From an uncultured Aliivibrio sp. (lineage in GTDB: Bacteria; Pseudomonadota; Gammaproteobacteria; Enterobacterales; Vibrionaceae), in NCBI RefSeq assembly GCF_946479765.1, contig NZ_CAMLHO010000015.1, positions 1 to 64,000 of the forward strand: a stretch of DNA of 64,000 nt, read 5' to 3'. Shown one piece after another: positions 1-64,000 of this stretch. The translations under genes were made by a program, and so were the position numbers. The notes under the pieces are model-generated. The model was not told the origin of the DNA. It made no database searches and was given only the letters and a program-made list of their open reading frames with translations. Position 1 is the first letter of the stretch. Each line of letters opens with the position of its first letter.

Positions 1-23
1 TATTATTTGGCACTTAGCTGCAT

Positions 24-1145
24 TTAACATTTTAGCAACTCATGCGTGGACCCTGCAAAGTCACCATCATCATTCCAATCAACCCACACAGATAAGTTTC
101 CTGCTGTCGAAGCAGTCACAGCAATAACGGTATCTAAACCCGGCTCTAATGCCGTAACAAAGCCAACACCATCTTCATCATCACTGGTAATTGAATCATC
201 CGAATCAGGAGATTGCGCCGCATAGTAATCACCATCGACACTACTTCCTAACCAAGTTATTCCATCAAGAGCATGACGAGCACCATTAGAAGCTAACGTC
301 GAACCATAACTGTCTGGTGCATCACCAAAATCAATCGTTGCAGGTTCATCGGTATCAATCAAAGGTGCGTTCGCACATCTCGCCCCATCGTTTTGGCTAG
401 AAAAAGGACCATCAGCGAATTTAATCGCAGGCACAACACCTGAATCAATGATTGCTTGAGAAGATAAATTGACACGATACACTTGGCCATCTTGGTTACG
501 AGAAAGATAAAGATTGCCATCTACATCGAAATACATCGCGCCAAACGTCCCCGTTTCTCCCGTATCACCAACATAAGTTGCTGCTCCAGTCGAGATATCA
601 AACTCATACAAACCACCACTGCCATTATCTACCCCATATAAATGGTTATTACTTGGATGAAACGCAAAATCCGTTAAACTCACTGACGCAGTAGATGTAA
701 TACGCTGCGCTGTTAGTGTTGCATTAACATTGCTATCTAAAGGGGAAAGGTCGATTTTATAAAAACCTGTCCCTGTTCTATAAACGTAATAATGATGTTG
801 ATAAACATCCCCTACATAAAATGTTTTATCAGAAGGAAGCCCATTGACATTAAGCGTTGTGGCTTGGAAATTTTGCCCTAATCGAACAATAGTGTAATTT
901 GTAGTGTCATACCCATATATATATCGGTCGGTTTCATTAAAACCAACCCCATTTATATTTGAAGACAGCCCTGTATTATTTTGTAATAAACTGTTTGTCC
1001 CAGTAACTAAGTTAATGCCATAAACTGAAACAGGTTTACCTTGAAATAAATATGCCTTACTTGGGCAAGAATCAAAAGCAACCGCAAATACTTTTGAGCT
1101 TAATAATAAGGACATTAAAATAAATAACCGAATAAATAGATACAT
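24..1145 (-). CDS. secreted GEVED-domain protein, probably C-terminally truncated
   Basis: I start it at the ATG at 1145 rather than the ORF-track start at 1214, because GAAGGA lies 7 bases upstream and the protein then opens with a clean signal peptide (MYLFIRLFILMSLLL...VFA). The middle (about residues 30-270) has the repeated beta-strand look of DUF6923-type beta-propeller proteins (FHPSNNHLYGVD, FDVDGNLYLSR). The end starts a GEVED domain (FGDAPDSYGS ... VWVDWNDDGDF) but stops about 10 residues later with AGSTHELLKC, where GEVED domains normally run on for tens of residues. Truncation, or a frameshift near the window edge, is therefore likely. It is divergent from sypA. Function unknown; such proteins are usually exported surface or matrix proteins. 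Confidence 0.6.
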   Translation of the reverse strand: MYLFIRLFILMSLLLSSKVFAVAFDSCPSKAYLFQGKPVSVYGINLVTGTNSLLQNNTGLSSNINGVGFNETDRYIYGYDTTNYTIVRLGQNFQATTLNVNGLPSDKTFYVGDVYQHHYYVYRTGTGFYKIDLSPLDSNVNATLTAQRITSTASVSLTDFAFHPSNNHLYGVDNGSGGLYEFDISTGAATYVGDTGETGTFGAMYFDVDGNLYLSRNQDGQVYRVNLSSQAIIDSGVVPAIKFADGPFSSQNDGARCANAPLIDTDEPATIDFGDAPDSYGSTLASNGARHALDGITWLGSSVDGDYYAAQSPDSDDSITSDDEDGVGFVTALEPGLDTVIAVTASTAGNLSVWVDWNDDGDFAGSTHELLKC

Positions 1146-1186
1146 AGCTTGTTCCTTCTCGTTATGATGCTCTATATACTGATCAT

Positions 1187-1201
1187 TCAAAAGCCATGCC
1201 A
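1187..1201 (-). promoter_or_regulatory. weak sigma-54-like promoter facing the GEVED gene
   Basis: On the minus strand the sequence reads TGGCATGGCTTTTGA, about 42 bases before the ATG at 1145. The -24 GG is intact, but the -12 dinucleotide is GA instead of GC, as at the sypM promoter in this window. Could be chance. Confidence 0.3.
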
Positions 1202-1393
1202 ATTTTAACCGCATGTTTTATAACAAAAAAATAAATAACAAATTCATCCTTACTATAATGAAAATCACTTTGCATCCGAATAAAAACCATTTATATACAT
1301 TAGACCATCACACTAAAAATAAAATATCTCTCCTCTTTATATTCAATTATCCCCTCTCCTTATCCTCTCTGTTTTTCCTATGATTCAAACTGC

Positions 1394-1408
1394 ATTGCAA
1401 ATTGAGAA
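1394..1408 (-). promoter_or_regulatory. SypG-binding enhancer element upstream of sypA
   Basis: The minus strand reads TTCTCAATTTGCAAT, a full match to the SypG-box consensus TTCTCANNNTGMDWN as I recall it from A. fischeri. It lies about 70 bases upstream of the sypA sigma-54 promoter. Enhancers work in either orientation. Confidence 0.75.
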
Positions 1409-1479
1409 TTCGTATTAACGACCTCATTATCAAATTGACAAAAACACATAAGAACATGAAATATAACAGTTATATTTAT

Positions 1480-1494
1480 TGGCACGCTTACTGC
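1480..1494 (+). promoter_or_regulatory. sigma-54 promoter of sypA
   Basis: TGGCACGCTTACTGC keeps the -24 GG and -12 GC with correct spacing. It is about 50 bases before the sypA ATG and downstream of a SypG box. Confidence 0.85.
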
Positions 1495-1542
1495 TCTATT
1501 AAATCTATCAACACAATATAGATAAACCATCAGGAGCTTATT

Positions 1543-1860
1543 ATGGAATTACATCAATTTGAATCAGACACAAATACACTTGTTCTATCAGTTCAAGGTG
1601 ATATGGATGCGGTAGGTTGTCGAGATATCCAACCGACTATTGATGAAGTGATTGAACAAGAACACTCTCAAGTTCATATCGACCTAGCACAAGTGGCTTT
1701 TTTAGATTCTTCGGGTATTGGTGCCATTGTGTATCTATATAAACGATTAATTGAAAAAAAACGCACCATGCAAATTCAAAATGCTCATGGTCAACCATTA
1801 GAATTGCTTAAGTTACTGCGTATTGAAAATGCCATTCCAGTAAATAGCACAACTCATTAA
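1543..1860 (+). CDS. sypA: SypA, STAS-domain anti-sigma-factor-antagonist-like protein
   Basis: This 105-residue protein is a single STAS domain of the SpoIIAA/RsbV type. The conserved DSSG turn (VAFLDSSGIG) puts a serine at residue 56, the residue reported as the SypE phosphorylation site in A. fischeri SypA. It is the first gene of the syp locus, behind a sigma-54 promoter, with CAGGAG upstream of its ATG. The SypE homologue five genes on carries both an RsbW-like kinase and a PP2C phosphatase domain, so the partner-switch pair is complete. In A. fischeri unphosphorylated SypA promotes biofilm formation; the same role here is inferred. Confidence 0.9.
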   Translation: MELHQFESDTNTLVLSVQGDMDAVGCRDIQPTIDEVIEQEHSQVHIDLAQVAFLDSSGIGAIVYLYKRLIEKKRTMQIQNAHGQPLELLKLLRIENAIPVNSTTH

Positions 1861-1921
1861 CCGTTATTAATTACTGTAAAAATGGACATAAATCGACAGT
1901 AATCTCATGGAGAGCTGCATC

Positions 1922-2734
1922 ATGAACAAACAAAAATTGCTCATTCTAAGCTTTGGATTTCTTTCTATTTCAGGCTGTACTTCATTTGCCGAACCCGGTG
2001 AAGGTGGTGAAGCGGAAAATTATCCTCAAGCGGCATTCTCTCCTGTAATGCCAGATCAACCATTAGGTCCTGAACATGGCTTACGTTTTGATTGGGAACT
2101 AGCCGCTCGTCATCTTGATATTCTCATATTAGAAAAAGCGGAATGGTGTTTTCCTGCTACCGTTCATCAAGCCAAACAAAATGAAGCTCGAATAGCTCGT
2201 GAATTAGAAGGAGGCTTACAACTGGATGCCGCGAATGATTTAGTCATTCAACGGAACCTATTAAAGCGTTTAGAACGACAGTTAGATTACGTAAAACGCC
2301 AAGAAACGTGCGCACCACCCTCAGATTCAAACTCAGGAAATTCAGACATTGAGTTAGCACAAAAAATTTATGATCTCTTAAACCGAGACAACCAATTTGC
2401 TTTTAACTCAGCTGAATTGAATCCTAAGTATGTGGTTAATTTATCTGAAGCTTCTCAGTTACTTAATAAACATCAAGATTTTAAACTTCTTGTTACAGGT
2501 CACGCAGATTCAGTTGGCGAAGAAGATGGCAATCAAGAGCTTGCATTAGAAAGAGCGAAACAAGTAAAACGTTATTTAAGTATATTTGGCCTTGCTCAAA
2601 ATAGAATTCATGTTGATGCCGTCGGTTCTAATGACCCTTATTTTGAAGGAACAGAGCCCCATGTAAGATTAACTAACCGCCGAGTTACCATTGAGTTATT
2701 AGAACTCGACCAACCCTTAGAACTTGGGCAATAA
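1922..2734 (+). CDS. sypB: SypB, OmpA-family outer-membrane lipoprotein
   Basis: I use the ATG at 1922, because GGAGAG lies just upstream and the protein then starts with a lipoprotein signal (MNKQKLLILSFGFLSISGC) with the cysteine at residue 17-22. The ORF-track start at 1907 adds five residues ahead of it. The C-terminal half (about residues 145-265) is an OmpA/MotB-type peptidoglycan-binding domain (LLVTGHADSVGEEDGNQELA ... RRVTIEL). It probably tethers the outer membrane to the cell wall near the polysaccharide exporter. It is the second gene of the syp locus, 61 bases after sypA. Confidence 0.88.
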   Translation: MNKQKLLILSFGFLSISGCTSFAEPGEGGEAENYPQAAFSPVMPDQPLGPEHGLRFDWELAARHLDILILEKAEWCFPATVHQAKQNEARIARELEGGLQLDAANDLVIQRNLLKRLERQLDYVKRQETCAPPSDSNSGNSDIELAQKIYDLLNRDNQFAFNSAELNPKYVVNLSEASQLLNKHQDFKLLVTGHADSVGEEDGNQELALERAKQVKRYLSIFGLAQNRIHVDAVGSNDPYFEGTEPHVRLTNRRVTIELLELDQPLELGQ

Positions 2735-2748
2735 CAGAGGACAAGATC

Positions 2749-4860
2749 ATGCGTATTTTTTATATTCTACTCATCACCATTTTGTTCTCTTCTATCTCAG
2801 TGGTGCATTCAAAAAATAAAGATAATACCGTTCGTGTTGGTGACGTAATCACCATCATGCTACCAGGTGAAGATTCTTTAAATAGAGACTTCCAAGTAGA
2901 TAAGCAAGGACGTGTAATATTACCTGAAGTCGGGCCTCTATTTGTATCAGGAAAAACAGAAGCACAAATGGTATCTAGCGTAACATTAAGCTTGAAAAGA
3001 ATATTGCAAGACTTACGAAATCTTCAAGTATTTATAAGTAAACGTCAATTAATCGTTAATATTCAGGGTTACGTAAAGCAACCAGGGGAATATACTCTGT
3101 CAGATGGCGATTCCGTACAACTGGCACTTTATGCAGCAGGCGGTTTACGTTCTGGGGCTCAGTTAAACCGTTTGCAACTTCGCCGTTCAGACAAAGTGAC
3201 TACCTTTAATTACAAAGCCTTTTTAGACTCGGGTGATCAATCTTTACTTCCTGAGCTTCAATCATTAGATACCCTATTTATTCCTGCATCTCCAATGGTA
3301 GGTAACATCGAACAAGAATTTGACCCATCAAAACTGTCTCAAGCTGGTGATGCAGCCGATGGTAAAAAAGCAATTAAAGTCTTTGGTGAAGTGAACGCGC
3401 CGGGTACTTTCTCTTATAAAAAAGGGACCAATCTTGTCGATGTATTAATGCGCGCAGGTGGGGTAACCCGTTATGCAGGCGTTGAACAAATTCGAGTAAT
3501 CTCAAAAAACAAACCTGCGCTATTCAATCTAAAGCGTTATTTAGATACCGGTGATGACAACTTATTACCACCACTTGAAGTGGGTTCAACCATCTTTGTT
3601 CCTAAACAAGAAGAAGAGATTAAATCAGGCTCAAACATGGTCTATGTCATGGGTGAGGTAGCAAAACCTGGGGCATTTGAAGGAAAAAAAGGCGCAACCT
3701 TTATGGATATCTTAGCCAATGCAGGTGGTCCAACTCGATTTGCTGAATCTCGCCAAATACGGATCATTAAAGCCAATGGCGCAGTTATCAATTTCGATTT
3801 ATCTGGCTATACCGAAGGCACTAATTATCAACGTCCACCTGCGATTGCGGCTGGTGATGCTATTTTTGTTCCTGAAAAAACAGACATGAATGAGAAATCA
3901 TGGTTAAAAATAGCACCAAGTCGCGCAGTAAGAGTAATCGGTGAAGTTCAACATCCTGGCCGTATCGAATGGTCTGATGAAATGTCATTCTTAGATTTAC
4001 TGGCACACGTTGGTGGTCCTACTTTACGAGGAGATACGACAAGAATTGAGATCGTAACGCCTGATCGTGACGGTAACAACCAAGTGTATACCTTTAATTT
4101 GGATTCATTTATTTCAAAAGGAAAATCCGATTCAGCACTGCCAACCATTAGAGCTGGCGCAACGATTCGAGTGCATGATTTACCGCAAGATCCATCAGAC
4201 AACAAAGCACAATGGGTTCGCCAAAGCTCAGATAGCTCTATCTATGTATTTGGTCAAGTAAATGCCGCGGGGCGCTACCGTTTCACTAATGAAATGCACT
4301 TTTTAGATATTCTTTCAGCGGCTGATGGCCCTACATTAGATGCCGATATTCATAACATTCGAGTTACTCACCGCGACAAAAGCTACTCAAAAGTCAGTAA
4401 ATTAAACTTAGCACTTTATTTTGAAACAGGTGACGAGTCATTACTGCCTATCGTAAAAACAGGGGACACCATTTATGTTCCAGAGAAAAACAGAGCATGG
4501 GTTGATGAAAGTAAAGAAACCACTATTCGTGTACTTGGCGCTATCAATAAACCCGGTCGTTATCGCTTCAATGATTCAATGACTTTATTAGATTTATTGG
4601 CAGAAGCGGGAGGCCCAAGCGATGTCGCTTATCTTGAAAAAATCAGTGTCGTAAATCATTCATTAGATAAAGGCCAAGCTCGAACCTTTGACCTTGTTAA
4701 ATTTAGCCGCACCGCTGATTTCAGAAGCATTCCCGTTTTAAGAGCCGGAGACACCATTTACATTCCAAATAAAGACGAAAGTGTCATGGAGCAAGTTCGT
4801 GTTGTGATGAAAGACGTGTTCCAAATCGTGGCAACCATCGCCTTAATAGGAGCCTTATAA
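2749..4860 (+). CDS. sypC: SypC, Wza-type polysaccharide export protein with six SLBB repeats
   Basis: A signal peptide (about residues 1-21) is followed by a Poly_export domain (VRVGDVITIMLPGEDSLNRD, residues 28-105) and then about six SLBB-like repeats beginning near residues 105, 210, 298, 393, 500 and 592. Each shows the pattern GEV..PG ... LD(L/I)L..AGGPT. The last residues form a hydrophobic tail (IVATIALIGAL). Proteins of this family form the outer-membrane/periplasmic channel for capsule or exopolysaccharide. At 703 residues it is longer than simple Wza proteins because of the repeats. GAGGA precedes the ATG, and the stop overlaps the sypD start (TAATG), so the two are translationally coupled. 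Confidence 0.9.
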   Translation: MRIFYILLITILFSSISVVHSKNKDNTVRVGDVITIMLPGEDSLNRDFQVDKQGRVILPEVGPLFVSGKTEAQMVSSVTLSLKRILQDLRNLQVFISKRQLIVNIQGYVKQPGEYTLSDGDSVQLALYAAGGLRSGAQLNRLQLRRSDKVTTFNYKAFLDSGDQSLLPELQSLDTLFIPASPMVGNIEQEFDPSKLSQAGDAADGKKAIKVFGEVNAPGTFSYKKGTNLVDVLMRAGGVTRYAGVEQIRVISKNKPALFNLKRYLDTGDDNLLPPLEVGSTIFVPKQEEEIKSGSNMVYVMGEVAKPGAFEGKKGATFMDILANAGGPTRFAESRQIRIIKANGAVINFDLSGYTEGTNYQRPPAIAAGDAIFVPEKTDMNEKSWLKIAPSRAVRVIGEVQHPGRIEWSDEMSFLDLLAHVGGPTLRGDTTRIEIVTPDRDGNNQVYTFNLDSFISKGKSDSALPTIRAGATIRVHDLPQDPSDNKAQWVRQSSDSSIYVFGQVNAAGRYRFTNEMHFLDILSAADGPTLDADIHNIRVTHRDKSYSKVSKLNLALYFETGDESLLPIVKTGDTIYVPEKNRAWVDESKETTIRVLGAINKPGRYRFNDSMTLLDLLAEAGGPSDVAYLEKISVVNHSLDKGQARTFDLVKFSRTADFRSIPVLRAGDTIYIPNKDESVMEQVRVVMKDVFQIVATIALIGAL

Positions 4861-5567
4861 TGAAAATACCCGCATGCAATATGGAAATTGAGCACGTATT
4901 TTTGCAATTAGAACAACAAGAGTGCCGTTCATTGTGTATCACCTCAACCAATTCAGGTGAAGGCGTAACCTCGTTAGCCCAAGCCTTAACTGAGCGACAT
5001 TTATTGGCGGGTTATCGCACTTTATTGGTGGATCTTAACTTACAGAATCCAAGTTTAACGGCTTTGTCATTTATTACAGGTCCAAAAGAAGAGAAAGAAA
5101 CGACACCACACTATCTCGCCCTCACTCTGCAAGATAACGTGGTGCTATCAGGGCTTCCAGCACCAACCAACAAAGCCAATATAATGGAACTTCGCCAGCC
5201 TAAATATCTTAAAAATCAAATTTCACAATGGCTTACCGAGTTTGATAAAGTGATCATTGATGCCTCAGCATTATCTCAACTCAGTGTTGATAATATTCCA
5301 GCTCAAACAATTGCTGGCGCGTGTGATGGCACCATCATGGTCATATTGTCAGGCCAAACCCTACAAACCGAATTGACCATTGTGATAGAATCATTAAAGA
5401 AAAACCAAGCGAACCTCATCGGTCATGTCTTTAATGATAAATATCAGCCGGGTTTAAAAAATGAAATTTGCAGAGAAATCGAAAGATTCCGTTTTTTACC
5501 CAAGAGATTATCTACTAAGCTAATTTCTATCGTCCAAAATAATCGATTCTTATCAACCGTGGTGTAA
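4860..5567 (+). CDS. sypD: SypD, CpsD/CapB-like ATPase with degenerate Walker A
   Basis: This 235-residue protein resembles the cytoplasmic half of bacterial tyrosine autokinases (BY-kinase/CpsD). The Walker A region reads NSGEGVTSLA (residues 31-40), with valine where the nucleotide-binding lysine is expected. The Walker A' strand (TLLVDLNLQNPSLT) and a Walker B-like strand (DKVIIDASA) are recognisable. There is no tyrosine-rich C-terminal tail. It may be a non-catalytic partner of the chain-length protein SypO, or bind nucleotide differently. It overlaps both neighbours by one base (TAATG), inside the syp operon. Confidence 0.82.
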   Translation: MKIPACNMEIEHVFLQLEQQECRSLCITSTNSGEGVTSLAQALTERHLLAGYRTLLVDLNLQNPSLTALSFITGPKEEKETTPHYLALTLQDNVVLSGLPAPTNKANIMELRQPKYLKNQISQWLTEFDKVIIDASALSQLSVDNIPAQTIAGACDGTIMVILSGQTLQTELTIVIESLKKNQANLIGHVFNDKYQPGLKNEICREIERFRFLPKRLSTKLISIVQNNRFLSTVV

Positions 5568-7096
5568 TGATGACTAATTCCATTTTACTTTTCGAAGATA
5601 CGCAACCTACCTCTCTTGATTCTGTGAGAGTGCTGCGTCAATCACTGTCTAAAATAGTCGACCGTTTGGATATTCAACAAACCTTTAAGCATCAATGTTT
5701 ACTCTGTTTTTCAGAGTGGAGTACCAACTTGGTCCTACATCCTGAATATCCTAGCGACACCATTACTCTTTCCTTACGAAAAACGCCAAAGCACTGGCAG
5801 TTAGATATCAGTGATAATGGTGAGCAGTGGGACCCCACAACGCAGCATAGCAATGAAGATGTCAGTGATTTCACCTTAAAATGTGGAGGACGAGGCATTG
5901 ATATTATTCAAGCACAAACCGATGAAATAAATTATGTTTCAACCAGTGTGAATAACGTTTTCACTATGAAATGGGAGCGCGCAGCATTCCAAAAAACGCA
6001 CCATATATTGATCGTTGAGGATGACTCTATACTACGAACCCTCTACCAAGCCTATCTCACACCTGAATTTACCGTTACCACCAAAAATAACGGTAAAGAC
6101 GCACTGCAATTTTTAAACAGTGAATCCGTTGATTTAATCATCTCAGACATTCAGATGCCAGAAATGGGCGGTCTAGAGCTAAGAGAAAAACTAGAACAAT
6201 CCGACACCTTCTGTACGCCTTTTATTTTTTTATCACGCTTACAAGACCACCACACAGTAAATAATGCGACTCAATTAGGCATTGATGATTACCTAGAAAA
6301 ACCGATTCAAAAACAGCCATTACTTAATTCAATTCATCGTGTATTAGCGCGATTTGATCAAGTCTACAAATCACTCTCTCAACAGGTGAATCAAAAAATA
6401 ACTCACACTCTTTTACCCAATACGGAACTGGATTCAAAACATTGGAAAATAGCAACACAACAACGTAATACGGGCCATGGTGGTGGTGACTTTTTATTGT
6501 CACGCACCGAGAAAGACAACTCACTGTTATTACTTGCTGATGTGATGGGCCATGATGAGAGCGCTAAGTTTTTCGCTTATGCATATGCTGGGTATGTTCG
6601 AGGGTTAATGCAAAATGCAGATATCACCCAGCCGGCACAATTGTTATCTCACCTCTCAAATAATGCATTTAAAGACCACTTGTTATCACAAACCATGTTA
6701 ACAAGTTGTTGTTTAAGTTTTGTTTCTGATGATACGATAAAAATCAGTAGTGCAGGTCATCCTGCCCCTCTCCATCTTTCATCAAAAGGAATTGAAATCG
6801 TTGATGTTCAAGGAACCTTACCCGGTTTGCTACCAATCACAGAGTACCAAGAGCAAAGCCTGACATTAAAAAAAGGCGAACGATTAGCTTTATTTACGGA
6901 TGGGCTATTTGAATCGGGCAACACCGTTTCAGAAAGAGAAACCTTAGAGTTAAGGATAAAAGAAACCTTATTATCAACATTAGAGCATCCAATAGAAGAG
7001 GCATTAACTCTAGTTATGAAATGCTTTGATAACTTAGCAGGGACACCACCCAACGACGATGCATTGTTACTGTTAATAGAACGAAACACCCAATAG
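5567..7096 (+). CDS. sypE: SypE, RsbW-like kinase / receiver / PP2C phosphatase
   Basis: Three domains are visible. An RsbW-type HATPase (about residues 20-135) has the N-box EWSTNLV and the glycine motif GGRGIDII. A receiver domain (about 147-265) has phospho-acceptor DLIISDIQMPEMGG and YLEKPI. A SpoIIE/PP2C phosphatase (about 295-507) keeps its metal-binding aspartates (GGGDF, LADVMGH, FTDGLFES, NDDALLLL). In A. fischeri SypE both phosphorylates and dephosphorylates SypA, with the receiver deciding which activity dominates. All needed residues appear intact here. The start overlaps the sypD stop; the second ATG at 5570 is an equally possible start. Confidence 0.9.
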   Translation: MMTNSILLFEDTQPTSLDSVRVLRQSLSKIVDRLDIQQTFKHQCLLCFSEWSTNLVLHPEYPSDTITLSLRKTPKHWQLDISDNGEQWDPTTQHSNEDVSDFTLKCGGRGIDIIQAQTDEINYVSTSVNNVFTMKWERAAFQKTHHILIVEDDSILRTLYQAYLTPEFTVTTKNNGKDALQFLNSESVDLIISDIQMPEMGGLELREKLEQSDTFCTPFIFLSRLQDHHTVNNATQLGIDDYLEKPIQKQPLLNSIHRVLARFDQVYKSLSQQVNQKITHTLLPNTELDSKHWKIATQQRNTGHGGGDFLLSRTEKDNSLLLLADVMGHDESAKFFAYAYAGYVRGLMQNADITQPAQLLSHLSNNAFKDHLLSQTMLTSCCLSFVSDDTIKISSAGHPAPLHLSSKGIEIVDVQGTLPGLLPITEYQEQSLTLKKGERLALFTDGLFESGNTVSERETLELRIKETLLSTLEHPIEEALTLVMKCFDNLAGTPPNDDALLLLIERNTQ

Positions 7097-7121
7097 CATA
7101 GTATTTTATAGAGAGGTCATT

Positions 7122-7505
7122 ATGAAAGAAGACAACAATAACCACCCAACCTCCATATTGGTTGATGAGGCGATTCTTCAGCAAATAATTAAAGATACTG
7201 ACGCCAGTGTGATGCCTGAATTAATCAGTTTTTATATTATCGAATCTAAAGCGAGAGTAGAAACTATTACAAAAGCAACCCATACTAATGATCTCTATGC
7301 GTTAGAGTTTGAGGCTCATACGTTAGGAAGTACCTCTCTCACATTAGGTAATAGTGCTTTAGCTACGCTTGCTCGCCAAATAGAACAACATTGCCTTCAA
7401 CACGAATTTGATGACGCATTAACAAAATCTCTTTCATTACCCGCTCTCGCTGAAGCGTCATTTTTAGCACTAGAACAACGAAACGCACTCGGCTTCACAA
7501 ACTAA
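7122..7505 (+). CDS. sypF: stand-alone HPt phosphotransfer protein in the sypF position
   Basis: The 127-residue product is a single histidine-phosphotransfer domain: helical, with EFEAHTLGSTSLTLG and the phospho-accepting histidine at residue 66. It has its own ribosome site (GAGAGGTCATT before the ATG) and lies between sypE (25 bases) and sypG (49 bases), exactly where A. fischeri has sypF. There SypF is a large membrane hybrid histidine kinase ending in an HPt domain; here the periplasmic, kinase and receiver parts are absent. No kinase remnant is visible in the 25-base gap before it. It likely relays phosphate from a kinase encoded elsewhere to SypG. I use the symbol by position and domain only. 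Confidence 0.82.
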   Translation: MKEDNNNHPTSILVDEAILQQIIKDTDASVMPELISFYIIESKARVETITKATHTNDLYALEFEAHTLGSTSLTLGNSALATLARQIEQHCLQHEFDDALTKSLSLPALAEASFLALEQRNALGFTN

Positions 7506-7554
7506 ACTAAAAAAATCAGTACAATAAATATTAATGATCGCTAGGTAAAACAGG

Positions 7555-9048
7555 ATGTTGCTTATGCTACAAAAAGTATTATTAGTTGAAGATTCCACCT
7601 CTTTAGCCATTCTTTACAAACAATACGTTAAAGATGAACCGTATGAATTCTTCCATGTCACCACGGGCGAGCAAGCGAAAGCCTTCATGGAAAAGAACCC
7701 ACCACAATTGGTCGTTCTTGATTTAAAATTACCCGACATGTCAGGACAGGATGTATTGGCATGGATGAAAGAAAATCAACTTCCCACCGCCGTTATTGTC
7801 GCGACAGCTCATGGCACCATCAACATTGCCGTCGATTTATTACAAAGTGGTGCGGATGATTTTATTGAAAAACCAATCCAAGCAGACCGATTTAAAATAT
7901 CTATCCGTAATCACCTTAAACGAGCCAAACTTGAAGATCTGGTTGAAGATCTACAAAACACCTTCAACCGTAAAAAATACCAAGGGTTTATTGGCTCTAG
8001 CTTACCGATGCAAGCGGTATACAAAACCATTGATGCCGTTGCACCAACGACTGCTAGTGTATTTATTTACGGGGAAAGCGGGACAGGTAAAGAAGTGTGC
8101 GCCGAAGCCATTCATTATCAAAGCCAACGAAATAATAAAGCCTTTGTTGCCATTAACTGTGGCGCAATCCCACGAGATTTGATGGAAAGTGAAATTTTTG
8201 GTCATGTGAAAGGCGCATTTACTGGCGCAACGACTGATCGAAAAGGGGCAGCCATGATGGCTAATGGCGGCACGCTCTTTTTAGATGAATTGTGTGAAAT
8301 GGAATTAGAAATGCAGAAAAAATTACTGCGTTTTTTACAAACAGGCCGCTTTACGCCATTAGGTGGCAGTAAAGAACTCAGTACCGATATTCGTATTATC
8401 TGTGCCACCAACCGTGATCCTCTTACTGAAGTGAACGAAGGCCGTTTTAGAGAAGATTTATACTATCGTGTCCATGTTGTTCCCATTCAAATGCCACCAC
8501 TGCGTGATCGTGGTACTGACATTATTGATATAGCTTCCTTCTTCCTAAAAAAATACGCTAAAGAAGACAAGAAGAAATTCAAAGCGATGACACGAGATGT
8601 CGAACTAATCCTATGCAACTACCCATGGCCAGGCAATGTACGTCAGCTGCAAAATATCATCAGAAACGTAGTGGTTCTTCACAATGAAACCCATGTGGCG
8701 ATAGAGCATTTACCACCGCCATTAAACCAACCCTTTTTAACACCAACACCTAAACTACAAGCGAAACCGCAGACTAAAGCTCAACCGCTTCAAAAAGAAG
8801 TGTCGATTCAACCTCATCAAGATAACACCACGGAATCTCAACCTAGCCATCAAGACGCTGCTGTACCTCTGGACATCAATACCAGTGCAATTCGTCCAAT
8901 GGCTGATATAGAAAGAGAAGTCATTCAAAACGCCATTGACCAATGTAATGGCAATGTTTTAAATGCGGCGGTCTTACTTGAACTCAGTCCATCAACTTTA
9001 TACCGCAAAAAACAGGCGTGGGAAGCGTATGAAGAATCAGACTCCTAA
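7555..9048 (+). CDS. sypG: SypG, sigma-54-dependent response regulator
   Basis: An NtrC-type activator. The receiver (residues 7-120) has acceptor VVLDLKLPDMSG and FIEKP. The AAA+ domain (about 145-380) has Walker A GESGTGKE, the sigma-54-contacting GAFTGA loop and an R-finger region. A glutamine/proline-rich linker follows (about 395-440), then a Fis-type helix-turn-helix (NVLNAAVLLELSPSTLYRKK). It should activate the four sigma-54 promoters that carry TTCTCA-type enhancers in this locus. The start could be 7555 or the ATG at 7564, which has better-placed AGGA. Confidence 0.93.
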   Translation: MLLMLQKVLLVEDSTSLAILYKQYVKDEPYEFFHVTTGEQAKAFMEKNPPQLVVLDLKLPDMSGQDVLAWMKENQLPTAVIVATAHGTINIAVDLLQSGADDFIEKPIQADRFKISIRNHLKRAKLEDLVEDLQNTFNRKKYQGFIGSSLPMQAVYKTIDAVAPTTASVFIYGESGTGKEVCAEAIHYQSQRNNKAFVAINCGAIPRDLMESEIFGHVKGAFTGATTDRKGAAMMANGGTLFLDELCEMELEMQKKLLRFLQTGRFTPLGGSKELSTDIRIICATNRDPLTEVNEGRFREDLYYRVHVVPIQMPPLRDRGTDIIDIASFFLKKYAKEDKKKFKAMTRDVELILCNYPWPGNVRQLQNIIRNVVVLHNETHVAIEHLPPPLNQPFLTPTPKLQAKPQTKAQPLQKEVSIQPHQDNTTESQPSHQDAAVPLDINTSAIRPMADIEREVIQNAIDQCNGNVLNAAVLLELSPSTLYRKKQAWEAYEESDS

Positions 9049-10057
9049 AGACAAGAACGAGGTTTGGCTACTATTAGACAGTCGAGATGTGGGGGGAATA
9101 GAAACTCACATTTTACAACTCGCACAGGGATTAAAATCATTCAATCATACTGTGCGAGTGATTTTTCTGCGTCAATACGAGCAGCCTCACCCGCTGATCC
9201 ATTTGCTGAATAATACCAATATTTCTTATCGTTTTTTAAATGGATCATTGCGTGATTTATTTCGCTATACACGTCACCACTCTCCCACGGTTATTCACTC
9301 TCACGGTTATAAAGCCGGACTTTACTCACGTTTATTGCGCTTATCTTTGCTCACATCGCATCAAAAAATACGCTTTATTACTACTTTTCATGCAGGAGAA
9401 GTAAGCCAAGGTAAACTGGCAATATATGATTTTCTAGATAGATGGAGCGCCCCATTAAGCCACTATCGTTTTTCAGTCAGTGAGCAAATAGGCCAACGTG
9501 TACCGAGTAAAACAACGATACTAAATAACTTTATCAACACCCAAGGCCTTACTCAGCATCAAGGGCAACAAATCGCTTTTGTTGGCCGTTTAAGCCATGA
9601 AAAAGCCCCAGATCGCTTTATTCAACTAGCCCAGCAGCATCCAGAGCACAAATTTCATATTTATGGTTCTGGTCCAATGGAACAAGAATTGAATAACCGA
9701 GATCTACGCAATGTCGTTTTTCATGGCCACCAAGATTCTATGGACACCATTTGGCGAGACATTGGGTTATTAATTATTTGCTCTCGCTATGAAGGCTTAC
9801 CCATGACGGCACTAGAAGCGATGGGAAGAGGCATTCCAGTAATATCGACACCTGTTGGCAATCTTCATAAACTAATTGAACACCAAAAGAATGGCTGGAT
9901 AGTTGAACCTAAGCAGTTATCCGACACATTAACTCATTGGTTTACGCTTCCCTCTTCTCAAAAAACGAAAATTCAACAAGCTGCACAACAAACCATCCAA
10001 GCCAATTTTTCTACAGACGCTGTCATACCAACAATAGTGGCAGCCTATAAAATATAG
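9029..10057 (+). CDS. sypH: SypH, GT4-family glycosyltransferase
   Basis: I start it at 9029, overlapping the sypG end by 20 bases, because GGGAAG precedes that ATG; the ORF-track start at 8963 lies deep inside sypG. The 342-residue protein has the GT-B layout: an N-terminal acceptor domain (DVGGIETHILQLAQGL) and a C-terminal donor domain with AFVGRLSHEKAPDRFIQLA and the E-x7-E type motif RYEGLPMTALEAMGRG. It should add one sugar to the lipid-linked Syp repeat unit at the inner membrane face. It ends the first syp transcription unit before the next sigma-54 promoter. Confidence 0.85.
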   Translation: MKNQTPKDKNEVWLLLDSRDVGGIETHILQLAQGLKSFNHTVRVIFLRQYEQPHPLIHLLNNTNISYRFLNGSLRDLFRYTRHHSPTVIHSHGYKAGLYSRLLRLSLLTSHQKIRFITTFHAGEVSQGKLAIYDFLDRWSAPLSHYRFSVSEQIGQRVPSKTTILNNFINTQGLTQHQGQQIAFVGRLSHEKAPDRFIQLAQQHPEHKFHIYGSGPMEQELNNRDLRNVVFHGHQDSMDTIWRDIGLLIICSRYEGLPMTALEAMGRGIPVISTPVGNLHKLIEHQKNGWIVEPKQLSDTLTHWFTLPSSQKTKIQQAAQQTIQANFSTDAVIPTIVAAYKI

Positions 10058-10102
10058 CAGCATTCATCTTCACGCTCCTTTCTCTCAAATTGAAAAAACC
10101 TA

Positions 10103-10117
10103 TTCTCATTTTGATAA
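10103..10117 (+). promoter_or_regulatory. SypG-binding enhancer element, second syp unit
   Basis: TTCTCATTTTGATAA fully matches TTCTCANNNTGMDWN and lies about 60 bases before the sigma-54 promoter at 10177. A one-mismatch copy (CTCTCAAATTGAAAA) sits just upstream at 10082-10096, so this promoter may have two sites. Confidence 0.75.
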
Positions 10118-10176
10118 ATCGCCCTCAAAGAAAAAATATTGATAATAGAATCAATCAGATAAACACCTTAACAATC

Positions 10177-10191
10177 TGGCACTCCCTTTGC
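10177..10191 (+). promoter_or_regulatory. sigma-54 promoter of the second syp unit
   Basis: TGGCACTCCCTTTGC is a near-perfect -24/-12 match. In A. fischeri the equivalent promoter drives sypI; here the next gene is the Wzy/ligase-like gene at 10341, after a leader of about 140 bases. Confidence 0.87.
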
Positions 10192-10340
10192 TTTATCTCT
10201 TATATCAAAAAGTAACCTTACTGCTCGTCTATTATGGTGATAACTGGAGCCGAAGCGCTGAAGTCTGCTTAATCAATCTAATCAAAAGCATTAATCACCC
10301 TATTTCAGCACAAGAAAGGTAACCAACAAAGAGGCAAGTT

Positions 10341-11735
10341 ATGATGATGAATGATGCACCATTCCAATCAAAATCACTGCAATGGTTTACTGCAATTATC
10401 TGCTCACTGTTTGCAGGGGTTTTATGGCGCTTATTTCCTCACCCCGCTTTAATTATCGTGCTAGGTATTTTACCTCTTGCTGTGCTTTATACTCTTAATC
10501 GCCCTTTTCTGATGGTATTACTGTTTGTGATCTTCTCTTTTTTCCGCATTCATGAGGTCTTCCCGCAAATTTACAACCTTAAAATCCCACTGTTATTGTC
10601 TCTTGGATCTTTGGCGGCATTGAGTTGGCAAGTCGGTATAACCAAACAAATAAAATTGTTTTGGTGTAAAGAATTTACGTTACTTACCTGCTTTATGATT
10701 TTGATAATTATAGGAATTGTCTTTGCTAGTAATCGACCTATTGCTATTGAATATTTCAAAGGTATTTATTGGAAAATAATCCTGATGACATTTGCTATTG
10801 CGGTATTAGTCCGAAGCCCTCAACAGCTCTCATTCACTTTAAAGGCGATCACCATTGCTGGAGTTCTTGTCGGAATCGTCGCCATTCAAAATAAGTTAGG
10901 AGGCATTGGTTTAGTGGAAGGAACTCGTGTCACGATTGGACGAGAATTTGGCTCAATGTTGGGGGACCCTAACGATCTTGCGCTAGTTCTTATGTTCCCT
11001 ACTTCATTTGCCGTCGGGTTATTAGTGACTCATCAATTGCCTTGGCATCAACGTCTGCTCGGATTTATCGCTATCCCTATTCTTTTTTGGGCTGTAATCG
11101 CAACCCAAAGCCGAGGCGGGCTATTAGGGATGGTCGCTGTTTTCGGTATTTATGGCTTACAACGAATCAAATCTAAAGCACTCCTTATCTCTATCGCCGT
11201 TATCGCCGGAGGGATTTTATTTATTGTTGCAGGAATTTCAGATCGATCATCAGGAGGCGCAGCAGAGGCTGGTATTGATGCCTCATCAATGGGACGATTA
11301 TACGCATGGGAAGCCGCGGTTAAAATGGCAATAAGTCACCCATTTACAGGGGTTGGTTTAGATAACTTTTTTGCTAATTATTTCTATTACAGTCCTCATT
11401 GGGATGGATTAAACCATGCCGTTCACAGTACATGGTTTGGTGTACTGGCAGAAACTGGTTTTCTTGGGTTAATTATTTTTATTAGCTTAATTGCTGTATT
11501 AATAAAAAATGCGAATAAAACACTACAAGCAGTAAAAGCGGTACAAGATAGAATTGATCCTGCCATATATACCTGTGCTCAAGCGGTATTCGCAGGATTA
11601 ATTGGCACCATTGTTTCTGGTACTTTTTTAACTCAAGGGTTCAACTGGCCGATTTACATTCTAGCGGCATTGGTCGTTGCGGTTAATAAAACCAGTGAGA
11701 TAGCATTAGCTAAGATCAATGAATCAAACTCATGA
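10341..11735 (+). CDS. O-antigen ligase / Wzy polymerase-like membrane protein of the syp locus
   Basis: The 464-residue protein has about 11-12 hydrophobic membrane segments and the large periplasmic loop typical of the Wzy/WaaL (O-antigen_lig) family, with GREFGSMLGDPND, ATQSRGGLLGM and HSTWFGVLAETGFLG as recognisable patches. It likely polymerises the Syp repeat units. It occupies the place of the sypI-sypL block of A. fischeri and probably corresponds to the polymerase/ligase gene there; I am not sure enough to assign a letter. GAGGCA precedes three consecutive ATG codons near 10341, so the exact start is uncertain by one or two codons. Confidence 0.82.
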   Translation: MMMNDAPFQSKSLQWFTAIICSLFAGVLWRLFPHPALIIVLGILPLAVLYTLNRPFLMVLLFVIFSFFRIHEVFPQIYNLKIPLLLSLGSLAALSWQVGITKQIKLFWCKEFTLLTCFMILIIIGIVFASNRPIAIEYFKGIYWKIILMTFAIAVLVRSPQQLSFTLKAITIAGVLVGIVAIQNKLGGIGLVEGTRVTIGREFGSMLGDPNDLALVLMFPTSFAVGLLVTHQLPWHQRLLGFIAIPILFWAVIATQSRGGLLGMVAVFGIYGLQRIKSKALLISIAVIAGGILFIVAGISDRSSGGAAEAGIDASSMGRLYAWEAAVKMAISHPFTGVGLDNFFANYFYYSPHWDGLNHAVHSTWFGVLAETGFLGLIIFISLIAVLIKNANKTLQAVKAVQDRIDPAIYTCAQAVFAGLIGTIVSGTFLTQGFNWPIYILAALVVAVNKTSEIALAKINESNS

Positions 11736-11754
11736 TTTCTCCTATTCAAATCGA

Positions 11755-11769
11755 GTCTCAAAATGAGAA
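11755..11769. promoter_or_regulatory. SypG-binding enhancer element upstream of sypM (dyad)
   Basis: GTCTCAAAATGAGAA reads TTCTCATTTTGAGAC on the minus strand, a full match to the consensus; the plus strand matches with one difference at position 1. The core TCTCAAAATGAGA is nearly self-complementary, so it can be read from both strands. Confidence 0.7.
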
Positions 11770-11827
11770 AATAAATACCCCCTAAAAATATAAAAGCTAT
11801 CCCATTGATAAACAAATGAAAAATAAC

Positions 11828-11842
11828 TGGCACAATCCATGA
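11828..11842 (+). promoter_or_regulatory. sigma-54-like promoter of sypM
   Basis: TGGCACAATCCATGA has a perfect -24 half but GA instead of GC at -12. Its position between a SypG box and sypM supports it despite the weak -12. Confidence 0.65.
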
Positions 11843-11881
11843 AGTACTTATTATATAAGCAACCAAAAAAGGAATGCCACT

Positions 11882-12637
11882 ATGAGTACATTATCTGTTT
11901 ATCGATTAAAACAATGGCTAAAAGAGGGGAAAAGCCCACTTGCTTCTCGTCTATTTCAAATCGCGAAATCGATTCGCTTTTTCGAACTACCTACACCTCG
12001 CCCTATTAATGCTCTTTTTTATGGGCTGCATAAAACCATTACCACTCAATGGCAAGCATTCACGCATCTTGTTTTTTATGTTCCCGCCTTTAAAGGACGT
12101 TTAGATGCATATGGAAAACGCATTTTATTATATGGCGGACTGCCTTTTTTTAGTGGCCCATTAACAATGACCATTGGAGATGATTGTCGGATCTCAGGAC
12201 AAACCACCTTCAGCGGACGAACTAATTCCGAGAACCCAACCCTGACCGTCGGAAACAATGTCGATATTTGTTGGCAAACCACCATTGCTGTCGGTAACCG
12301 CATTGTTATTGGTGACAATGTACGTATTGCTGGACAAGGTTTTTTGTGCGGTTATCCAGGACATCCAATTGACCCAACAGAGCGTGCATTAGGCAAAGCC
12401 GATTTAGATAGCCAAGTAGGTAACATAATTTTGGAGAAAGACGTATGGCTTGGCTCTCGCGTTAGCATCATTGGTAATGTCACCGTCGGCGAAGGAACCA
12501 TTGTCGCTTCAGGTAGTGTCGTAACCAAAAGCTTACCGCCATTTGTATTAGCAGGCGGAAACCCAGCAAAAATCATCAAACCATTAGCTATCAACCACTC
12601 AGAAACCATCAAAGAGGAAATGTATTATGAAGCATGA
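11882..12637 (+). CDS. sypM: SypM, left-handed beta-helix acyltransferase
   Basis: The 251-residue protein has an N-terminal helical part and, from about residue 95, hexapeptide repeats of the LbH family (LTVGNNVDI, IVIGDNVRIAGQ, VSIIGNVTVGEGTIVASGSVVTKSLPP), ending in the acetyltransferase-type GGNPAKIIKP. It probably acetylates a sugar of the Syp polysaccharide using acetyl-CoA. First gene of the third unit; its last 11 bases overlap the start of sypN. Confidence 0.88.
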   Translation: MSTLSVYRLKQWLKEGKSPLASRLFQIAKSIRFFELPTPRPINALFYGLHKTITTQWQAFTHLVFYVPAFKGRLDAYGKRILLYGGLPFFSGPLTMTIGDDCRISGQTTFSGRTNSENPTLTVGNNVDICWQTTIAVGNRIVIGDNVRIAGQGFLCGYPGHPIDPTERALGKADLDSQVGNIILEKDVWLGSRVSIIGNVTVGEGTIVASGSVVTKSLPPFVLAGGNPAKIIKPLAINHSETIKEEMYYEA

Positions 12638-13772
12638 TCTTATCGTTTTTGGCGAAGATTGGGGTGGTTTACCGTCAAGTACTCAACATTTAATTAAACA
12701 ATTATCACTGACTAGAAAAGTTATTTGGATTAACTCAATAGGGTTGCGTCAACCTAATTGGTCATTGCATGACATAAAACGTGCATGGCACAAACTGACT
12801 CAGAAAAAAATCAATACTAAGGAAGCCCTGCAATCTGCGCCTTTTCAAACGATTAATCTCAAAACAATTCCCGCGCCTAAAGGAAGATTTTTTCGATGGG
12901 TAGCAAAACAGTTAATCGTAAAACAGCTGAAACCAATAATAAAAAAAGCAAAACTGCAGCACCCTATTCTATGGACTTCTTTACCGACCGTAGCTGACAT
13001 TTGTGGCAGTTTAGAAGAAGCAAATGTCATTTATTACTGCGGTGATGATTTTGGCGCACTAGCGGGGGTTGATCATGGTGTCGTACTTGAGCACGAGAAA
13101 AAACTAATACAAAAATCAGATTTAATTTTGGCAGCCAGTCCAATATTATGTGAGAAATTCCCTCAAGAAAAAGTGAAGTTCTTACCCCATGGCGTTGATT
13201 TTACGCTATTTAATCAACCTATTTTTAGAGCGAAGGATTTACCTAATGACGGCCGACCTATCGCTGGTTTTTACGGCAGTTTATCTAAATGGCTAGATTA
13301 CGACTTACTTAACCAAGTGATTGAAACTAATCCAGATTGGCACTTTGTCTTCATTGGTCAAAATGAATTGCCCTATCAGCCTATTCTTGAAAGAAACAAT
13401 GTACACTTTCTTGGCCCTAAGCCTCATCACCAATTGCCTCGTTATAGTCAACACTGGCAAGCGAGCTTATTACCTTTTATTGATAACGACCAAATTCGCT
13501 CGTGTAACCCTTTAAAGCTCTTAGAATATTTGGCGACCGGAACGCCTATTATCAGTACCGATTTTCCTGCGCTTGCTCCTTATAAATCAGTGATTCACAC
13601 TGTAAATTCAATAAATGAATTTAATACAAGTTTAAATACCATTCAGCAACATTGGTTAACTCTGAATAAATCAGAGAGCACTCAGCAGAGGCAACAACAG
13701 TTCAATTTGATTAAATCTCACACATGGCAAGCCAAAGCAAAACAGCTTGACGCATGGTTGGAGGAATTATGA
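12627..13772 (+). CDS. sypN: SypN, glycosyltransferase family 1/4 type
   Basis: A 381-residue GT-B-fold protein. The N-terminal part is FGEDWGGLPSSTQHLIKQL; the donor half has PIAGFYGSLSKWLDYDLLNQV, HFLGPKPHHQLPRY and NPLKLLEYLATGTPIISTD, a typical pattern of exopolysaccharide glycosyltransferases. It starts inside the sypM end and shares an ATGA stop/start overlap with sypO, so translation of M, N and O is coupled. Sugar specificity cannot be told from sequence. Confidence 0.84.
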   Translation: MKHDLIVFGEDWGGLPSSTQHLIKQLSLTRKVIWINSIGLRQPNWSLHDIKRAWHKLTQKKINTKEALQSAPFQTINLKTIPAPKGRFFRWVAKQLIVKQLKPIIKKAKLQHPILWTSLPTVADICGSLEEANVIYYCGDDFGALAGVDHGVVLEHEKKLIQKSDLILAASPILCEKFPQEKVKFLPHGVDFTLFNQPIFRAKDLPNDGRPIAGFYGSLSKWLDYDLLNQVIETNPDWHFVFIGQNELPYQPILERNNVHFLGPKPHHQLPRYSQHWQASLLPFIDNDQIRSCNPLKLLEYLATGTPIISTDFPALAPYKSVIHTVNSINEFNTSLNTIQQHWLTLNKSESTQQRQQQFNLIKSHTWQAKAKQLDAWLEEL

Positions 13773-15268
13773 TCACACTAAGTCAGCGTTTTTTAATTAT
13801 CTTAGAATCAGCGTGGCGTCGACGTTATCTAATTGTAATCCCTATTTTATTAGTGCCTGTCATAGGATTTACCATTGGAAAATTAGCACCAAAATATTAC
13901 GATTCTCACACCAGTATGTTGATCCAAGAGACAGCAAAAATGAATCCATTTCTTGAGGATTTAGCCGTATCTACCATGCTAAAAGAACGGTTAAGTTCAC
14001 TACAAACATTGCTGCATAGCCGACATATTTTAGGCCTAGTTGCCGAAGAAAGAGGTTACACGCATGATTCGATGGCGCCACAAGCGATAGATAATGCCAT
14101 TGCTGAACTCTCTAATAATTTATCGGTCACTATGGCTGGTAAAGATTTAATTCGGATTGATTACCGTTCAAGCAGCCCTGAAGGAATGAAAGACACTTTA
14201 GACGCTGTCAGCCGTCATTTTACTGAGCAACTACTGGCACCAGAACGTTCATCAATGAAAGACTCAAGCCAATTTTTATCAGATAACATAAAACATCGTC
14301 GCCAAGAGTTAGATCTCGCTGAGGAAAAACTGGCGGAATTTAAAAGTCGTAGTGATACCACCTTACCAGAAATGCAAATTACCAGTTTAGCTCGTTTAAC
14401 TAAGCTCAAACAGCGCCTCTATGAACGCCAAGCAGAACTTGCTGGCGCAAAAAAACGCTTAGGGTCAATTGACCTACAGCTTTCAAAAACTAATCCAGTA
14501 ATTGGGAAATTAGAAGAACAGATAATTCGTATTCGTGGGGAGTTAACCTTACTTCAAGCTAAATACACACCGCAGCACAGTAAAGTACAAGGTAAATTAA
14601 GAAACCTAAATCGATTAGAAGAAGAACGAACTCGCTTACTTTCTCAAACACAACCCGGAATAAGCAGTGAACAACTTTGGGATATAGCAAGCAGTAATAG
14701 TGTTGACAATTTATCTAAAGCGCCTCCAATTCTATTATCACAATTGGAAGAATTACAAAAAGCAACCAGTAAAGTCGATGCATTAACAGAAGAGGCTTTG
14801 GTTCTAGAAACCATGATAAAAGATCTTGAAATTCAAGCATCTAACTTTGGTAACAATGAAAAGGAACTGTATCAATTACAACGAGATTTAGTTTTAAAAC
14901 GTGGATTATATGATGACTTAGTCGAGCGTTTTGAAATGGCAAAGTTAACTCATTCTCTTGGTATATTTGAACAAGAAAAGCGAGTAAAAATCATTGATAG
15001 ACCCTATAAACCCAATAGTCCATCAAACTTACCAAACCTTCTTTTTATTATTGCAGGGATATTTGGAGGGATTGGTTTAGGAGCTGGTTTAGCCGTGATC
15101 GCAGAATTATGCGACACCACGATTCGTCGAAAAGATGAAATAGTACTGCTGAGTGAAGCTCCCGTATTAAGCCGAATTCCACCACAACCAATTAAATACT
15201 TTCGCCAACCACAAAGTAAGCAACCCACTCCTGATCACTGTTATACGTCACATCCATTTTCAAATTAA
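13769..15268 (+). CDS. sypO: SypO, Wzz/GumC-type chain-length determinant
   Basis: I use the ATG at 13769, with GGAGG 5-6 bases upstream and an ATGA overlap with the sypN stop, not the in-frame ATG at 13754. The 499-residue protein has an N-terminal membrane segment (about residues 20-40), a long periplasmic coiled-coil region (about 160-400, e.g. RRQELDLAEEKLAEFKS) and a second membrane segment near 425-450 preceded by the proline-rich IIDRPYKPNSPSNLP. It sets chain length and couples to the exporter SypC. No kinase domain is fused; SypD is the candidate cytoplasmic partner. Confidence 0.9.
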   Translation: MITLSQRFLIILESAWRRRYLIVIPILLVPVIGFTIGKLAPKYYDSHTSMLIQETAKMNPFLEDLAVSTMLKERLSSLQTLLHSRHILGLVAEERGYTHDSMAPQAIDNAIAELSNNLSVTMAGKDLIRIDYRSSSPEGMKDTLDAVSRHFTEQLLAPERSSMKDSSQFLSDNIKHRRQELDLAEEKLAEFKSRSDTTLPEMQITSLARLTKLKQRLYERQAELAGAKKRLGSIDLQLSKTNPVIGKLEEQIIRIRGELTLLQAKYTPQHSKVQGKLRNLNRLEEERTRLLSQTQPGISSEQLWDIASSNSVDNLSKAPPILLSQLEELQKATSKVDALTEEALVLETMIKDLEIQASNFGNNEKELYQLQRDLVLKRGLYDDLVERFEMAKLTHSLGIFEQEKRVKIIDRPYKPNSPSNLPNLLFIIAGIFGGIGLGAGLAVIAELCDTTIRRKDEIVLLSEAPVLSRIPPQPIKYFRQPQSKQPTPDHCYTSHPFSN

Positions 15269-15280
15269 TTGTTATATTCA

Positions 15281-15295
15281 TTCTCAATTTGCAAA
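15281..15295 (+). promoter_or_regulatory. SypG-binding enhancer element upstream of sypP
   Basis: TTCTCAATTTGCAAA is a full match to TTCTCANNNTGMDWN and almost identical to the element in front of sypA. It is 47 bases upstream of the sigma-54 promoter. Confidence 0.77.
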
Positions 15296-15342
15296 TATTC
15301 ACTTTTTAAATATAAACCATTGAATATAAAGGACAATATAAC

Positions 15343-15357
15343 TGGCACAAACCCTGC
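15343..15357 (+). promoter_or_regulatory. sigma-54 promoter of sypP
   Basis: TGGCACAAACCCTGC has both invariant dinucleotides at correct spacing and lies 33 bases before the sypP ATG. Confidence 0.85.
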
Positions 15358-15390
15358 AATTATTAAATAAATAATAAAAAGGAGCTTGCT

Positions 15391-16479
15391 ATGAAAAACA
15401 TTATTCATGTTGTCCAACACCTTTCTCCTGGTGGATTAGAAACCATGGTGTTAGATATGTTGGAGTTTTCTAATCCAAACCACAAAACAATGGTTGTGAG
15501 TCTAGAAGGGACACTCAAAGATACATTAGATCATTGGCCAAGATTGGCTCGCTACCAAGACCGTGTAATTTGCTTAAATAAATCACCCGGTTTTTCCATT
15601 GCTGTGGTTAAACAATTACTTTCAATATCTAAGCAATACCATGTGGATGTACTTCACTCTCACCATATTGGTCCGTTAATTTATTCAGGCCTCACTGCCT
15701 TACTAAATCGTAAAATAACGCATGTACATACTGAACATGATGCTTGGCACTTAAATAGCAAAAAACATCGCTATTTACAGCAATCCATCCTTACCTTATC
15801 CAAGCCAACATTAGTTGCAGATGCTAATTTCGTAAAAAAATCATTAGCTCGTATATATAATCAATACCCTATCTACACGATTAAAAATGGAATAGACCCT
15901 AATAAATTTACGGTAGGTAATAAGGCGCAAGCAAGACATTCATTAGGCATAGTATTACCTAGAGGCGCGATTGTGGTTGGAAATGCCGCAAGGTTAGAGA
16001 CCGTGAAAGGGCAACCTAACCTTATAGAAGCCTTTCGCTTTCTAAATAAAAAATACCATTTGCTACTGGCTGGTTCTGGTTCAAGAAAATCGCATTTACA
16101 CGCATTAGTTCATCAATATAAGTTAGAAGATAGAGTTCACTTTCTTGGTCATATTGATCACATGCCAACCTTCTATCAAGCGTTAGATGTATTTTGCTTG
16201 CCATCAAATAACGAAGGATTTCCTCTCTCAACTCTAGAAGCTCAAGCCTGTGGGATCCCTTGTATTGCAAATAATGTAGGAGGTGTCGCCGAAACACTCT
16301 GTCCAATCTATAGTCAATTGGTCAATAGTAACCGTCCTATTATGCTGACAGCAGCCATTAATTCGATTACCCAACAATCCAACGTTGGCAACCCAAGAGA
16401 CTTCATTCTAAAAAACAATCACGCAAAATCTATGGCAACCGCTTATGAACATTTATACTTTTCGGGAGTGACTATATGA
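15391..16479 (+). CDS. sypP: SypP, GT4-family glycosyltransferase
   Basis: The 362-residue protein begins IIHVVQHLSPGGLETMVLDML, the usual GT4 N-terminal pattern, and has the donor-domain motifs IVVGNAARLETVKGQPNLIEAF, HFLGHIDHMPTFYQALD and NNEGFPLSTLEAQACGIP. First gene of the fourth syp unit; GGAGC precedes the ATG. The stop overlaps the sypQ start (ATGA). Sugar transferred unknown. Confidence 0.86.
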   Translation: MKNIIHVVQHLSPGGLETMVLDMLEFSNPNHKTMVVSLEGTLKDTLDHWPRLARYQDRVICLNKSPGFSIAVVKQLLSISKQYHVDVLHSHHIGPLIYSGLTALLNRKITHVHTEHDAWHLNSKKHRYLQQSILTLSKPTLVADANFVKKSLARIYNQYPIYTIKNGIDPNKFTVGNKAQARHSLGIVLPRGAIVVGNAARLETVKGQPNLIEAFRFLNKKYHLLLAGSGSRKSHLHALVHQYKLEDRVHFLGHIDHMPTFYQALDVFCLPSNNEGFPLSTLEAQACGIPCIANNVGGVAETLCPIYSQLVNSNRPIMLTAAINSITQQSNVGNPRDFILKNNHAKSMATAYEHLYFSGVTI

Positions 16480-17657
16480 ACATTTTTCTTATCATCATAA
16501 CCACCTTTAGTATTATTGCGGTAGTCTACCATCACGCATTGTATCCGATGCTATTACGTTTGTTGGCTACTCGTTACCCACAACAAAATATGCCATTCAC
16601 TCCAAGAGGGTTTCATCAATCAAAAAAAGATCGTGCTCTGCCAACCATTACAATGATCATTCCGGCTTATAATGAACAAGAATGGATAGCGGATAAGATC
16701 CGTAACCTATCCTGTCTGGATTATCCATCGCAAAAACTGTCTATCATTATTGCTTGCGATGGGTGCAGTGATGATACCGTTAATATTGCGTATGACACCA
16801 TTCAAGAAGCCGTTTGCTCTGATGTACACATTGAAGTTCATGTGTTTGAAGAAAATCAGGGGAAAGTCTCTCTACTTAATCAATTAATCCCTCAATATGA
16901 CAGCGATATTATCGCGTTAAGTGATGTATCAGCCCTACTTTCCTACGATGCATTGTTAATTGCGGCAAAGCACTTTAATAACCCAGAGGTAGGAGTGGTA
17001 AACCCAACTTATCATCTGTTAACGCCAAGCTCAATTGGCGAGAAAAAATATTGGGAATACCAGACTACCATTAAACAACAAGAAGCCATGATTGGGTCCA
17101 GTTTAGGTTCGCATGGCGCATTTTATCTTTTTAGAAATGAATTATTTATCCCATTAGATAACGACATCATTAACGATGACTTTATCTTACCAATGAAAAT
17201 CGTAGAGCAAGGCTATCAAGCTATTTATGATCCTAGAATGCGAGCACTCGAATTAGAACGAGTTATCCAAAAAGATGATTTTGCACGCCGCTTACGAATA
17301 TCTGCGGGTAATCTTCAACAATTGCTACGTTTAGCCCCTTTATTTAGTCCAAAATACAGAGGAACTGCATTTACTTTTTTCTCCGGTAAAGGGCTTAGAT
17401 TTACAATGCCATATTTTATGATCATTGCGTATATTGGGTCCATACTGCTTCTTTCAAACCCAATTTTTCTGGTCGCCTTTATTGGGCAAACATTAGGTTA
17501 CAGCATTGGTTTGTTTGGCTTTATTTTTCCTACTTTATTTTCAAATAAATATTGCCAAACCATTACCTATCTCATCACAGGACATACCGCTAATTTTATC
17601 GGTGGCCTTACCTATCTATTCAATAAACCGATGTCATGGACTCGAGTACATAAATAA
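16476..17657 (+). CDS. sypQ: SypQ, membrane GT2-family glycosyltransferase
   Basis: The 393-residue protein has an N-terminal membrane anchor (residues 1-25), a GT-A domain starting ITMIIPAYNEQEWIADKIRNL with DGCSDDT, IIALSDVSALL and a NDDFILPMKIVEQGY acceptor motif, and two to three C-terminal membrane segments (about 315-385). This resembles Wzx/Wzy-independent-type or cellulose-synthase-like GT2 enzymes, but in the syp context it most likely builds the repeat unit. It is four bases overlapped with sypP and is followed by sypR after 14 bases. Confidence 0.86.
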   Translation: MNIFLIIITTFSIIAVVYHHALYPMLLRLLATRYPQQNMPFTPRGFHQSKKDRALPTITMIIPAYNEQEWIADKIRNLSCLDYPSQKLSIIIACDGCSDDTVNIAYDTIQEAVCSDVHIEVHVFEENQGKVSLLNQLIPQYDSDIIALSDVSALLSYDALLIAAKHFNNPEVGVVNPTYHLLTPSSIGEKKYWEYQTTIKQQEAMIGSSLGSHGAFYLFRNELFIPLDNDIINDDFILPMKIVEQGYQAIYDPRMRALELERVIQKDDFARRLRISAGNLQQLLRLAPLFSPKYRGTAFTFFSGKGLRFTMPYFMIIAYIGSILLLSNPIFLVAFIGQTLGYSIGLFGFIFPTLFSNKYCQTITYLITGHTANFIGGLTYLFNKPMSWTRVHK

Positions 17658-17671
17658 TAAGGGACACTATT

Positions 17672-18316
17672 ATGATGGATTCTTACTACACAATTAATAA
17701 ACCAATTATTCGCGCTAAACGTACCTTTGATGTGTGCTTATCTATTATTGGATTAATACTCACACTGCCGCTGTTTCCTTTTATTGCTCTTGCGATAAAA
17801 CTCAATTCAACAGGCCCTATTTTTTATCGTCAACTGCGAGTAGGGAGAGCGATGCCTGACCAAATACATGTCTTTGAGATGATTAAATTCAGAAGCATGG
17901 TGCAAGATGCCGAAGCAGCAACAGGGGCAACACTAGCAACCGACGGCGATAGTCGAGTAACTCTCGTCGGCCGCTTCTTAAGAAAAACTCGTTTAGATGA
18001 ACTGCCACAATTTTTTAATGTACTGAATGGTGATATGTCTCTAGTGGGCCCAAGGCCTGAGCGACCTACCTTTTATAGTAAATTAGATCGCGAAATACCT
18101 TATTTTAGCGAACGTACTTATGGGGTGCTTCCAGGAATAACTGGCCTTGCTCAAGTCAACCAAGGTTATGACACTTGCATTGAAGATGTGCGTTCTAAAG
18201 TAGGATTTGATCACAGCTATGCTCTTTCTCTTAGATCTATTTCTAGTTGGATAAAATCCGATGTCACTATTTTATTAATGACCGTAAAGGTAATGATTTT
18301 TGCACGTGGGCAATAA
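17672..18316 (+). CDS. sypR: SypR, initiating sugar-phosphate transferase
   Basis: The 214-residue protein is a short WcaJ/PglC-type bacterial sugar transferase: one hydrophobic hairpin (FDVCLSIIGLILTLPLFPFIALAIKL), then the catalytic region with MIKFRSMV, RTRLDELPQF-like (RKTRLDELPQFFNVLNGDMS) and LVGPRPERP. It should load the first sugar phosphate on undecaprenyl phosphate and so start repeat-unit synthesis. It is the last syp gene. Its stop codon lies inside a short TAA repeat. Start could be 17672 or the next ATG. Confidence 0.9.
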   Translation: MMDSYYTINKPIIRAKRTFDVCLSIIGLILTLPLFPFIALAIKLNSTGPIFYRQLRVGRAMPDQIHVFEMIKFRSMVQDAEAATGATLATDGDSRVTLVGRFLRKTRLDELPQFFNVLNGDMSLVGPRPERPTFYSKLDREIPYFSERTYGVLPGITGLAQVNQGYDTCIEDVRSKVGFDHSYALSLRSISSWIKSDVTILLMTVKVMIFARGQ

Positions 18317-18331
18317 TAATAATAATAATAA
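18312..18331. repeat. AAT trinucleotide repeat at the sypR stop
   Basis: About 6.7 copies of AAT/TAA begin in the last codon of sypR and include its stop codon. Slippage here would still leave an in-frame TAA, so coding is not affected. Confidence 0.9.
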
Positions 18332-18477
18332 GCACAGTAAATGAAGGTAATACAATACGTTAGTTTATATGAGACAAGACCCGTAAGTATTAAAAATGAT
18401 ACGCCTGTTTTTCATTCTTACCTGTTATTATGAACAGCATATTATTAATGTAATTATTAGTTACTAGGTGCCTAAAC

Positions 18478-20370
18478 ATGCAGAAGTCCCTCACATCTTC
18501 GATTGTTATTCCTGATAAGATAAAACAAGATTGGCAGAATATGCTTAATGTTCTTGCTGATCTTACTGAGGTACCTGTCGCTCTTGTGATGCGTATTCAT
18601 CATGAAACGATTGAGGTATTTTCATCTAATGACTCATTGGCGAATCCTTACATCGAAGGAAATATTGAACGCATTCATCAAAATTTATATTGTGAGCATG
18701 TCGTTAAACATCGCCATCAATTATTAGTACCTAATGCACTTAAAAACCCCGAGTGGGAAAATAGCCCAGATACCAATCTTAATATGATTGCTTATTGTGG
18801 CTTGCCTCTTTTTTGGCCGGATAACACGCCTTTTGGAACCGTGTGCATTCTCGATAGTAAAGAAAATGCTTTTAACCCGGCTTACCAACGTTTATTAGCT
18901 ACATACCAACAATCTATAGAAGCCCAACTGAATACTCTATTTCAACATACTGAATTATTAAAAAACCACCTAAAACTACAACAAGAAATAGCCAGTAAAA
19001 CCAATGATATTAATAAAATAAATACCAAATTAGCGAATGAAATAGATTGTCGTCGAGCAGCAGAGCAAAAAGTGGAATATCATAAAAGTCATGATATTGG
19101 TACTGGTTTTTTAAATACGACAGCACTATATCGACACATAGATAAATTAATCTGCACTAACAAGAATTTTGTTTTATTGCATATTCATTTCGCTAATAGT
19201 CGAAAAATACAACAAGAACACGGACACTCGGTATTTAATCTTATCTTAACTAAATATCGATCTAAATTATCCAAAGTCACTGACACCTCTGTCACAGGTC
19301 GATTAGACTCTTCTGACATTTTATTAGTCATTCATACAGATAAAGAAAAACTACCTAAACTATGTCAGCACCTCTCTGAAATTGGACAAACTCGTTTTTC
19401 AAATAACGAAGAGTTTATCCACCTGCAAAGTTATATTGGTGCCGTGCACTCTAACAATCAAGCATCCCGTACAGAATTGCTGCAATGTGCGTATAACACC
19501 GTTGTAGAGTGTCAAAATCATGGTAAAACATTCACGATTTCAGAGCGTTCGTTACCTGTTAAATCAAGCCTATCAGAACACAAAATTGAAGGCTATTTAT
19601 TAGAAGCGGTCCGTAATAATGACCTCTTTTTAAACTACCAACCTAAAGTATGTCCTTACACTAAACAATGGTTAGGCTGTGAAGTCCTATTACGTTGGAA
19701 TCATCCTCATCTAGCTACTATTTCTAATGACGTTTTGATTCAGTTAGCTGAACGAAATGGACTTATTTATGAGCTTGGTAATTTTGCATTAAGAAGTGCC
19801 ATTCAACAAACATCAGAATGGATCTTACATTCGCCAAATTTTGTCACTGCCGTCAATCTATCCGCAGTTCAATTAAAAGATCCATCTCTTGTACAACATA
19901 TTCAACAATTATTGGATATCTATAATCTTCCAGCTAAAAATTTAGAACTTGAGGTAACAGAAAGTGGATTAATTGCAGATGAAGAATTAGCCATCAGCAC
20001 CCTTACTCAATTACATGAGATGGGAATATCTATTGCACTTGATGACTTTGGAACCGGTTATGCTTCTTTTCAATATTTGAAAAAATACCCATTTGACTCC
20101 TTAAAAATCGATAAAAGTTTCATTGATAATGTAGAGCATAATGTCGAGGACCAAAATATTGTATGTGCCATGATAAATATCGCCAAAAAATTGCAACTCA
20201 AGGTAGTTGTTGAAGGGGTTGAAAATAAAAATCAAGAACGCTTTGTAACAAGTGAAGGGGTTGACCTTATCCAAGGGTATCTTTACTCAAAACCAATCAC
20301 AGCAAATGAATTCGAAGAAGGTTTATTCAATCAATCATCTATTGGGACTCCTTATTTTCAATTCATGTAG
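18478..20370 (+). CDS. GAF - degenerate GGDEF - EAL c-di-GMP phosphodiesterase
   Basis: An N-terminal GAF domain (about residues 20-155) is followed by a short coiled coil, a GGDEF-fold region in which the signature is replaced by GRLDSSD (about 200-355), and an EAL domain (about 370-610). The EAL part keeps catalytic motifs: EVLLRW, NLSAVQL, LEVTESG, LDDFGTGYASFQYL, VVVEGVEN and QGYLYSKP. It should degrade c-di-GMP to pGpG, with GAF and the dead GGDEF as sensory parts. It sits 161 bases after sypR in the same direction, which suggests a link to polysaccharide control. No sigma-54 promoter was seen before it. Confidence 0.88.
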   Translation: MQKSLTSSIVIPDKIKQDWQNMLNVLADLTEVPVALVMRIHHETIEVFSSNDSLANPYIEGNIERIHQNLYCEHVVKHRHQLLVPNALKNPEWENSPDTNLNMIAYCGLPLFWPDNTPFGTVCILDSKENAFNPAYQRLLATYQQSIEAQLNTLFQHTELLKNHLKLQQEIASKTNDINKINTKLANEIDCRRAAEQKVEYHKSHDIGTGFLNTTALYRHIDKLICTNKNFVLLHIHFANSRKIQQEHGHSVFNLILTKYRSKLSKVTDTSVTGRLDSSDILLVIHTDKEKLPKLCQHLSEIGQTRFSNNEEFIHLQSYIGAVHSNNQASRTELLQCAYNTVVECQNHGKTFTISERSLPVKSSLSEHKIEGYLLEAVRNNDLFLNYQPKVCPYTKQWLGCEVLLRWNHPHLATISNDVLIQLAERNGLIYELGNFALRSAIQQTSEWILHSPNFVTAVNLSAVQLKDPSLVQHIQQLLDIYNLPAKNLELEVTESGLIADEELAISTLTQLHEMGISIALDDFGTGYASFQYLKKYPFDSLKIDKSFIDNVEHNVEDQNIVCAMINIAKKLQLKVVVEGVENKNQERFVTSEGVDLIQGYLYSKPITANEFEEGLFNQSSIGTPYFQFM

Positions 20371-20466
20371 ATAGCTATCTGAGTTTATTCATGTGTTGGT
20401 AGTTTCTAAACTCAACGATAATCTGTTATTCTTGCCAAAAATATTGTACATAAAAATGAAGTCAGC

Positions 20467-21015
20467 ATGAATATTCAAAAAATAGAGCAAGAAGTTCAAC
20501 AATGGTTGGAAGATGTGGTGATCGGCCTTAATCTTTGCCCATTTGCAGCAAAACCTAACCGTAATAAACAAATCAAAGTTTTTGTATCAGAAGCGACAAC
20601 GGAAGAAGTTCTGCTCGAAGATGTGTTGCAAGAATTAATGAACCTAAATTCAAAAACAGCAGAAGAGTTAGAAACAACATTAGTTGCTATTCCAAACATG
20701 CTGCAAGATTTCATGGATTACAATTTCTTCTTAGATTGGATTGATGCTCTTATCAAGCAACAAGAATGGGAAGGCACATTCCAAATTGCAACTTTCCATC
20801 CAAATTATTGCTTTGGCGGTGCTGAGCCAGAAGACGATGAGAACTTAACAAACCGTTCTCCTTATCCTGTACTGCATCTTATTCGTGAAGAAAGTATGGC
20901 AAAAATACTGAAACACTATCCAAACCCTGAAGCAATTCCTGATATAAATATTGCCCGAGTAGAAGCGTTAACTCCTGAAGAGCGTCGTAAGCTATTCCCG
21001 TACCTGTTTGTATAA
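20467..21015 (+). CDS. DUF1415 family protein
   Basis: The 182-residue protein matches the DUF1415 pattern as I know it: an N-terminal EEVQQWLEDVVIGLNLCPFA, a central IATFHPNYCFGG and a C-terminal NRSPYPVLHLIREESM. The conserved cysteine (residue 22 region) and His/Cys motif suggest a metal or redox site, but no function is established. GAAGTCAGC precedes the ATG. It is followed after 41 bases by a glutaredoxin gene, likely co-transcribed. Confidence 0.85.
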   Translation: MNIQKIEQEVQQWLEDVVIGLNLCPFAAKPNRNKQIKVFVSEATTEEVLLEDVLQELMNLNSKTAEELETTLVAIPNMLQDFMDYNFFLDWIDALIKQQEWEGTFQIATFHPNYCFGGAEPEDDENLTNRSPYPVLHLIREESMAKILKHYPNPEAIPDINIARVEALTPEERRKLFPYLFV

Positions 21016-21056
21016 GTTACGCTACCAGTATCACTAGATTTAACTGAGAGATAATA

Positions 21057-21284
21057 ATGAAACGTATTGTTTTATATGTCGCTGACAAATGCCCACATTG
21101 CAAAGATGCACAGCGTTACCTTGATTCTAAAAAAATTGCGTATCGATTGACCAACGCAAAAATGCAACGAGGACGCAAGGAGTTACAAGCCATGGGCGCT
21201 CGTTCTATCCCTGTTCTTAAGATTGGTGATCAAGTGATGGTTGGTTGGAATCAGAAGAATTTCGATAAGATATATAACAGTTAA
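21057..21284 (+). CDS. glutaredoxin-like thiol-disulfide protein
   Basis: A 75-residue thioredoxin-fold protein with active site CPHC (residues 12-15), the cis-proline loop ARSIPVLKIGDQ and the C-terminal VGWNQKNFDKI. The size fits NrdH/GrxA-like mini-glutaredoxins. Good GAGAG upstream. It converges on the cytochrome b562 gene; in the undisturbed arrangement they would share the terminator. Its last 11 codons are part of the 138-bp segment that is repeated at 23205. Confidence 0.85.
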   Translation: MKRIVLYVADKCPHCKDAQRYLDSKKIAYRLTNAKMQRGRKELQAMGARSIPVLKIGDQVMVGWNQKNFDKIYNS

Positions 21285-21385
21285 TTAAAAACAAAAATGG
21301 AGCTGATTAGCTCCATTTTTTTACTCACTAGATCGCTTTACTATCCAAAGATCTTACTCCAAATACTTGGATTACGCTTTTTGTG
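21248..21385. repeat. 138-bp direct repeat, copy 1 (left flank of SDR-LysR insert)
   Basis: Identical to 23205-23342 except at 21333 (T/C) and 21377 (C/T). It contains the last codons of the glutaredoxin gene, the terminator and the last codons of the cytochrome b562 gene. In this copy the cytochrome part is only a 3' fragment. Confidence 0.95.
21293..21320. terminator. bidirectional terminator, copy 1
   Basis: A 12-bp stem AAAAATGGAGCT / AGCTCCATTTTT with loop GATT and T-runs on both strands. It ends the glutaredoxin gene and also the LysR gene coming from the other side. Confidence 0.9.
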
Positions 21386-21403
21386 ACGCTTTATTTAGGT
21401 CCT

Positions 21404-22285
21404 TCAACCTAGTTGATCCTTTAAAAAATCTAGAAACACTCTAATTTTAGGTGAAATAAGTTCTCTCCTTAAAAAAATAGCATAGACTGCAGTCTCTTTT
21501 CCATTAGGGCAAAAGCTATAATCACTCATTACTTTAACAAGTTCCCCACGATCTAATTCCCCTTTTACTGCCCAAAATGGAATTAGAGCTAACCCTCCAT
21601 GATTCAGCACCAGTTGTTTTTGACCATTAACTGTATTGATTTCTATTGAATTTTCAATTTCAATGCTTTCAAGTTTATCACCTTTTAAAAACCAATTACC
21701 CCAACCAGCATAACCGTATTTAATACAAAGGTGATTAGACAAATCCTCTAATCTTAATGGACTGCCATTTACTTTTAAATAAGTCGGACTAGCACACAAT
21801 ACAAAATCATTTATAGATAACTTAGTAGCAATCATGGAGGAATCAGACAAACTACCACTTCTAATAGCTACATCTACATTTTCTTCAACTAGATCCAAAA
21901 CTCTCTCGGTCAGCTCAACCCTCAAATCTACTTCAGGATATTTAGCTTTGAACTTAGGAAGTAAAGGGATAATTATCGCTTCACCAAAGCCTACAGTTGC
22001 ACTGATATTTAACATACCACGTGGCATTTCTTGTAAATCATTAACGACACGTTTCGCTTCATCTAGCTCTACGATTATTTGCTTAGAATATCTGTAAAAT
22101 TGATATCCTGCTTCTGTCAATGAGATACTCCGGCTGTTACGCTTGATTAATCTCACTCCAAGATCATTTTCTAGTACGGTAAGTTGACGCGAGATCGAGG
22201 AAGGCTGCACATCAAAAATACGGCTAGTTTCCGACATGTTTTTTGTCTCAACGACTGTATTAAAATATTGTAAACGCTTAATCAT
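21404..22285 (-). CDS. LysR-family transcription regulator
   Basis: The 293-residue protein has the N-terminal winged helix-turn-helix (YFNTVVETKNMSETSRIFDVQPSSISRQLTVLENDLG) and a LysR substrate domain (LNISATVGFGEAIIIPLLPKF ... DVAIRSGSL). It resembles the CrgA/PecT-like group that often controls a neighbouring oxidoreductase. It is 69 bases downstream of the SDR gene in the same direction, which suggests an operon inside the inserted segment. Ligand unknown. Confidence 0.88.
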   Translation of the reverse strand: MIKRLQYFNTVVETKNMSETSRIFDVQPSSISRQLTVLENDLGVRLIKRNSRSISLTEAGYQFYRYSKQIIVELDEAKRVVNDLQEMPRGMLNISATVGFGEAIIIPLLPKFKAKYPEVDLRVELTERVLDLVEENVDVAIRSGSLSDSSMIATKLSINDFVLCASPTYLKVNGSPLRLEDLSNHLCIKYGYAGWGNWFLKGDKLESIEIENSIEINTVNGQKQLVLNHGGLALIPFWAVKGELDRGELVKVMSDYSFCPNGKETAVYAIFLRRELISPKIRVFLDFLKDQLG

Positions 22286-22324
22286 AATTCACCTGACTTA
22301 TACTTCTAGCAATGATCTCAAAAT

Positions 22325-22360
22325 ATTGAACTATTGAACTATTGAACTATTGAACTATTG
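22325..22360. repeat. octanucleotide tandem repeat between SDR and LysR genes
   Basis: The unit ATTGAACT is repeated 4.5 times without error. The SDR stop codon lies in the last unit. It is short and exact enough to be variable between strains. Confidence 0.95.
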
Positions 22361-23065
22361 CATTTTTCCATTAAAAGCAATGAGAGAACCACTTAAATTT
22401 GTTTTTGATGATTGCGTCAATTCAATCATTAACTCGGCCATCTCTGCCGGATCTACCCATGTTGAATAATCTGCGCCTGGCATCGCTCTTCGATTGACTT
22501 CTGTATTAATAATAGTAGGTAGAATAGCATTAATTTTGATATTAGAAGCGACGCCTTCTGCTGCCATACTTTCCACAAGGCCATTCAAAGCAAGTTTAGA
22601 CGCCATATAAGGACCGAAACCTGCTGAAATATTGCGGATTGTGTCACGAGCTGAAACGAACATAATCGAGCCGCCACCACTTTTTTCCATTGCGTTAAAA
22701 ATTTCACGACCAAACACAAAAGCGGTTGTAAAATTAGCATTGAATAATAAATCCACGTCTTTAACATCAATGTCTTTCCAGTGTCCCCATGTATAAACAC
22801 CAGTGCAATGATAGTGAGCTTCAATTTTCCCTAAGATATCAGAAGCTTGTGTAACAAGATCTTTACTTTCAGCTTCATTTGATAAGTCACCAAGAAGTAC
22901 TGTTATTTTATCTCCATATTGATCTTCCATCTCTTTTGCACGCTCTTCATCACCTTTACGGCCAAAAGCCACAATTTTAGTACCCGATGCTATTAGGTCT
23001 TTAATTATAATTTTAGCTGTCACAGAAAAACATGAAGCAACGGTAGCAGTCTTAATAGTATTCAT
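22355..23065 (-). CDS. short-chain dehydrogenase/reductase with altered nucleotide motif
   Basis: A 236-residue SDR-fold protein. The catalytic Ser138 (IMFVSARD) and YxxxK (Y153-K157, in GPYMASKLALNG) are present, and LLGDLSN and NANFTTAFVFGREIF match SDR strand 3 and helix 4-5. The N-terminal glycine-rich cofactor motif, usually TGxxxGxG, reads ASCFSVTA with no glycine, so NAD(P) binding may be weakened or different. Substrate unknown. Part of the insert between the 138-bp repeats, upstream of and probably co-transcribed with the LysR gene. Confidence 0.8.
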   Translation of the reverse strand: MNTIKTATVASCFSVTAKIIIKDLIASGTKIVAFGRKGDEERAKEMEDQYGDKITVLLGDLSNEAESKDLVTQASDILGKIEAHYHCTGVYTWGHWKDIDVKDVDLLFNANFTTAFVFGREIFNAMEKSGGGSIMFVSARDTIRNISAGFGPYMASKLALNGLVESMAAEGVASNIKINAILPTIINTEVNRRAMPGADYSTWVDPAEMAELMIELTQSSKTNLSGSLIAFNGKMQ

Positions 23066-23204
23066 TCTTAGCCTTTAATTTCATAAGTAATTTAAGGTTT
23101 AAAGAATAGACTTTGTCATCAAAGGTTAGAATACAGTAAAAAACAAAGCATAGTTGCTTAAAAAGCAATGATTGGAATAGAAAGCTAAGCTTTGTGGTTA
23201 ACTT

Positions 23205-23342
23205 GAATCAGAAGAATTTCGATAAGATATATAACAGTTAATTAAAAACAAAAATGGAGCTGATTAGCTCCATTTTTTTACTCACTAGACCGCTTTACTA
23301 TCCAAAGATCTTACTCCAAATACTTGGATTACGTTTTTTGTG
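23205..23342. repeat. 138-bp direct repeat, copy 2 (right flank of SDR-LysR insert)
   Basis: Second copy of 21248-21385, 136/138 identical by eye. Here the glutaredoxin codons are a 3' fragment, while the cytochrome b562 end belongs to the intact gene. Confidence 0.95.
23250..23277. terminator. bidirectional terminator, copy 2
   Basis: Identical stem-loop to 21293-21320 (AAAAATGGAGCT GATT AGCTCCATTTTT). It now ends the cytochrome b562 gene and insulates the insert on its right side. Confidence 0.88.
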
Positions 23343-23735
23343 GTATTCAACTCGTAGTTCGTCAACTTGCTCAAGTACAGCTTGTGCTTTCTCTAAATCA
23401 CCCGCATCCAACTCTGCTTTAACCAACGCAACAGAAGCCGATAACTTATTAAAACCTTCTTGATACATGGCCTGTTTTTCTGGGGTGTATTCGCCCTGCT
23501 TTAACTGATCAATAAGAGATTCTAGTTTAGTCACAACTTGATTCATATCCTCAAGAGACGTCGCTCGCTCGCCTAGCTTATATTCTAATCTCATCTCTTT
23601 CATGACGGCTTTCATATCTACAGGCGCGTTAACAACCATTGATTGGTCATCAATCATATCCGTTGACTCAGTCGTTGTATTTGCCGCAACGCCCGCAGAA
23701 AAAGTCAGGGCTAATGTTAAAAATATAGCTTTCAT
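23298..23735 (-). CDS. cybC: cytochrome b562 family periplasmic protein
   Basis: A signal peptide (MKAIFLTLALTFSAGVAA) is followed by a four-helix-bundle sequence. The pattern near the N-terminus (VDMKAVMKEMRLEYK) and the C-terminal ELRVEYHKKR (His132) match the heme-ligand positions of E. coli cytochrome b562 (Met near the start of helix 1, His in helix 4, preceded by R..Y). Length 145 fits. It would carry one heme in the periplasm; partner unknown. Its last 13 codons lie in repeat copy 2. Confidence 0.75.
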   Translation of the reverse strand: MKAIFLTLALTFSAGVAANTTTESTDMIDDQSMVVNAPVDMKAVMKEMRLEYKLGERATSLEDMNQVVTKLESLIDQLKQGEYTPEKQAMYQEGFNKLSASVALVKAELDAGDLEKAQAVLEQVDELRVEYHKKRNPSIWSKIFG

Positions 23736-23829
23736 AGTAATCCTTTAAATAAGCAAGATAGGCAGTGTAATGTATTGCTTCTCATACTCACAGAATTAAT
23801 ATGTTTCAATCCATAACGATGAATACGGA

Positions 23830-24201
23830 TCAGTTAACAGTAATGCTATCTACATAAATAAGGTAATTATCTTCTTTATTTATCTCACCTTTAATCGTCA
23901 CTTTATCGTTTGGTTTTACTTGTAAGCCAGACATTTTGTCACCATCAATTTTTACATTTAATGACCCCGTCTCATCTTTAAACAAGTAAACTTCTTTACC
24001 TAAAGGTTCAATTAAGTAACCGGTTAATAGGATCGGAGTATCGTCAATAACAGCACTGGCGCTCAATACAGAGGCTACCGTATTGACTCCATCCATCGGC
24101 TTTGAAAATTCATCCTGATAATTAGTAGGCTGATCGTTAGCAAATGCAAGCGTTGATGAACATGCTAATAACAGTGTGAATAAAATAGTTCTCTTTTTCA
24201 T
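23830..24201 (-). CDS. YgiW/BOF-family periplasmic OB-fold protein
   Basis: A 123-residue exported protein (signal MKKRTILFTLLLACSSTLAFA) with the BOF (bacterial OB-fold) pattern ILLTGYLIEPLGKEVYLFKDETGSLNVKID ... VKPNDKVTIKGEINKE. Relatives YgiW and YdeI are linked to oxidative, acid and peptide stress tolerance and periplasmic binding. 95 bases upstream of the cytochrome b562 gene in the same direction. Confidence 0.85.
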   Translation of the reverse strand: MKKRTILFTLLLACSSTLAFANDQPTNYQDEFSKPMDGVNTVASVLSASAVIDDTPILLTGYLIEPLGKEVYLFKDETGSLNVKIDGDKMSGLQVKPNDKVTIKGEINKEDNYLIYVDSITVN

Positions 24202-24592
24202 AAATAAATGCCTTAAGTGTCATTATATAAATAGTAAATAAAACCACATTAACATTTGTAACTTGATTTTATTATCAAGACCAAAAAAAGTTATAAATAT
24301 ATAGTAGTTCAATTAAGTCTATTTTTCAGACTACTCTTAGTTTTTAATTATATCAATCACTAGATTATTTTTATACTTTCCTCATAAAACATCTTGGCAA
24401 CGTTTGAAACCAATAATTAACCTATTGATATATAAGCACTCCATGCCATAAATTTAACTTGCTATCTTATGTATCTTTGATTAAAAGAATATAATAATTG
24501 AATCTAAAAAATCATATTGAATCGTCAATTGAAGGAAGAATATATATATCTTCTTCCTTCAATCGTATTATTAAATTAACGAATATAAATGC
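24202..24592. other. AT-rich intergenic region
   Basis: 391 bases between the BOF gene promoter side and the end of ybbP. It holds the 13-bp inverted repeat at 24528-24563 and presumably the BOF promoter. I see no gene or RNA in it. Confidence 0.6.
24528..24563. terminator. stem-loop downstream of the ybbP-like gene
   Basis: A 13-bp perfect stem ATTGAAGGAAGAA / TTCTTCCTTCAAT around a TA-rich 10-base loop, 30 bases beyond the ybbP stop. There is no clear T-run directly after it, so it may be a 3'-end stabiliser rather than a true intrinsic terminator. Confidence 0.5.
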
Positions 24593-27070
24593 TTATTTCA
24601 ATGGTTTTAGTAACTGTTTTATCACACTGACCAGACTCATAAATACAATCATCATGGCGAGTAATGGCAACACAATCCACATACCTATGTGCAATGTGGG
24701 CTCAAGCTTAAAGCCCCATTTCACTAAGCTAAATACGATTGCTTCTGCCCCCATCACCGCCACAAAACCTGCTGCTAATGCCATGACCCCATATTCACTC
24801 CATAATGTCTGGCTAATACGCTGACGGCTTGCTCCAAGAGTTCGATAAAGGGTAATTTCACGTTGACGCTGATACAGACTTAAACGCAGTAAAGTGAATA
24901 TCAACAACACGCCACTCACCACGCCTAAACCAGCTAAAACACTCAGTGACCACGTAATTTGAGCAAGCATCGCTTGGATTTTGCCACCCATGGTCCTAAA
25001 GTCCAATAAGCTTACCGTGGGGTAATCACGAGCCAGTTGATTCAATAGCGTATTTTCGTTGTCATCGACTTTAAAGCTCACTAACCAAGTGGCAGGTAAA
25101 TCCGCAATCACATCGGGCGTGAAGATAAAATAGAAGTTCGGTTTCATGCTCTGCCAATCCACAACACGAATAGAATTTACCTCAGCAGAAAAGAGTTGGC
25201 TGTTTACCGAAAAACTCAACGTATCGCCAATTTGAATATCCAAATCATTCGCCACATTTTGCTCAACAGAGACTCCATTTTCTTTCGTCCATGCCCCTGC
25301 TGTGACTTGATTATGAACCGGCAACTCATCACGCCACGTAAAGTTAATCTCACGACGTAGTGCATCTGAGCCTTGTCCTTCGCCTTTCATTTTCTCTTTA
25401 GTGCTTTCCCCGTTAATTTCAGTTAAACGACCACGAATAATTGGATAACCATCCGATCTATCTAGCTTTTCATTATCTAATGCTTGTAAGTATTCTTGTT
25501 GCTCATAAGGCGCAATATTCATCGCAAATACATTCGGAGCATCAGGTGGAAGCGTTTGTTGCCAATCCCCTAGTAAATCGGTTCTCACTAACCAGATCAC
25601 GGCAACTAACATTAATGAACCCGACAATGCGGCTAATTGCATCATGCTGTTTTTTGGAGAACGTTTAATGCGACTAAGCGCTAGGGTCATCGCCGCACCC
25701 CATTTAAAGCGCCCAAACAGATGCACTAAGCCATAGCTAATACCAGAAAGTAAGACAAACAGCACCACTAAACCAACTGATACCATCCAGACTAGGCTGT
25801 TATTGCCGTACATAAATAAGAAAGCCACCACTGGTACCGCAATTAACCACAAGCCTTTTTTAGACGATGCGGTGATTTGAGATTGAAGTACCGCTATCGC
25901 AGGAGTGTCTAATAAACGCAATAGTGGGATGCCTAAAGCGGGTAAACCGATAAACAGCGCCACAACCGAGCCAAACACAAATGGCTGCCAACCGTAACTT
26001 GGTAAGTCTTCTGGTAAAATACCTGCCAGTGGAATACGCAGTAATAACTCTAATCCCAGACCAATTAACGAACCTGCCACCACACCAGTAAAGAACATCA
26101 AACCCACTTGGCTTAATAACCAACGTTTCAACCACTGCTTGCTTGCGCCCATGCTTTTTAACATGGCAACAGTATTAGCACGACTGGTCGCATAATGCTG
26201 ACACGTTAATACTAAGGTGACGGATGCCATTAATATCACCATCAAGATAGTCAGTGACAAATACTGTTTGGCTTTTTGCATTAGATCAGCGGTGCGACCT
26301 TGAGTCTCTTCGCTTATCCAACGCTCTCCTGCTTGCAACTCATAATCACTTTGCAATAGAGAGATTGCCTTATCATTACCTTTAAATAAGGTGCGATATT
26401 TAACGCGGCTGCCCAATTGAATAGCGCCTGTTTTATCTAAATCTGCCTGATGAATAAACACACTTGGCATGGTACGAAATGGGTTAAACGCTAACTCAGG
26501 TTCCGATTCAATCACGCCACTGATTGGCAGTTCAGCATCACCAATGGCAATAACATCACCAATATTGAGTTCCAATAACGATAAAAGGCGATCCGCGATC
26601 CACACTTCTCCTGGTTTAACTTGGTTATGGATTTGGTTATCAGCCCCGTTTAATAAGAGCTCACCGCGAAGTGGGTAATTACTTTCTACCGATTTCACAC
26701 TCACCAACTGCATTCCTGAATCACTGAATGCCATGGTTTGAAAGCGCACTTGAGAAGATAACACTAAATTTTGATCATGCGCTTGTTGCAAAATCAGTTC
26801 AGGGGTTGGATTGGCTGAACTAAACACCAGATCCGCCGCCATCATGGAGCGACCTTGATCTGTCATGACTTTTTCTACTCGAATCGCCAACGCAGACAAG
26901 GCGACAACACAAGCAACAATCAAGGTTAATGCTGCCATTACAGGCCACAGCTGTCCTTGCCAGATCTCACGCCAACTCCAGCGTAATATCATTTTGTTAC
27001 CAGACGCTCGATTGTTTCCTAAAGACTTTCTATTTCGAGAAGATGTTGTCGTTAATGATTTTTCCTTCAT
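24593..27070 (-). CDS. ybbP: FtsX-type ABC transporter permease (YbbP-like)
   Basis: The 825-residue protein has ten likely membrane segments: one near residue 40, two FtsX blocks of three (about 270-400 and 715-815) and a central group. Large periplasmic regions lie between them. This is the layout of E. coli YbbP. Together with the YbbA ATPase it belongs to the MacB/LolCDE-like group, thought to act on envelope components by mechanotransmission rather than transport. The start follows GAGGTG and lies directly behind the ybbA stop (ATG within TGAAATG). Substrate unknown. Confidence 0.88.
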   Translation of the reverse strand: MKEKSLTTTSSRNRKSLGNNRASGNKMILRWSWREIWQGQLWPVMAALTLIVACVVALSALAIRVEKVMTDQGRSMMAADLVFSSANPTPELILQQAHDQNLVLSSQVRFQTMAFSDSGMQLVSVKSVESNYPLRGELLLNGADNQIHNQVKPGEVWIADRLLSLLELNIGDVIAIGDAELPISGVIESEPELAFNPFRTMPSVFIHQADLDKTGAIQLGSRVKYRTLFKGNDKAISLLQSDYELQAGERWISEETQGRTADLMQKAKQYLSLTILMVILMASVTLVLTCQHYATSRANTVAMLKSMGASKQWLKRWLLSQVGLMFFTGVVAGSLIGLGLELLLRIPLAGILPEDLPSYGWQPFVFGSVVALFIGLPALGIPLLRLLDTPAIAVLQSQITASSKKGLWLIAVPVVAFLFMYGNNSLVWMVSVGLVVLFVLLSGISYGLVHLFGRFKWGAAMTLALSRIKRSPKNSMMQLAALSGSLMLVAVIWLVRTDLLGDWQQTLPPDAPNVFAMNIAPYEQQEYLQALDNEKLDRSDGYPIIRGRLTEINGESTKEKMKGEGQGSDALRREINFTWRDELPVHNQVTAGAWTKENGVSVEQNVANDLDIQIGDTLSFSVNSQLFSAEVNSIRVVDWQSMKPNFYFIFTPDVIADLPATWLVSFKVDDNENTLLNQLARDYPTVSLLDFRTMGGKIQAMLAQITWSLSVLAGLGVVSGVLLIFTLLRLSLYQRQREITLYRTLGASRQRISQTLWSEYGVMALAAGFVAVMGAEAIVFSLVKWGFKLEPTLHIGMWIVLPLLAMMIVFMSLVSVIKQLLKPLK

Positions 27071-27071
27071 T

Positions 27072-27755
27072 TCACTTCACCTCTTCGTGGATCTGCCCTG
27101 CATTGATGGTAAGTGTTCGCTCACATCGCTCTGCCAATTTGGGATCATGAGTAATAAGAACCAATGTAGTGCCGTGTTTTTGGTTCATCTCAAATAAGAG
27201 TTCAATAATATGTTCCGCAGTGGATTGATCTAAATTACCTGTTGGTTCATCTGCAAAAAGAATGCGAGGCTGAGTCATGAACGCTCGCGCTAATGCTACG
27301 CGTTGTTGCTCTCCACCTGAAAGTTGAGAAGGAAGATGTGTTTCTCGCCCTGCAAGGCCAACTGAATCTAACAACTGTTTTGCTTTTGCAATATCTTCAC
27401 CTTCACCACGTAAAATCGCAGGCAAGGTGACATTTTCAAGTGCGGTTAAAGAAGGGATAAGTAAGAAGCTTTGAAACACAAAACCAATCGATTCACTGCG
27501 TATTTGAGCACGAGCTTCATCATCAAGCTGAGATAGGCTTTGCCCTAATAATTCAATATCACCAGAGGTTGGAATATCTAATCCTGCAAGCAAGGTCATT
27601 AAGGTTGATTTACCGGCACCAGAGGTTCCTACAATCGCGACGCTTTGCCCTGATTGAACCTCAAAAGAGATGTCTTTTAAAATGGTTAATTCAGCCTCGT
27701 TAGAAAGTACTGATTTTCCTACTGAGCTCACTTTTATGGCCGCTGTCATTGTCAT
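27072..27755 (-). CDS. ybbA: ABC transporter ATPase (YbbA-like)
   Basis: A 227-residue LolD/MacB-type ATPase: Walker A GTSGAGKST, Q-loop FVFQSFLLIPSLTALENV, signature LSGGEQQRVALARA, Walker B ILFADEPTGNLD and H-loop LVLITHD. It is divergent from tesA and overlaps closely with the permease gene, the same tesA-ybbA-ybbP arrangement as in E. coli. Confidence 0.92.
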   Translation of the reverse strand: MTMTAAIKVSSVGKSVLSNEAELTILKDISFEVQSGQSVAIVGTSGAGKSTLMTLLAGLDIPTSGDIELLGQSLSQLDDEARAQIRSESIGFVFQSFLLIPSLTALENVTLPAILRGEGEDIAKAKQLLDSVGLAGRETHLPSQLSGGEQQRVALARAFMTQPRILFADEPTGNLDQSTAEHIIELLFEMNQKHGTTLVLITHDPKLAERCERTLTINAGQIHEEVK

Positions 27756-27908
27756 TTCCCTTTGCTATTATTTTCATGCTATTCCGCATATTGTATACCC
27801 AAGCACGATAAGAACTGCAATTTCCTTTACACTTCTTTAACTAATGCTTATTCGTTGGTATCCCTATTTCTGTTATTCTATTGAGACTCGATTATCTAAA
27901 GGTTGAAC

Positions 27909-28526
27909 ATGCGTAAATTCCTCACTCTTTTTTTAGTGCTATTAAGTAGCCAATTATTTATTCTTAAACAAGCCAATAGCCAAACGCTATTGATCCTCGG
28001 TGATAGCTTAAGCGCTGGCTATAACATGCCTATTGATCAAAGCTGGCCTTCATTGCTGCCTCTACAACTAGAAAAACTAGGCAAAATAACAGAGGTAGTT
28101 AATGGCAGTATTTCTGGTGATACAACAGGTAATGGATTAGATCGATTACCTACCCTACTTGAGCAGCATCAACCTAATTATGTCTTAATTGAATTAGGAG
28201 CAAACGATGGATTACGAGGCTTTCCACCACAAAAAATTAACGCCAATTTAGAAATGATGTTTACGCAAATTAAAATGGCTAACGCTCACCCCTTGCTAAT
28301 GCAAATTCAAGTACCACCTAATTATGGAAAACGTTACAGCCAAGCGTTTGGATCACTCTATCCAAAATTAAGTGAGAAGCATGACATCCCTTTACTGCCT
28401 TTTTTCTTAGAAGAGGTGATCGTAAAGCCAGAATGGATAATGAAAGATGGATTGCATCCAAAACTAGAAGCGCAACCTTGGATTGCCGAGTTTATGGCAA
28501 AAGAGTTAGCCCCCTACTTAAAATAA
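27909..28526 (+). CDS. tesA: TesA, periplasmic thioesterase / lysophospholipase L1
   Basis: I start at ATG 27909, with AAAGG 6-10 bases upstream, not the TTG at 27903. A signal peptide (to about NSQT) precedes an SGNH/GDSL hydrolase domain with block I GDSLSAGY, block II glycine, block III GANDGLRG and block V DGLHPK, which give the catalytic Ser, Asp and His. It hydrolyses acyl-CoA thioesters, lysophospholipids and aryl esters in the periplasm. Divergent from ybbA, as in E. coli. Confidence 0.93.
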   Translation: MRKFLTLFLVLLSSQLFILKQANSQTLLILGDSLSAGYNMPIDQSWPSLLPLQLEKLGKITEVVNGSISGDTTGNGLDRLPTLLEQHQPNYVLIELGANDGLRGFPPQKINANLEMMFTQIKMANAHPLLMQIQVPPNYGKRYSQAFGSLYPKLSEKHDIPLLPFFLEEVIVKPEWIMKDGLHPKLEAQPWIAEFMAKELAPYLK

Positions 28527-28552
28527 GCGTAAAGAATAAATCCAATAAAAAA

Positions 28553-28582
28553 CCCCAATAATTGGCAATCCAACTATTGGGG
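28553..28582. terminator. terminator between tesA and maoP
   Basis: Stem CCCCAATA / TATTGGGG. The minus-strand copy is followed by TTTTTTA, so it ends the maoP-like gene best; it also lies just after tesA. Confidence 0.85.
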
Positions 28583-28610
28583 TTCTATGTATCATTACTA
28601 TGTCGTAAGT

Positions 28611-28937
28611 TTAATCATCGTCTGATGAATAACTCTCCTCAGAGCTGTCTTGCGAACGCTGAGTTCCACACAAGGTGAAGAATTTAGGTTTAAAGTTAAT
28701 CTTATCTTGGTACTTCAACCAACATACGGCAAACTCTGAAATCTCTACTGGTTGATGCTCAACTTGCGCAACAAACCGATGCTCTGCGTCAGACTCAGGC
28801 ATTATGGTTCCATTTAGCAAAGATTGCATAGTTCGACCGTATGTTTCTAAAATTGTCGCTTCACGGATAGTAAAACCACTGCGACTAAAACCTCTCTTGA
28901 AGTTTTTATCGTCATAAAATTTCGTCGTTATTCTCAT
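28611..28937 (-). CDS. maoP: MaoP (YifE, DUF413) family protein
   Basis: The 108-residue protein aligns by eye with E. coli YifE/MaoP: FYDDKNFKRGFSRSGFTIREATILETYG, then FVAQVEHQPVEISEFAVCWLKYQDKI, ...FFTLCGT, and an acidic tail. MaoP helps organise the Ori macrodomain by acting at a maoS site in E. coli. It is divergent from hdfR, the same neighbour as in E. coli. A maoS-like site could not be judged from sequence. Confidence 0.85.
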   Translation of the reverse strand: MRITTKFYDDKNFKRGFSRSGFTIREATILETYGRTMQSLLNGTIMPESDAEHRFVAQVEHQPVEISEFAVCWLKYQDKINFKPKFFTLCGTQRSQDSSEESYSSDDD

Positions 28938-29067
28938 TTATGCTTCGTTGTAACCACAAAAAACATATATGTAATTCAGCTTGCCCCCTTTGTACAACAA
29001 AAAATATTAGCGCTTTCAATTAAAATATTTTATTGTTAGCAATACCGACACCAAAGAGATAATAACA

Positions 29068-29928
29068 TTGGATACTGATCTGCTTAAAACCTTCTTAGAA
29101 GTCACAAAAACGCGTCATTTTGGGCGTGCTGCAGAGCATTTATTTCTCACCCAATCGGCAGTGAGCTTTCGTGTTCGCCAATTAGAATCGCAATTAGGCA
29201 ATTCTTTATTTACTCGTCAACGACATAATGTGCAATTAACTGCTGCCGGTGAGCGATTACTTCCTTATGCCGAAGCTATTTTGCAAACCTGGGGACGAGC
29301 CAAACAAGATGTAGCTCTAACGGAAGAATATAATTCACAAATCACCATTGGAGCGAGTGCTTTAATTTGGGAATTTGATGGTATTTCTGATTGGATCAAC
29401 GGTATTTATGATACTGTTTCAGGATTAGCATTACGGTTAGAATCAATCCCACGACAAGATCTTGCGAAGTCATTGCTAGATAAAAGTGTCGATCTTTTTA
29501 TTACCAGTGAACCGCCAAAGATTGATGGCATTCGTGTCTTTAAAATACGAGATTATCAACTGCAATTAGTTTCACAAGTCAAAAATTGCACAATGAGCAG
29601 CATTCACACTTTGCCATTAGTCTATTTGGATTGGGGGGCTCGCTTTGCAATTCAACACAGTAAAATTAGTGAATTACAAAAAACGCCTATTTTGTACAGC
29701 CACTCTTCTCGCATGGCGTTAGATTATTTAATGACTCATCCAAGCGTTGGTTATTTACCCGCTCCTGTGATTAATCAAAGCGTTGAGAATAAAGAACTCT
29801 ATGTCGTTGAAGATGCCCCTGTAATGGAACAAGCATTGTATTTAGTGTGGCAAGAAAAAAGCGACAAAGCTGAACTTATCGAACAAATTACGGCAATTGA
29901 CCCAAACATGGTCACGAAAAGCGTTTAA
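29068..29928 (+). CDS. hdfR: HdfR, LysR-family regulator
   Basis: A 286-residue LysR protein starting MDTDLLKTFLEVTKTRHFGRAAEHLFLTQSAVSFRVRQLE, nearly the same as E. coli HdfR over this stretch. The start is TTG. In E. coli HdfR represses flhDC; vibrios lack flhDC, so its target here must differ. Conserved divergent pairing with maoP supports the call. Confidence 0.88.
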   Translation: MDTDLLKTFLEVTKTRHFGRAAEHLFLTQSAVSFRVRQLESQLGNSLFTRQRHNVQLTAAGERLLPYAEAILQTWGRAKQDVALTEEYNSQITIGASALIWEFDGISDWINGIYDTVSGLALRLESIPRQDLAKSLLDKSVDLFITSEPPKIDGIRVFKIRDYQLQLVSQVKNCTMSSIHTLPLVYLDWGARFAIQHSKISELQKTPILYSHSSRMALDYLMTHPSVGYLPAPVINQSVENKELYVVEDAPVMEQALYLVWQEKSDKAELIEQITAIDPNMVTKSV

Positions 29929-30091
29929 CTTGTTCAGATTAAGTGTAGAAACAAACTTGAGGGCTCTACTTAGTCCTTAATTTTATCTGTCACTTAGGTA
30001 AATCATTATATTAAAGGGTTTAATAAACGCTTTCTAGTTACTATAATCACGCATTACTTTTAAATCCTGCTTCCATCCACGGAGTACGACA

Positions 30092-31441
30092 TTGAACGAA
30101 CATCAAGATTTATCATTCCAACTCGAAACGCTATTCAATGCCGACGACCAACAGCAACAAATAAGCTTATTGGGTGAATTTGTAGAAAACGGGTTAGATA
30201 CCGGTTCTATTGCGCGTATTTTAGAATCTTTTCCAGTTGATGATCGTGTGCAATTATGGCGACATTTGCCATTAGAAATGCACATTGAAGTATTAACTGA
30301 AATGCGAGCTGATGCTCGTGTTGCCATTCTAGAAGAGCTGTCAGAAGCAGAGTTAAACTTCACCTTAGCTAAACTGGATAACTTATCATTAATTGAGTGG
30401 GCAGAATCTCTCCCTGACGATATTTTCAGTCTTGCTTTGCAACTCATCAACCGTGATGAGCTCGACTTATATGATGATGCAAAGCAGTATGAAGATGACG
30501 AAGTTGGTCACTGGGCGGATAGAAAAATCGCAACACTGCCTTTTAATGTCAGTGTTGGGCGAGCTAAAAAACTGTTAAAAACAAATTTATTTCAATCACA
30601 TCAATATATGCACTTAATTAACCGAGCGCATAAGTTTCACGGTATTGTGCAATACACGGATATTTTAACTGCTGACGATTCAGTTAAAATCAACACATTG
30701 AAATTAGAAGATTGCTTAGTTCTTAATGTGCACCAACCTCTCAATGAAAGTATTGAAGCCGTTGAACACTCAGCCGTACCCAGTGTGGCGATTATCGACG
30801 ACGATAACGTTTTAATTGGGCAACTTGATTGGCAATTTGCGATTAATACCCAACGTGAAATTTACGAAACTCGTTTAATGGCGGGTACAGGTATGGATGA
30901 GGGCGACGATCTTTTCTCTCCTATCCTTAAGAGTTCAAAAAAACGTGGCGTTTGGCTTGGTATTAATCTTTTGACTGCAATATTAGCGTCTGTAACCATT
31001 GGGTTATTTGAAGATGTCATCACCCAAGTCGTTGCACTGGCAGTATTAATGCCAATCGTGGCCTCTATGGGCGGTATTGCTGGCAGCCAAACATTAACCT
31101 TAATGGTTCGTGCAATGGCTCTCAATCAAATCACTCCTGGTAACCGTTTTGCATTATTAAAGAATGAATTGGGGATTGGCTCAATCAACGGTTTGTTATG
31201 GTCATTAATCATCGGTGGTCTTGCTGGTGCATGGTTCCAATCCTTTGCTTTAGGGGCAACCATTTCACTCGCTATCATAGTTAATATCATTACCGCAGCT
31301 CTATTTGGTGTTCTTATTCCGATCACCTTGGATAAGTTTAAATTAGACCCTGCATTGGCTGGCTCCGTAATCTTAACTACTGTCACTGATGTTGTTGGCT
31401 TCTTCGCTTTCTTGGGCACCGCAAGCTTGGTGATGATGTAG
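30092..31441 (+). CDS. mgtE: MgtE-family magnesium transporter
   Basis: The 449-residue protein has the MgtE order: an N-terminal helical superhelix domain (to about residue 125), a CBS pair (about 130-265), a plug helix and five membrane segments (about 285-448) with PIVASMGGIAGSQTLTLMVRAMAL, the pore signature region. TTG start preceded by GGAG. It imports Mg2+ and is gated by cytosolic Mg2+ through the N and CBS domains. Some family members move other divalent cations. Confidence 0.92.
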   Translation: MNEHQDLSFQLETLFNADDQQQQISLLGEFVENGLDTGSIARILESFPVDDRVQLWRHLPLEMHIEVLTEMRADARVAILEELSEAELNFTLAKLDNLSLIEWAESLPDDIFSLALQLINRDELDLYDDAKQYEDDEVGHWADRKIATLPFNVSVGRAKKLLKTNLFQSHQYMHLINRAHKFHGIVQYTDILTADDSVKINTLKLEDCLVLNVHQPLNESIEAVEHSAVPSVAIIDDDNVLIGQLDWQFAINTQREIYETRLMAGTGMDEGDDLFSPILKSSKKRGVWLGINLLTAILASVTIGLFEDVITQVVALAVLMPIVASMGGIAGSQTLTLMVRAMALNQITPGNRFALLKNELGIGSINGLLWSLIIGGLAGAWFQSFALGATISLAIIVNIITAALFGVLIPITLDKFKLDPALAGSVILTTVTDVVGFFAFLGTASLVMM

Positions 31442-31562
31442 TGCTTAGTTTATTAAATAATAGATTGTCTCAATATTTAGCAAAGCATCAACCGAAGAAA
31501 AAGGTATTATGTACGGATACATTTATTATGTATCAACCCCTTCTATTCAAAGGAAAACAATA

Positions 31563-31955
31563 ATGAAAATTCGTTTTTATCTTCTTGCAGCACTCACTAT
31601 GACATCACTTTTTGGCTGTGGAGGAGGTGAACAATCTCTAAAAGTAACCGCAAGCGCATACACATCAAGTGTTGGTGAAACCGATGACACACCAAATCTT
31701 GCAGCTTGGGGCGATATATTGAAACCAGGCATGAAATCAATTGCGGTATCAAGAGATCTTATCGATATGGGCCTTACTCATAATCAAGAAGTAACAATCG
31801 AAGGACTTGATGGCACCTATCTAGTACTAGATAAAATGAATAAGCGCTGGAAAAAGAAGATTGATATTTACATGGGTGAAGATGTTGATAAAGCAAGACA
31901 ATGGGGTAAAAAAGAAGTCGTTATCCATTGGACTGTAGAAGAAGAAAAGAAGTAG
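31563..31955 (+). CDS. 3D-domain lipoprotein
   Basis: I start at ATG 31563 (AAAGGA upstream), giving a lipoprotein signal MKIRFYLLAALTMTSLFGC with cysteine 19. The rest (about residues 25-120) is a 3D-type double-psi beta barrel: VTASAYTSS, AWGDILKPGMKSIAVS, and KIDIYMG with conserved aspartates, related to the MltA/YuiC fold. Possibly acts on the cell wall. Function not established. Ends at a strong terminator. Confidence 0.8.
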   Translation: MKIRFYLLAALTMTSLFGCGGGEQSLKVTASAYTSSVGETDDTPNLAAWGDILKPGMKSIAVSRDLIDMGLTHNQEVTIEGLDGTYLVLDKMNKRWKKKIDIYMGEDVDKARQWGKKEVVIHWTVEEEKK

Positions 31956-31989
31956 ACACTTAATAACTATCACTTCAACACTTTCAATT

Positions 31990-32020
31990 AAAGTGGCCTC
32001 GTAATGAGGCCACTTTTTTA
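31990..32020 (+). terminator. terminator after 3D-domain lipoprotein
   Basis: Stem AAAGTGGCCTC / GAGGCCACTTT with loop GTAAT, followed by T residues. It also faces the end of phoX on the other strand. Confidence 0.93.
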
Positions 32021-32038
32021 TATCTAAATATAGCGATC

Positions 32039-33904
32039 CTAACTGCCGATCACACCACCATTATCTTTAGTCACCATCACAATAGTTGAGCGTGGTTTGC
32101 TATCTCCCCCTTGAGGAAAGTGTCCAGATGGATGCTGCACACCAACAAACATGGTTTTTTGATCTTCAGAAAAAGTGAGTCCGGTAATTTCACAACCAAT
32201 TGGCCCAGTTAAGAAACGACGCACTTCGCCTGTTTCAGGATCACCACACAACATTTGATTATTACCCTGTCCTGCAAAGTCTCCTTTGTTTGAGTAATTA
32301 CCATCGGTTTGAATCCATAGACGTCCTGCTTTATCAAAACCAATACCATCAGGACTATTAAACATATTGTCTTTATTGATGTTGTCACTGCCAGCGTACA
32401 AATTGCCTTTATGAACCGTTGGATTCCCTGCTATTAGGTACAAATCCCATTGGAATGTATCACTCACATGATTTGCATTAGTTGGTACCCAACGAACAAT
32501 TTGACCATAATGGTTTTCAGCTCGTGGATTAACGCCATCGACATCTTGACCTTCTTTTACCCCACGATATTTATTATTAGTTAATGTACAGAAAACGTGT
32601 TTTTTATCTGGATGAATGGCAACCCATTCAGGCCTGTCCATTGTGGTTGCGCCCACTTGTGTTGCTGCTCGACGAGCAAAAATCATCACTTCAGCTTGGC
32701 TATTAAATCCGTTTTCTTTGGTTAATCCATTCTTACCATAAGTGAGTTCTAGCCACTGGCCATCGCCTTCTAACTTATCGTCTTTCATTGCAAATTTAGC
32801 AACGTACAAGGTGCCTTCTTCAAGAAGGTTACGATTGGCAGCGTTATTACCTTCTTGGTATATGTCTTTTGATACGAACTTATACAAATGCTCGCCACGT
32901 TCATCATCACCAAGATACACCACGACATGACCATCATCATTCACCACTAATGCGGCATTTTCATGTTTAAATCGACCTAGCGCAGTACGTTTTAATGGCG
33001 TTGATGTTGGATCATTCGGATCAATTTCAACCACCCAGCCAAAGCGATTTGGTTCATTCGGATTTTTAGCGACATCAAAACGGTCATCAAAGTTATGCCA
33101 TTGGTATTTACTTTGCTCAGCATCAATACCGTAACGTTTGTCGTCTGCGCTTACTTTTACGTTTGTTTCTGAACCAAAAAAGGAATCAAAATTTTCTTCA
33201 CAGGTTAAATAGGTGCCCCAAGGCGTTTCTCCATTTGCGCAGTTATTGAAAGTCCCCAATACTTTTTTGCCTGTTGAGTCTGCTTTGGTTTTCAATAAAT
33301 CGTGCCCAGCTGCAGGGCCAGTCACTTCCATTTCTGTATTTGCGGTAATACGGCGGTTTGCTTTACCTGTTGGATCCATCGTCCATTGACCGTTCTTTCT
33401 TACGATTTCAACAATGGTAATTCCTACCGCAGCTTGTGCTTTGACAACATCATCTGCCGTCATTGCTTTGCCTTGATGCGCAAACAAGTACTCATAATTG
33501 GTGTATTCATTATTGACCGCAAGAATGGCGCGATCTTTTGATAAAGGGAATACACTCATACCATCGGTATTATCACCAAATTGCAGAGCTTGTGCTTTTG
33601 AGTCTTGCTTACCGTTAGGGTTAAATTGAGGTGCGTTAGCAAAGATTGGATCTCCCCACGACATCAACGTACTAGAGCTATAACCTTTAGGAAGAAGAAT
33701 AGAATCACTGGTAGAAGTGGTAATTGCCTCAAAATTTAATAATGAATTATCCATGCTACCTGCGATGGCTTTCGCTACTGGATTTAGCGCTAAAAAAGCG
33801 CCTGCACCTGCCGCCGCGGTTCCCATTAAAAAACCTCGACGAGATAAACGAGCATTCACCATGTTGCTAAAATCTGATTCTTTCTCTACAAATTTGCTCA
33901 TCAT
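32039..33904 (-). CDS. phoX: PhoX-family phosphatase, Tat-exported
   Basis: A 621-residue DUF839/PhoX protein. The N-terminus has a Tat signal (SRRGFLMGTAAAGAGAFLAL). The propeller domain contains CANGETPWGTYLTCEENFDSFF, HENAALVVNDDGHVVVYLGDDERGEHLYKF and PDGIGFDKAGRLWIQTDG, the metal-binding blocks of PhoX alkaline phosphatases (Ca/Fe). It likely releases phosphate from organic esters in the periplasm. Substrate range is unknown. A possible Pho box lies upstream (33974-33991). AAGGGAAGT precedes the double ATG. Confidence 0.88.
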   Translation of the reverse strand: MMSKFVEKESDFSNMVNARLSRRGFLMGTAAAGAGAFLALNPVAKAIAGSMDNSLLNFEAITTSTSDSILLPKGYSSSTLMSWGDPIFANAPQFNPNGKQDSKAQALQFGDNTDGMSVFPLSKDRAILAVNNEYTNYEYLFAHQGKAMTADDVVKAQAAVGITIVEIVRKNGQWTMDPTGKANRRITANTEMEVTGPAAGHDLLKTKADSTGKKVLGTFNNCANGETPWGTYLTCEENFDSFFGSETNVKVSADDKRYGIDAEQSKYQWHNFDDRFDVAKNPNEPNRFGWVVEIDPNDPTSTPLKRTALGRFKHENAALVVNDDGHVVVYLGDDERGEHLYKFVSKDIYQEGNNAANRNLLEEGTLYVAKFAMKDDKLEGDGQWLELTYGKNGLTKENGFNSQAEVMIFARRAATQVGATTMDRPEWVAIHPDKKHVFCTLTNNKYRGVKEGQDVDGVNPRAENHYGQIVRWVPTNANHVSDTFQWDLYLIAGNPTVHKGNLYAGSDNINKDNMFNSPDGIGFDKAGRLWIQTDGNYSNKGDFAGQGNNQMLCGDPETGEVRRFLTGPIGCEITGLTFSEDQKTMFVGVQHPSGHFPQGGDSKPRSTIVMVTKDNGGVIGS

Positions 33905-34476
33905 ACTTCCCTTTTGAAATTGTTATTTTTATACGACCGTTTTATATAATAAGAAGCAGACTAAAGAGAATTTATGACAGTAATATTGAAGATTTATGTC
34001 GCTTTTATTGCTATTTCATTACCTCCTAAATTAAAACAGCCATTCATAAGTGATGATAAATAATTCGATGCTTATATTAATCACTATCCACTATTACTAT
34101 TTCACCTCGCATCATTCAGTGTCTAAACGTACGTTTTAGAGTCGTATTTATATTATTAATAACTGTCACACTGATAGCGATACGGAGGAAAAGATCATCA
34201 CAACTTCCTATGTTTAACAAACGCGTAGACCATAATTCCAACTTTATCAATTCAATAAAAATACTCAGTCAAACTGGTACTTAGACAAAAAACATGTATC
34301 TAATTGAATATAAAATTATTATCTAAAATTTAATCTCGAACCCTGACATTAAATTCATACTAAATCTCATACTTTTTCTAATAATCAACTTTTTTTAGTA
34401 CTTCGCCATTTTTTTTAACTCTTATAATTTTAATAGTTAAGTAACCAGTTACATTCAATTTGCGAGAGATGTCATT
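33905..34476. other. intergenic region between phoX and pilus cluster
   Basis: 572 AT-rich bases with divergent promoters expected at both ends. A possible Pho box is at 33974-33991. No gene was seen; many A/T runs lie before the first pilus gene. Confidence 0.6.
33974..33991 (-). promoter_or_regulatory. possible Pho box upstream of phoX
   Basis: The minus strand reads CTTCAAT-ATTA-CTGTCAT, a 7-4-7 direct repeat in which the second half is the exact Pho-box heptamer and the first half matches 4 of 7. PhoB control of phoX is common; this is a tentative site. Confidence 0.4.
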
Positions 34477-34986
34477 ATGGTTAGAGTATGTTGGTTTATT
34501 CATAACTTCATCGCCTCCACGTTAATTTTTAGTCTGTCACTTTCATTTTATGCTAGCGCTAATACTTTAACGTTAGGAATTAACGGTCAGATAAAAGATC
34601 GATGCGAAATAAATTTTTCTTCTGGCAACATCATGAAATTTACGGAGCGCCATAAGGTGCAATCATTGCCTTTTAATGTGTATTGTAACCGCCCGTTAGG
34701 TATAACGATTAACTCCAAATATGGTGGTCTAAAATATCAACAACAAGGTGTTGATATTATTGAGAGTTACAACTTGTCATTACAAATAGATGATCTTCGT
34801 CTTTATGAAAGTCGGCACAGCAGCCAACTTATATCATCAGTAATGATAGACAGTTCTGGTGTTATTCCTTTCTCCCAACAAGGGAGCCTTAAGGTAGCAC
34901 TCGAAAATGGCTTGCATTTCGCAGGTTATTATCAAGACGTTATTGAGATTGAAGTTTACCCTTCGATCCATAGCGCGACAAAGTGA
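34477..34986 (+). CDS. pilus subunit-like protein (spore-coat-U type)
   Basis: The 169-residue exported protein (signal to about SANT) shows the cysteine-paired pattern of SCPU/pilin subunits: KDRCEINFSSG ... FNVYCNRPLGITINSKYGG, and a C-terminal beta strand. First gene of the chaperone-usher cluster; GAGAG precedes the ATG. It could be a minor subunit or a pilus terminator. Not similar enough to a known pilin for a name. Confidence 0.65.
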   Translation: MVRVCWFIHNFIASTLIFSLSLSFYASANTLTLGINGQIKDRCEINFSSGNIMKFTERHKVQSLPFNVYCNRPLGITINSKYGGLKYQQQGVDIIESYNLSLQIDDLRLYESRHSSQLISSVMIDSSGVIPFSQQGSLKVALENGLHFAGYYQDVIEIEVYPSIHSATK

Positions 34987-35063
34987 AAACTCTGCAATGC
35001 ATTTGCAGAATTGCATACGCTCAGAAGTATTCGAGCCAATCATTTAAGATAAAGGAATTTCTA

Positions 35064-35567
35064 ATGAAAAAGCTAACACTCTACGTAGCAACAGTCACCG
35101 CTATTTTTGGTGCTCAAGTTCAAGCCGCTCCTGGTGATGTCCAGTTAGTTGGTTTTGTTTCACCTATATGTGAAGTTACCGGTCTTTCAACACAACTGAT
35201 GGACTTTGGTGACGTATCTCAAATTCAAGACCTTTCAGTTAGTGGTCTTAACATGAAGTGTAATGACGTCGATGGCGCAACAGTGACACTGACAAGTGCT
35301 GAAGGGGGTCTAGAGTCAGACGATAGCGAAGACTACGCTCTTACCTACGATGCAACATTTACACCTTCAGATGCAAGCTTCGCTGCTTTCACGCTTAATG
35401 CACCAGGGGGCCCAGGTCAAAATGACGTTTCAGTCAGTAATTCTTATGCCGGTTCTAGCGCATTAGCGACAGGTTTCGCCGCATCTATTGAGATTATTAC
35501 GACAGAAACCTCCCCATGGGCAGGTGGCTACTCAGATACATTAACCGTAAATATCACCTCAAATTAG
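35064..35567 (+). CDS. probable major pilin subunit, chaperone-usher type
   Basis: I start at ATG 35064 (AAAGGA upstream); the ORF-track start overlaps the previous gene. The 167-residue protein has a signal peptide ending QAA, the pilin-like VQLVGFVSPICEVTGLS...LNMKCND disulfide pair and a C-terminal SDTLTVNITS beta strand as used in donor-strand exchange. A strong stem-loop directly follows it, which would favour high pilin mRNA relative to the downstream assembly genes. That fits a major subunit, by inference. Confidence 0.72.
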   Translation: MKKLTLYVATVTAIFGAQVQAAPGDVQLVGFVSPICEVTGLSTQLMDFGDVSQIQDLSVSGLNMKCNDVDGATVTLTSAEGGLESDDSEDYALTYDATFTPSDASFAAFTLNAPGGPGQNDVSVSNSYAGSSALATGFAASIEIITTETSPWAGGYSDTLTVNITSN

Positions 35568-35575
35568 AGGTTAAA

Positions 35576-35608
35576 TAAGTCGGGGGCTATTATTTAGCCT
35601 CCGACTTA
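35576..35608 (+). terminator. stem-loop / partial terminator after major pilin gene
   Basis: Stem TAAGTCGGGGGCT / AGCCTCCGACTTA (one G-T pair) with loop ATTATTT, followed by a weak T stretch. It may allow read-through and give pilin excess, or protect the upstream mRNA end. Confidence 0.75.
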
Positions 35609-35647
35609 ATCTTATTAATTACTTAAGTTTAATTTGGAGCTCTCGCT

Positions 35648-36373
35648 ATGTATAAATGGATCATGCATAAATGGATCGTTCTTTTCCTATTGTCATTCAC
35701 TTGTTTGTCCGCTCATGCGTTCAAAGTCGAACCGATGTCTATGGAAATGACACCGCTTGGCAAAAGAGCTCAAATGACCATGAGGGTTGAAAATTCTTCT
35801 ACCGAACCACTCACGGTTGAATTGTCTCCAGTATTTATGACAATGGACAAATATGGAAAAGAGACCACTACGCCTGCAGATGACGAGCTATTGGTGATTC
35901 CGATGACCGCAATTATTGAGCCTGGACGATCGCAATCGATTATGGTGCGATATTTAGGCGATCCTTCCATCACAGAATCAAAAGCTTTTCGTGTTGCAGT
36001 TAAGCAAGTAAAAGTTCAAAGAGCGAGCAGTAATCAAGGGCAAGTAAGTCTTTTACTTCAATTTAATACGCTTATCAACGTGCGACCTCAGAACACGGTT
36101 TCTGAGCTAGAAATTAAAAGTATCGAACAAAATAACAAAAACAACAAATGGGTTCTTGAAGTGCTTAACAGTGGTAATAGTTATGGTCGATTAACCAATA
36201 CAACATGGAAGATCTCTGATGGTAAAAATTCAACCTATTTAAAAGGCATTGAAATCGCTAAACGTATTCCGGGTACTTTAGTCCTTCCCTACTCCACTCG
36301 ATTTTTCGAAATGCAGCCTCTTAAAAATTATGACGTGAACACCCTATCGATTGAAATAGAGCAGGATCAATAG
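35648..36373 (+). CDS. periplasmic pilus chaperone 1 (PapD-like)
   Basis: A 241-residue protein with a signal peptide (ending SAHA) and a PapD-type immunoglobulin fold: PMSMEMTPLGKRAQMTMRVENSS, then DDELLVIPMTAIIEPGRSQSIMVRYLG and AFRVAVKQV, the chaperone G1 and F1-strand regions. GGAG precedes the ATG. It should donate a strand to subunits in the periplasm. The cluster encodes a second chaperone two bases on, so subunit specialisation is likely. Confidence 0.85.
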   Translation: MYKWIMHKWIVLFLLSFTCLSAHAFKVEPMSMEMTPLGKRAQMTMRVENSSTEPLTVELSPVFMTMDKYGKETTTPADDELLVIPMTAIIEPGRSQSIMVRYLGDPSITESKAFRVAVKQVKVQRASSNQGQVSLLLQFNTLINVRPQNTVSELEIKSIEQNNKNNKWVLEVLNSGNSYGRLTNTTWKISDGKNSTYLKGIEIAKRIPGTLVLPYSTRFFEMQPLKNYDVNTLSIEIEQDQ

Positions 36374-36375
36374 CA

Positions 36376-37062
36376 ATGAGACGTTATATCTTGGGTGGGC
36401 TCATTTATTGCTCTCTGTGTGCGCAAACGTTTGGCGTTACACTGTTTCCAACCGTCATCGAGCTCAACACAGATCACAGGACAACATCGCAACTGGTTGT
36501 GACTAACAACTCAACACAGGATCTTCCACTTGAAGCTAACATCCGTCGTTTGAAATTCTTATCTGATGGCACGTTCCAAACATCAGATCTATCGAATGAA
36601 GAGATTTTTGTGTTTCCACCAGCTGCAATGTTGGCACCTGGTGAACGCCAAGTATTCCGTATACAGTGGTTGGGAAACCAAACTCTCGAAACCTCCCATA
36701 GTTACTTCGTTCGTTTCAGTACCGTGAATATTGGCCAAAACAACGCAAAAATGAATAAGCCCACCAGTCTAACGACCGGTATCAAGCTACAAGTTCACTA
36801 CAATGCGTTGTTGCACATTCACTCATCCTCGTTAGAGCCTGACGTGAAATTGCACATAGATGAACAAGGCAAACTAACACTCACTAATTCAGGATCGCGA
36901 TTTACCTATACATCGTTACTTCATTTTACGGGGCTCGAATCTCATAACCAACAAGTACATGAGGCTTTAGGTGAGCAGTTTATTCCACCACGCTCCATTA
37001 TTACTTTGCCTTCTTCTTTAAATTACTTACCAGTGGGCACTTACCATGGGTATGAAAACTGA
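36376..37062 (+). CDS. periplasmic pilus chaperone 2 (PapD-like)
   Basis: The 228-residue protein has a signal peptide and a PapD-like N-domain (TLFPTVIELNTDHRTTSQLVVTNNSTQDLPLEANI), with FVFPPAAMLAPGERQVFRIQWLG before the second domain. It differs clearly from chaperone 1. It starts two bases after the chaperone 1 stop and overlaps the usher start by 17 bases. Confidence 0.83.
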   Translation: MRRYILGGLIYCSLCAQTFGVTLFPTVIELNTDHRTTSQLVVTNNSTQDLPLEANIRRLKFLSDGTFQTSDLSNEEIFVFPPAAMLAPGERQVFRIQWLGNQTLETSHSYFVRFSTVNIGQNNAKMNKPTSLTTGIKLQVHYNALLHIHSSSLEPDVKLHIDEQGKLTLTNSGSRFTYTSLLHFTGLESHNQQVHEALGEQFIPPRSIITLPSSLNYLPVGTYHGYEN

Positions 37063-39538
37063 AACCTATCACAAGATGTGGCAAGTTTTGTATGTCTTGG
37101 TATTAGTATTTTTTTATTGTGCCGCCTTAATCCCTGCGGCTTGGGGTCAAGAAATGGTCTTGAACTCGACAGGACGAGATATTCAACTTACCTCTTTGTT
37201 AAGGATAAGTGACACGATACTGGGTGAGGCGGATATTATCATTACCGCAAACAACGAAATTTTGTTACCGAAGGAAAGCACGCTCTCTCTCCTTTCGTCC
37301 GTCGTAACTCAAGAAGGTATTGATAAACTCAATGACACTACAGACGATGAGGTGCTGTCACAGCAAGATTTTGAGAGCGTAGGACTGGGTCTGAGTTTCG
37401 ATTTTTCGTCATTAGAATGTGTAGTGACGGTACCGCCCAAATTTAGCTTAACCCAGCAACTGTCTATGAACGGCGCCGATGATTTTTATAACTATGCTGA
37501 TCCAAGTTTGTTAAGTGGATACGTTAACGTTGCCCTTTCTGCCAATGAGAGCCAATATGTCGATCAGTCTTCGTCAAGACAGGATCGCTATCGCGGTCAA
37601 TTCGACTCAGCACTTAACGTTAGTTTTCTAAACTTTGAATACGAATCCTATTTAGAAAACAGTTCATCACAAGATTCGCAATACGTAAGAGAAGGATCTC
37701 GTCTTAATATTGACTTTGCAGAACAAGGCACACGACTTGTCCTCGGCGATATGTACAACAGTGGGAAATCTTTTCAAGACAGCTCCGACATACTTGGTAT
37801 TGGCTTAACTCGAGATTTTACACTCATTCCAACCAGAAATGCACGACCACGAGCCAATCAATCATTCACACTTCAAAGATCCTCAAATGTCGATGTCTAT
37901 ATAGATGGGATTGTAGTCCAACGATTAACGCTAGGCGCTGGTAGCTATAACCTTAGTGACATCCCCCTAGCGCAAGGTAGCAATGATATTGTACTTGTCA
38001 TCACCGACCGCTCAGGGAATGAAGAACGCATCGAGTTTTCTATTGCAACCGGTAACAACTTGCTCAATAGCGGTGAGTTTGAATATAGCATCATGTATGG
38101 AGCGCCTTCCGAATTACAAAATGGACAACTAGAATACCTAACCGACGAGCGTATTTTTCATGGTTATTTTGATGTAGGTATTAGCCCTTGGTTAACGTTA
38201 GGTACCAACTTCCAAAACCGTGAAGATCTTTACCAATATGGTGCCACCGCGTTACTTGCTTCTACATGGGGCGTCACTGAACTCAATGCTTCGCGTAGCG
38301 AACACCCTACATTTGGAACTGGCGACGCTTACAAATTTGCGTTCGATGCGGAGTTTTCCAATACGAACACGCTGTCCCCACAACTAAGTGTGAGTTATGA
38401 ATATCTGGCCAACAATTTTACTGGGGTTTCAGGGTTTGATGCTTCCGATATCGATATCAACTTAACCACCCATTATGTATCTGCATTCAGTTCCATTTAC
38501 CTTTGTCAATCTTTACGTGCCGCCATGACCTTCAATTATCGCGCAGGAGTAGACAAAGATAACGATTATTGGCTGATTAGCCCGAGTTTATCGGACGGAC
38601 TGTTTAATACTCCCGCCACCTGGAGTGTACGCGTTAACTATCGGCATAACGCAACCGAAGACGATGACATTAGTACCACAGTCACCATAAGTTTGCCTCT
38701 TAGCCGACAAACTCGTGTCGTCGGTCGTTACACCACTGAGCTCAATGAAGCCGCCTTAGATTACAGCTATCAGAATAATATTGGTAACACAGGGGGGATA
38801 TCGGGATTTGCGAGTGTAATTACTAACGAAGAAACGGATGCCGATATGGATGCTGGTATTAACTACACGGCAAACCGTTATGAATTAAATGCAACCCACG
38901 CTTCACGGCTTGAAGACATTAGTGGTGAAAAACGAAATCACAGTACTGACGTGACTATAAGTAGTGCCCTTGCTTTTGCTGGTTCATCTGTGACGATAGG
39001 CAGACCGGTGCGCGAAGCGTTTGCTATTGTTAGCAAGCACGAAAGCCTCGCAAAAAATGACGTGGCTATCGACCCAACAAAAGATGGTGAGTACGCACGT
39101 GTTTACCTTAAAGGAAATGCAAATGTCATGGTTCCGGACCTTGTCGCTTATAATGGTCAAGTAGTCAGTTACGAGGTTGAGAACTTACCACCTGGATATG
39201 ACTTAGGTGATGGTGCTTTTTGGGTTAAGCCTGGCTATAAACAGGGCTTCCAACTACAGATAGGCTCCGATGCTGTATTAACCGTTATTGGCAAGCTGTT
39301 CGATAGTAAAAGTAACAACCCTATTTCACTTGTCGCGGGAGCGGCACATTACCTTGGTGAAGAAAAACAGTTACCGATTGACTTCTTTTCCAATCGTAAC
39401 GGCATATTTGCAATCTCTGGATTAAAGCTAGGTAAGTACCAGTTAGTACTCGACACTAAAGAACAAGAGTCAGTCATCATTACTCTAAGTGAACGCAGTG
39501 ACAACTTGATAAGACTAGGAGATTTGTATGTGGAATAA
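37046..39538 (+). CDS. outer-membrane pilus usher
   Basis: The 830-residue protein has a signal peptide (ending AWGQ), an N-terminal subunit-binding domain, a central beta barrel with the plug region PRANQSFTLQRSSNVDVYIDGIVVQRLTLGAGSYNLSDIPLAQGSNDIVLVITDRSG, and a C-terminal domain (SKSNNPISLVAGAAHYLGEEKQ...GIFAISGLKLGKYQLVLD). It assembles and secretes the fibre. The sequence is far from FimD; which chaperone-usher clade it belongs to (alternate or archaic/sigma) I cannot settle by eye. Starts at 37046 or the ATG at 37052. Confidence 0.85.
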   Translation: MGMKTETYHKMWQVLYVLVLVFFYCAALIPAAWGQEMVLNSTGRDIQLTSLLRISDTILGEADIIITANNEILLPKESTLSLLSSVVTQEGIDKLNDTTDDEVLSQQDFESVGLGLSFDFSSLECVVTVPPKFSLTQQLSMNGADDFYNYADPSLLSGYVNVALSANESQYVDQSSSRQDRYRGQFDSALNVSFLNFEYESYLENSSSQDSQYVREGSRLNIDFAEQGTRLVLGDMYNSGKSFQDSSDILGIGLTRDFTLIPTRNARPRANQSFTLQRSSNVDVYIDGIVVQRLTLGAGSYNLSDIPLAQGSNDIVLVITDRSGNEERIEFSIATGNNLLNSGEFEYSIMYGAPSELQNGQLEYLTDERIFHGYFDVGISPWLTLGTNFQNREDLYQYGATALLASTWGVTELNASRSEHPTFGTGDAYKFAFDAEFSNTNTLSPQLSVSYEYLANNFTGVSGFDASDIDINLTTHYVSAFSSIYLCQSLRAAMTFNYRAGVDKDNDYWLISPSLSDGLFNTPATWSVRVNYRHNATEDDDISTTVTISLPLSRQTRVVGRYTTELNEAALDYSYQNNIGNTGGISGFASVITNEETDADMDAGINYTANRYELNATHASRLEDISGEKRNHSTDVTISSALAFAGSSVTIGRPVREAFAIVSKHESLAKNDVAIDPTKDGEYARVYLKGNANVMVPDLVAYNGQVVSYEVENLPPGYDLGDGAFWVKPGYKQGFQLQIGSDAVLTVIGKLFDSKSNNPISLVAGAAHYLGEEKQLPIDFFSNRNGIFAISGLKLGKYQLVLDTKEQESVIITLSERSDNLIRLGDLYVE

Positions 39539-40409
39539 ACAAGTTCTTTGGGGAGCATTGAGCCTCATCGCCATAAGCCATGCTCCTTCTGCATTTGGAT
39601 GCGAAGCTAGTGCGTTAACTATTCAACCCACCTCATCCCAATCACAATATGACGTTTTCAGCGCAGGAACTTTCGCGACGATAAATACTTACCGTATAGA
39701 AGCGAATATAATCGGAAAACCTTGCAAGTTGAATCTAGTTTTGCAACTTAACGATACCAGTCGATCGCTAAAAGGGTCAAACCAAGACAAACTTAACTTT
39801 GATTGGAGTGGTCTCGTTGGTATGCCTGTGGCTAATCAATGGCACCTATCATTAACCGACAGTCAACCTTCCGCAATAATACAAATGCGTTTCCCGAGCA
39901 AGCAATGGTTAGTATCAGGAACGTATCGAGGGCTTTTAGAAGTCTCACCTTCTTATGCTTCAGATAACAAACAAATAGAAATCAGCCCTAGCTCACTACC
40001 TATTTCTGTTAACGTCCCACCCGCTGCAAAAATTCACTTTTATGGGTTAACCCAACAACATTATGACCTTGATCTAGGAACATTATATTCAAACAAGGTG
40101 ATTCGTTCTGCACCTAATCTATGGGTTCAAAGCAATACAGCTTATACCATCGTTTTGGAATCATCTCATCAAGGAAAGCTACGCCATGAATCTAACGACA
40201 CTAAATGGGATATTCCATATCAACTTACCCTCGATAATGATAGAGTAAATATTACACAACTGGATGCACGCGTTCAACGTCTCGCTGCTACGATTGGTCA
40301 ACCCATTCCTTTGAGTTTTATCATTGGTAAAACAGAGAACAAACCGGGAGGACAATATAATGATACATTACAAATTTCTATTGAACCTCGACTTTCACAG
40401 CAGCCCTAA
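39528..40409 (+). CDS. pilus tip/adhesin-like subunit
   Basis: A 293-residue exported protein (signal to about SAFG) that begins CEASALTIQPTSSQSQYDVFSAGTFATINTYRIE, and ends with a typical subunit-like domain. It is longer than the pilins and is last in the assembly set, overlapping the usher by 11 bases, so a tip subunit or adhesin is likely. Binding target unknown. Confidence 0.68.
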   Translation: MWNKQVLWGALSLIAISHAPSAFGCEASALTIQPTSSQSQYDVFSAGTFATINTYRIEANIIGKPCKLNLVLQLNDTSRSLKGSNQDKLNFDWSGLVGMPVANQWHLSLTDSQPSAIIQMRFPSKQWLVSGTYRGLLEVSPSYASDNKQIEISPSSLPISVNVPPAAKIHFYGLTQQHYDLDLGTLYSNKVIRSAPNLWVQSNTAYTIVLESSHQGKLRHESNDTKWDIPYQLTLDNDRVNITQLDARVQRLAATIGQPIPLSFIIGKTENKPGGQYNDTLQISIEPRLSQQP

Positions 40410-40504
40410 ATATACAATTGTATAAATCTTAAGATATGTAACGTAATTATATAAAATACAACATGATATAATCAAAATATGAACTATCAGTTTCGGAATA
40501 AGTT

Positions 40505-41200
40505 ATGTATGACCATAAAAATAATTTAAAACACATACTCCTAATTGGTGACAACTGCATTAACAACCAGTTTATACAACGAGAAATAGAAAAATACAGT
40601 GATTTTTCTTTCAATAGAGAATGTATTTTTGGTATTGAGCACTCACGTAATCATAAAAAATTTGATGTCGTTCTCATTAACTACTTACTCTTGAGCGATA
40701 TCAAAGATATCAACATCACCATATCAAAACTAGAGCCAAGTAAATGGGTGATTTATGATGTCCCTGAAGATATTACAGGACAAAGTATTGCTGTAATGCA
40801 ATTATTCAATGTATTTAATTTAAAAGGGATAATTTATCAAAATGCACCTATTGAGCACCTTACACGTTGTTTGAAAGCGGTATGTGACGACGATTTGTGG
40901 CTACCGAGAAAATTAATGTCACATATTTTATCCAATGCACGCTCGTATACTGTCAAGTCGGAGGCAATACTGTCCGGCCTAACCAAAAGAGAGATTCAAA
41001 TATTTAAACGAGTCATTAGAGGAGATTCAAATTTAGAAATATCAAGCGACCTATTTATTTCAGAAAGTACGGTAAAAACGCACGTATATAACATCTATAA
41101 AAAAATCAACGTTACTAACCGAAAAGAAGCAATAAAGAAAGCAAATTTTATCAATAGCTTAGGACCTATTATACAACCAGATGTAAAATTTAAAGCATGA
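40505..41200 (+). CDS. CsgD/VpsT-like LuxR-family regulator
   Basis: The 231-residue protein has an N-terminal receiver-like domain in which the acceptor aspartate is replaced by Asn59 (VVLINYLLL), then DDDLWLPRKLMSHIL and a LuxR helix-turn-helix (LTKREIQIFKRVIRGDSNLEISSDLFISESTVKTHVYNIYKKI). The layout matches CsgD and VpsT. VpsT binds c-di-GMP through W[FLM][TS]R; here the equivalent is W132-L-P-R135, with proline in place of Thr/Ser. It follows the pilus cluster in the same direction and is the natural candidate to control it. Confidence 0.85.
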   Translation: MYDHKNNLKHILLIGDNCINNQFIQREIEKYSDFSFNRECIFGIEHSRNHKKFDVVLINYLLLSDIKDINITISKLEPSKWVIYDVPEDITGQSIAVMQLFNVFNLKGIIYQNAPIEHLTRCLKAVCDDDLWLPRKLMSHILSNARSYTVKSEAILSGLTKREIQIFKRVIRGDSNLEISSDLFISESTVKTHVYNIYKKINVTNRKEAIKKANFINSLGPIIQPDVKFKA

Positions 41201-41415
41201 CTATAAAAAAATTATTGTTCACATCACTCAAAATAATTATACCTCAAATAGTTATAGTTCAAATATTAATATTTCCGACATAATAATTAACAAATGAACA
41301 ACCAGAGGTAACTAACTGTTTTAACGCAATTAAAATAAACAATCAGCACAAAAAAGCAAAACCCCAACAAAATAATAGTTTGAACTCTAACTAAATATCT
41401 GTCATTTTATAATTA

Positions 41416-41429
41416 ATTGAACGTTCAAT
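41416..41429. promoter_or_regulatory. likely BetI operator
   Basis: ATTGAACGTTCAAT is a perfect 14-base dyad, 20 bases before the betI ATG and behind AATTAA. TetR-family BetI repressors bind such dyads in bet promoters; choline relieves repression. The identification rests on position and symmetry. Confidence 0.7.
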
Positions 41430-41449
41430 AAAAAATAAAAGGACAGCAA

Positions 41450-42058
41450 ATGCCCAAGGTAGGGATGCCTGACATACGAAAACCACAACTCGTCAAAGCG
41501 ACAATGACCGTTATTGGTCGTGTCGGTCTACACGCAGCGAGCATTGCTTTAATTAGTAAAGAGGCTGGTGTATCAACAGGGATCATAAATCACTATTTCG
41601 GCGGTAAGCACGGACTACTTGAAGAAACCATGCGTGAGATCCTTCGCCAACTCTCCAATACCATTACATCTCAATTAAAATCCTTACCTGTTGACGCTCA
41701 TCAACTACGCATCAATGCCATTATCAATGGTAATTTTGAAGGCTATCAAGCAGAAAACGAAGTCGCTAAAACGTGGCTCGCGTTCTGGTCTTACTCGATG
41801 CATAACGCTCAATTAAAGCGTTTACAGCGTGTAAATGAAAAACGACTGCTGTCTCATTTGAAAATTGAATTAAAAAAAATGTTTAATTATCAGCAAGCTG
41901 ATCTCGTTGCTCACGGGATAGCGTCTTTAATTGATGGTATATGGCTAAGAGGCACATTGAACCCTGAAGGCATTGACGCAAATAAAGCACGTACCGTCAT
42001 TAACGATTACCTTGAAAAACAACTCTCATTTTATTCAAAAAATAAAAACCACTCATAA
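41450..42058 (+). CDS. betI: BetI, choline-responsive TetR repressor
   Basis: The 202-residue TetR-family protein starts [19 protein letters not shown] and has the helix-turn-helix [36 protein letters not shown], a close BetI pattern. It represses the betIBA-choXWV operon and is released by choline. AAAAGGACAG precedes the ATG. The operator dyad lies just upstream. Confidence 0.93.
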
Positions 42059-42081
42059 TAATTATTAAGTCAGAGATTAAA

Positions 42082-43542
42082 ATGGAAATGAATTCGTTAT
42101 ACATCGATGGTCAGTCTATTCAGGCAACGTCTGGAGAAAGCTTCACTAGCATTAATCCTGCTAATGGCGAACCCATTGCACAGCTAGGCCAAGCCTCTCA
42201 AGCCGATCTTGAGCTTGCTATTGAATCGGCAAAGCGTGGTTTCGCGGTATGGTCTGCCATGACCGCCATTGAACGCAGCCGTATTCTTCTCAACGCCGTA
42301 AAAATACTTAGAGAACGAAACAATGACCTTGCAATGCTTGAGGTTATGGATACCGGTAAACCACTTCAAGAAGCAGTAGAAGTTGATGTAGCGTCTGGTG
42401 CGGATGTGATTGAATATTTCGCTGGGTTGGTTCCTGCAATGCAAGGTAACCAACAACCACTGGGTGAAAGCCAATTTTTTTACACTCGTCGTGAGCCACT
42501 TGGTATTTGTGCTGGCATCGGTGCGTGGAACTACCCTATCCAGATCGCCATGTGGAAATCAGCACCGGCATTAGCGGCGGGTAATGCGATGATCTTCAAA
42601 CCGTCAGAAGAAACGCCCTTAACGGCACTGAAACTGGCCGAAATATTTACTGAAGCGGGATTGCCAGATGGCGTGTTCAACGTCGTTCAAGGTGATTATC
42701 GTGTTGGTCAAATGCTGACTGCACACCCTGATATCGCAAAAGTATCTTTCACAGGTGAAACAGGAACAGGCAAAGCAGTCATGACTGACAGTGCAAAAAC
42801 ACTAAAATCAGTCACAATGGAGCTTGGCGGAAAATCACCAATGGTCGTCTTTGATGACGCAAAATTGGATGATGCCGTATCCGCAGCGATGGTGGCAAAC
42901 TTCTACACTCAAGGTGAAGTTTGTACTAATGGTACTCGTGTTTTTGTTCATGAAAGCCTTTATGACGAGTTCATTAGCCAGCTTAAAGTTCGTACTGAAA
43001 AACTGATTGTCGGTGACCCAATGGACATCGAAACCCAAGTCGGTGCGCTCATTTCAAAAGCGCATTTAGCAAAAGTATTAGAGGCCATTGAGCAAGCCAA
43101 ACAGTCAGGTGCAACCCTGCTTACTGGCGGCTATCAAGTGACCGACAAAGGATTAGAAAACGGTAACTTTGTGCTTCCTACCGTCTTTGTAAATTGCGAA
43201 GACGATATGCCACACGTTCAACAAGAGATCTTTGGCCCTGTTATGTCTGTCCTTAAATTCACAAACGAAGACGAGGTTATTCGCCGCGCAAACGACACTA
43301 AATATGGGCTTGCTGCCGGTATTTTCACTCAAAACTTATCACGAGCTCACCGAGTTATTCATCAAATGCAAGCGGGGATTTGTTGGGTAAACACGTGGGG
43401 AGACTCTCCTGCAGAAATGCCAGTAGGCGGTTATAAACATTCGGGTGTTGGACGTGAAAACGGCCCTGAAACGCTACTGCATTACACGCAAACCAAAAGC
43501 ATATTAATAGAGCTTGGTGATTTCGCTAGCCCTTACGCTTAA
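42082..43542 (+). CDS. betB: BetB, betaine aldehyde dehydrogenase
   Basis: A 486-residue aldehyde dehydrogenase. The catalytic glutamate (TMELGGKSP), the cysteine ([14 protein letters not shown]) and the NAD-binding GAWNYP and [11 protein letters not shown] motifs are present. It oxidises betaine aldehyde to glycine betaine with NAD+. Length fits BetB (about 490). It is 23 bases after betI and before the stem-loop at 43561. Confidence 0.95.
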
Positions 43543-43560
43543 TTTGCCCTTCCAATAAAA

Positions 43561-43585
43561 ACGTCTAGCCCTACGCGCTAGACGT
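43561..43585 (+). other. betB-betA intercistronic stem-loop
   Basis: ACGTCTAGC / GCTAGACGT, 9 perfect pairs around a CCTACGC loop, between the betB stop and the betA ATG. No T-run follows, so an mRNA-processing or stability element is more likely than a terminator. Confidence 0.8.
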
Positions 43586-43601
43586 CACGGAGAATACAGA
43601 C

Positions 43602-45302
43602 ATGGAACAACGCTACGATTATATTATCGTCGGCGCGGGTTCGGCCGGCTGTGTGTTAGCGGATAGGCTAACAGAGAGCGGTCAACACAGCGTTTTATTA
43701 TTAGAAGCAGGCGGTACGGATAAGAGTATTTTTATCCAAATGCCGACGGCTCTTTCTTACCCTATGAACTCTGAAAAGTACGCATGGCAGTTCGAGACCC
43801 AACAAGAATCAGGACTCGATGGACGTCAATTGCACTGCCCTCGCGGTAAAGTACTTGGTGGAAGCTCATCGATCAACGGCATGGTTTATGTTCGTGGACA
43901 CGCCTGTGATTATGACGAATGGGAAGAGAATGGCGCGACAGGCTGGAACTACCAAGCCTGCTTACCTTACTTTCGTAAAGCAGAAACATGGAGTAAAGGT
44001 GCTGATCAATATCGCGGAGGCGAAGGCCCTTTAGGTACGTGTAATGGCAATGACATGACACTTAATCCTCTATATCAAGCCTTCATCAATGCAGGTAAAG
44101 ACGCAGGATACCCAGAAACATCAGACTACAACGGGTATCAACAAGAAGGTTTTGGCCCAATGCACATGACGGTAGATAAAGGCGTTAGAGCCTCTACCTC
44201 AAACGCGTATCTTCGTCGTGCTTTAAAGCGTCCTAACTTAACGCTAATGAAAAGCATTGTCGCAAGAAAAATTCTACTTGAAGACAAGAAAGCCATCGGT
44301 ATTGAGTTTGAAAAATCAGGAAAAATTATCAATGTGCATGCGAATAAAGAAGTCATTTCAAGTGCAGGTTCAATTGGCTCAGTTCAATTACTTCAACTGT
44401 CAGGCATAGGTCCAAAAGCCGTCTTAGAAAACGCAGGTGTAGAAGTTAAACATCCGCTTTCCGGCGTTGGTGAAAACCTGCAAGATCACCTTGAGATTTA
44501 CTTCCAATATCATTGTAAAGAACCTATTACGCTTAACAGTAAACTGGGCTTGGTAAGTAAAGGCTTAATAGGCACCGAATGGATATTAACTCGCAAAGGG
44601 TTAGGCGCAACAAACCACTTTGAATCGTGTGCTTTTATTCGCTCTCGCAAAGGTTTGAAATGGCCCAATCTTCAATACCACTTCCTACCTGCGGCGATGC
44701 GTTATGACGGACAAGCCGCATTTGATGGCCATGGATTTCAAGTTCATGTTGGTCCAAATAAACCAGAAAGCCGCGGAACCGTGTCAATTACCTCTTCTGA
44801 TCCACACGCGAAGCCAAATATCATTTTTAACTACATATCAACCGAAGGTGACCGTCAAGATTGGCGCGATTGCATTCGCCTTACTCGTGAAATTCTCTCT
44901 CAACCCTCAATGGATGCATTCCGTGGTGAAGAAATTCAACCGGGTATTGAGGTCACGTCTGACGAGGCGATTGATGAATGGGTTAAGCAAAATGTAGAAA
45001 GTGCTTACCACCCTTCTTGTGGCTGCAAAATGGGCAATAAAGAAGACCCAATGGCTGTACTCGATGAACAGTGCCGCGTACGTGGAATTACGAATTTACG
45101 CGTTGTCGATTCTTCTGCATTCCCAACCATTCCGAACGGAAACTTAAATGCACCCACCATTATGGTTGCAGAACGTGCCGCCGATTTCATTCTTGGCAAC
45201 CCTATGCTCACAGGGGAGCACGCCCCCGTTTGGATAGCACCAGAATGGGAAGAGAAACAACGAATAAACGCACCAATAAGAGAAGCAAACACGCTTTCTT
45301 AA
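43602..45302 (+). CDS. betA: BetA, choline dehydrogenase
   Basis: The 566-residue GMC-family flavoenzyme has the ADP-binding N-terminus [22 protein letters not shown] signatures [20 protein letters not shown] and [15 protein letters not shown], and the C-terminal HPSCGCKMG and [17 protein letters not shown]. It oxidises choline to betaine aldehyde at the membrane with FAD. Length and context match BetA. GGAG precedes the ATG. Confidence 0.95.
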
Positions 45303-45379
45303 ATAATAAGAAACACAAAAAATACAGTCAGCAGCGCCGTTATACCCAATGGCGAAAGGAATCATTACAAGGAATTATT

Positions 45380-46321
45380 ATGTCACTTACAAAAAAGACA
45401 CTTGCCACATTAGCGATCAGCTCATTCGCTTTTAACGTATATGCAAATCAATGTGAAACCGTTCGTTTTGCAGATGTCGGTTGGACAGACATCACCGCAA
45501 CAACCGCTGTAACCTCTGAACTACTTAAAGGCATGGGCTATAAAACTAAAACCGATCTTCTTTCTGTTCCCGTCACTTACTCTTCAATGGCAAATGGCGA
45601 CATTGATGTCTTCTTAGGTAACTGGATGCCAACCATGGAAGGGGATATCGCTAAATACCGTGAAGCGGGCACAGTAGAAACCGTTCGTGCCAATTTAGAA
45701 GGCGCTAAATACACACTTGCCGTACCAAAATATGTGTACGACGCAGGCGTTACAAGCTTTGCAGATTTAGCTAAAAATGCCGACAAGTTCAAAGACCGTA
45801 TCTACGGAATCGAACCGGGTAACGATGGCAACCGCATTATCCAATCCATGATTGATACTGACGCGTTTGGTCTTAAAGACTTCAGTGTTGTTGAATCAAG
45901 TGAAGCAGGTATGGTTTCTCAAGTATCACGCGCCGTTCGTCGCAGTCAATGGATAGTCTATTTAGGCTGGGCTCCACACCCAATGAACAGCAATGTTGAA
46001 ATGGAATATCTATCAGGTGGCGATGACTTCTTTGGTGCCAACTATGGCGGCGCAAGCGTGTATACCAACGTTCGATCGAATTACCTTTCTGAATGTAAAA
46101 ATGTTGGACAGTTATTACAAAATCTAGCGTTCAGTCTTGAGATGGAGAATGAATTGATGGAAAACATTCTAAATCAAAAAATGACGCCAGAGAAAGCGGC
46201 TCAACAGTGGTTAAACAAAAATCCACAACAAGTAAAAGCATGGCTTGAGAATGTGAAATCACTGCAAGGTGACGCCGCAAATAAATCAGTTACTGAATAC
46301 CTAAAACAAGTTAAAGCTTAA
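45380..46321 (+). CDS. choX: ChoX-type choline/betaine ABC transporter substrate-binding protein
   Basis: I start at ATG 45380 (AAGGAATT upstream); the ORF-track start at 45071 runs through the betA end. The 313-residue protein has a signal peptide (LAISSFAFNVYA), then CETVRFADVGWTDITATTAV and VFLGNWMPTMEGD, the OpuAC/ChoX pattern with aromatic cage residues. It binds choline (or betaine) in the periplasm and feeds ChoWV. A stem-loop follows its stop. Confidence 0.92.
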   Translation: MSLTKKTLATLAISSFAFNVYANQCETVRFADVGWTDITATTAVTSELLKGMGYKTKTDLLSVPVTYSSMANGDIDVFLGNWMPTMEGDIAKYREAGTVETVRANLEGAKYTLAVPKYVYDAGVTSFADLAKNADKFKDRIYGIEPGNDGNRIIQSMIDTDAFGLKDFSVVESSEAGMVSQVSRAVRRSQWIVYLGWAPHPMNSNVEMEYLSGGDDFFGANYGGASVYTNVRSNYLSECKNVGQLLQNLAFSLEMENELMENILNQKMTPEKAAQQWLNKNPQQVKAWLENVKSLQGDAANKSVTEYLKQVKA

Positions 46322-46328
46322 TCAATAA

Positions 46329-46348
46329 TGGTGGGTTTCGGCCCACCA
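46329..46348 (+). other. choX-choW intercistronic stem-loop
   Basis: TGGTGGG / CCCACCA with loop TTTCGG, 8 bases after the choX stop and without a T-run. A 3'-stabilising element that raises binding-protein mRNA over the permease is a common reason for such a structure. Confidence 0.8.
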
Positions 46349-46366
46349 GTCATTTAAGGAAATATT

Positions 46367-47209
46367 GTGAATTTTATTACTGAGCACAAAATCCCTGTTG
46401 GGCAATGGATGGAAACAGGCGTTGACTGGTTAACTATCAATGCCGCTGGTTTTTTTGATGCCATTTCATTTTTTCTAGAAACTATTATCCTATTTTTAGT
46501 CGATGTATTTAAATGGATGCCACCTGCGCTTCCTATTCTTATGACCGCTGCTATTGCGTGGTATTTACACAGAAAACCATCATTAGTGATTTTTGTCGTC
46601 GTCGCATTACTCACTATTCTAAACCTTGGCTATTGGCAAGAAATGCTGGAAACCTTTGTCCTTGTTTTTGCAGCGACAACGATTTCCGTATTAATTGGCG
46701 TACCGATTGGGATAATGGCCGCACACCGACCTTGGCTCTATACCGTACTAAGACCAATCCTTGATTTAATGCAAACCGTACCCACGTTCGTGTACTTAAT
46801 TCCAACGTTAGTGTTGTTTGGTTTAGGCATTGTTCCGGGCTTAATTTCTACCATTATTTTTGCTATCGCCGCCCCTATTCGTCTTACGTATCTTGGTGTT
46901 ACAAAAGTGCCGGGAGAGTTAATTGAAGCAGGCAAAGCGTTTGGTGCAAGCCGCATGAAATTATTACTCAAAGTCGAATTACCCGCCGCCCTACCGAGCA
47001 TAATGGCCGGCATTACCCAGTGTATTATGTTGTCATTATCGATGGTTGTTATCGCGGCACTCGTAGGGGCCGACGGCTTAGGTAAACCCGTGGTTCGAGC
47101 GCTTAACACCGTTAATATCTCACAAGGTTTTGAAGCAGGATTAGCCATTGTTCTTGTCGCTATTATTCTTGACCGCTTATGTAAAGCACCGAATCAGAAG
47201 GAAGTATAA
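46367..47209 (+). CDS. choW: ChoW-type ABC transporter permease
   Basis: A 280-residue inner-membrane permease with about seven membrane segments and the EAA loop ELIEAGKAFGASRMKLLLKVELPAALPSIMAGI. It starts with GTG, and AAGGAA lies 6 bases upstream. It forms the choline/betaine channel with ChoX and ChoV. ProW/OpuAB relatives import glycine betaine, so the exact substrate follows from the bet context. Confidence 0.92.
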   Translation: MNFITEHKIPVGQWMETGVDWLTINAAGFFDAISFFLETIILFLVDVFKWMPPALPILMTAAIAWYLHRKPSLVIFVVVALLTILNLGYWQEMLETFVLVFAATTISVLIGVPIGIMAAHRPWLYTVLRPILDLMQTVPTFVYLIPTLVLFGLGIVPGLISTIIFAIAAPIRLTYLGVTKVPGELIEAGKAFGASRMKLLLKVELPAALPSIMAGITQCIMLSLSMVVIAALVGADGLGKPVVRALNTVNISQGFEAGLAIVLVAIILDRLCKAPNQKEV

Positions 47210-47211
47210 CC

Positions 47212-48399
47212 ATGGATGCAATTACTATTAAAAACCTCGATGTGGTGTTTGGAAAAAAAACTAAACAAGCGTTGGAATTATTAGACCAAGGGAAAACTCG
47301 CCAAGAGATTATCGACGAGATAGGCCAAGTTGTCGGTGTTGATAATGTCTCTCTTTCAGTTAAAGAAGGCGAGATTTGCGTTCTAATGGGATTATCCGGT
47401 TCAGGTAAATCAAGTCTGCTTCGCGCCGTTAACGGATTAAACGAAGTAAGCCGCGGTGAGCTCATGATTAAGAATGGCGACAAACTTGTCGATGTCGCTC
47501 TGTGTGATGAAGAAACCTTACGCCATTTACGTACTCAACGTGTTTCGATGGTTTTCCAAAACTTTGCATTAATGCCATGGCTTACTGTGCTTGATAACGT
47601 CGCTTTTGGTTTAGAAATGCAAGGCATCGCAAAAAATGAACGCCGAGCAAGAGCACGTGAACAAATTGAAATGGTTGGCCTTGCTGAATGGGAAATGAAA
47701 TACCCTCATGAACTTTCAGGCGGTATGCAACAACGGGTTGGTTTAGCCCGAGCGTTTACGATGGATACCGACATTCTATTAATGGATGAACCATTTTCGG
47801 CACTTGACCCTCTTATTCGATCTCAGCTTCAAGATGAACTTCTTCTATTACAAACAAAGCTAAATAAAACCATTTTATTTGTTAGCCATGATTTAGATGA
47901 AGCGTTAAAAATTGGCAATAACATTGCTATCATGGAATCGGGTAAATTAATTCAGCACGGTAAACCAGAAGACATCGTGCTTAACCCGAAAACAGAATAC
48001 GTGAAAGATTTTGTGGCTCACACAAATCCATTGAATGTATTAAAAGGCCGCTCATTAATGCAGCCTCTCGATTCGCTTAAGCAAGAAAATGACTGTTGGA
48101 AGATTTGTGATGCTAAAAATCTTTGGGTAAATCAACACCAAGGTAAATTGAACATTGAAGGTCAGCCAACGCTCACTTTAATTCAATGGGATGAATCAAC
48201 GACAGATCTGTCTTTAATCAATCATTCAACATTGGTTATCGCAAGCCCAGAAATTGGTATGCGCGATGCGATAAAACTAAAACAACTCAGTAATCACCCA
48301 ATTTTACTGGTTGAACATAGTCAATTAGTTGGCATTTTAGATAACAGTGAATTCTATAGCGCACTGATTGGTGACTTTACATTACATAGCGCCGCGTAA
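47212..48399 (+). CDS. choV: ChoV-type ABC transporter ATPase
   Basis: A 395-residue ProV/OpuAA-type ATPase: Walker A GLSGSGKSS, signature LSGGMQQRVGLARA, Walker B ILLMDEPFSALDP and H-loop FVSHDLDEA. The C-terminal region (about 280-395) is the place of CBS-like regulatory domains in ProV, but is only loosely similar. It powers ChoW. It starts two bases after choW and ends at the hairpin at 48407. Confidence 0.93.
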   Translation: MDAITIKNLDVVFGKKTKQALELLDQGKTRQEIIDEIGQVVGVDNVSLSVKEGEICVLMGLSGSGKSSLLRAVNGLNEVSRGELMIKNGDKLVDVALCDEETLRHLRTQRVSMVFQNFALMPWLTVLDNVAFGLEMQGIAKNERRARAREQIEMVGLAEWEMKYPHELSGGMQQRVGLARAFTMDTDILLMDEPFSALDPLIRSQLQDELLLLQTKLNKTILFVSHDLDEALKIGNNIAIMESGKLIQHGKPEDIVLNPKTEYVKDFVAHTNPLNVLKGRSLMQPLDSLKQENDCWKICDAKNLWVNQHQGKLNIEGQPTLTLIQWDESTTDLSLINHSTLVIASPEIGMRDAIKLKQLSNHPILLVEHSQLVGILDNSEFYSALIGDFTLHSAA

Positions 48400-48406
48400 T
48401 ACCGAA

Positions 48407-48434
48407 GTAAAGGGTGAGTATTCTCACCTTTTAC
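48407..48434 (+). terminator. terminator of the bet/cho operon
   Basis: GTAAAGGGTGAG / CTCACCTTTTAC around TATT, 12 pairs with one G-T. There is no long T-run beyond the stem, so termination may be partial. Confidence 0.75.
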
Positions 48435-48665
48435 TCTCTAAGTTTTAAAAAACACCTGAATAATGTCACTTCTCCTGAATATCTCGCACAAATCAACTAT
48501 CTTAAAGTAATGGTATCGTGTTGTTAGACCTCAATTGAGAAAAAAAACAACAATGGATAAGCAAGCAATACGAGAAAAGATTGAGAATAGTACGAACATC
48601 AGTACAATGCGGAAATCAACAACGTTGTAAACCATCAATTTTACATTTATACAAAGGTCTGTTAC

Positions 48666-49139
48666 GTGGATAAACATGAAGAAGTTTTGGTCGCTATTCG
48701 TCAGATAATTCGAGCTATCGATTTACAATCGAAAAAACTGAGTAAAGAATATGGATTAACAGGTCCTCAACTTATTTTAATGCGTGCGATTCAAAGCATG
48801 CATAATGTAACGATCAAAGAACTGTCAAAACATACAAACGTAAGCCAAGCAACCACCACGACTATTATCGATCGCTTAGAGCATAATGGTTACGTTCAAC
48901 GTATCCGTAGCGAATCTGATAGACGAAAAGTACATGCTAATTTGACTGAAAAAGGGGAAGAGTTACTTAGTAAAGCCCCACTGTCTTTACAAGATAACTT
49001 TGTGAACAAGTACCATAATTTAGAATCGTGGGAACAAAGCCTTATACTGTCTTCAATGCAGCGTGTATCTTCAATGATGAACGCAGAAGACATTGATGCA
49101 GCCCCTGTATTACAACTTGAAAGTATTGCAAAGATCTAA
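48666..49139 (+). CDS. cosR: CosR/EctR-like MarR-family regulator
   Basis: The 157-residue MarR protein starts at GTG with AAAGG upstream. MDKHEEVLVAIRQIIRAIDLQSKKLSKEYGLTGPQLILMRAI and NVSQATTTTIIDRLEHNGYVQRIRSESDRRKVHA match, from memory, the V. cholerae CosR pattern. CosR represses compatible-solute genes (ectoine, bet, transporters) at low salt. Its place directly after the bet/cho operon fits that role. The symbol is moderately certain. Confidence 0.75.
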   Translation: MDKHEEVLVAIRQIIRAIDLQSKKLSKEYGLTGPQLILMRAIQSMHNVTIKELSKHTNVSQATTTTIIDRLEHNGYVQRIRSESDRRKVHANLTEKGEELLSKAPLSLQDNFVNKYHNLESWEQSLILSSMQRVSSMMNAEDIDAAPVLQLESIAKI

Positions 49140-49180
49140 CGTTCTCATTCCGATTATCGAGATAACGTTCAGTTAAAATA

Positions 49181-49208
49181 AAAAAGCCTCTAATTAAAGA
49201 GGCTTTTT
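49181..49208. terminator. bidirectional terminator between cosR and LysR gene
   Basis: AAGCCTCT / AGAGGCTT with A-run before and T-run after (loop AATTAA), so it works on both strands. Confidence 0.93.
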
Positions 49209-49288
49209 TGTTGCGTAGAAAATAGAGATACACCCTTACTCACTTGTACTTTGGGGATATTTGTTTTGTCTTAATTTGATTTTTGATA

Positions 49289-50185
49289 TCAAACTTGACT
49301 TAATAACCAACGCTTAAATACCGCAACCTTTTCATTAGACACTGCACTCGGTTTCCAAACGATGTAATAAGCTAATTCGATATTACATTGCAATTCAGGA
49401 AAAGGCTGTACTAAACGCCCCCCATCCAGATCCTCTTGTACCAACACACTTCGGCCTAATGCCACCCCTTGTCCACTTATCGCCGCCTGTATAACAGAGG
49501 CTGAATTATTTATTTTCAATCCTTTATCTGTATTTACATTGTAAATTTCATTCTGTTCAAACCAACCACCCCACGAAGGAAAACCACTCTCTTTAGGTAA
49601 AGAAAGATCATGCAGTAATGGAAAATCAACCAATGAACCCACGCTATTCAATCCTTTCTTTAACAGCTCAGGAGAACAAACCGGAAAAACAGACTCGGTC
49701 ATTAACAAGATTTTATCTAGCCCTTCCCACTCCCCTTTACCATAGCGAACACCAATATCAATGCTCTCAGCAAGGTAATCAACGGTTCTAATATTGGTAT
49801 CTAATCTCAGATCCCATTCAGGATGTAATGTTTGGAAGTCATCAATGCGCATTAATAACCATTTCGCGGCAAACGCAGGGCTGACCGCCACGGTTAAAAT
49901 AGTATTCACTTCTGCTGGCTTTAATAAAGCTAACCCTTGAGATAAATGCTCAAAACCACGAGTGATTTCAGGTAACCCCAGCAAGGCTTCTTTGGTTAAT
50001 ACTAACCGTGACACCCCAGAGGAACGCCTTTCAAACAAAGGGATCCCTAACCATTCTTCTAACAACTTCACTTGTTGGCCAATGGCAGCAGGCGTGACAT
50101 TCAATTCTTTTGCCGCTAAAGAAAAGCTCAAGTGACGAGCAGAGGCTTCAAACGCTTTCAAGCCATTTAGATGATTTATTTTCAT
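49289..50185 (-). CDS. GcvA-like LysR-family regulator
   Basis: I start at ATG 50185 (AAGGTT upstream). The 298-residue protein begins MKINHLNGLKAFEASARHLSFSLAAKELNVTPAAIGQQVKLLEEWLG and has NIRTVDYLAESIDIGVRYGKGEWEG, the GcvA-type sensor domain. It is divergent from the cupin/amine-oxidase pair and probably controls them. GcvA itself regulates glycine cleavage; this is a paralogue-type regulator. Confidence 0.88.
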   Translation of the reverse strand: MKINHLNGLKAFEASARHLSFSLAAKELNVTPAAIGQQVKLLEEWLGIPLFERRSSGVSRLVLTKEALLGLPEITRGFEHLSQGLALLKPAEVNTILTVAVSPAFAAKWLLMRIDDFQTLHPEWDLRLDTNIRTVDYLAESIDIGVRYGKGEWEGLDKILLMTESVFPVCSPELLKKGLNSVGSLVDFPLLHDLSLPKESGFPSWGGWFEQNEIYNVNTDKGLKINNSASVIQAAISGQGVALGRSVLVQEDLDGGRLVQPFPELQCNIELAYYIVWKPSAVSNEKVAVFKRWLLSQV

Positions 50186-50313
50186 TTCTAACCTTAACCT
50201 CAACTCTTAACATTAAAGAAAATCTTTAGCGAAAGTATAGGAGTTCTGGTTTGTTACACCTAGAAAAAAATAACACAATAGATTTAATTATTCGCCATTC
50301 ACGCAGGTTTATC

Positions 50314-50985
50314 ATGAAACTACATACTGACTTATCACTACAAGCGAATGCTTTTTTCACGGCATCAACATGGATCCCATCCCCTATTAAAGAGGTGACT
50401 CGTAAGATGTTAGAGCGTGATGGTGGTGAGATCGCAACAGCTACCTCTTTAGTACGTTATGAATCTGACAGTTATTTTTCTTCTCATGTTCATACTGGCG
50501 GCGAAGAGTTTTTAGTATTAGAAGGGATTTTTGCAGACGAGCATGGTAACTACCCTGTTGGTACTTACATGCGCAACCCAGTAGGAACGTCACACGCTCC
50601 GGTTGTGAAAGATGGCTGCATGATTTTAGTCAAGCTAGGGCAATACCAAGACGGTGACAACACACCCGTTCATATTGATACCCAAACTCAGCCTTTTAAC
50701 AACGACTCGACACGTCATGGGGTTCAATTTCAACTATTACACACCTTTAAACATGAGGTAGTTCGCCTTGAGCAATGGCAAGCCAATCAGACCATTGAAC
50801 TTGAAAACCAAGGTGGAATAGAAATACTGGTCATTGATGGATCATTTACCTATGAGAACATCAGCTATGAAAAATTTGACTGGCTTCGCTTGCCTATTGG
50901 CGACTCATTGCAAGCAACCATCGGGCAGAACGACTGTACAGTCTGGATAAAAACAGGCCACCACTTACACCAAATTCAAGCATAA
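50314..50985 (+). CDS. ChrR-like cupin protein
   Basis: From ATG 50314 the protein has 223 residues and two cupin-type halves. The first shows SSHVHTGGEEFLVLEGIFADEHGNYPVGTYMRNP, the metal-binding HxH..E pattern of ChrR C-terminal cupins (anti-sigma factor relatives). No zinc-binding N-terminal anti-sigma domain is present. It precedes the amine oxidase by 12 bases, so likely acts in the same pathway. Confidence 0.82.
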   Translation: MKLHTDLSLQANAFFTASTWIPSPIKEVTRKMLERDGGEIATATSLVRYESDSYFSSHVHTGGEEFLVLEGIFADEHGNYPVGTYMRNPVGTSHAPVVKDGCMILVKLGQYQDGDNTPVHIDTQTQPFNNDSTRHGVQFQLLHTFKHEVVRLEQWQANQTIELENQGGIEILVIDGSFTYENISYEKFDWLRLPIGDSLQATIGQNDCTVWIKTGHHLHQIQA

Positions 50986-50997
50986 GCGAGAGATAAA

Positions 50998-52104
50998 ATG
51001 AAAACAGAGTATCTGATTGTTGGTGCCGGTTTAAGTGGATTATACATGGCACATCAACTTGAAAAAATGGGAAAAGAGTATCGAGTCATTGAAGCGAGAG
51101 ATCGCATTGGAGGCAGAATTTTATCGTCGCCTATTTTATCTTCATCAACGATATTATCTCCGTTAGATAGCGTTGACATGGGGCCATCTTGGTTTTGGCC
51201 ACAAATGCATCCACGTATTACGCAACTTATCGATGACTTAATGTTGCCTATTTTCCCACAGTACTCTCAAGGCGATTATTTACTCGAGAACCAACAAAAC
51301 AGCGCACCAATACGTTATGACTCTGGGTTTGAGCAATCTCCTACCTCCATGAGAATTGCGGGCGGTATGCAAAGTGTTGTTGATGCGCTACTCGCCTCTT
51401 TACCTTCTCATCGAGTGCAACTAAATAGCACGGTGACTCATGTGAGATCTCAAGAAAACAATCACTCTTCTGTTATTTTGATGCACAACAGTCAACCAGA
51501 GACGATTGAAACGGCTCATGTGATTTTTGCCATGCCGTTACGCCTCTTAGCTGACCGTGTTGCTTTCACACCAAGCTTGCCGACAGAAACAACGCAACAT
51601 TTTAGCTCTACAACAACATGGATGGCGGCACACGCAAAGTTTTTTGCTATTTATGACACGCCTTTCTGGAGAGAAGAGGGATTATCAGGCTCTGCCAGCA
51701 GCCGCATAGGGCCATTAGTCGAAATCCATGATGCCAGTACGTTTGATGGCGTTGGCGCTTTATTTGGCTTTGTCGGTGTCGATGCTGCAACTCGTAAGAA
51801 AGCAGGAGAGGCAATAATAAAACAAGCCGCAGTAGAACAATTGACTCGAATTTTTGGTGAGAAAGCCAGTCACCCGATTGATATAAAGCTAATTGATTGG
51901 AGCCAAGAAATTCATACTGCCACCCTTGACGATCATCAAGCACCGACAGCTCATCCTCGTTATGGCTTATCTTCATCAACTAAGGCCTTAAGCAACTTAC
52001 ATTGGTACTTTGCAGGAACAGAGGCAGCGCAAGATAATGGGGGCTATTTAGAAGGCGCATTAGAGGCCGCTGATGTGGTTATTGCAGAACTCAATCTAGA
52101 TTAA
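50998..52104 (+). CDS. FAD-dependent amine oxidase
   Basis: A 368-residue flavoprotein of the monoamine-oxidase/NAD(P)-binding Rossmann family: GAGLSGLYMAHQLEKMGKEYRVIEARDRIGGRI at the N-terminus and a C-terminal FAGTEAAQDNGGYLEGALEAADVV that closes the FAD site. The amine substrate is unknown. It forms an operon with the cupin gene under the divergent LysR. Confidence 0.88.
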   Translation: MKTEYLIVGAGLSGLYMAHQLEKMGKEYRVIEARDRIGGRILSSPILSSSTILSPLDSVDMGPSWFWPQMHPRITQLIDDLMLPIFPQYSQGDYLLENQQNSAPIRYDSGFEQSPTSMRIAGGMQSVVDALLASLPSHRVQLNSTVTHVRSQENNHSSVILMHNSQPETIETAHVIFAMPLRLLADRVAFTPSLPTETTQHFSSTTTWMAAHAKFFAIYDTPFWREEGLSGSASSRIGPLVEIHDASTFDGVGALFGFVGVDAATRKKAGEAIIKQAAVEQLTRIFGEKASHPIDIKLIDWSQEIHTATLDDHQAPTAHPRYGLSSSTKALSNLHWYFAGTEAAQDNGGYLEGALEAADVVIAELNLD

Positions 52105-52112
52105 AAATAAAA

Positions 52113-52139
52113 AGGCCAAGTTATCGAGTAACTTGGCCT
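52113..52139. terminator. terminator between amine oxidase and pepE
   Basis: AGGCCAAGTTA / TAACTTGGCCT, 11 pairs, loop TCGAG. The minus strand continues TTTTTATTTTT, so it is strongest for pepE. Confidence 0.92.
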
Positions 52140-52172
52140 CCTCTTAATCTATCGCTTTACGACAAACATAAA

Positions 52173-52910
52173 TTAACAGCTGTGTTCCATTAAGAATTGA
52201 ACATCATCTTCTGCACTGTAATACACAGGATCTTTACCATACGAGAATAACTTCAACGATTTCTCATTGGCAGTATGGTAGCTTAACTTACCGTCAAGAA
52301 TATGCAGCCATGTGCCTTCAGGGATCCCAACAACCGGTTCGTGTTTATTGATTTCTAAAAATTCTTGAATACGTTCATCACGCGTTTCACCAAAGTGCCC
52401 TTCAACAGACGCTTCTAAATAGTGCGGATTAATTTGAAATGGCACTAAGTTTAGCGAAGGAAGAATCGCCCCTGTGATAATTGGCATATCATTCGTCGTA
52501 CGGATCGTTGGGCAACCAATGTTTGTGCCCGCACTCCAACCAATGTATGGGATACCCTTATCCAATACGGCTTTTCTTATTGGACCAACAAGCCCTAAAT
52601 CATGCAATGTTTTATTTAATACCCATGTATTACCGCCACTCACCAAAATCCCATCGGCTTCTTGAATCGTTTTTACAGGGTCTTCTGAACGGTGCAGACC
52701 CGTTACTTTACAATCTAGACCTAAGTGATCAAACGTCTGTTGAACCAAAGCAACACGGTCATCGTGGCTAGAACGAATTACCGCGTAAGGGATAAGTACT
52801 AAATTCTTTGCTTTAGTACGTTGAATTTGCTCAACAATTGCTTCACTCGCAAATTCCATTACGTAGTTGTTACCAGAAATTTTGCCGTTACTTAATAATA
52901 AAATATCCAT
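52173..52910 (-). CDS. pepE: PepE, alpha-aspartyl dipeptidase (peptidase E)
   Basis: I start at ATG 52910, with AAGGCAG upstream. The 245-residue protein has the S51-family nucleophile elbow GWSAGTN, an Asp in TTNDMPI and HYLEAS, giving the Ser/Asp/His set of E. coli PepE. It cleaves dipeptides with N-terminal aspartate in the cytoplasm. Confidence 0.93.
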   Translation of the reverse strand: MDILLLSNGKISGNNYVMEFASEAIVEQIQRTKAKNLVLIPYAVIRSSHDDRVALVQQTFDHLGLDCKVTGLHRSEDPVKTIQEADGILVSGGNTWVLNKTLHDLGLVGPIRKAVLDKGIPYIGWSAGTNIGCPTIRTTNDMPIITGAILPSLNLVPFQINPHYLEASVEGHFGETRDERIQEFLEINKHEPVVGIPEGTWLHILDGKLSYHTANEKSLKLFSYGKDPVYYSAEDDVQFLMEHSC

Positions 52911-53224
52911 TGGTACTGCCTTATGTCTATTTAACATCACTGTTTACTTCTATCCAATTCAAGTAAAATAAGTGATAGAATTACGAAAGATGTAAAAACC
53001 ATATCAGAAATAACAGCGTTAAAACTTGTGTTAGATCGTATCTGTAGTCTATAAATTAAGCCTAAATTAAAAGAAATCTCGGCTTCATCACATACAAGAC
53101 AGAAAATAACTTATCACCAAAACTTGTGACAAAGCAGAATATAGGCATAATGCCCTTTATATTACGTATTATAAAAAATCACGTCACACTTTGCGACGTT
53201 ACCTACACTCATATTGAAGGTGCA

Positions 53225-54082
53225 ATGAAAATACCAAACAGATTACTGCCATTAGTTGAAGATGGTTTAATAGATGAAGTTCAAACCCAATTAATGAGTG
53301 GCAAAGAAGCGGATGTCTACATCGTCCGTAGTGGCGACGATATTAAATGTGCCAAAGTTTATAAAGAAATTGAGCAACGTAGCTTTAAACAAGCCGTTGC
53401 CTATCGCGAAGGCCGAAAAGTAAAAAATAGCCGTCGAGCACGTGCGATGGAGAAAGGCTCAAAATTCGGCCGAGACGAACAAGAGAAAGTATGGCAAAAC
53501 GCTGAAATTGATGCACTGTATAAACTGTCAGCTGCTGGAGTTCGAGTACCACAACCTTATGGTTGTTTTGATGGTGTATTATTGATGGAACTCGTCACTG
53601 ATGATGAAGGCTCTGTAGCCCCTCGTCTTAACGATATTTCATTAAGTAAAGAACAAGCATTACGCGATCACGATTTAATGATCCAATACGTCACTCGTAT
53701 GCTATGCGTCGGCATCATACACGGTGATTTATCTGAATTTAACGTGTTAGTTGATCATCTTGGCCCTGTCATTATCGATTTACCTCAAGCCGTTGATGCA
53801 TCAGCAAATAATAACGCTAAATGGATGTTAGAGCGTGATGTCAACAATATGACCACATACTATGGCCAATATGCTCCTGAGCTGCTTGGTACTGAATATG
53901 CCAAAGAAATGTGGGCTCTATATGAAGTTGGTGAATTAACGCCGCATACAGTACTAACAGGCGTATTTATTGATGATGGCGAAGATGCCGATGTTGATGG
54001 ATTAATGGCTGAAATTAACGCTGTGATGGAAGAAGCTCGCTTACGTAAAGAGCGTCAACTTGAAGATCAAGAGTTCGATTAA
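53225..54082 (+). CDS. RIO1-family atypical serine kinase
   Basis: From ATG 53225 (GAAGGTGCA upstream) the protein has 285 residues. It has the RIO fold: SGKEADVYIVRSG, the lysine in KCAKVYKEIEQRSFKQ, the catalytic HGDLSEFNVLVDH and the metal-binding IIDLPQAVD. Bacterial RIO1 proteins are rarely studied; archaeal/eukaryal relatives act in small ribosomal subunit maturation. The upstream ORF-track extension to 53126 has no clear ribosome site. Confidence 0.88.
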   Translation: MKIPNRLLPLVEDGLIDEVQTQLMSGKEADVYIVRSGDDIKCAKVYKEIEQRSFKQAVAYREGRKVKNSRRARAMEKGSKFGRDEQEKVWQNAEIDALYKLSAAGVRVPQPYGCFDGVLLMELVTDDEGSVAPRLNDISLSKEQALRDHDLMIQYVTRMLCVGIIHGDLSEFNVLVDHLGPVIIDLPQAVDASANNNAKWMLERDVNNMTTYYGQYAPELLGTEYAKEMWALYEVGELTPHTVLTGVFIDDGEDADVDGLMAEINAVMEEARLRKERQLEDQEFD

Positions 54083-54159
54083 CTGATAAGCTACATACTC
54101 AATGCTTTTATTGGCAGATGATGGATTATCTGCCAATATCATTCCCTCCCAAAAAAACT

Positions 54160-55242
54160 TTAAGCATCCTGTTCTACATTTTCTTCAGCTTCATTATTTA
54201 ACCAAACGGTAAATAACTGATACGTTAAACTCAGTATCACTGCCCCTACAAATAAACCAACAATACCTGACATCGCCATACCACCTAAAGCGCCTAGCAA
54301 AATAACGATCATAGGTATATGAGAGCCTCGGCTTAATAATATCGGTTTTAAAAATGCATCGCTGCTGCTTACCAACACACACCAAATTGAGAACAGAACC
54401 GCAGGCGCTGTCGTATCAACACTGAACACATAAAAAATAACAGGTAGCAGTATTAAAATTGGCGGCAGTTGAATAATCGCAAATACAAGCACTAAGAAAA
54501 TCAACAAACCCAACGCTGGCGTAGGAATACCAATCACAGCCATACCTAACCCTGCTAATGTGGTCTGTATGACGGCAACCCCTATTACCCCTTGAACCAC
54601 GCTTCTTATTGTTTTAGTCGACAGTTTCGTTAACGCTTCACCATGAGATCCAGTTAAGCGGTTTGAAACTAAAATAAAGGCTTGCTCGCACTTCGCTGCA
54701 TGAGACATAAAAACACCGGCAATAATAGTCGATACAATAAATTGAATAAAACCACCGCCCAACGAACCGACAATTGAAGCCGCTTTACTGGCAACGACTT
54801 TCACTTCAGCACTGTATTTAAATAACAGGCTTTCAAGATTTGACGAGGCTAATGACATAAAGGAATAGACTTCGTTTCCAATAATCGGCCAGTCTTGCAT
54901 ACTTGCTTTTGGCTTAGGGATCGCTATCGTTCCATCTTGATAGCCTAAAAACAATTCAGTTCCACTCGTGTAAATCCCTGTAGATAGAGCAACCAATGGA
55001 ACCAATAACAGTAAAACACCGATAATGGTTAAAATAATACTGATCTTACTCTCACTCAGTCTGGTTTTTCTATTAAAAAAGGCCACTATTGGGTATAAGG
55101 CGGTAGCGATAATACCGCCCCATACCATCAATAAGAGGAAAGGTTTTAATATAGACAAGCACCATAAAACCAGAACCGAAATGGCACTAATTTTGATAAA
55201 GGCATCAATCGCTTGATTAGAAAAATTATGATCTAGTTTCAT
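54160..55242 (-). CDS. AI-2E/PerM-family membrane transporter
   Basis: The 360-residue protein has about eight membrane segments (first at 15-60, a group at 205-350) and the family blocks TSGTELFLGYQDG, GGGFIQFIVSTIIAGVF and LPPILILLPVIFYVF. Family members move autoinducer-2 or other small solutes in or out. AAGGAACG precedes the ATG. Confidence 0.85.
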   Translation of the reverse strand: MKLDHNFSNQAIDAFIKISAISVLVLWCLSILKPFLLLMVWGGIIATALYPIVAFFNRKTRLSESKISIILTIIGVLLLLVPLVALSTGIYTSGTELFLGYQDGTIAIPKPKASMQDWPIIGNEVYSFMSLASSNLESLLFKYSAEVKVVASKAASIVGSLGGGFIQFIVSTIIAGVFMSHAAKCEQAFILVSNRLTGSHGEALTKLSTKTIRSVVQGVIGVAVIQTTLAGLGMAVIGIPTPALGLLIFLVLVFAIIQLPPILILLPVIFYVFSVDTTAPAVLFSIWCVLVSSSDAFLKPILLSRGSHIPMIVILLGALGGMAMSGIVGLFVGAVILSLTYQLFTVWLNNEAEENVEQDA

Positions 55243-55494
55243 GAACGTTCCTTGTTACAAAAAGGGAGAGTTTTACTTATTTAGGTGTACAAAAATCAAA
55301 AAATCAATTCTTCTCTTTGGTAAACCACCAGCATTCATGCCTGTTAGCAATAGATCAACAGCTGCACTGCTTGTCATCACTATAGCATCTTCATCACTGA
55401 CTGCGTACTTACCCCATAGCGCTAATGCCATTGCAATAAAAAAAGCAGCAGCGCTACTTTACCATTTAAATAAAAATTATATTCATAATATAAA

Positions 55495-55509
55495 TGGCAC
55501 GGAGAATGC
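55495..55509 (+). promoter_or_regulatory. sigma-54 promoter of the chemoreceptor gene
   Basis: TGGCACGGAGAATGC has both invariant dinucleotides at correct spacing, 160 bases before the MCP ATG. Vibrio flagellar and many chemotaxis genes depend on sigma-54 with FlrA/FlrC-type activators, so this gene may be in that cascade. Confidence 0.75.
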
Positions 55510-55668
55510 TTGATAGATATACAAGTCAAATACTTATTTCATTCCTATTATTATCTTCAATGTAATATTTATGACATGATTCATTTTGGATCTTAAATTT
55601 ATTATTACAAAGTTTGAATATCACTATTCACCAAATCATCACTACGTAACTAAAAAGATGGAACTCAC

Positions 55669-57555
55669 ATGTTAAAAAATTTATCACTTAAAAACAAACT
55701 AGCTATATCAGCTAGTGCTGCAATTATACTCGGAGGAGTATTAGTTGAAGCCCTATCATTTAATGCCTCTTTAGGGCGTTTAGATACTGAAGTAACACAA
55801 CGTTTAGAAAGTACGACAGCTTCGTACAATCAATACGTGACCGATTGGATTTTATCTAAAGAACGCGCATTAACCTCACTGCCTCAAGAAGCAAATGCTG
55901 ATGCCATTGCTGTTCATTTAAAACAAGTTCGTGATTCTGCAAAATTTGATAATGTATTCCTTGCTTACCCGGATGGTTCTCAAGCTAATGCAAATAGTGT
56001 GATCCTTCCACCTGGTAATGATGATCCAAGAAAATGGGGTTGGTACACAAACGCTGTTGCCGCACCTTCAAAAGTATTTATGGATAATCCAACCGTTGCC
56101 GCAGCAACAGGGGCAAATGTTGTTTCTTTAGGAAAAGCGTTAAATCTTCATGGTCAGCAAGTGGTTCTTGGCGCCGATGTTGAGATCACCGATATCCTAA
56201 ACAGCATGAAAAAAGTCATTATTCCTGGTGAAGGGTTTATGTTTATTGCGAATAATAAAGGCAATATTTTTACTCATCCAAATACAAAGCTATTAAATAA
56301 ATCAGTCTCTACTTTAGGCTTAGATTTTTCAACGATTCAACAGGCAACAAATAGTAACTCTGACATATCTATTGAATTAGATGGTGAGAAATACATTATA
56401 TATGCTCAAAAAATTGATGACACAAGTTTAATTACAGTGAGCATAATTAATTATGATTCGCTAGTTGCCCCTCTATTTGATGCCATATCAGGTCAGATGC
56501 TGGTAACAACAATTGTTGTCATTATTTGTACGTTATTATTCAACCTACTATGTAATATTCTATTTCGTCCACTGAATAATGTATCTCAAGCGCTAGCTCA
56601 AATAGCCAATGGCAGTGGTGATTTAACGCAACGAATTCATGTTGAAAATAAAGACGAAGTTGGTGAGCTTGCCAACAACTTCAATATTTTTGTTGAAAGC
56701 TTACAACAGCTTATTCAGCATGTTCGTCTACAATCTCAACAATTAACAGAAGGTTCAGAGCAAAGTACTAACCGAGCAAACAATTCAGTTAAAGAACTTA
56801 ATCTTCAACAACAAGAAATCACAATGGTTGCCACTGCGGTAACTGAAATGGCATCAGCCACTCGTGAAATAGCCTCTCATGCTGAGCAAACCGCAGAAGC
56901 TGCTCAAAACTCATCAAGCAGTACTCACAAAGGTCGCTCTCTTGTTATTGAAACAAAAGCATCAATCAATAACCTAGCAAATGAAGTCAATGAAGCAAGC
57001 ATGGTAATCAGTGAGCTTCAGCAGCACTCTCAAGAGATCAATACTGTATTGGCAACGATTCAAGGTATCGCTGAACAAACGAATTTATTAGCACTGAATG
57101 CCGCGATTGAAGCCGCACGAGCAGGAGAGCAAGGGCGTGGCTTTGCCGTTGTTGCTGACGAAGTTCGAGTATTATCACAACGCACTCATACTTCAACAGA
57201 AGAGATTAAATCGACGATTGATATCCTTCAACAAACGACAAGTCGCGCAGTTAACTTAATGCAAAGTAGCTCTAAGTTGGCAAATAGTTCAGTAGAAGAT
57301 GCAGATAGAGCAGCACTGGCACTAGAAGAAATTAGCTCATCAGTGACTTTAATCAGCGACATGGCGACTCAAATTGCGACAGCCGCTGAAGAGCAAACCC
57401 ACGTAACTGGCGAGATAACTCAAAATGTCACATCCATTAAAGATGTCACAGACCTACTTGTTATCGATTCAACTGATAGTTTAGCTCAATCCCATTCTCT
57501 CAAAGAGCAAGCCGCTAATTTAAGTGAAAAAGTCGCTACCTTTAAGCTTTCATAA
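55669..57555 (+). CDS. methyl-accepting chemotaxis protein
   Basis: A 628-residue chemoreceptor: N-terminal membrane segment (about 12-30), a periplasmic dCache-type sensor (about 35-270, with WGWYTNA and AGE-like [15 protein letters not shown]), second membrane segment (about 278-300), HAMP (about 300-355) and signalling domain (about 390-620) with the hairpin tip [34 protein letters not shown]. No C-terminal pentapeptide is seen. Ligand unknown. A sigma-54 promoter lies upstream. Confidence 0.93.
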
Positions 57556-57583
57556 TAACCGCCCTAAATGGTAGGAGTGATGT

Positions 57584-57754
57584 TTAACTCACCACTTCTA
57601 CCGTTTTATGTTGAGGGCCTAAATACGTCCCTTCATCTATCAGATAACGTAGCGATTCTTCACACTCAGGACACTCAAAAATCTCATTCGGTTCAATGGC
57701 TTCCTCTTCAACCCACTCCCAGCCAATATGCTCTTCACAGCTTGGACATTCCAT
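57584..57754 (-). CDS. small zinc-ribbon protein (56 aa), not in ORF track
   Basis: The minus strand encodes 56 residues starting MECPSCEEHIGWEWVEEE, with a second cysteine pair in IFECPECEESLRYLID, so two CxxC knuckles about 25 residues apart. This is a typical single zinc ribbon. It is acidic. The plus-strand ORF at 57568-57789 is its shadow. It converges with the chemoreceptor gene and is divergent from the LysR gene at 57914. A weak GAGAAA precedes the ATG. Function unknown. Confidence 0.75.
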   Translation of the reverse strand: MECPSCEEHIGWEWVEEEAIEPNEIFECPECEESLRYLIDEGTYLGPQHKTVEVVS

Positions 57755-57913
57755 TTATATTTCTCATAAAAAAATTTCCACGAGTATAATATCAATCTGA
57801 TCAGAATATTTAAATATTCTGATCACTAAGCACATAAAGTTATCAGTTATTTTTAATCTCATAATATTTTGTTATATTGAAACCTAAGAAAATAACGACT
57901 AATTTGGTGATTT

Positions 57914-58801
57914 ATGCTTAACCCTCTATGGCTTAATACATTTTGTACTTTGGTTGATGTTGGCCACTTTACTCAAACGGCAGAACAGCTATACATGACT
58001 CAGCCAGGCGTAAGTCAACACATCAAAAAATTAGAAAACGCCTGTGGTTATGATTTATTAAAGCGGGAAGGTAAAAGTGTTGATCTAACCGAACAAGGTC
58101 GTTTGGTTTATGATTTTGCAAGACAACAACAACACAATACCGCCAACTTAATTGAAACTCTAAGTTTTGATGACCCACATAAGGGGTTATGTAAACTGTC
58201 TTGTTCTGGCGCCTTAGCGCTATCGCTTTATCCTGAATGTATCGATTTACAAAAGACACACCCGAATTTAACGACCTCTTTAGAAGCGGCTCCTAATCAT
58301 AAAATATTAGAGGATATACAACGCGGAATCATTGATATTGGCATTGTAACCCATAGCCCAACACCTAGTTTATTTCATAGCGAAGAATTAACCGAAGAGC
58401 CTCTTTGTTTAGCATTACCAAAATGCTACAAAAATACACCGATTACCCTTGAAGTATTGATGTCCTGCGGGTTAATTAAACATCCAGACGCAGAGCATTA
58501 TTTATCACTCTATTTTGATTATTGTAAAGATAAGGCGTTAGAGAAAGGGAATGCAAATGAATTTCCAGTAGCAAGTTATATCAATCAATTGAGCCAAATT
58601 TTATTACCTATCGCTCAAGGTATTGGCTTTACCGTACTGCCACAAAGCGCCATTGATGCCTTTACGGATAAAGACAACTTATATATTCATACTCCAACAC
58701 AACTGGTTATGGAACGCTTGTTTTTGGTTCAAAAACGAAATCGAGAGTTACCAAAGCGATATCAGACATTGATAAAAAAAATAAAAAAGACATTGATATA
58801 G
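57914..58801 (+). CDS. LysR-family transcription regulator
   Basis: The 295-residue protein has the N-terminal FCTLVDVGHFTQTAEQLYMTQPGVSQHIKKLENACG helix-turn-helix and a LysR effector domain. Divergent from the zinc-ribbon gene, which may be under its control. A ten-base tandem repeat begins right at its stop. Ligand and targets unknown. Confidence 0.88.
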   Translation: MLNPLWLNTFCTLVDVGHFTQTAEQLYMTQPGVSQHIKKLENACGYDLLKREGKSVDLTEQGRLVYDFARQQQHNTANLIETLSFDDPHKGLCKLSCSGALALSLYPECIDLQKTHPNLTTSLEAAPNHKILEDIQRGIIDIGIVTHSPTPSLFHSEELTEEPLCLALPKCYKNTPITLEVLMSCGLIKHPDAEHYLSLYFDYCKDKALEKGNANEFPVASYINQLSQILLPIAQGIGFTVLPQSAIDAFTDKDNLYIHTPTQLVMERLFLVQKRNRELPKRYQTLIKKIKKTLI

Positions 58802-58826
58802 ATAGGCTTAGATAGGCTTAGATAGG
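58801..58826. repeat. ten-base tandem repeat after LysR gene
   Basis: GATAGGCTTA is repeated 2.6 times directly after the LysR stop codon. Confidence 0.9.
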
Positions 58827-58873
58827 ATGGATAAACTTTCAGTTTAAAAAATACAAAACGCTAAAACCAAAAA

Positions 58874-58900
58874 ACTCCTGACGGTCAGGAGTTTTGTTTT
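58874..58900. terminator. terminator shared by LysR gene and 28-aa peptide gene
   Basis: ACTCCTGA / TCAGGAGT with loop CGG, flanked by A's and then TTTTGTTTTTTT. It ends the plus-strand LysR gene; the minus-strand small gene stops just before it. Confidence 0.92.
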
Positions 58901-58901
58901 T

Positions 58902-58988
58902 TTACCACTTTTTAGCCGTGTCTTTTGCAGTGTCTTTCCAATATTGAATTCGCGCACGTTGCAATTGGGCTCTTCTTGTTCTTTTCAT
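58902..58988 (-). CDS. 28-residue basic small protein, not in ORF track
   Basis: The minus strand has AAAGGAAG at an ideal 6-8 bases before an ATG that opens MKRTRRAQLQRARIQYWKD and ends ..TAKKW after 28 residues. It is strongly basic at the N-terminus (R/K-rich) with a likely helix. The start signal, the stop next to a terminator, and the otherwise empty 58905-59319 stretch support a real gene. I do not recognise the family. Confidence 0.6.
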   Translation of the reverse strand: MKRTRRAQLQRARIQYWKDTAKDTAKKW

Positions 58989-59319
58989 AAGATACTTCCT
59001 TTAATCACTCGCTCATCTTTGAGCTGCTGTCATAAATTTCAATGACCCAACCAATTTATAGTAGAGTTAATCATTTAGCGAGGATCAAGATCACGAATAT
59101 TTAAAAGTACTGCGTATTTTTACTTATATTTCATGATCCAAGTAACATTTAAGCCAATATTAAACTAAAGGCTTTTTTACACGATGTGAAAATTGATTTG
59201 ATTCGCCATAAAGAATCATCATCTTTCTTTAAGAATATCAATACGCTGTGATTTATCATTGTTTTTATAATTAATTAAAGAGTAATCACTACGCTTAATT
59301 TTCTAGCAGAAGGGGGCAA
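58989..59319. other. intergenic region, no feature seen
   Basis: 331 AT-rich bases between the small basic peptide gene and the 69-aa gene. It must carry the peptide gene promoter; no other structure was recognised. Confidence 0.55.
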
Positions 59320-59529
59320 TTAAAACGAAATTAAAAAATCGCCAATAGGTTGATTATAACTATTGGTAATGCTTCCTTTACCGGTATCCTCACAGTATGA
59401 AAAATCGATATCAAATGAGTCTAGTTCGCCTTTCATTAGTATATTACGTAATAATACATCACTGTTTAGTTGATGAATTAACGCGTTCCATGAAACATTA
59501 TTTTTGAAAATAGTAAAATTTACTTGCAT
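59320..59529 (-). CDS. hypothetical small protein (69 aa)
   Basis: A 69-residue protein starting MQVNFTIFKNNVSWNALIHQL with AAAGG 5-8 bases upstream of its ATG. No signal peptide or membrane segment. The family is not recognised; the good ribosome site and codon pattern suggest it is expressed. Confidence 0.55.
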   Translation of the reverse strand: MQVNFTIFKNNVSWNALIHQLNSDVLLRNILMKGELDSFDIDFSYCEDTGKGSITNSYNQPIGDFLISF

Positions 59530-59685
59530 TTAGTACCTTTGGTTTTATAAAAAAGAAATTTTTAATGCTTAGTCTGATTAAAAACTATAACTAGGCTAAA
59601 AATTATTTTAAATAGAGTAATATATTGATGTTACAGAAAAATGATTTGATTAAAACGAAGATAGTAGAAGTAACTAAGAGATGTT

Positions 59686-59730
59686 ATGACAAGTACAAAA
59701 GCAGGAGCAGGAGCAGGAGCAGATGTTTGA
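59686..59730 (+). CDS. possible 14-codon peptide with Ala-Gly repeat
   Basis: ATG with AAGAG five bases upstream opens MTSTKAGAGAGADV followed by TGA. The coding part contains the hexamer GCAGGA three and a half times. It may be a leader peptide or chance; there is no downstream gene in this direction within reach. Confidence 0.25.
   Translation: MTSTKAGAGAGADV
59700..59721. repeat. hexanucleotide tandem repeat
   Basis: GCAGGA repeated about 3.5 times. Confidence 0.85.
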
Positions 59731-59788
59731 AATGTTTTTATATCTTACAGAGTAGAACTAAATCGAGCATTAATAAAATTTAAAAGTG

Positions 59789-59815
59789 GCGCAGATGGTA
59801 CTAGACCACCTGCGC
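59789..59815 (-). terminator. terminator of the cold-shock gene
   Basis: GCGCAGATGGT / ACCACCTGCGC (one mismatch) with a short loop; on the minus strand it is followed by CACTTTTAAATTTT. Confidence 0.85.
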
Positions 59816-59828
59816 AACTTATTTGAAA

Positions 59829-60038
59829 TTAAGCAGCTACAACGTTAGCAGCTTGAGGGCCTTTTTGGCCTTGCTCAACTTCAAAAGAAACTTTTTGGCC
59901 TTCAGCAAGAGTTTTGAAACCCTCTGAAGCGATAGCACGGAAATGTACGAATACGTCAGCGCCGCCGTTATCTTGAGTGATAAAACCGAAACCTTTCTCT
60001 TCGTTAAACCATTTAACGATACCAGTTGTTTTAGACAT
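59829..60038 (-). CDS. cold-shock protein (CspA family)
   Basis: A 69-residue single CSD-fold protein with the RNA-binding motifs [12 protein letters not shown] (RNP1) and DVFVHFRAI (RNP2). It acts as an RNA chaperone. AAGGGAC precedes the ATG. A hairpin with a T-run lies in its 5' leader (60070-60084). Which Csp paralogue this is cannot be told. Confidence 0.93.
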
Positions 60039-60519
60039 GTAATGTCCCTTATATTTAAATTCATAAAAAATCGCATAGTGCGATGTGCTTAGAGCTTGAA
60101 TTATTAAATGTGACTACAAAGCTAAGGGAAACACTGAGAATAACGACATTACGAAGAAATACTAAGGCTTACTTTTACTTGATGTTCATTAACAACCCTG
60201 AGCAACAGAGCGAGATAAATAATACCCTAACACCAAAGATTGTAAAGCTTTTTCTTCAATGTATTTAATTTATTCTTAAATTCCATACGTTACATTCACT
60301 AAATGATTTACTTCCTTTGTGGCCCGATCAAACCAAAAGAACATAAATCTCTAGACCACAAGCATTCTTTTCTCCCAAAAAACCATAAGATTAGAAGCAG
60401 TTATTGACACAAAACTGTAATCTAACATTACTAAGAAAATCCATTAAATTAGGCTCCACTTTGGTTATGATGACCTTATTCATCAACAACCATTCCCTAT
60501 CATAGCGGAGCATTTACGC
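60039..60519. other. intergenic region between csp and small membrane protein genes
   Basis: 481 bases. The csp leader with its hairpin lies at the left edge. The small plus-strand ORF at 60083-60268 lacks a ribosome site and overlaps the leader, so it is not counted. Confidence 0.55.
60070..60084 (-). terminator. terminator-like hairpin in the csp 5' leader
   Basis: The minus strand reads ATCGCA CTA TGCGAT followed by TTTTTTA, about 32 bases before the csp ATG. It may attenuate csp at normal temperature, or end an unseen upstream transcript. Confidence 0.55.
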
Positions 60520-60735
60520 ATGAAAAAAATTGTCCCTTTCATCTTACTCGCCTTTTTCAGCCTACGTTTATTTGCTTCTGTTGGCCCTCATATTCAGCAA
60601 TTAGAGCATGATAGTTTCACTATTTTACGTTCAGTACTGATTGTCAGTTCAATATGCTTCGTTATCTCTCTATTAGTTAAAAAATTCAAAAAACCATCCC
60701 CAATAACAATAAAAACAGATGATATCTCAGAATAA
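60520..60735 (+). CDS. small single-span membrane protein
   Basis: A 71-residue protein with an N-terminal hydrophobic signal (MKKIVPFILLAFFSLRLFAS), a second hydrophobic stretch (about 37-53, VLIVSSICFVISLLV) and a lysine-rich cytoplasmic tail. GCGGAG precedes the ATG and a strong terminator follows. Family not recognised. Confidence 0.65.
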   Translation: MKKIVPFILLAFFSLRLFASVGPHIQQLEHDSFTILRSVLIVSSICFVISLLVKKFKKPSPITIKTDDISE

Positions 60736-60743
60736 TGACTAAA

Positions 60744-60773
60744 AAAAAGAGCGACCAATCGGCCGCTCTTTTT
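60744..60773. terminator. bidirectional terminator after small membrane protein
   Basis: AAAAAGAGCG / CGCTCTTTTT around ACCAATCGGC, with A-run and T-run on either side; also faces the mscS-like gene. Confidence 0.92.
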
Positions 60774-60791
60774 AACTACATATCACTATAA

Positions 60792-62396
60792 TTATGCTTC
60801 ATGCTTGTATACATGCACATCTCGTTGTGGGAATGGGATACTAACGCCTTCAGCATCGAAACGCTTCTTAACGGCCTCAGTTACTTCCCAATATACATTC
60901 CAGTAGTCATCTGTTTTCACCCATGGACGAACAATAAAATCAACGGATGACTCATTAAGAGTATGCAACTTAACCATATGCTCAGGTGATTTTAATACCG
61001 CTGGATGATTCGATAAAATATCATTAAAGATAGCTTTTGCTTTCTCTATATCATCTTGGTAACCAATACCAAAAACCATATCAACACGACGTTCAGTTTC
61101 AATAGTGACATTTTTAATCACATCACCCCAAATTTTATTGTTCGGGAAAATAAGGTTCTGGTTATCAACCGTTTTAATTGTTGTTGACACTAAGTTCATC
61201 CGGTTTACCTTACCTACAACCCCACCAAGATCAACAAGATCACCCACATCAAATGGGCGATAAATTAAAATCATCATGCCCGAAGCAAAATTAGATAAGG
61301 TATCTTTTAATGCAAAACCAATCACTACACCAGCAACACCAAAGCCCGTTAATAATGGACCTAAGTTGATCCCAATCTGAGACAGAGCAATCAAAACACC
61401 AATCATCATTACAAACTTTGAGCCCATCGACACAAAGAAATCTTGCATCAAATGGCTAAACTTCATTTTTGAATGAGACACACTTTTCTTAATAGCAACC
61501 TTAGCAAGGCGAGAAAGAAAACTAGAAATCCAAAGAATAACTGCAAAAATAATGAGTTTAACAATAATAGAAGGCCCATTTTCTACAGCCCAATTTTTAA
61601 AGCCAGTTACCCACTCTTCTGTTAAACCATACGCAACACTAACGTCTAATACATCACTATTTATATCACCAGTAATAGAAAATATTAATTGCTTATACTT
61701 TGTAATATCAACACCATTCTCTTCCATTAATGCTGTTGTCGCTTCTAAACTTGCTACCATTAATGAGATACGCTCAGTCATTGTCACTGCCGCTTGCTTT
61801 AATTTTTCTTTTTGTTCAGCAGAAGCAAATTTCAAACGTTGATCAATATCATTTCGTTGAGAGTCAATATAATGAATGACGTTGAATAATAAATCAGCAC
61901 GCGTTTCTAACTCTTTTAAAATCGTTTGCTCTTCATTCATGAAATCAATATGTAAAGATTTACCCCATGCCAACGTTTCAAAAGCCTCAACGTAATATTG
62001 ATCCATCATCGTTAGGCGTTTTTGAGCCGCAAATTCTAAATCTGCTTTTTCATCACCGCTTGCTTTTCTTGATGCCTTAGTAAGGCGAACAAGCTCTTTT
62101 TGACTGTAAGCTAATAAATGGTTCACTAATATCATCTCAGAGCGAACAGCAGTAGCTAAAGCAGGTGTTTTAATATCGTCTTGAATTTTTACAGAAATCT
62201 CATTTCTAATGCCTTCATTTTTACGACGAAGTACATCTTCAAAAAAGAGTTTATCGGCAGGATCAGCAGTGGATAATTGAACTAAACGTTCTTGTAAATT
62301 CTGCTGTGTTACTTTCATTTCATCAATGCTTTGTGCATAAGTTGGAGTAATAAAACTAACCATCAATAATAGCGAAGCGATATATTTCTTAATCAT
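60792..62396 (-). CDS. MscS-family mechanosensitive channel with long N-terminal extension
   Basis: From ATG 62396 the protein has 534 residues and a signal peptide (ending TYAQ). The N-terminal 230 residues are helical and periplasmic, then membrane segments follow (about 260-385). The pore/beta domain contains GLTEEWVTGF, ASGMMILIYRPFDVGDLVDLGGVVGKVNRMNLVSTTIKTVDNQNLIFPN, the MscS core. It opens under membrane tension. The ORF-track start at 62438 adds 14 residues; AGGAC favours the later ATG. Confidence 0.88.
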   Translation of the reverse strand: MIKKYIASLLLMVSFITPTYAQSIDEMKVTQQNLQERLVQLSTADPADKLFFEDVLRRKNEGIRNEISVKIQDDIKTPALATAVRSEMILVNHLLAYSQKELVRLTKASRKASGDEKADLEFAAQKRLTMMDQYYVEAFETLAWGKSLHIDFMNEEQTILKELETRADLLFNVIHYIDSQRNDIDQRLKFASAEQKEKLKQAAVTMTERISLMVASLEATTALMEENGVDITKYKQLIFSITGDINSDVLDVSVAYGLTEEWVTGFKNWAVENGPSIIVKLIIFAVILWISSFLSRLAKVAIKKSVSHSKMKFSHLMQDFFVSMGSKFVMMIGVLIALSQIGINLGPLLTGFGVAGVVIGFALKDTLSNFASGMMILIYRPFDVGDLVDLGGVVGKVNRMNLVSTTIKTVDNQNLIFPNNKIWGDVIKNVTIETERRVDMVFGIGYQDDIEKAKAIFNDILSNHPAVLKSPEHMVKLHTLNESSVDFIVRPWVKTDDYWNVYWEVTEAVKKRFDAEGVSIPFPQRDVHVYKHEA

Positions 62397-62685
62397 AAAA
62401 AAACGTCCTATATAAATCATGATTATATAATAATCCAAGCGTATCTATTCTGTGCTATATCTATTGTGAATAATAGTATCAAGTGATGAAAGGCTGTTCA
62501 TTTGTTGGGATTTTGTGAGCTATAAAAGAAGTGTCTGATTCTGTTGTGGAGAATTTATGTGTCAATTTATGAATACTATTATTAGCTTTTCACTCCTTCG
62601 TTATAAGCCAACAAACAAAAACGCACTCATCAAATGATAAATACGTTCTCAAATTCAATTTTCAATATCGGCGTAAAGCGTAATC

Positions 62686-63207
62686 TTATAAGCCAGTAAC
62701 TATCGCTTTTAGTTGGTTGACAAGATCATCATTACGCAGCTCACCCTTTTCCATATCAAAATTATCATAAAAGCTTGGGATAGAAAGTGATCCTTTTACG
62801 TCTGCTGCGAAATAAGGAGCAGAACCAGTCGCCGCAGCCAATACTGTTGCAGCACCACCAGGACCGGGAGAGGTCGCTAGCATCACAACAGGCTTGCCTT
62901 GGTATACCTTCATATTAATGCGAGACGTCCAATCAAATACATTTTTAAATGCTGCTGCATATGAACCATTATGTTCTGCATAAGAAATAACAATCACATC
63001 CGCTTCACCTAGTTTTTGGAAAAAACGCTGTGCAGGTTCTGGCTGCCCTAATTCTTTCTCTTTATCTTCACTAAAGATAGGCATTTCGAAATCATTTAAA
63101 TCTAACACTTCAACATCACCATTCGGCACTAGACCGGCTGCGTAAGTTGCCAATTGTTTGTTAATTGATGTTGAACTGCTGCTTGCTGCTAATGCTAAAA
63201 TTTTCAT
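62686..63207 (-). CDS. NADPH-dependent FMN reductase family protein
   Basis: A 173-residue flavodoxin-fold protein: LALAASSSSTSINKQLATYA at the phosphate-binding N-terminus, then VIVISYAEHNGSYAAAFKNVFDWTSRI and VVMLATSPGPGGAATVL. It reduces flavins or quinones with NAD(P)H. Divergent from the LysR gene at 63384, which probably controls it. Confidence 0.9.
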   Translation of the reverse strand: MKILALAASSSSTSINKQLATYAAGLVPNGDVEVLDLNDFEMPIFSEDKEKELGQPEPAQRFFQKLGEADVIVISYAEHNGSYAAAFKNVFDWTSRINMKVYQGKPVVMLATSPGPGGAATVLAAATGSAPYFAADVKGSLSIPSFYDNFDMEKGELRNDDLVNQLKAIVTGL

Positions 63208-63383
63208 AGGAGTACCTTCATATTCGATAAAGTAAAAAGAGTAATTAATACTCTACTCTTTTCAAATTTATTGTTCTTGTTTGCGATGGAGTAACTATAG
63301 TTCATCCACGAACTTTAATTAATAACCCAAATGTGCAATGATTGTTTCCATATGACTTATAATATAGGTGTGAGTAGATAAAT

Positions 63384-64000
63384 ATGGCCTTTAATTCAGC
63401 ACTATTTGATGGCATGGTTATTTTTGTTGAGGTCGTGACTAGTGGCAGTTTTACACAAGCCGCACACAGTAGCGGACATTCAACATCCTACATCAGCAAA
63501 GAAATAGGAAAGCTAGAAGAACGTCTCGGCATTCGCTTATTACATCGCACGACACGAACCCTGCGATTAACCCCTGAAGGAGAATTGTATTTTCAACAAT
63601 GCCAACAATTGATTGAAGATGCACAAATGGCTGAGAATTCCGTTACTGGCCAACAATCGACACCAAAAGGTCGCCTTAAAGTAAGTTGCCCTGTTGGTTT
63701 TGCCCTTTCTCGTTTGCGTCCTATTCTTGGTAAATTTGCTGATCGCTACCCAGATATCACATTAGAGCTCGATTTAAATGATCGTAAAATAGATATTGTG
63801 GCAGAAGGGTTTGATATGGCAATTCGAGCATCTCATCAACTTGAAGACTCTAGCTTAATCAGTCGTCGATTTTTAAGCTCACAAGCCGTGGTTATCGCCT
63901 CTCCTGATTACTTAAAGAAGTACGGTGCTCCGCTTCATCCTTTAGAACTCACCAATCATAGAACCATTGGCTATGCTTATGTAAAACAAGGGGCGGTATG
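63384..64000 (+). CDS. LysR-family regulator, cut by window end
   Basis: The open frame from ATG 63384 (not in the ORF track because no stop is reached) encodes a LysR helix-turn-helix (FVEVVTSGSFTQAAHSSGHSTSYISKEIGKLEERLGIRLLHRTTRTLRLTPEG) and the start of an effector domain (GRLKVSCPVGFALSRLRPIL ... DMAIRASHQLEDSSLI). At least 205 residues are in the window. It is divergent from the FMN reductase gene, a common regulator/target arrangement. Confidence 0.85.
   Translation, partial: MAFNSALFDGMVIFVEVVTSGSFTQAAHSSGHSTSYISKEIGKLEERLGIRLLHRTTRTLRLTPEGELYFQQCQQLIEDAQMAENSVTGQQSTPKGRLKVSCPVGFALSRLRPILGKFADRYPDITLELDLNDRKIDIVAEGFDMAIRASHQLEDSSLISRRFLSSQAVVIASPDYLKKYGAPLHPLELTNHRTIGYAYVKQGAV

Follow-up and report, generated by a model that had tools for sequence, protein, structure and literature searches.

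A SypF-derived stand-alone HPt protein in the syp locus of an uncultured Aliivibrio and its counterparts among the Vibrionaceae

The window analyzed here is a stretch of 64,000 nucleotides from an uncultured Aliivibrio sp., located on an 80-kb contig (C15) of a 3.80-Mb genome assembled in 120 contigs (G000). It carries a syp locus in which a short reading frame occupies the place between sypE and sypG that belongs to the hybrid kinase SypF (HK-REC-HPt) in A. fischeri. The main features of the locus are the following.

1397..1408, minus strand: SypG enhancer motif 5' of sypA, TTCTCAATTTGC, an exact match to TTCTCANNNTGM
1480..1495, plus strand: sigma-54-like -24/-12 element of the sypA operon, from a motif search
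1543..1860, plus strand: sypA; Pfam STAS; SypE substrate by homology
5567..7096, plus strand: sypE; Pfam HATPase_c_2 (RsbW-like kinase), receiver and PP2C/SpoIIE phosphatase; 82% identity to A. sifiae SypE
7110..7121, plus strand: HPt gene, ribosome-binding site and start context, AGAGAGGTCATT-ATG
7122..7505, plus strand: HPt-only SypF reading frame, 127 aa, ATG start, predicted phospho-acceptor His66
7555..9048, plus strand: sypG; Pfam receiver, sigma-54 AAA and Fis HTH; 84-89% identity to other Aliivibrio SypG
10103..10192, plus strand: 5' of the operon at 10341, SypG motif at 10103 and sigma-54-like element at 10177
11758..11843, plus strand: 5' of the operon at 11882, SypG motif at 11758 (minus orientation) and sigma-54-like element at 11828
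15281..15358, plus strand: 5' of the operon at 15391, SypG motif at 15281 and sigma-54-like element at 15343

The sypA operon extends through the HPt gene, and the start of sypG orthologous to that of its relatives is probably 7561 rather than 7555. A gene for a GAF-GGDEF-EAL protein lies just 3' of the last syp gene (18478-20370).

A reading of the letters alone had described, between sypE and sypG, a 127-residue HPt-only gene equipped with a ribosome site of its own, and this is confirmed by the reading frame, by the sequence AGAGAGG at 7110-7116, five bases 5' of the ATG, and by the Pfam analysis. The gene starts 25 nt past the sypE stop, with sypG next downstream, and Hpt (PF01627; 34.6 bits, E 2.4e-8, above the curated cut-off) is the sole domain that Pfam detected in its product. 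H66 aligns with H705 of A. fischeri SypF, and the corresponding column holds a histidine in all 131 of the 131 aligned homologues. The HPt is under purifying selection, with a dN/dS within the domain of 0.11 against A. sifiae and 0.12 against a second relative, G008. The AlphaFold2 model is helical (mean pLDDT 83; residues 1-11 poorly predicted), and a single HPt domain folded into a predicted helical bundle fits a stand-alone HPt protein. The solved structure nearest to the model is HptB of P. aeruginosa (TM 0.77, 18% identity, marginal E-value 0.002), which is likewise a stand-alone HPt but has different partners and no demonstrated kinship at the sequence level; a sequence profile search of solved structures with the HPt returned one chance-level match and no HPt.

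The protein corresponds to the C-terminal domain of SypF. Compared with the SypF HPt from other Aliivibrio, among them A. fischeri emors.2.1 and A. sifiae NBRC 105001, it is 65-76% identical: 65-70% against full SypF proteins (about 70% against that of A. fischeri) and some 76% against A. sifiae and G008. It shares with SypF the place between sypE and sypG, the C-terminal HPt with its conserved phospho-histidine and the closest kinship to SypF HPt domains, but the transmembrane, HAMP, HisKA, HATPase and receiver parts are absent from the gene, the locus and the genome. Because these sensor kinase parts are absent, the gene is classed on its sequence as a SypF-derived HPt and not as a SypF kinase. 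Unlike A. fischeri SypF, the product would be unable to sense or to autophosphorylate.

Full SypF, a frame of 761-775 aa ending in the HPt, is encoded in seven other Aliivibrio genomes. In an eighth (G004, locus L024) a break in the frame separates the receiver from the HPt; that genome yields partial matches to RscS and HahK, as if the network were decaying there. A. sifiae and G008 (loci L022 and L023) also lack the SypF kinase, and their genes encode about 231-237 aa, in which the HPt is preceded by two hydrophobic helices, predicted by eye, and a charged linker. The distance from sypE to sypG is graded: about 2.3-2.4 kb where Aliivibrio encode full SypF, 787-805 bp for the G008 and A. sifiae loci, and 468 bp in the window. 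The sequences thus suggest a membrane-anchored HPt in A. sifiae and G008, and a window form that has lost the anchor too. No Pfam match above cut-off was obtained for the anchor; its weak resemblance to the second transmembrane helix (TM2) of SypF (shuffle p from below 0.01 to 0.07) makes a kinship only suggestive. Likewise, the grouping of the three kinase-less loci in a tree of SypD, SypE, HPt and SypG, with 86/85 support, is suggestive, not firm. The start context GAGAGGTTCATT-ATG of A. sifiae sypF is near-identical to AGAGAGGTCATT-ATG of the window gene, a match that was read by eye and in which the computed alignment sets the gap elsewhere. Since the fuller contexts are also nearly equal (AGAGAGGTCATTATGAAA in the window, GAGAGGTTCATTATGAAA in A. 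sifiae), the ancestral start probably survives in the window gene, the segment from there to the HPt having been lost.

The search for lost kinase sequence that had been proposed for this region revealed no remnant in the gap between sypE and the HPt gene and no kinase of SypF grade in the genome. With the kinase part of A. fischeri SypF as query, no match exceeded 40% identity elsewhere in the window genome or 44% in the genomes of A. sifiae and G008, the expected yardstick being the 65% or more by which Aliivibrio SypF kinases resemble each other. A displaced SypF kinase is thereby ruled out for all three genomes. The division of the genome into 120 contigs could be taken to favor an assembly or frameshift artefact, in which a full SypF exists and was dropped, but the site is internal to the 80-kb contig, the separately assembled genomes of A. 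sifiae (8 contigs) and G008 are likewise without the kinase, and none of the three holds it anywhere. Given these independent assemblies of relatives and the consistent absence, an assembly error is rejected as having almost no probability.

The regulatory sites of the locus were mapped with the published SypG enhancer motif TTCTCANNNTGM (PMC10162802). All four exact matches in the 64-kb window lie 5' of syp operons, one per operon. The chance expectation being 1.7, a count of four is by itself not significant, and the evidence therefore rests on placement. Each motif is followed, at 62-83 nt from start to start, by a sigma-54-like element (TGGCAC-N6-TGMW), of which the window holds six where 0.7 are expected. 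With SypG site and sigma-54 motif kept at 4/4 syp operons, the syp regulon looks intact in this genome. The two further sigma-54-like elements (55182-55197 and 55495-55510) are outside the syp locus and have no SypG motif.

A sypF deletion strain of A. fischeri regains biofilm formation with the HPt of SypF alone; phosphate reaches this HPt from RscS and HahK, BinK is predicted to drain the HPt, and HahK signals via SypF and also via LuxU (PMC12369376, PMC11841056). The sequence-only reading had concluded that the window locus depends entirely on kinases encoded elsewhere and had named RscS as a donor. The first part stands insofar as the locus encodes no such kinase, so that a donor would have to be encoded elsewhere. 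RscS, identified in A. fischeri from the domain order PAS-HK-REC-HPt and from glpK as neighboring gene, is present in A. sifiae and G008; it has no match in the window genome and is rejected as the donor there. HnoX and HahK are present, with the same outer neighbors as in A. fischeri, as is BinK, located beside galR as in the published A. fischeri neighborhood (PMC5019070), and a LuxU-like gene is found on contig C75. HahK and BinK are HisKA-HATPase-receiver proteins that end in the receiver and have no HPt of their own; they therefore need a separate one. The HPt set of the genome comprises CheA, three hybrid kinases that look by eye like TorS, ArcB and BarA, the LuxU-like protein, a small HPt on contig C65 and the window HPt. 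Other hybrid kinases without an HPt are also encoded, such as one of 935 aa on C65 whose C-terminal part shares 45% identity with BinK. It lies in a phosphorelay-like cluster (L343) with a small HPt-like reading frame, an EAL-like protein and a receiver protein.

The presence of HahK with HnoX, of BinK and of LuxU points to a relay from HahK and BinK through the HPt to SypG and SypE as the likeliest one in this genome. Having lost sensor, kinase and receiver, SypF is in this genome a soluble histidine phosphotransfer protein; a hybrid kinase without an HPt would pass phosphate from its receiver aspartate to H66. From there, transfer to the receiver aspartate of SypG, the sigma-54 activator and likely target, would switch on the four sigma-54 syp promoters, and transfer to that of SypE, a likely second target, would release SypA. 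HahK, restrained by the NO-binding HnoX, would be the likeliest donor, BinK would remove phosphate from the HPt, and LuxU may provide a parallel input. Direction and partners of the phosphotransfer are deduced here from homology and A. fischeri genetics. To the main reading, namely that the HPt-only SypF is the hub of a relay fed by kinases encoded elsewhere, with HahK as likeliest donor and BinK draining it, we assign a probability of about 0.8. The suggestion made earlier that loss of the kinase changes how polysaccharide production is switched on is plausible; as the HPt alone restores sypF function in A. fischeri, the loss may cost little.

Several known systems resemble this arrangement. 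One is the engineered A. fischeri sypF-HPt allele (e.g. KV7226), in which the HPt expressed alone is sufficient for function (PMC11841056, PMC12369376); unlike that laboratory construct, the window allele is natural, part of the syp operon and found in a genome without RscS. LuxU, too, is a small and soluble HPt, which receives phosphate from several hybrid kinases and acts on a SypG-related sigma-54 activator, but it is of a different family and locus, and the window genome has a LuxU-like gene of its own. In open-access text no paper on a natural HPt-only SypF was found. A survey of scv (syp-like) loci scored sypF as absent from 38 Vibrio species and V. parahaemolyticus (PMC8941931), and V. 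harveyi ORM4 is likewise described as lacking sypF (PMC10820411). In the survey reported here, many Vibrio have a stand-alone HPt directly before sypG in syp-like (scv/rbd) loci, and we strongly infer that many of the 38 species probably carry an overlooked HPt.

Among 298 Vibrionaceae genomes, an HPt match was obtained in 152 and SypG (E 1e-160 or better) in 159, and in the loci retrieved, sypG is directly preceded by the HPt, whether free or fused. The 138 loci placed in a SypG tree comprise 65 HPt-only loci, 56 with full SypF, four with both and 13 with neither. Reduction of SypF to its HPt is thus not peculiar to the window genome and characterizes about half of the surveyed loci. The HPt-only label requires 15 changes on this tree, at least 12 of them on well-supported branches, a count that reads alike for loss and gain and for repeated loss and horizontal transfer, the tree being a quick, single-gene one with long branches and many weak ones. 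The HPt-only Vibrio loci also lack sypE, whereas the clade of the window retains it. The layouts vary further: the HPt may follow straight after sypD or stand behind a three-gene block that by eye resembles a betaine/proline-type ABC transporter, and a binding-protein gene (by eye) may precede full SypF. Such a periplasmic-binding-protein-like gene precedes sypF in many Vibrio with full SypF and no SypE (L143, L163, L192), and its product might be a ligand-binding partner of SypF. In the four loci with both forms, all from Vibrio (L163, L175, L176, L193), full SypF is accompanied by an additional free HPt 5' of sypG, and the inserted ABC-transporter-like block separates the two.

In the 13 loci with SypG and neither form, no HPt reading frame was found in the locus; the idea that the HPt is always kept is rejected, and another HPt, e.g. 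LuxU, presumably serves SypG there. Four loci without SypF or HPt (L325-L328, in G108, G126, G102 and G122) encode SypE, together with a SypG that shares 75-77% identity with that of the window. In a 2.1-Mb genome (G015, L184), about 1.5 kb of stop-riddled sequence occupies the place of the SypF kinase and is followed by an intact HPt frame, possibly a snapshot of the reduction of SypF.

The gene pair hnoX-hahK lies directly 5' of sypA in four HPt-only Vibrio loci (L357-L360, in G287, G176, G163 and G271), with identities, over nearly the full length, of 57-59% for HnoX and 42-44% for HahK. Because all four belong to one supported group, they count as one piece of evidence. A kinase directly 5' of sypA is not a general rule, as only these four were seen among 16 HPt-only loci examined. 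HahK is retained in 62 of the 65 HPt-only genomes, two of the three exceptions being reduced genomes; it is also encoded in 43 of the 56 genomes with full-length SypF. Being nearly everywhere in Vibrio and Aliivibrio, HahK is uninformative as a marker of the HPt-only state, and its presence alone, common whatever the state of SypF, is weak evidence for a donor role.

The strongest competitor of a HahK-fed relay is a different source of phosphate. The window genome encodes several hybrid kinases without an HPt, and the BinK-like C-terminal part of the 935-aa kinase on C65 makes this protein a candidate donor; phosphate might also flow in reverse from quorum-sensing kinases, with BinK, as a phosphatase, maybe the only regular partner of the HPt. 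In A. fischeri, however, activation of SypG via the SypF HPt has genetic support for HahK alone among the HPt-less kinases (PMC12369376), hnoX-hahK is linked to sypA in HPt-only loci, and the C65 kinase has, about 3 kb away, a small HPt-like reading frame that may be its partner. Another donor is therefore a minority prospect, to be kept in mind but unlikely.

Much less probable is that the HPt is a phosphate sink or a decaying remnant on its way out, with SypG served mainly by LuxU. The 13 loci that keep SypG without an HPt are compatible with such a course, as are the LuxU of the window genome and the observation that, in A. fischeri mutated in sypF, the signal from HahK travels through LuxU (PMC12369376), but a dN/dS of about 0.11, the invariant histidine, the intact ribosome site and the maintenance of the HPt beside sypG across many lineages argue for a functional gene. 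Marginally less credible still is an ancestral HPt-only state, onto which a kinase was fused several times. The change counts of the SypG tree, with its many weak branches, leave room for gain as well as loss, but full SypF together with SypE is found in Photobacterium-group genomes, in two Vibrio and in other Aliivibrio, and these proteins share the same kinase domains at about 48-66% identity. The HPt frame behind stop-riddled sequence in one reduced genome and the weak TM2 likeness of the A. sifiae and G008 anchor also speak against repeated fusion.

Beyond the relay itself, a wider scenario is put forward tentatively, its chances being slightly below even: the SypF sensor and kinase would have been discarded repeatedly in Vibrionaceae, the HPt staying by sypG; HnoX-HahK, responding to NO, and BinK would be the only direct controllers of SYP; and A. 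sifiae and G008 would retain an unusual, membrane-tethered HPt without a kinase. SypF is treated as the central sensor in the control of the symbiosis polysaccharide, and about half of the surveyed loci are without its sensor and kinase but retain the HPt next to sypG. The sufficiency of the HPt in A. fischeri was already known, and the laboratory HPt-only allele has its natural equivalents in the HPt-only genomes. With these it becomes directly testable which kinases drive SypG and whether NO, via HnoX-HahK, is the more widely kept input.
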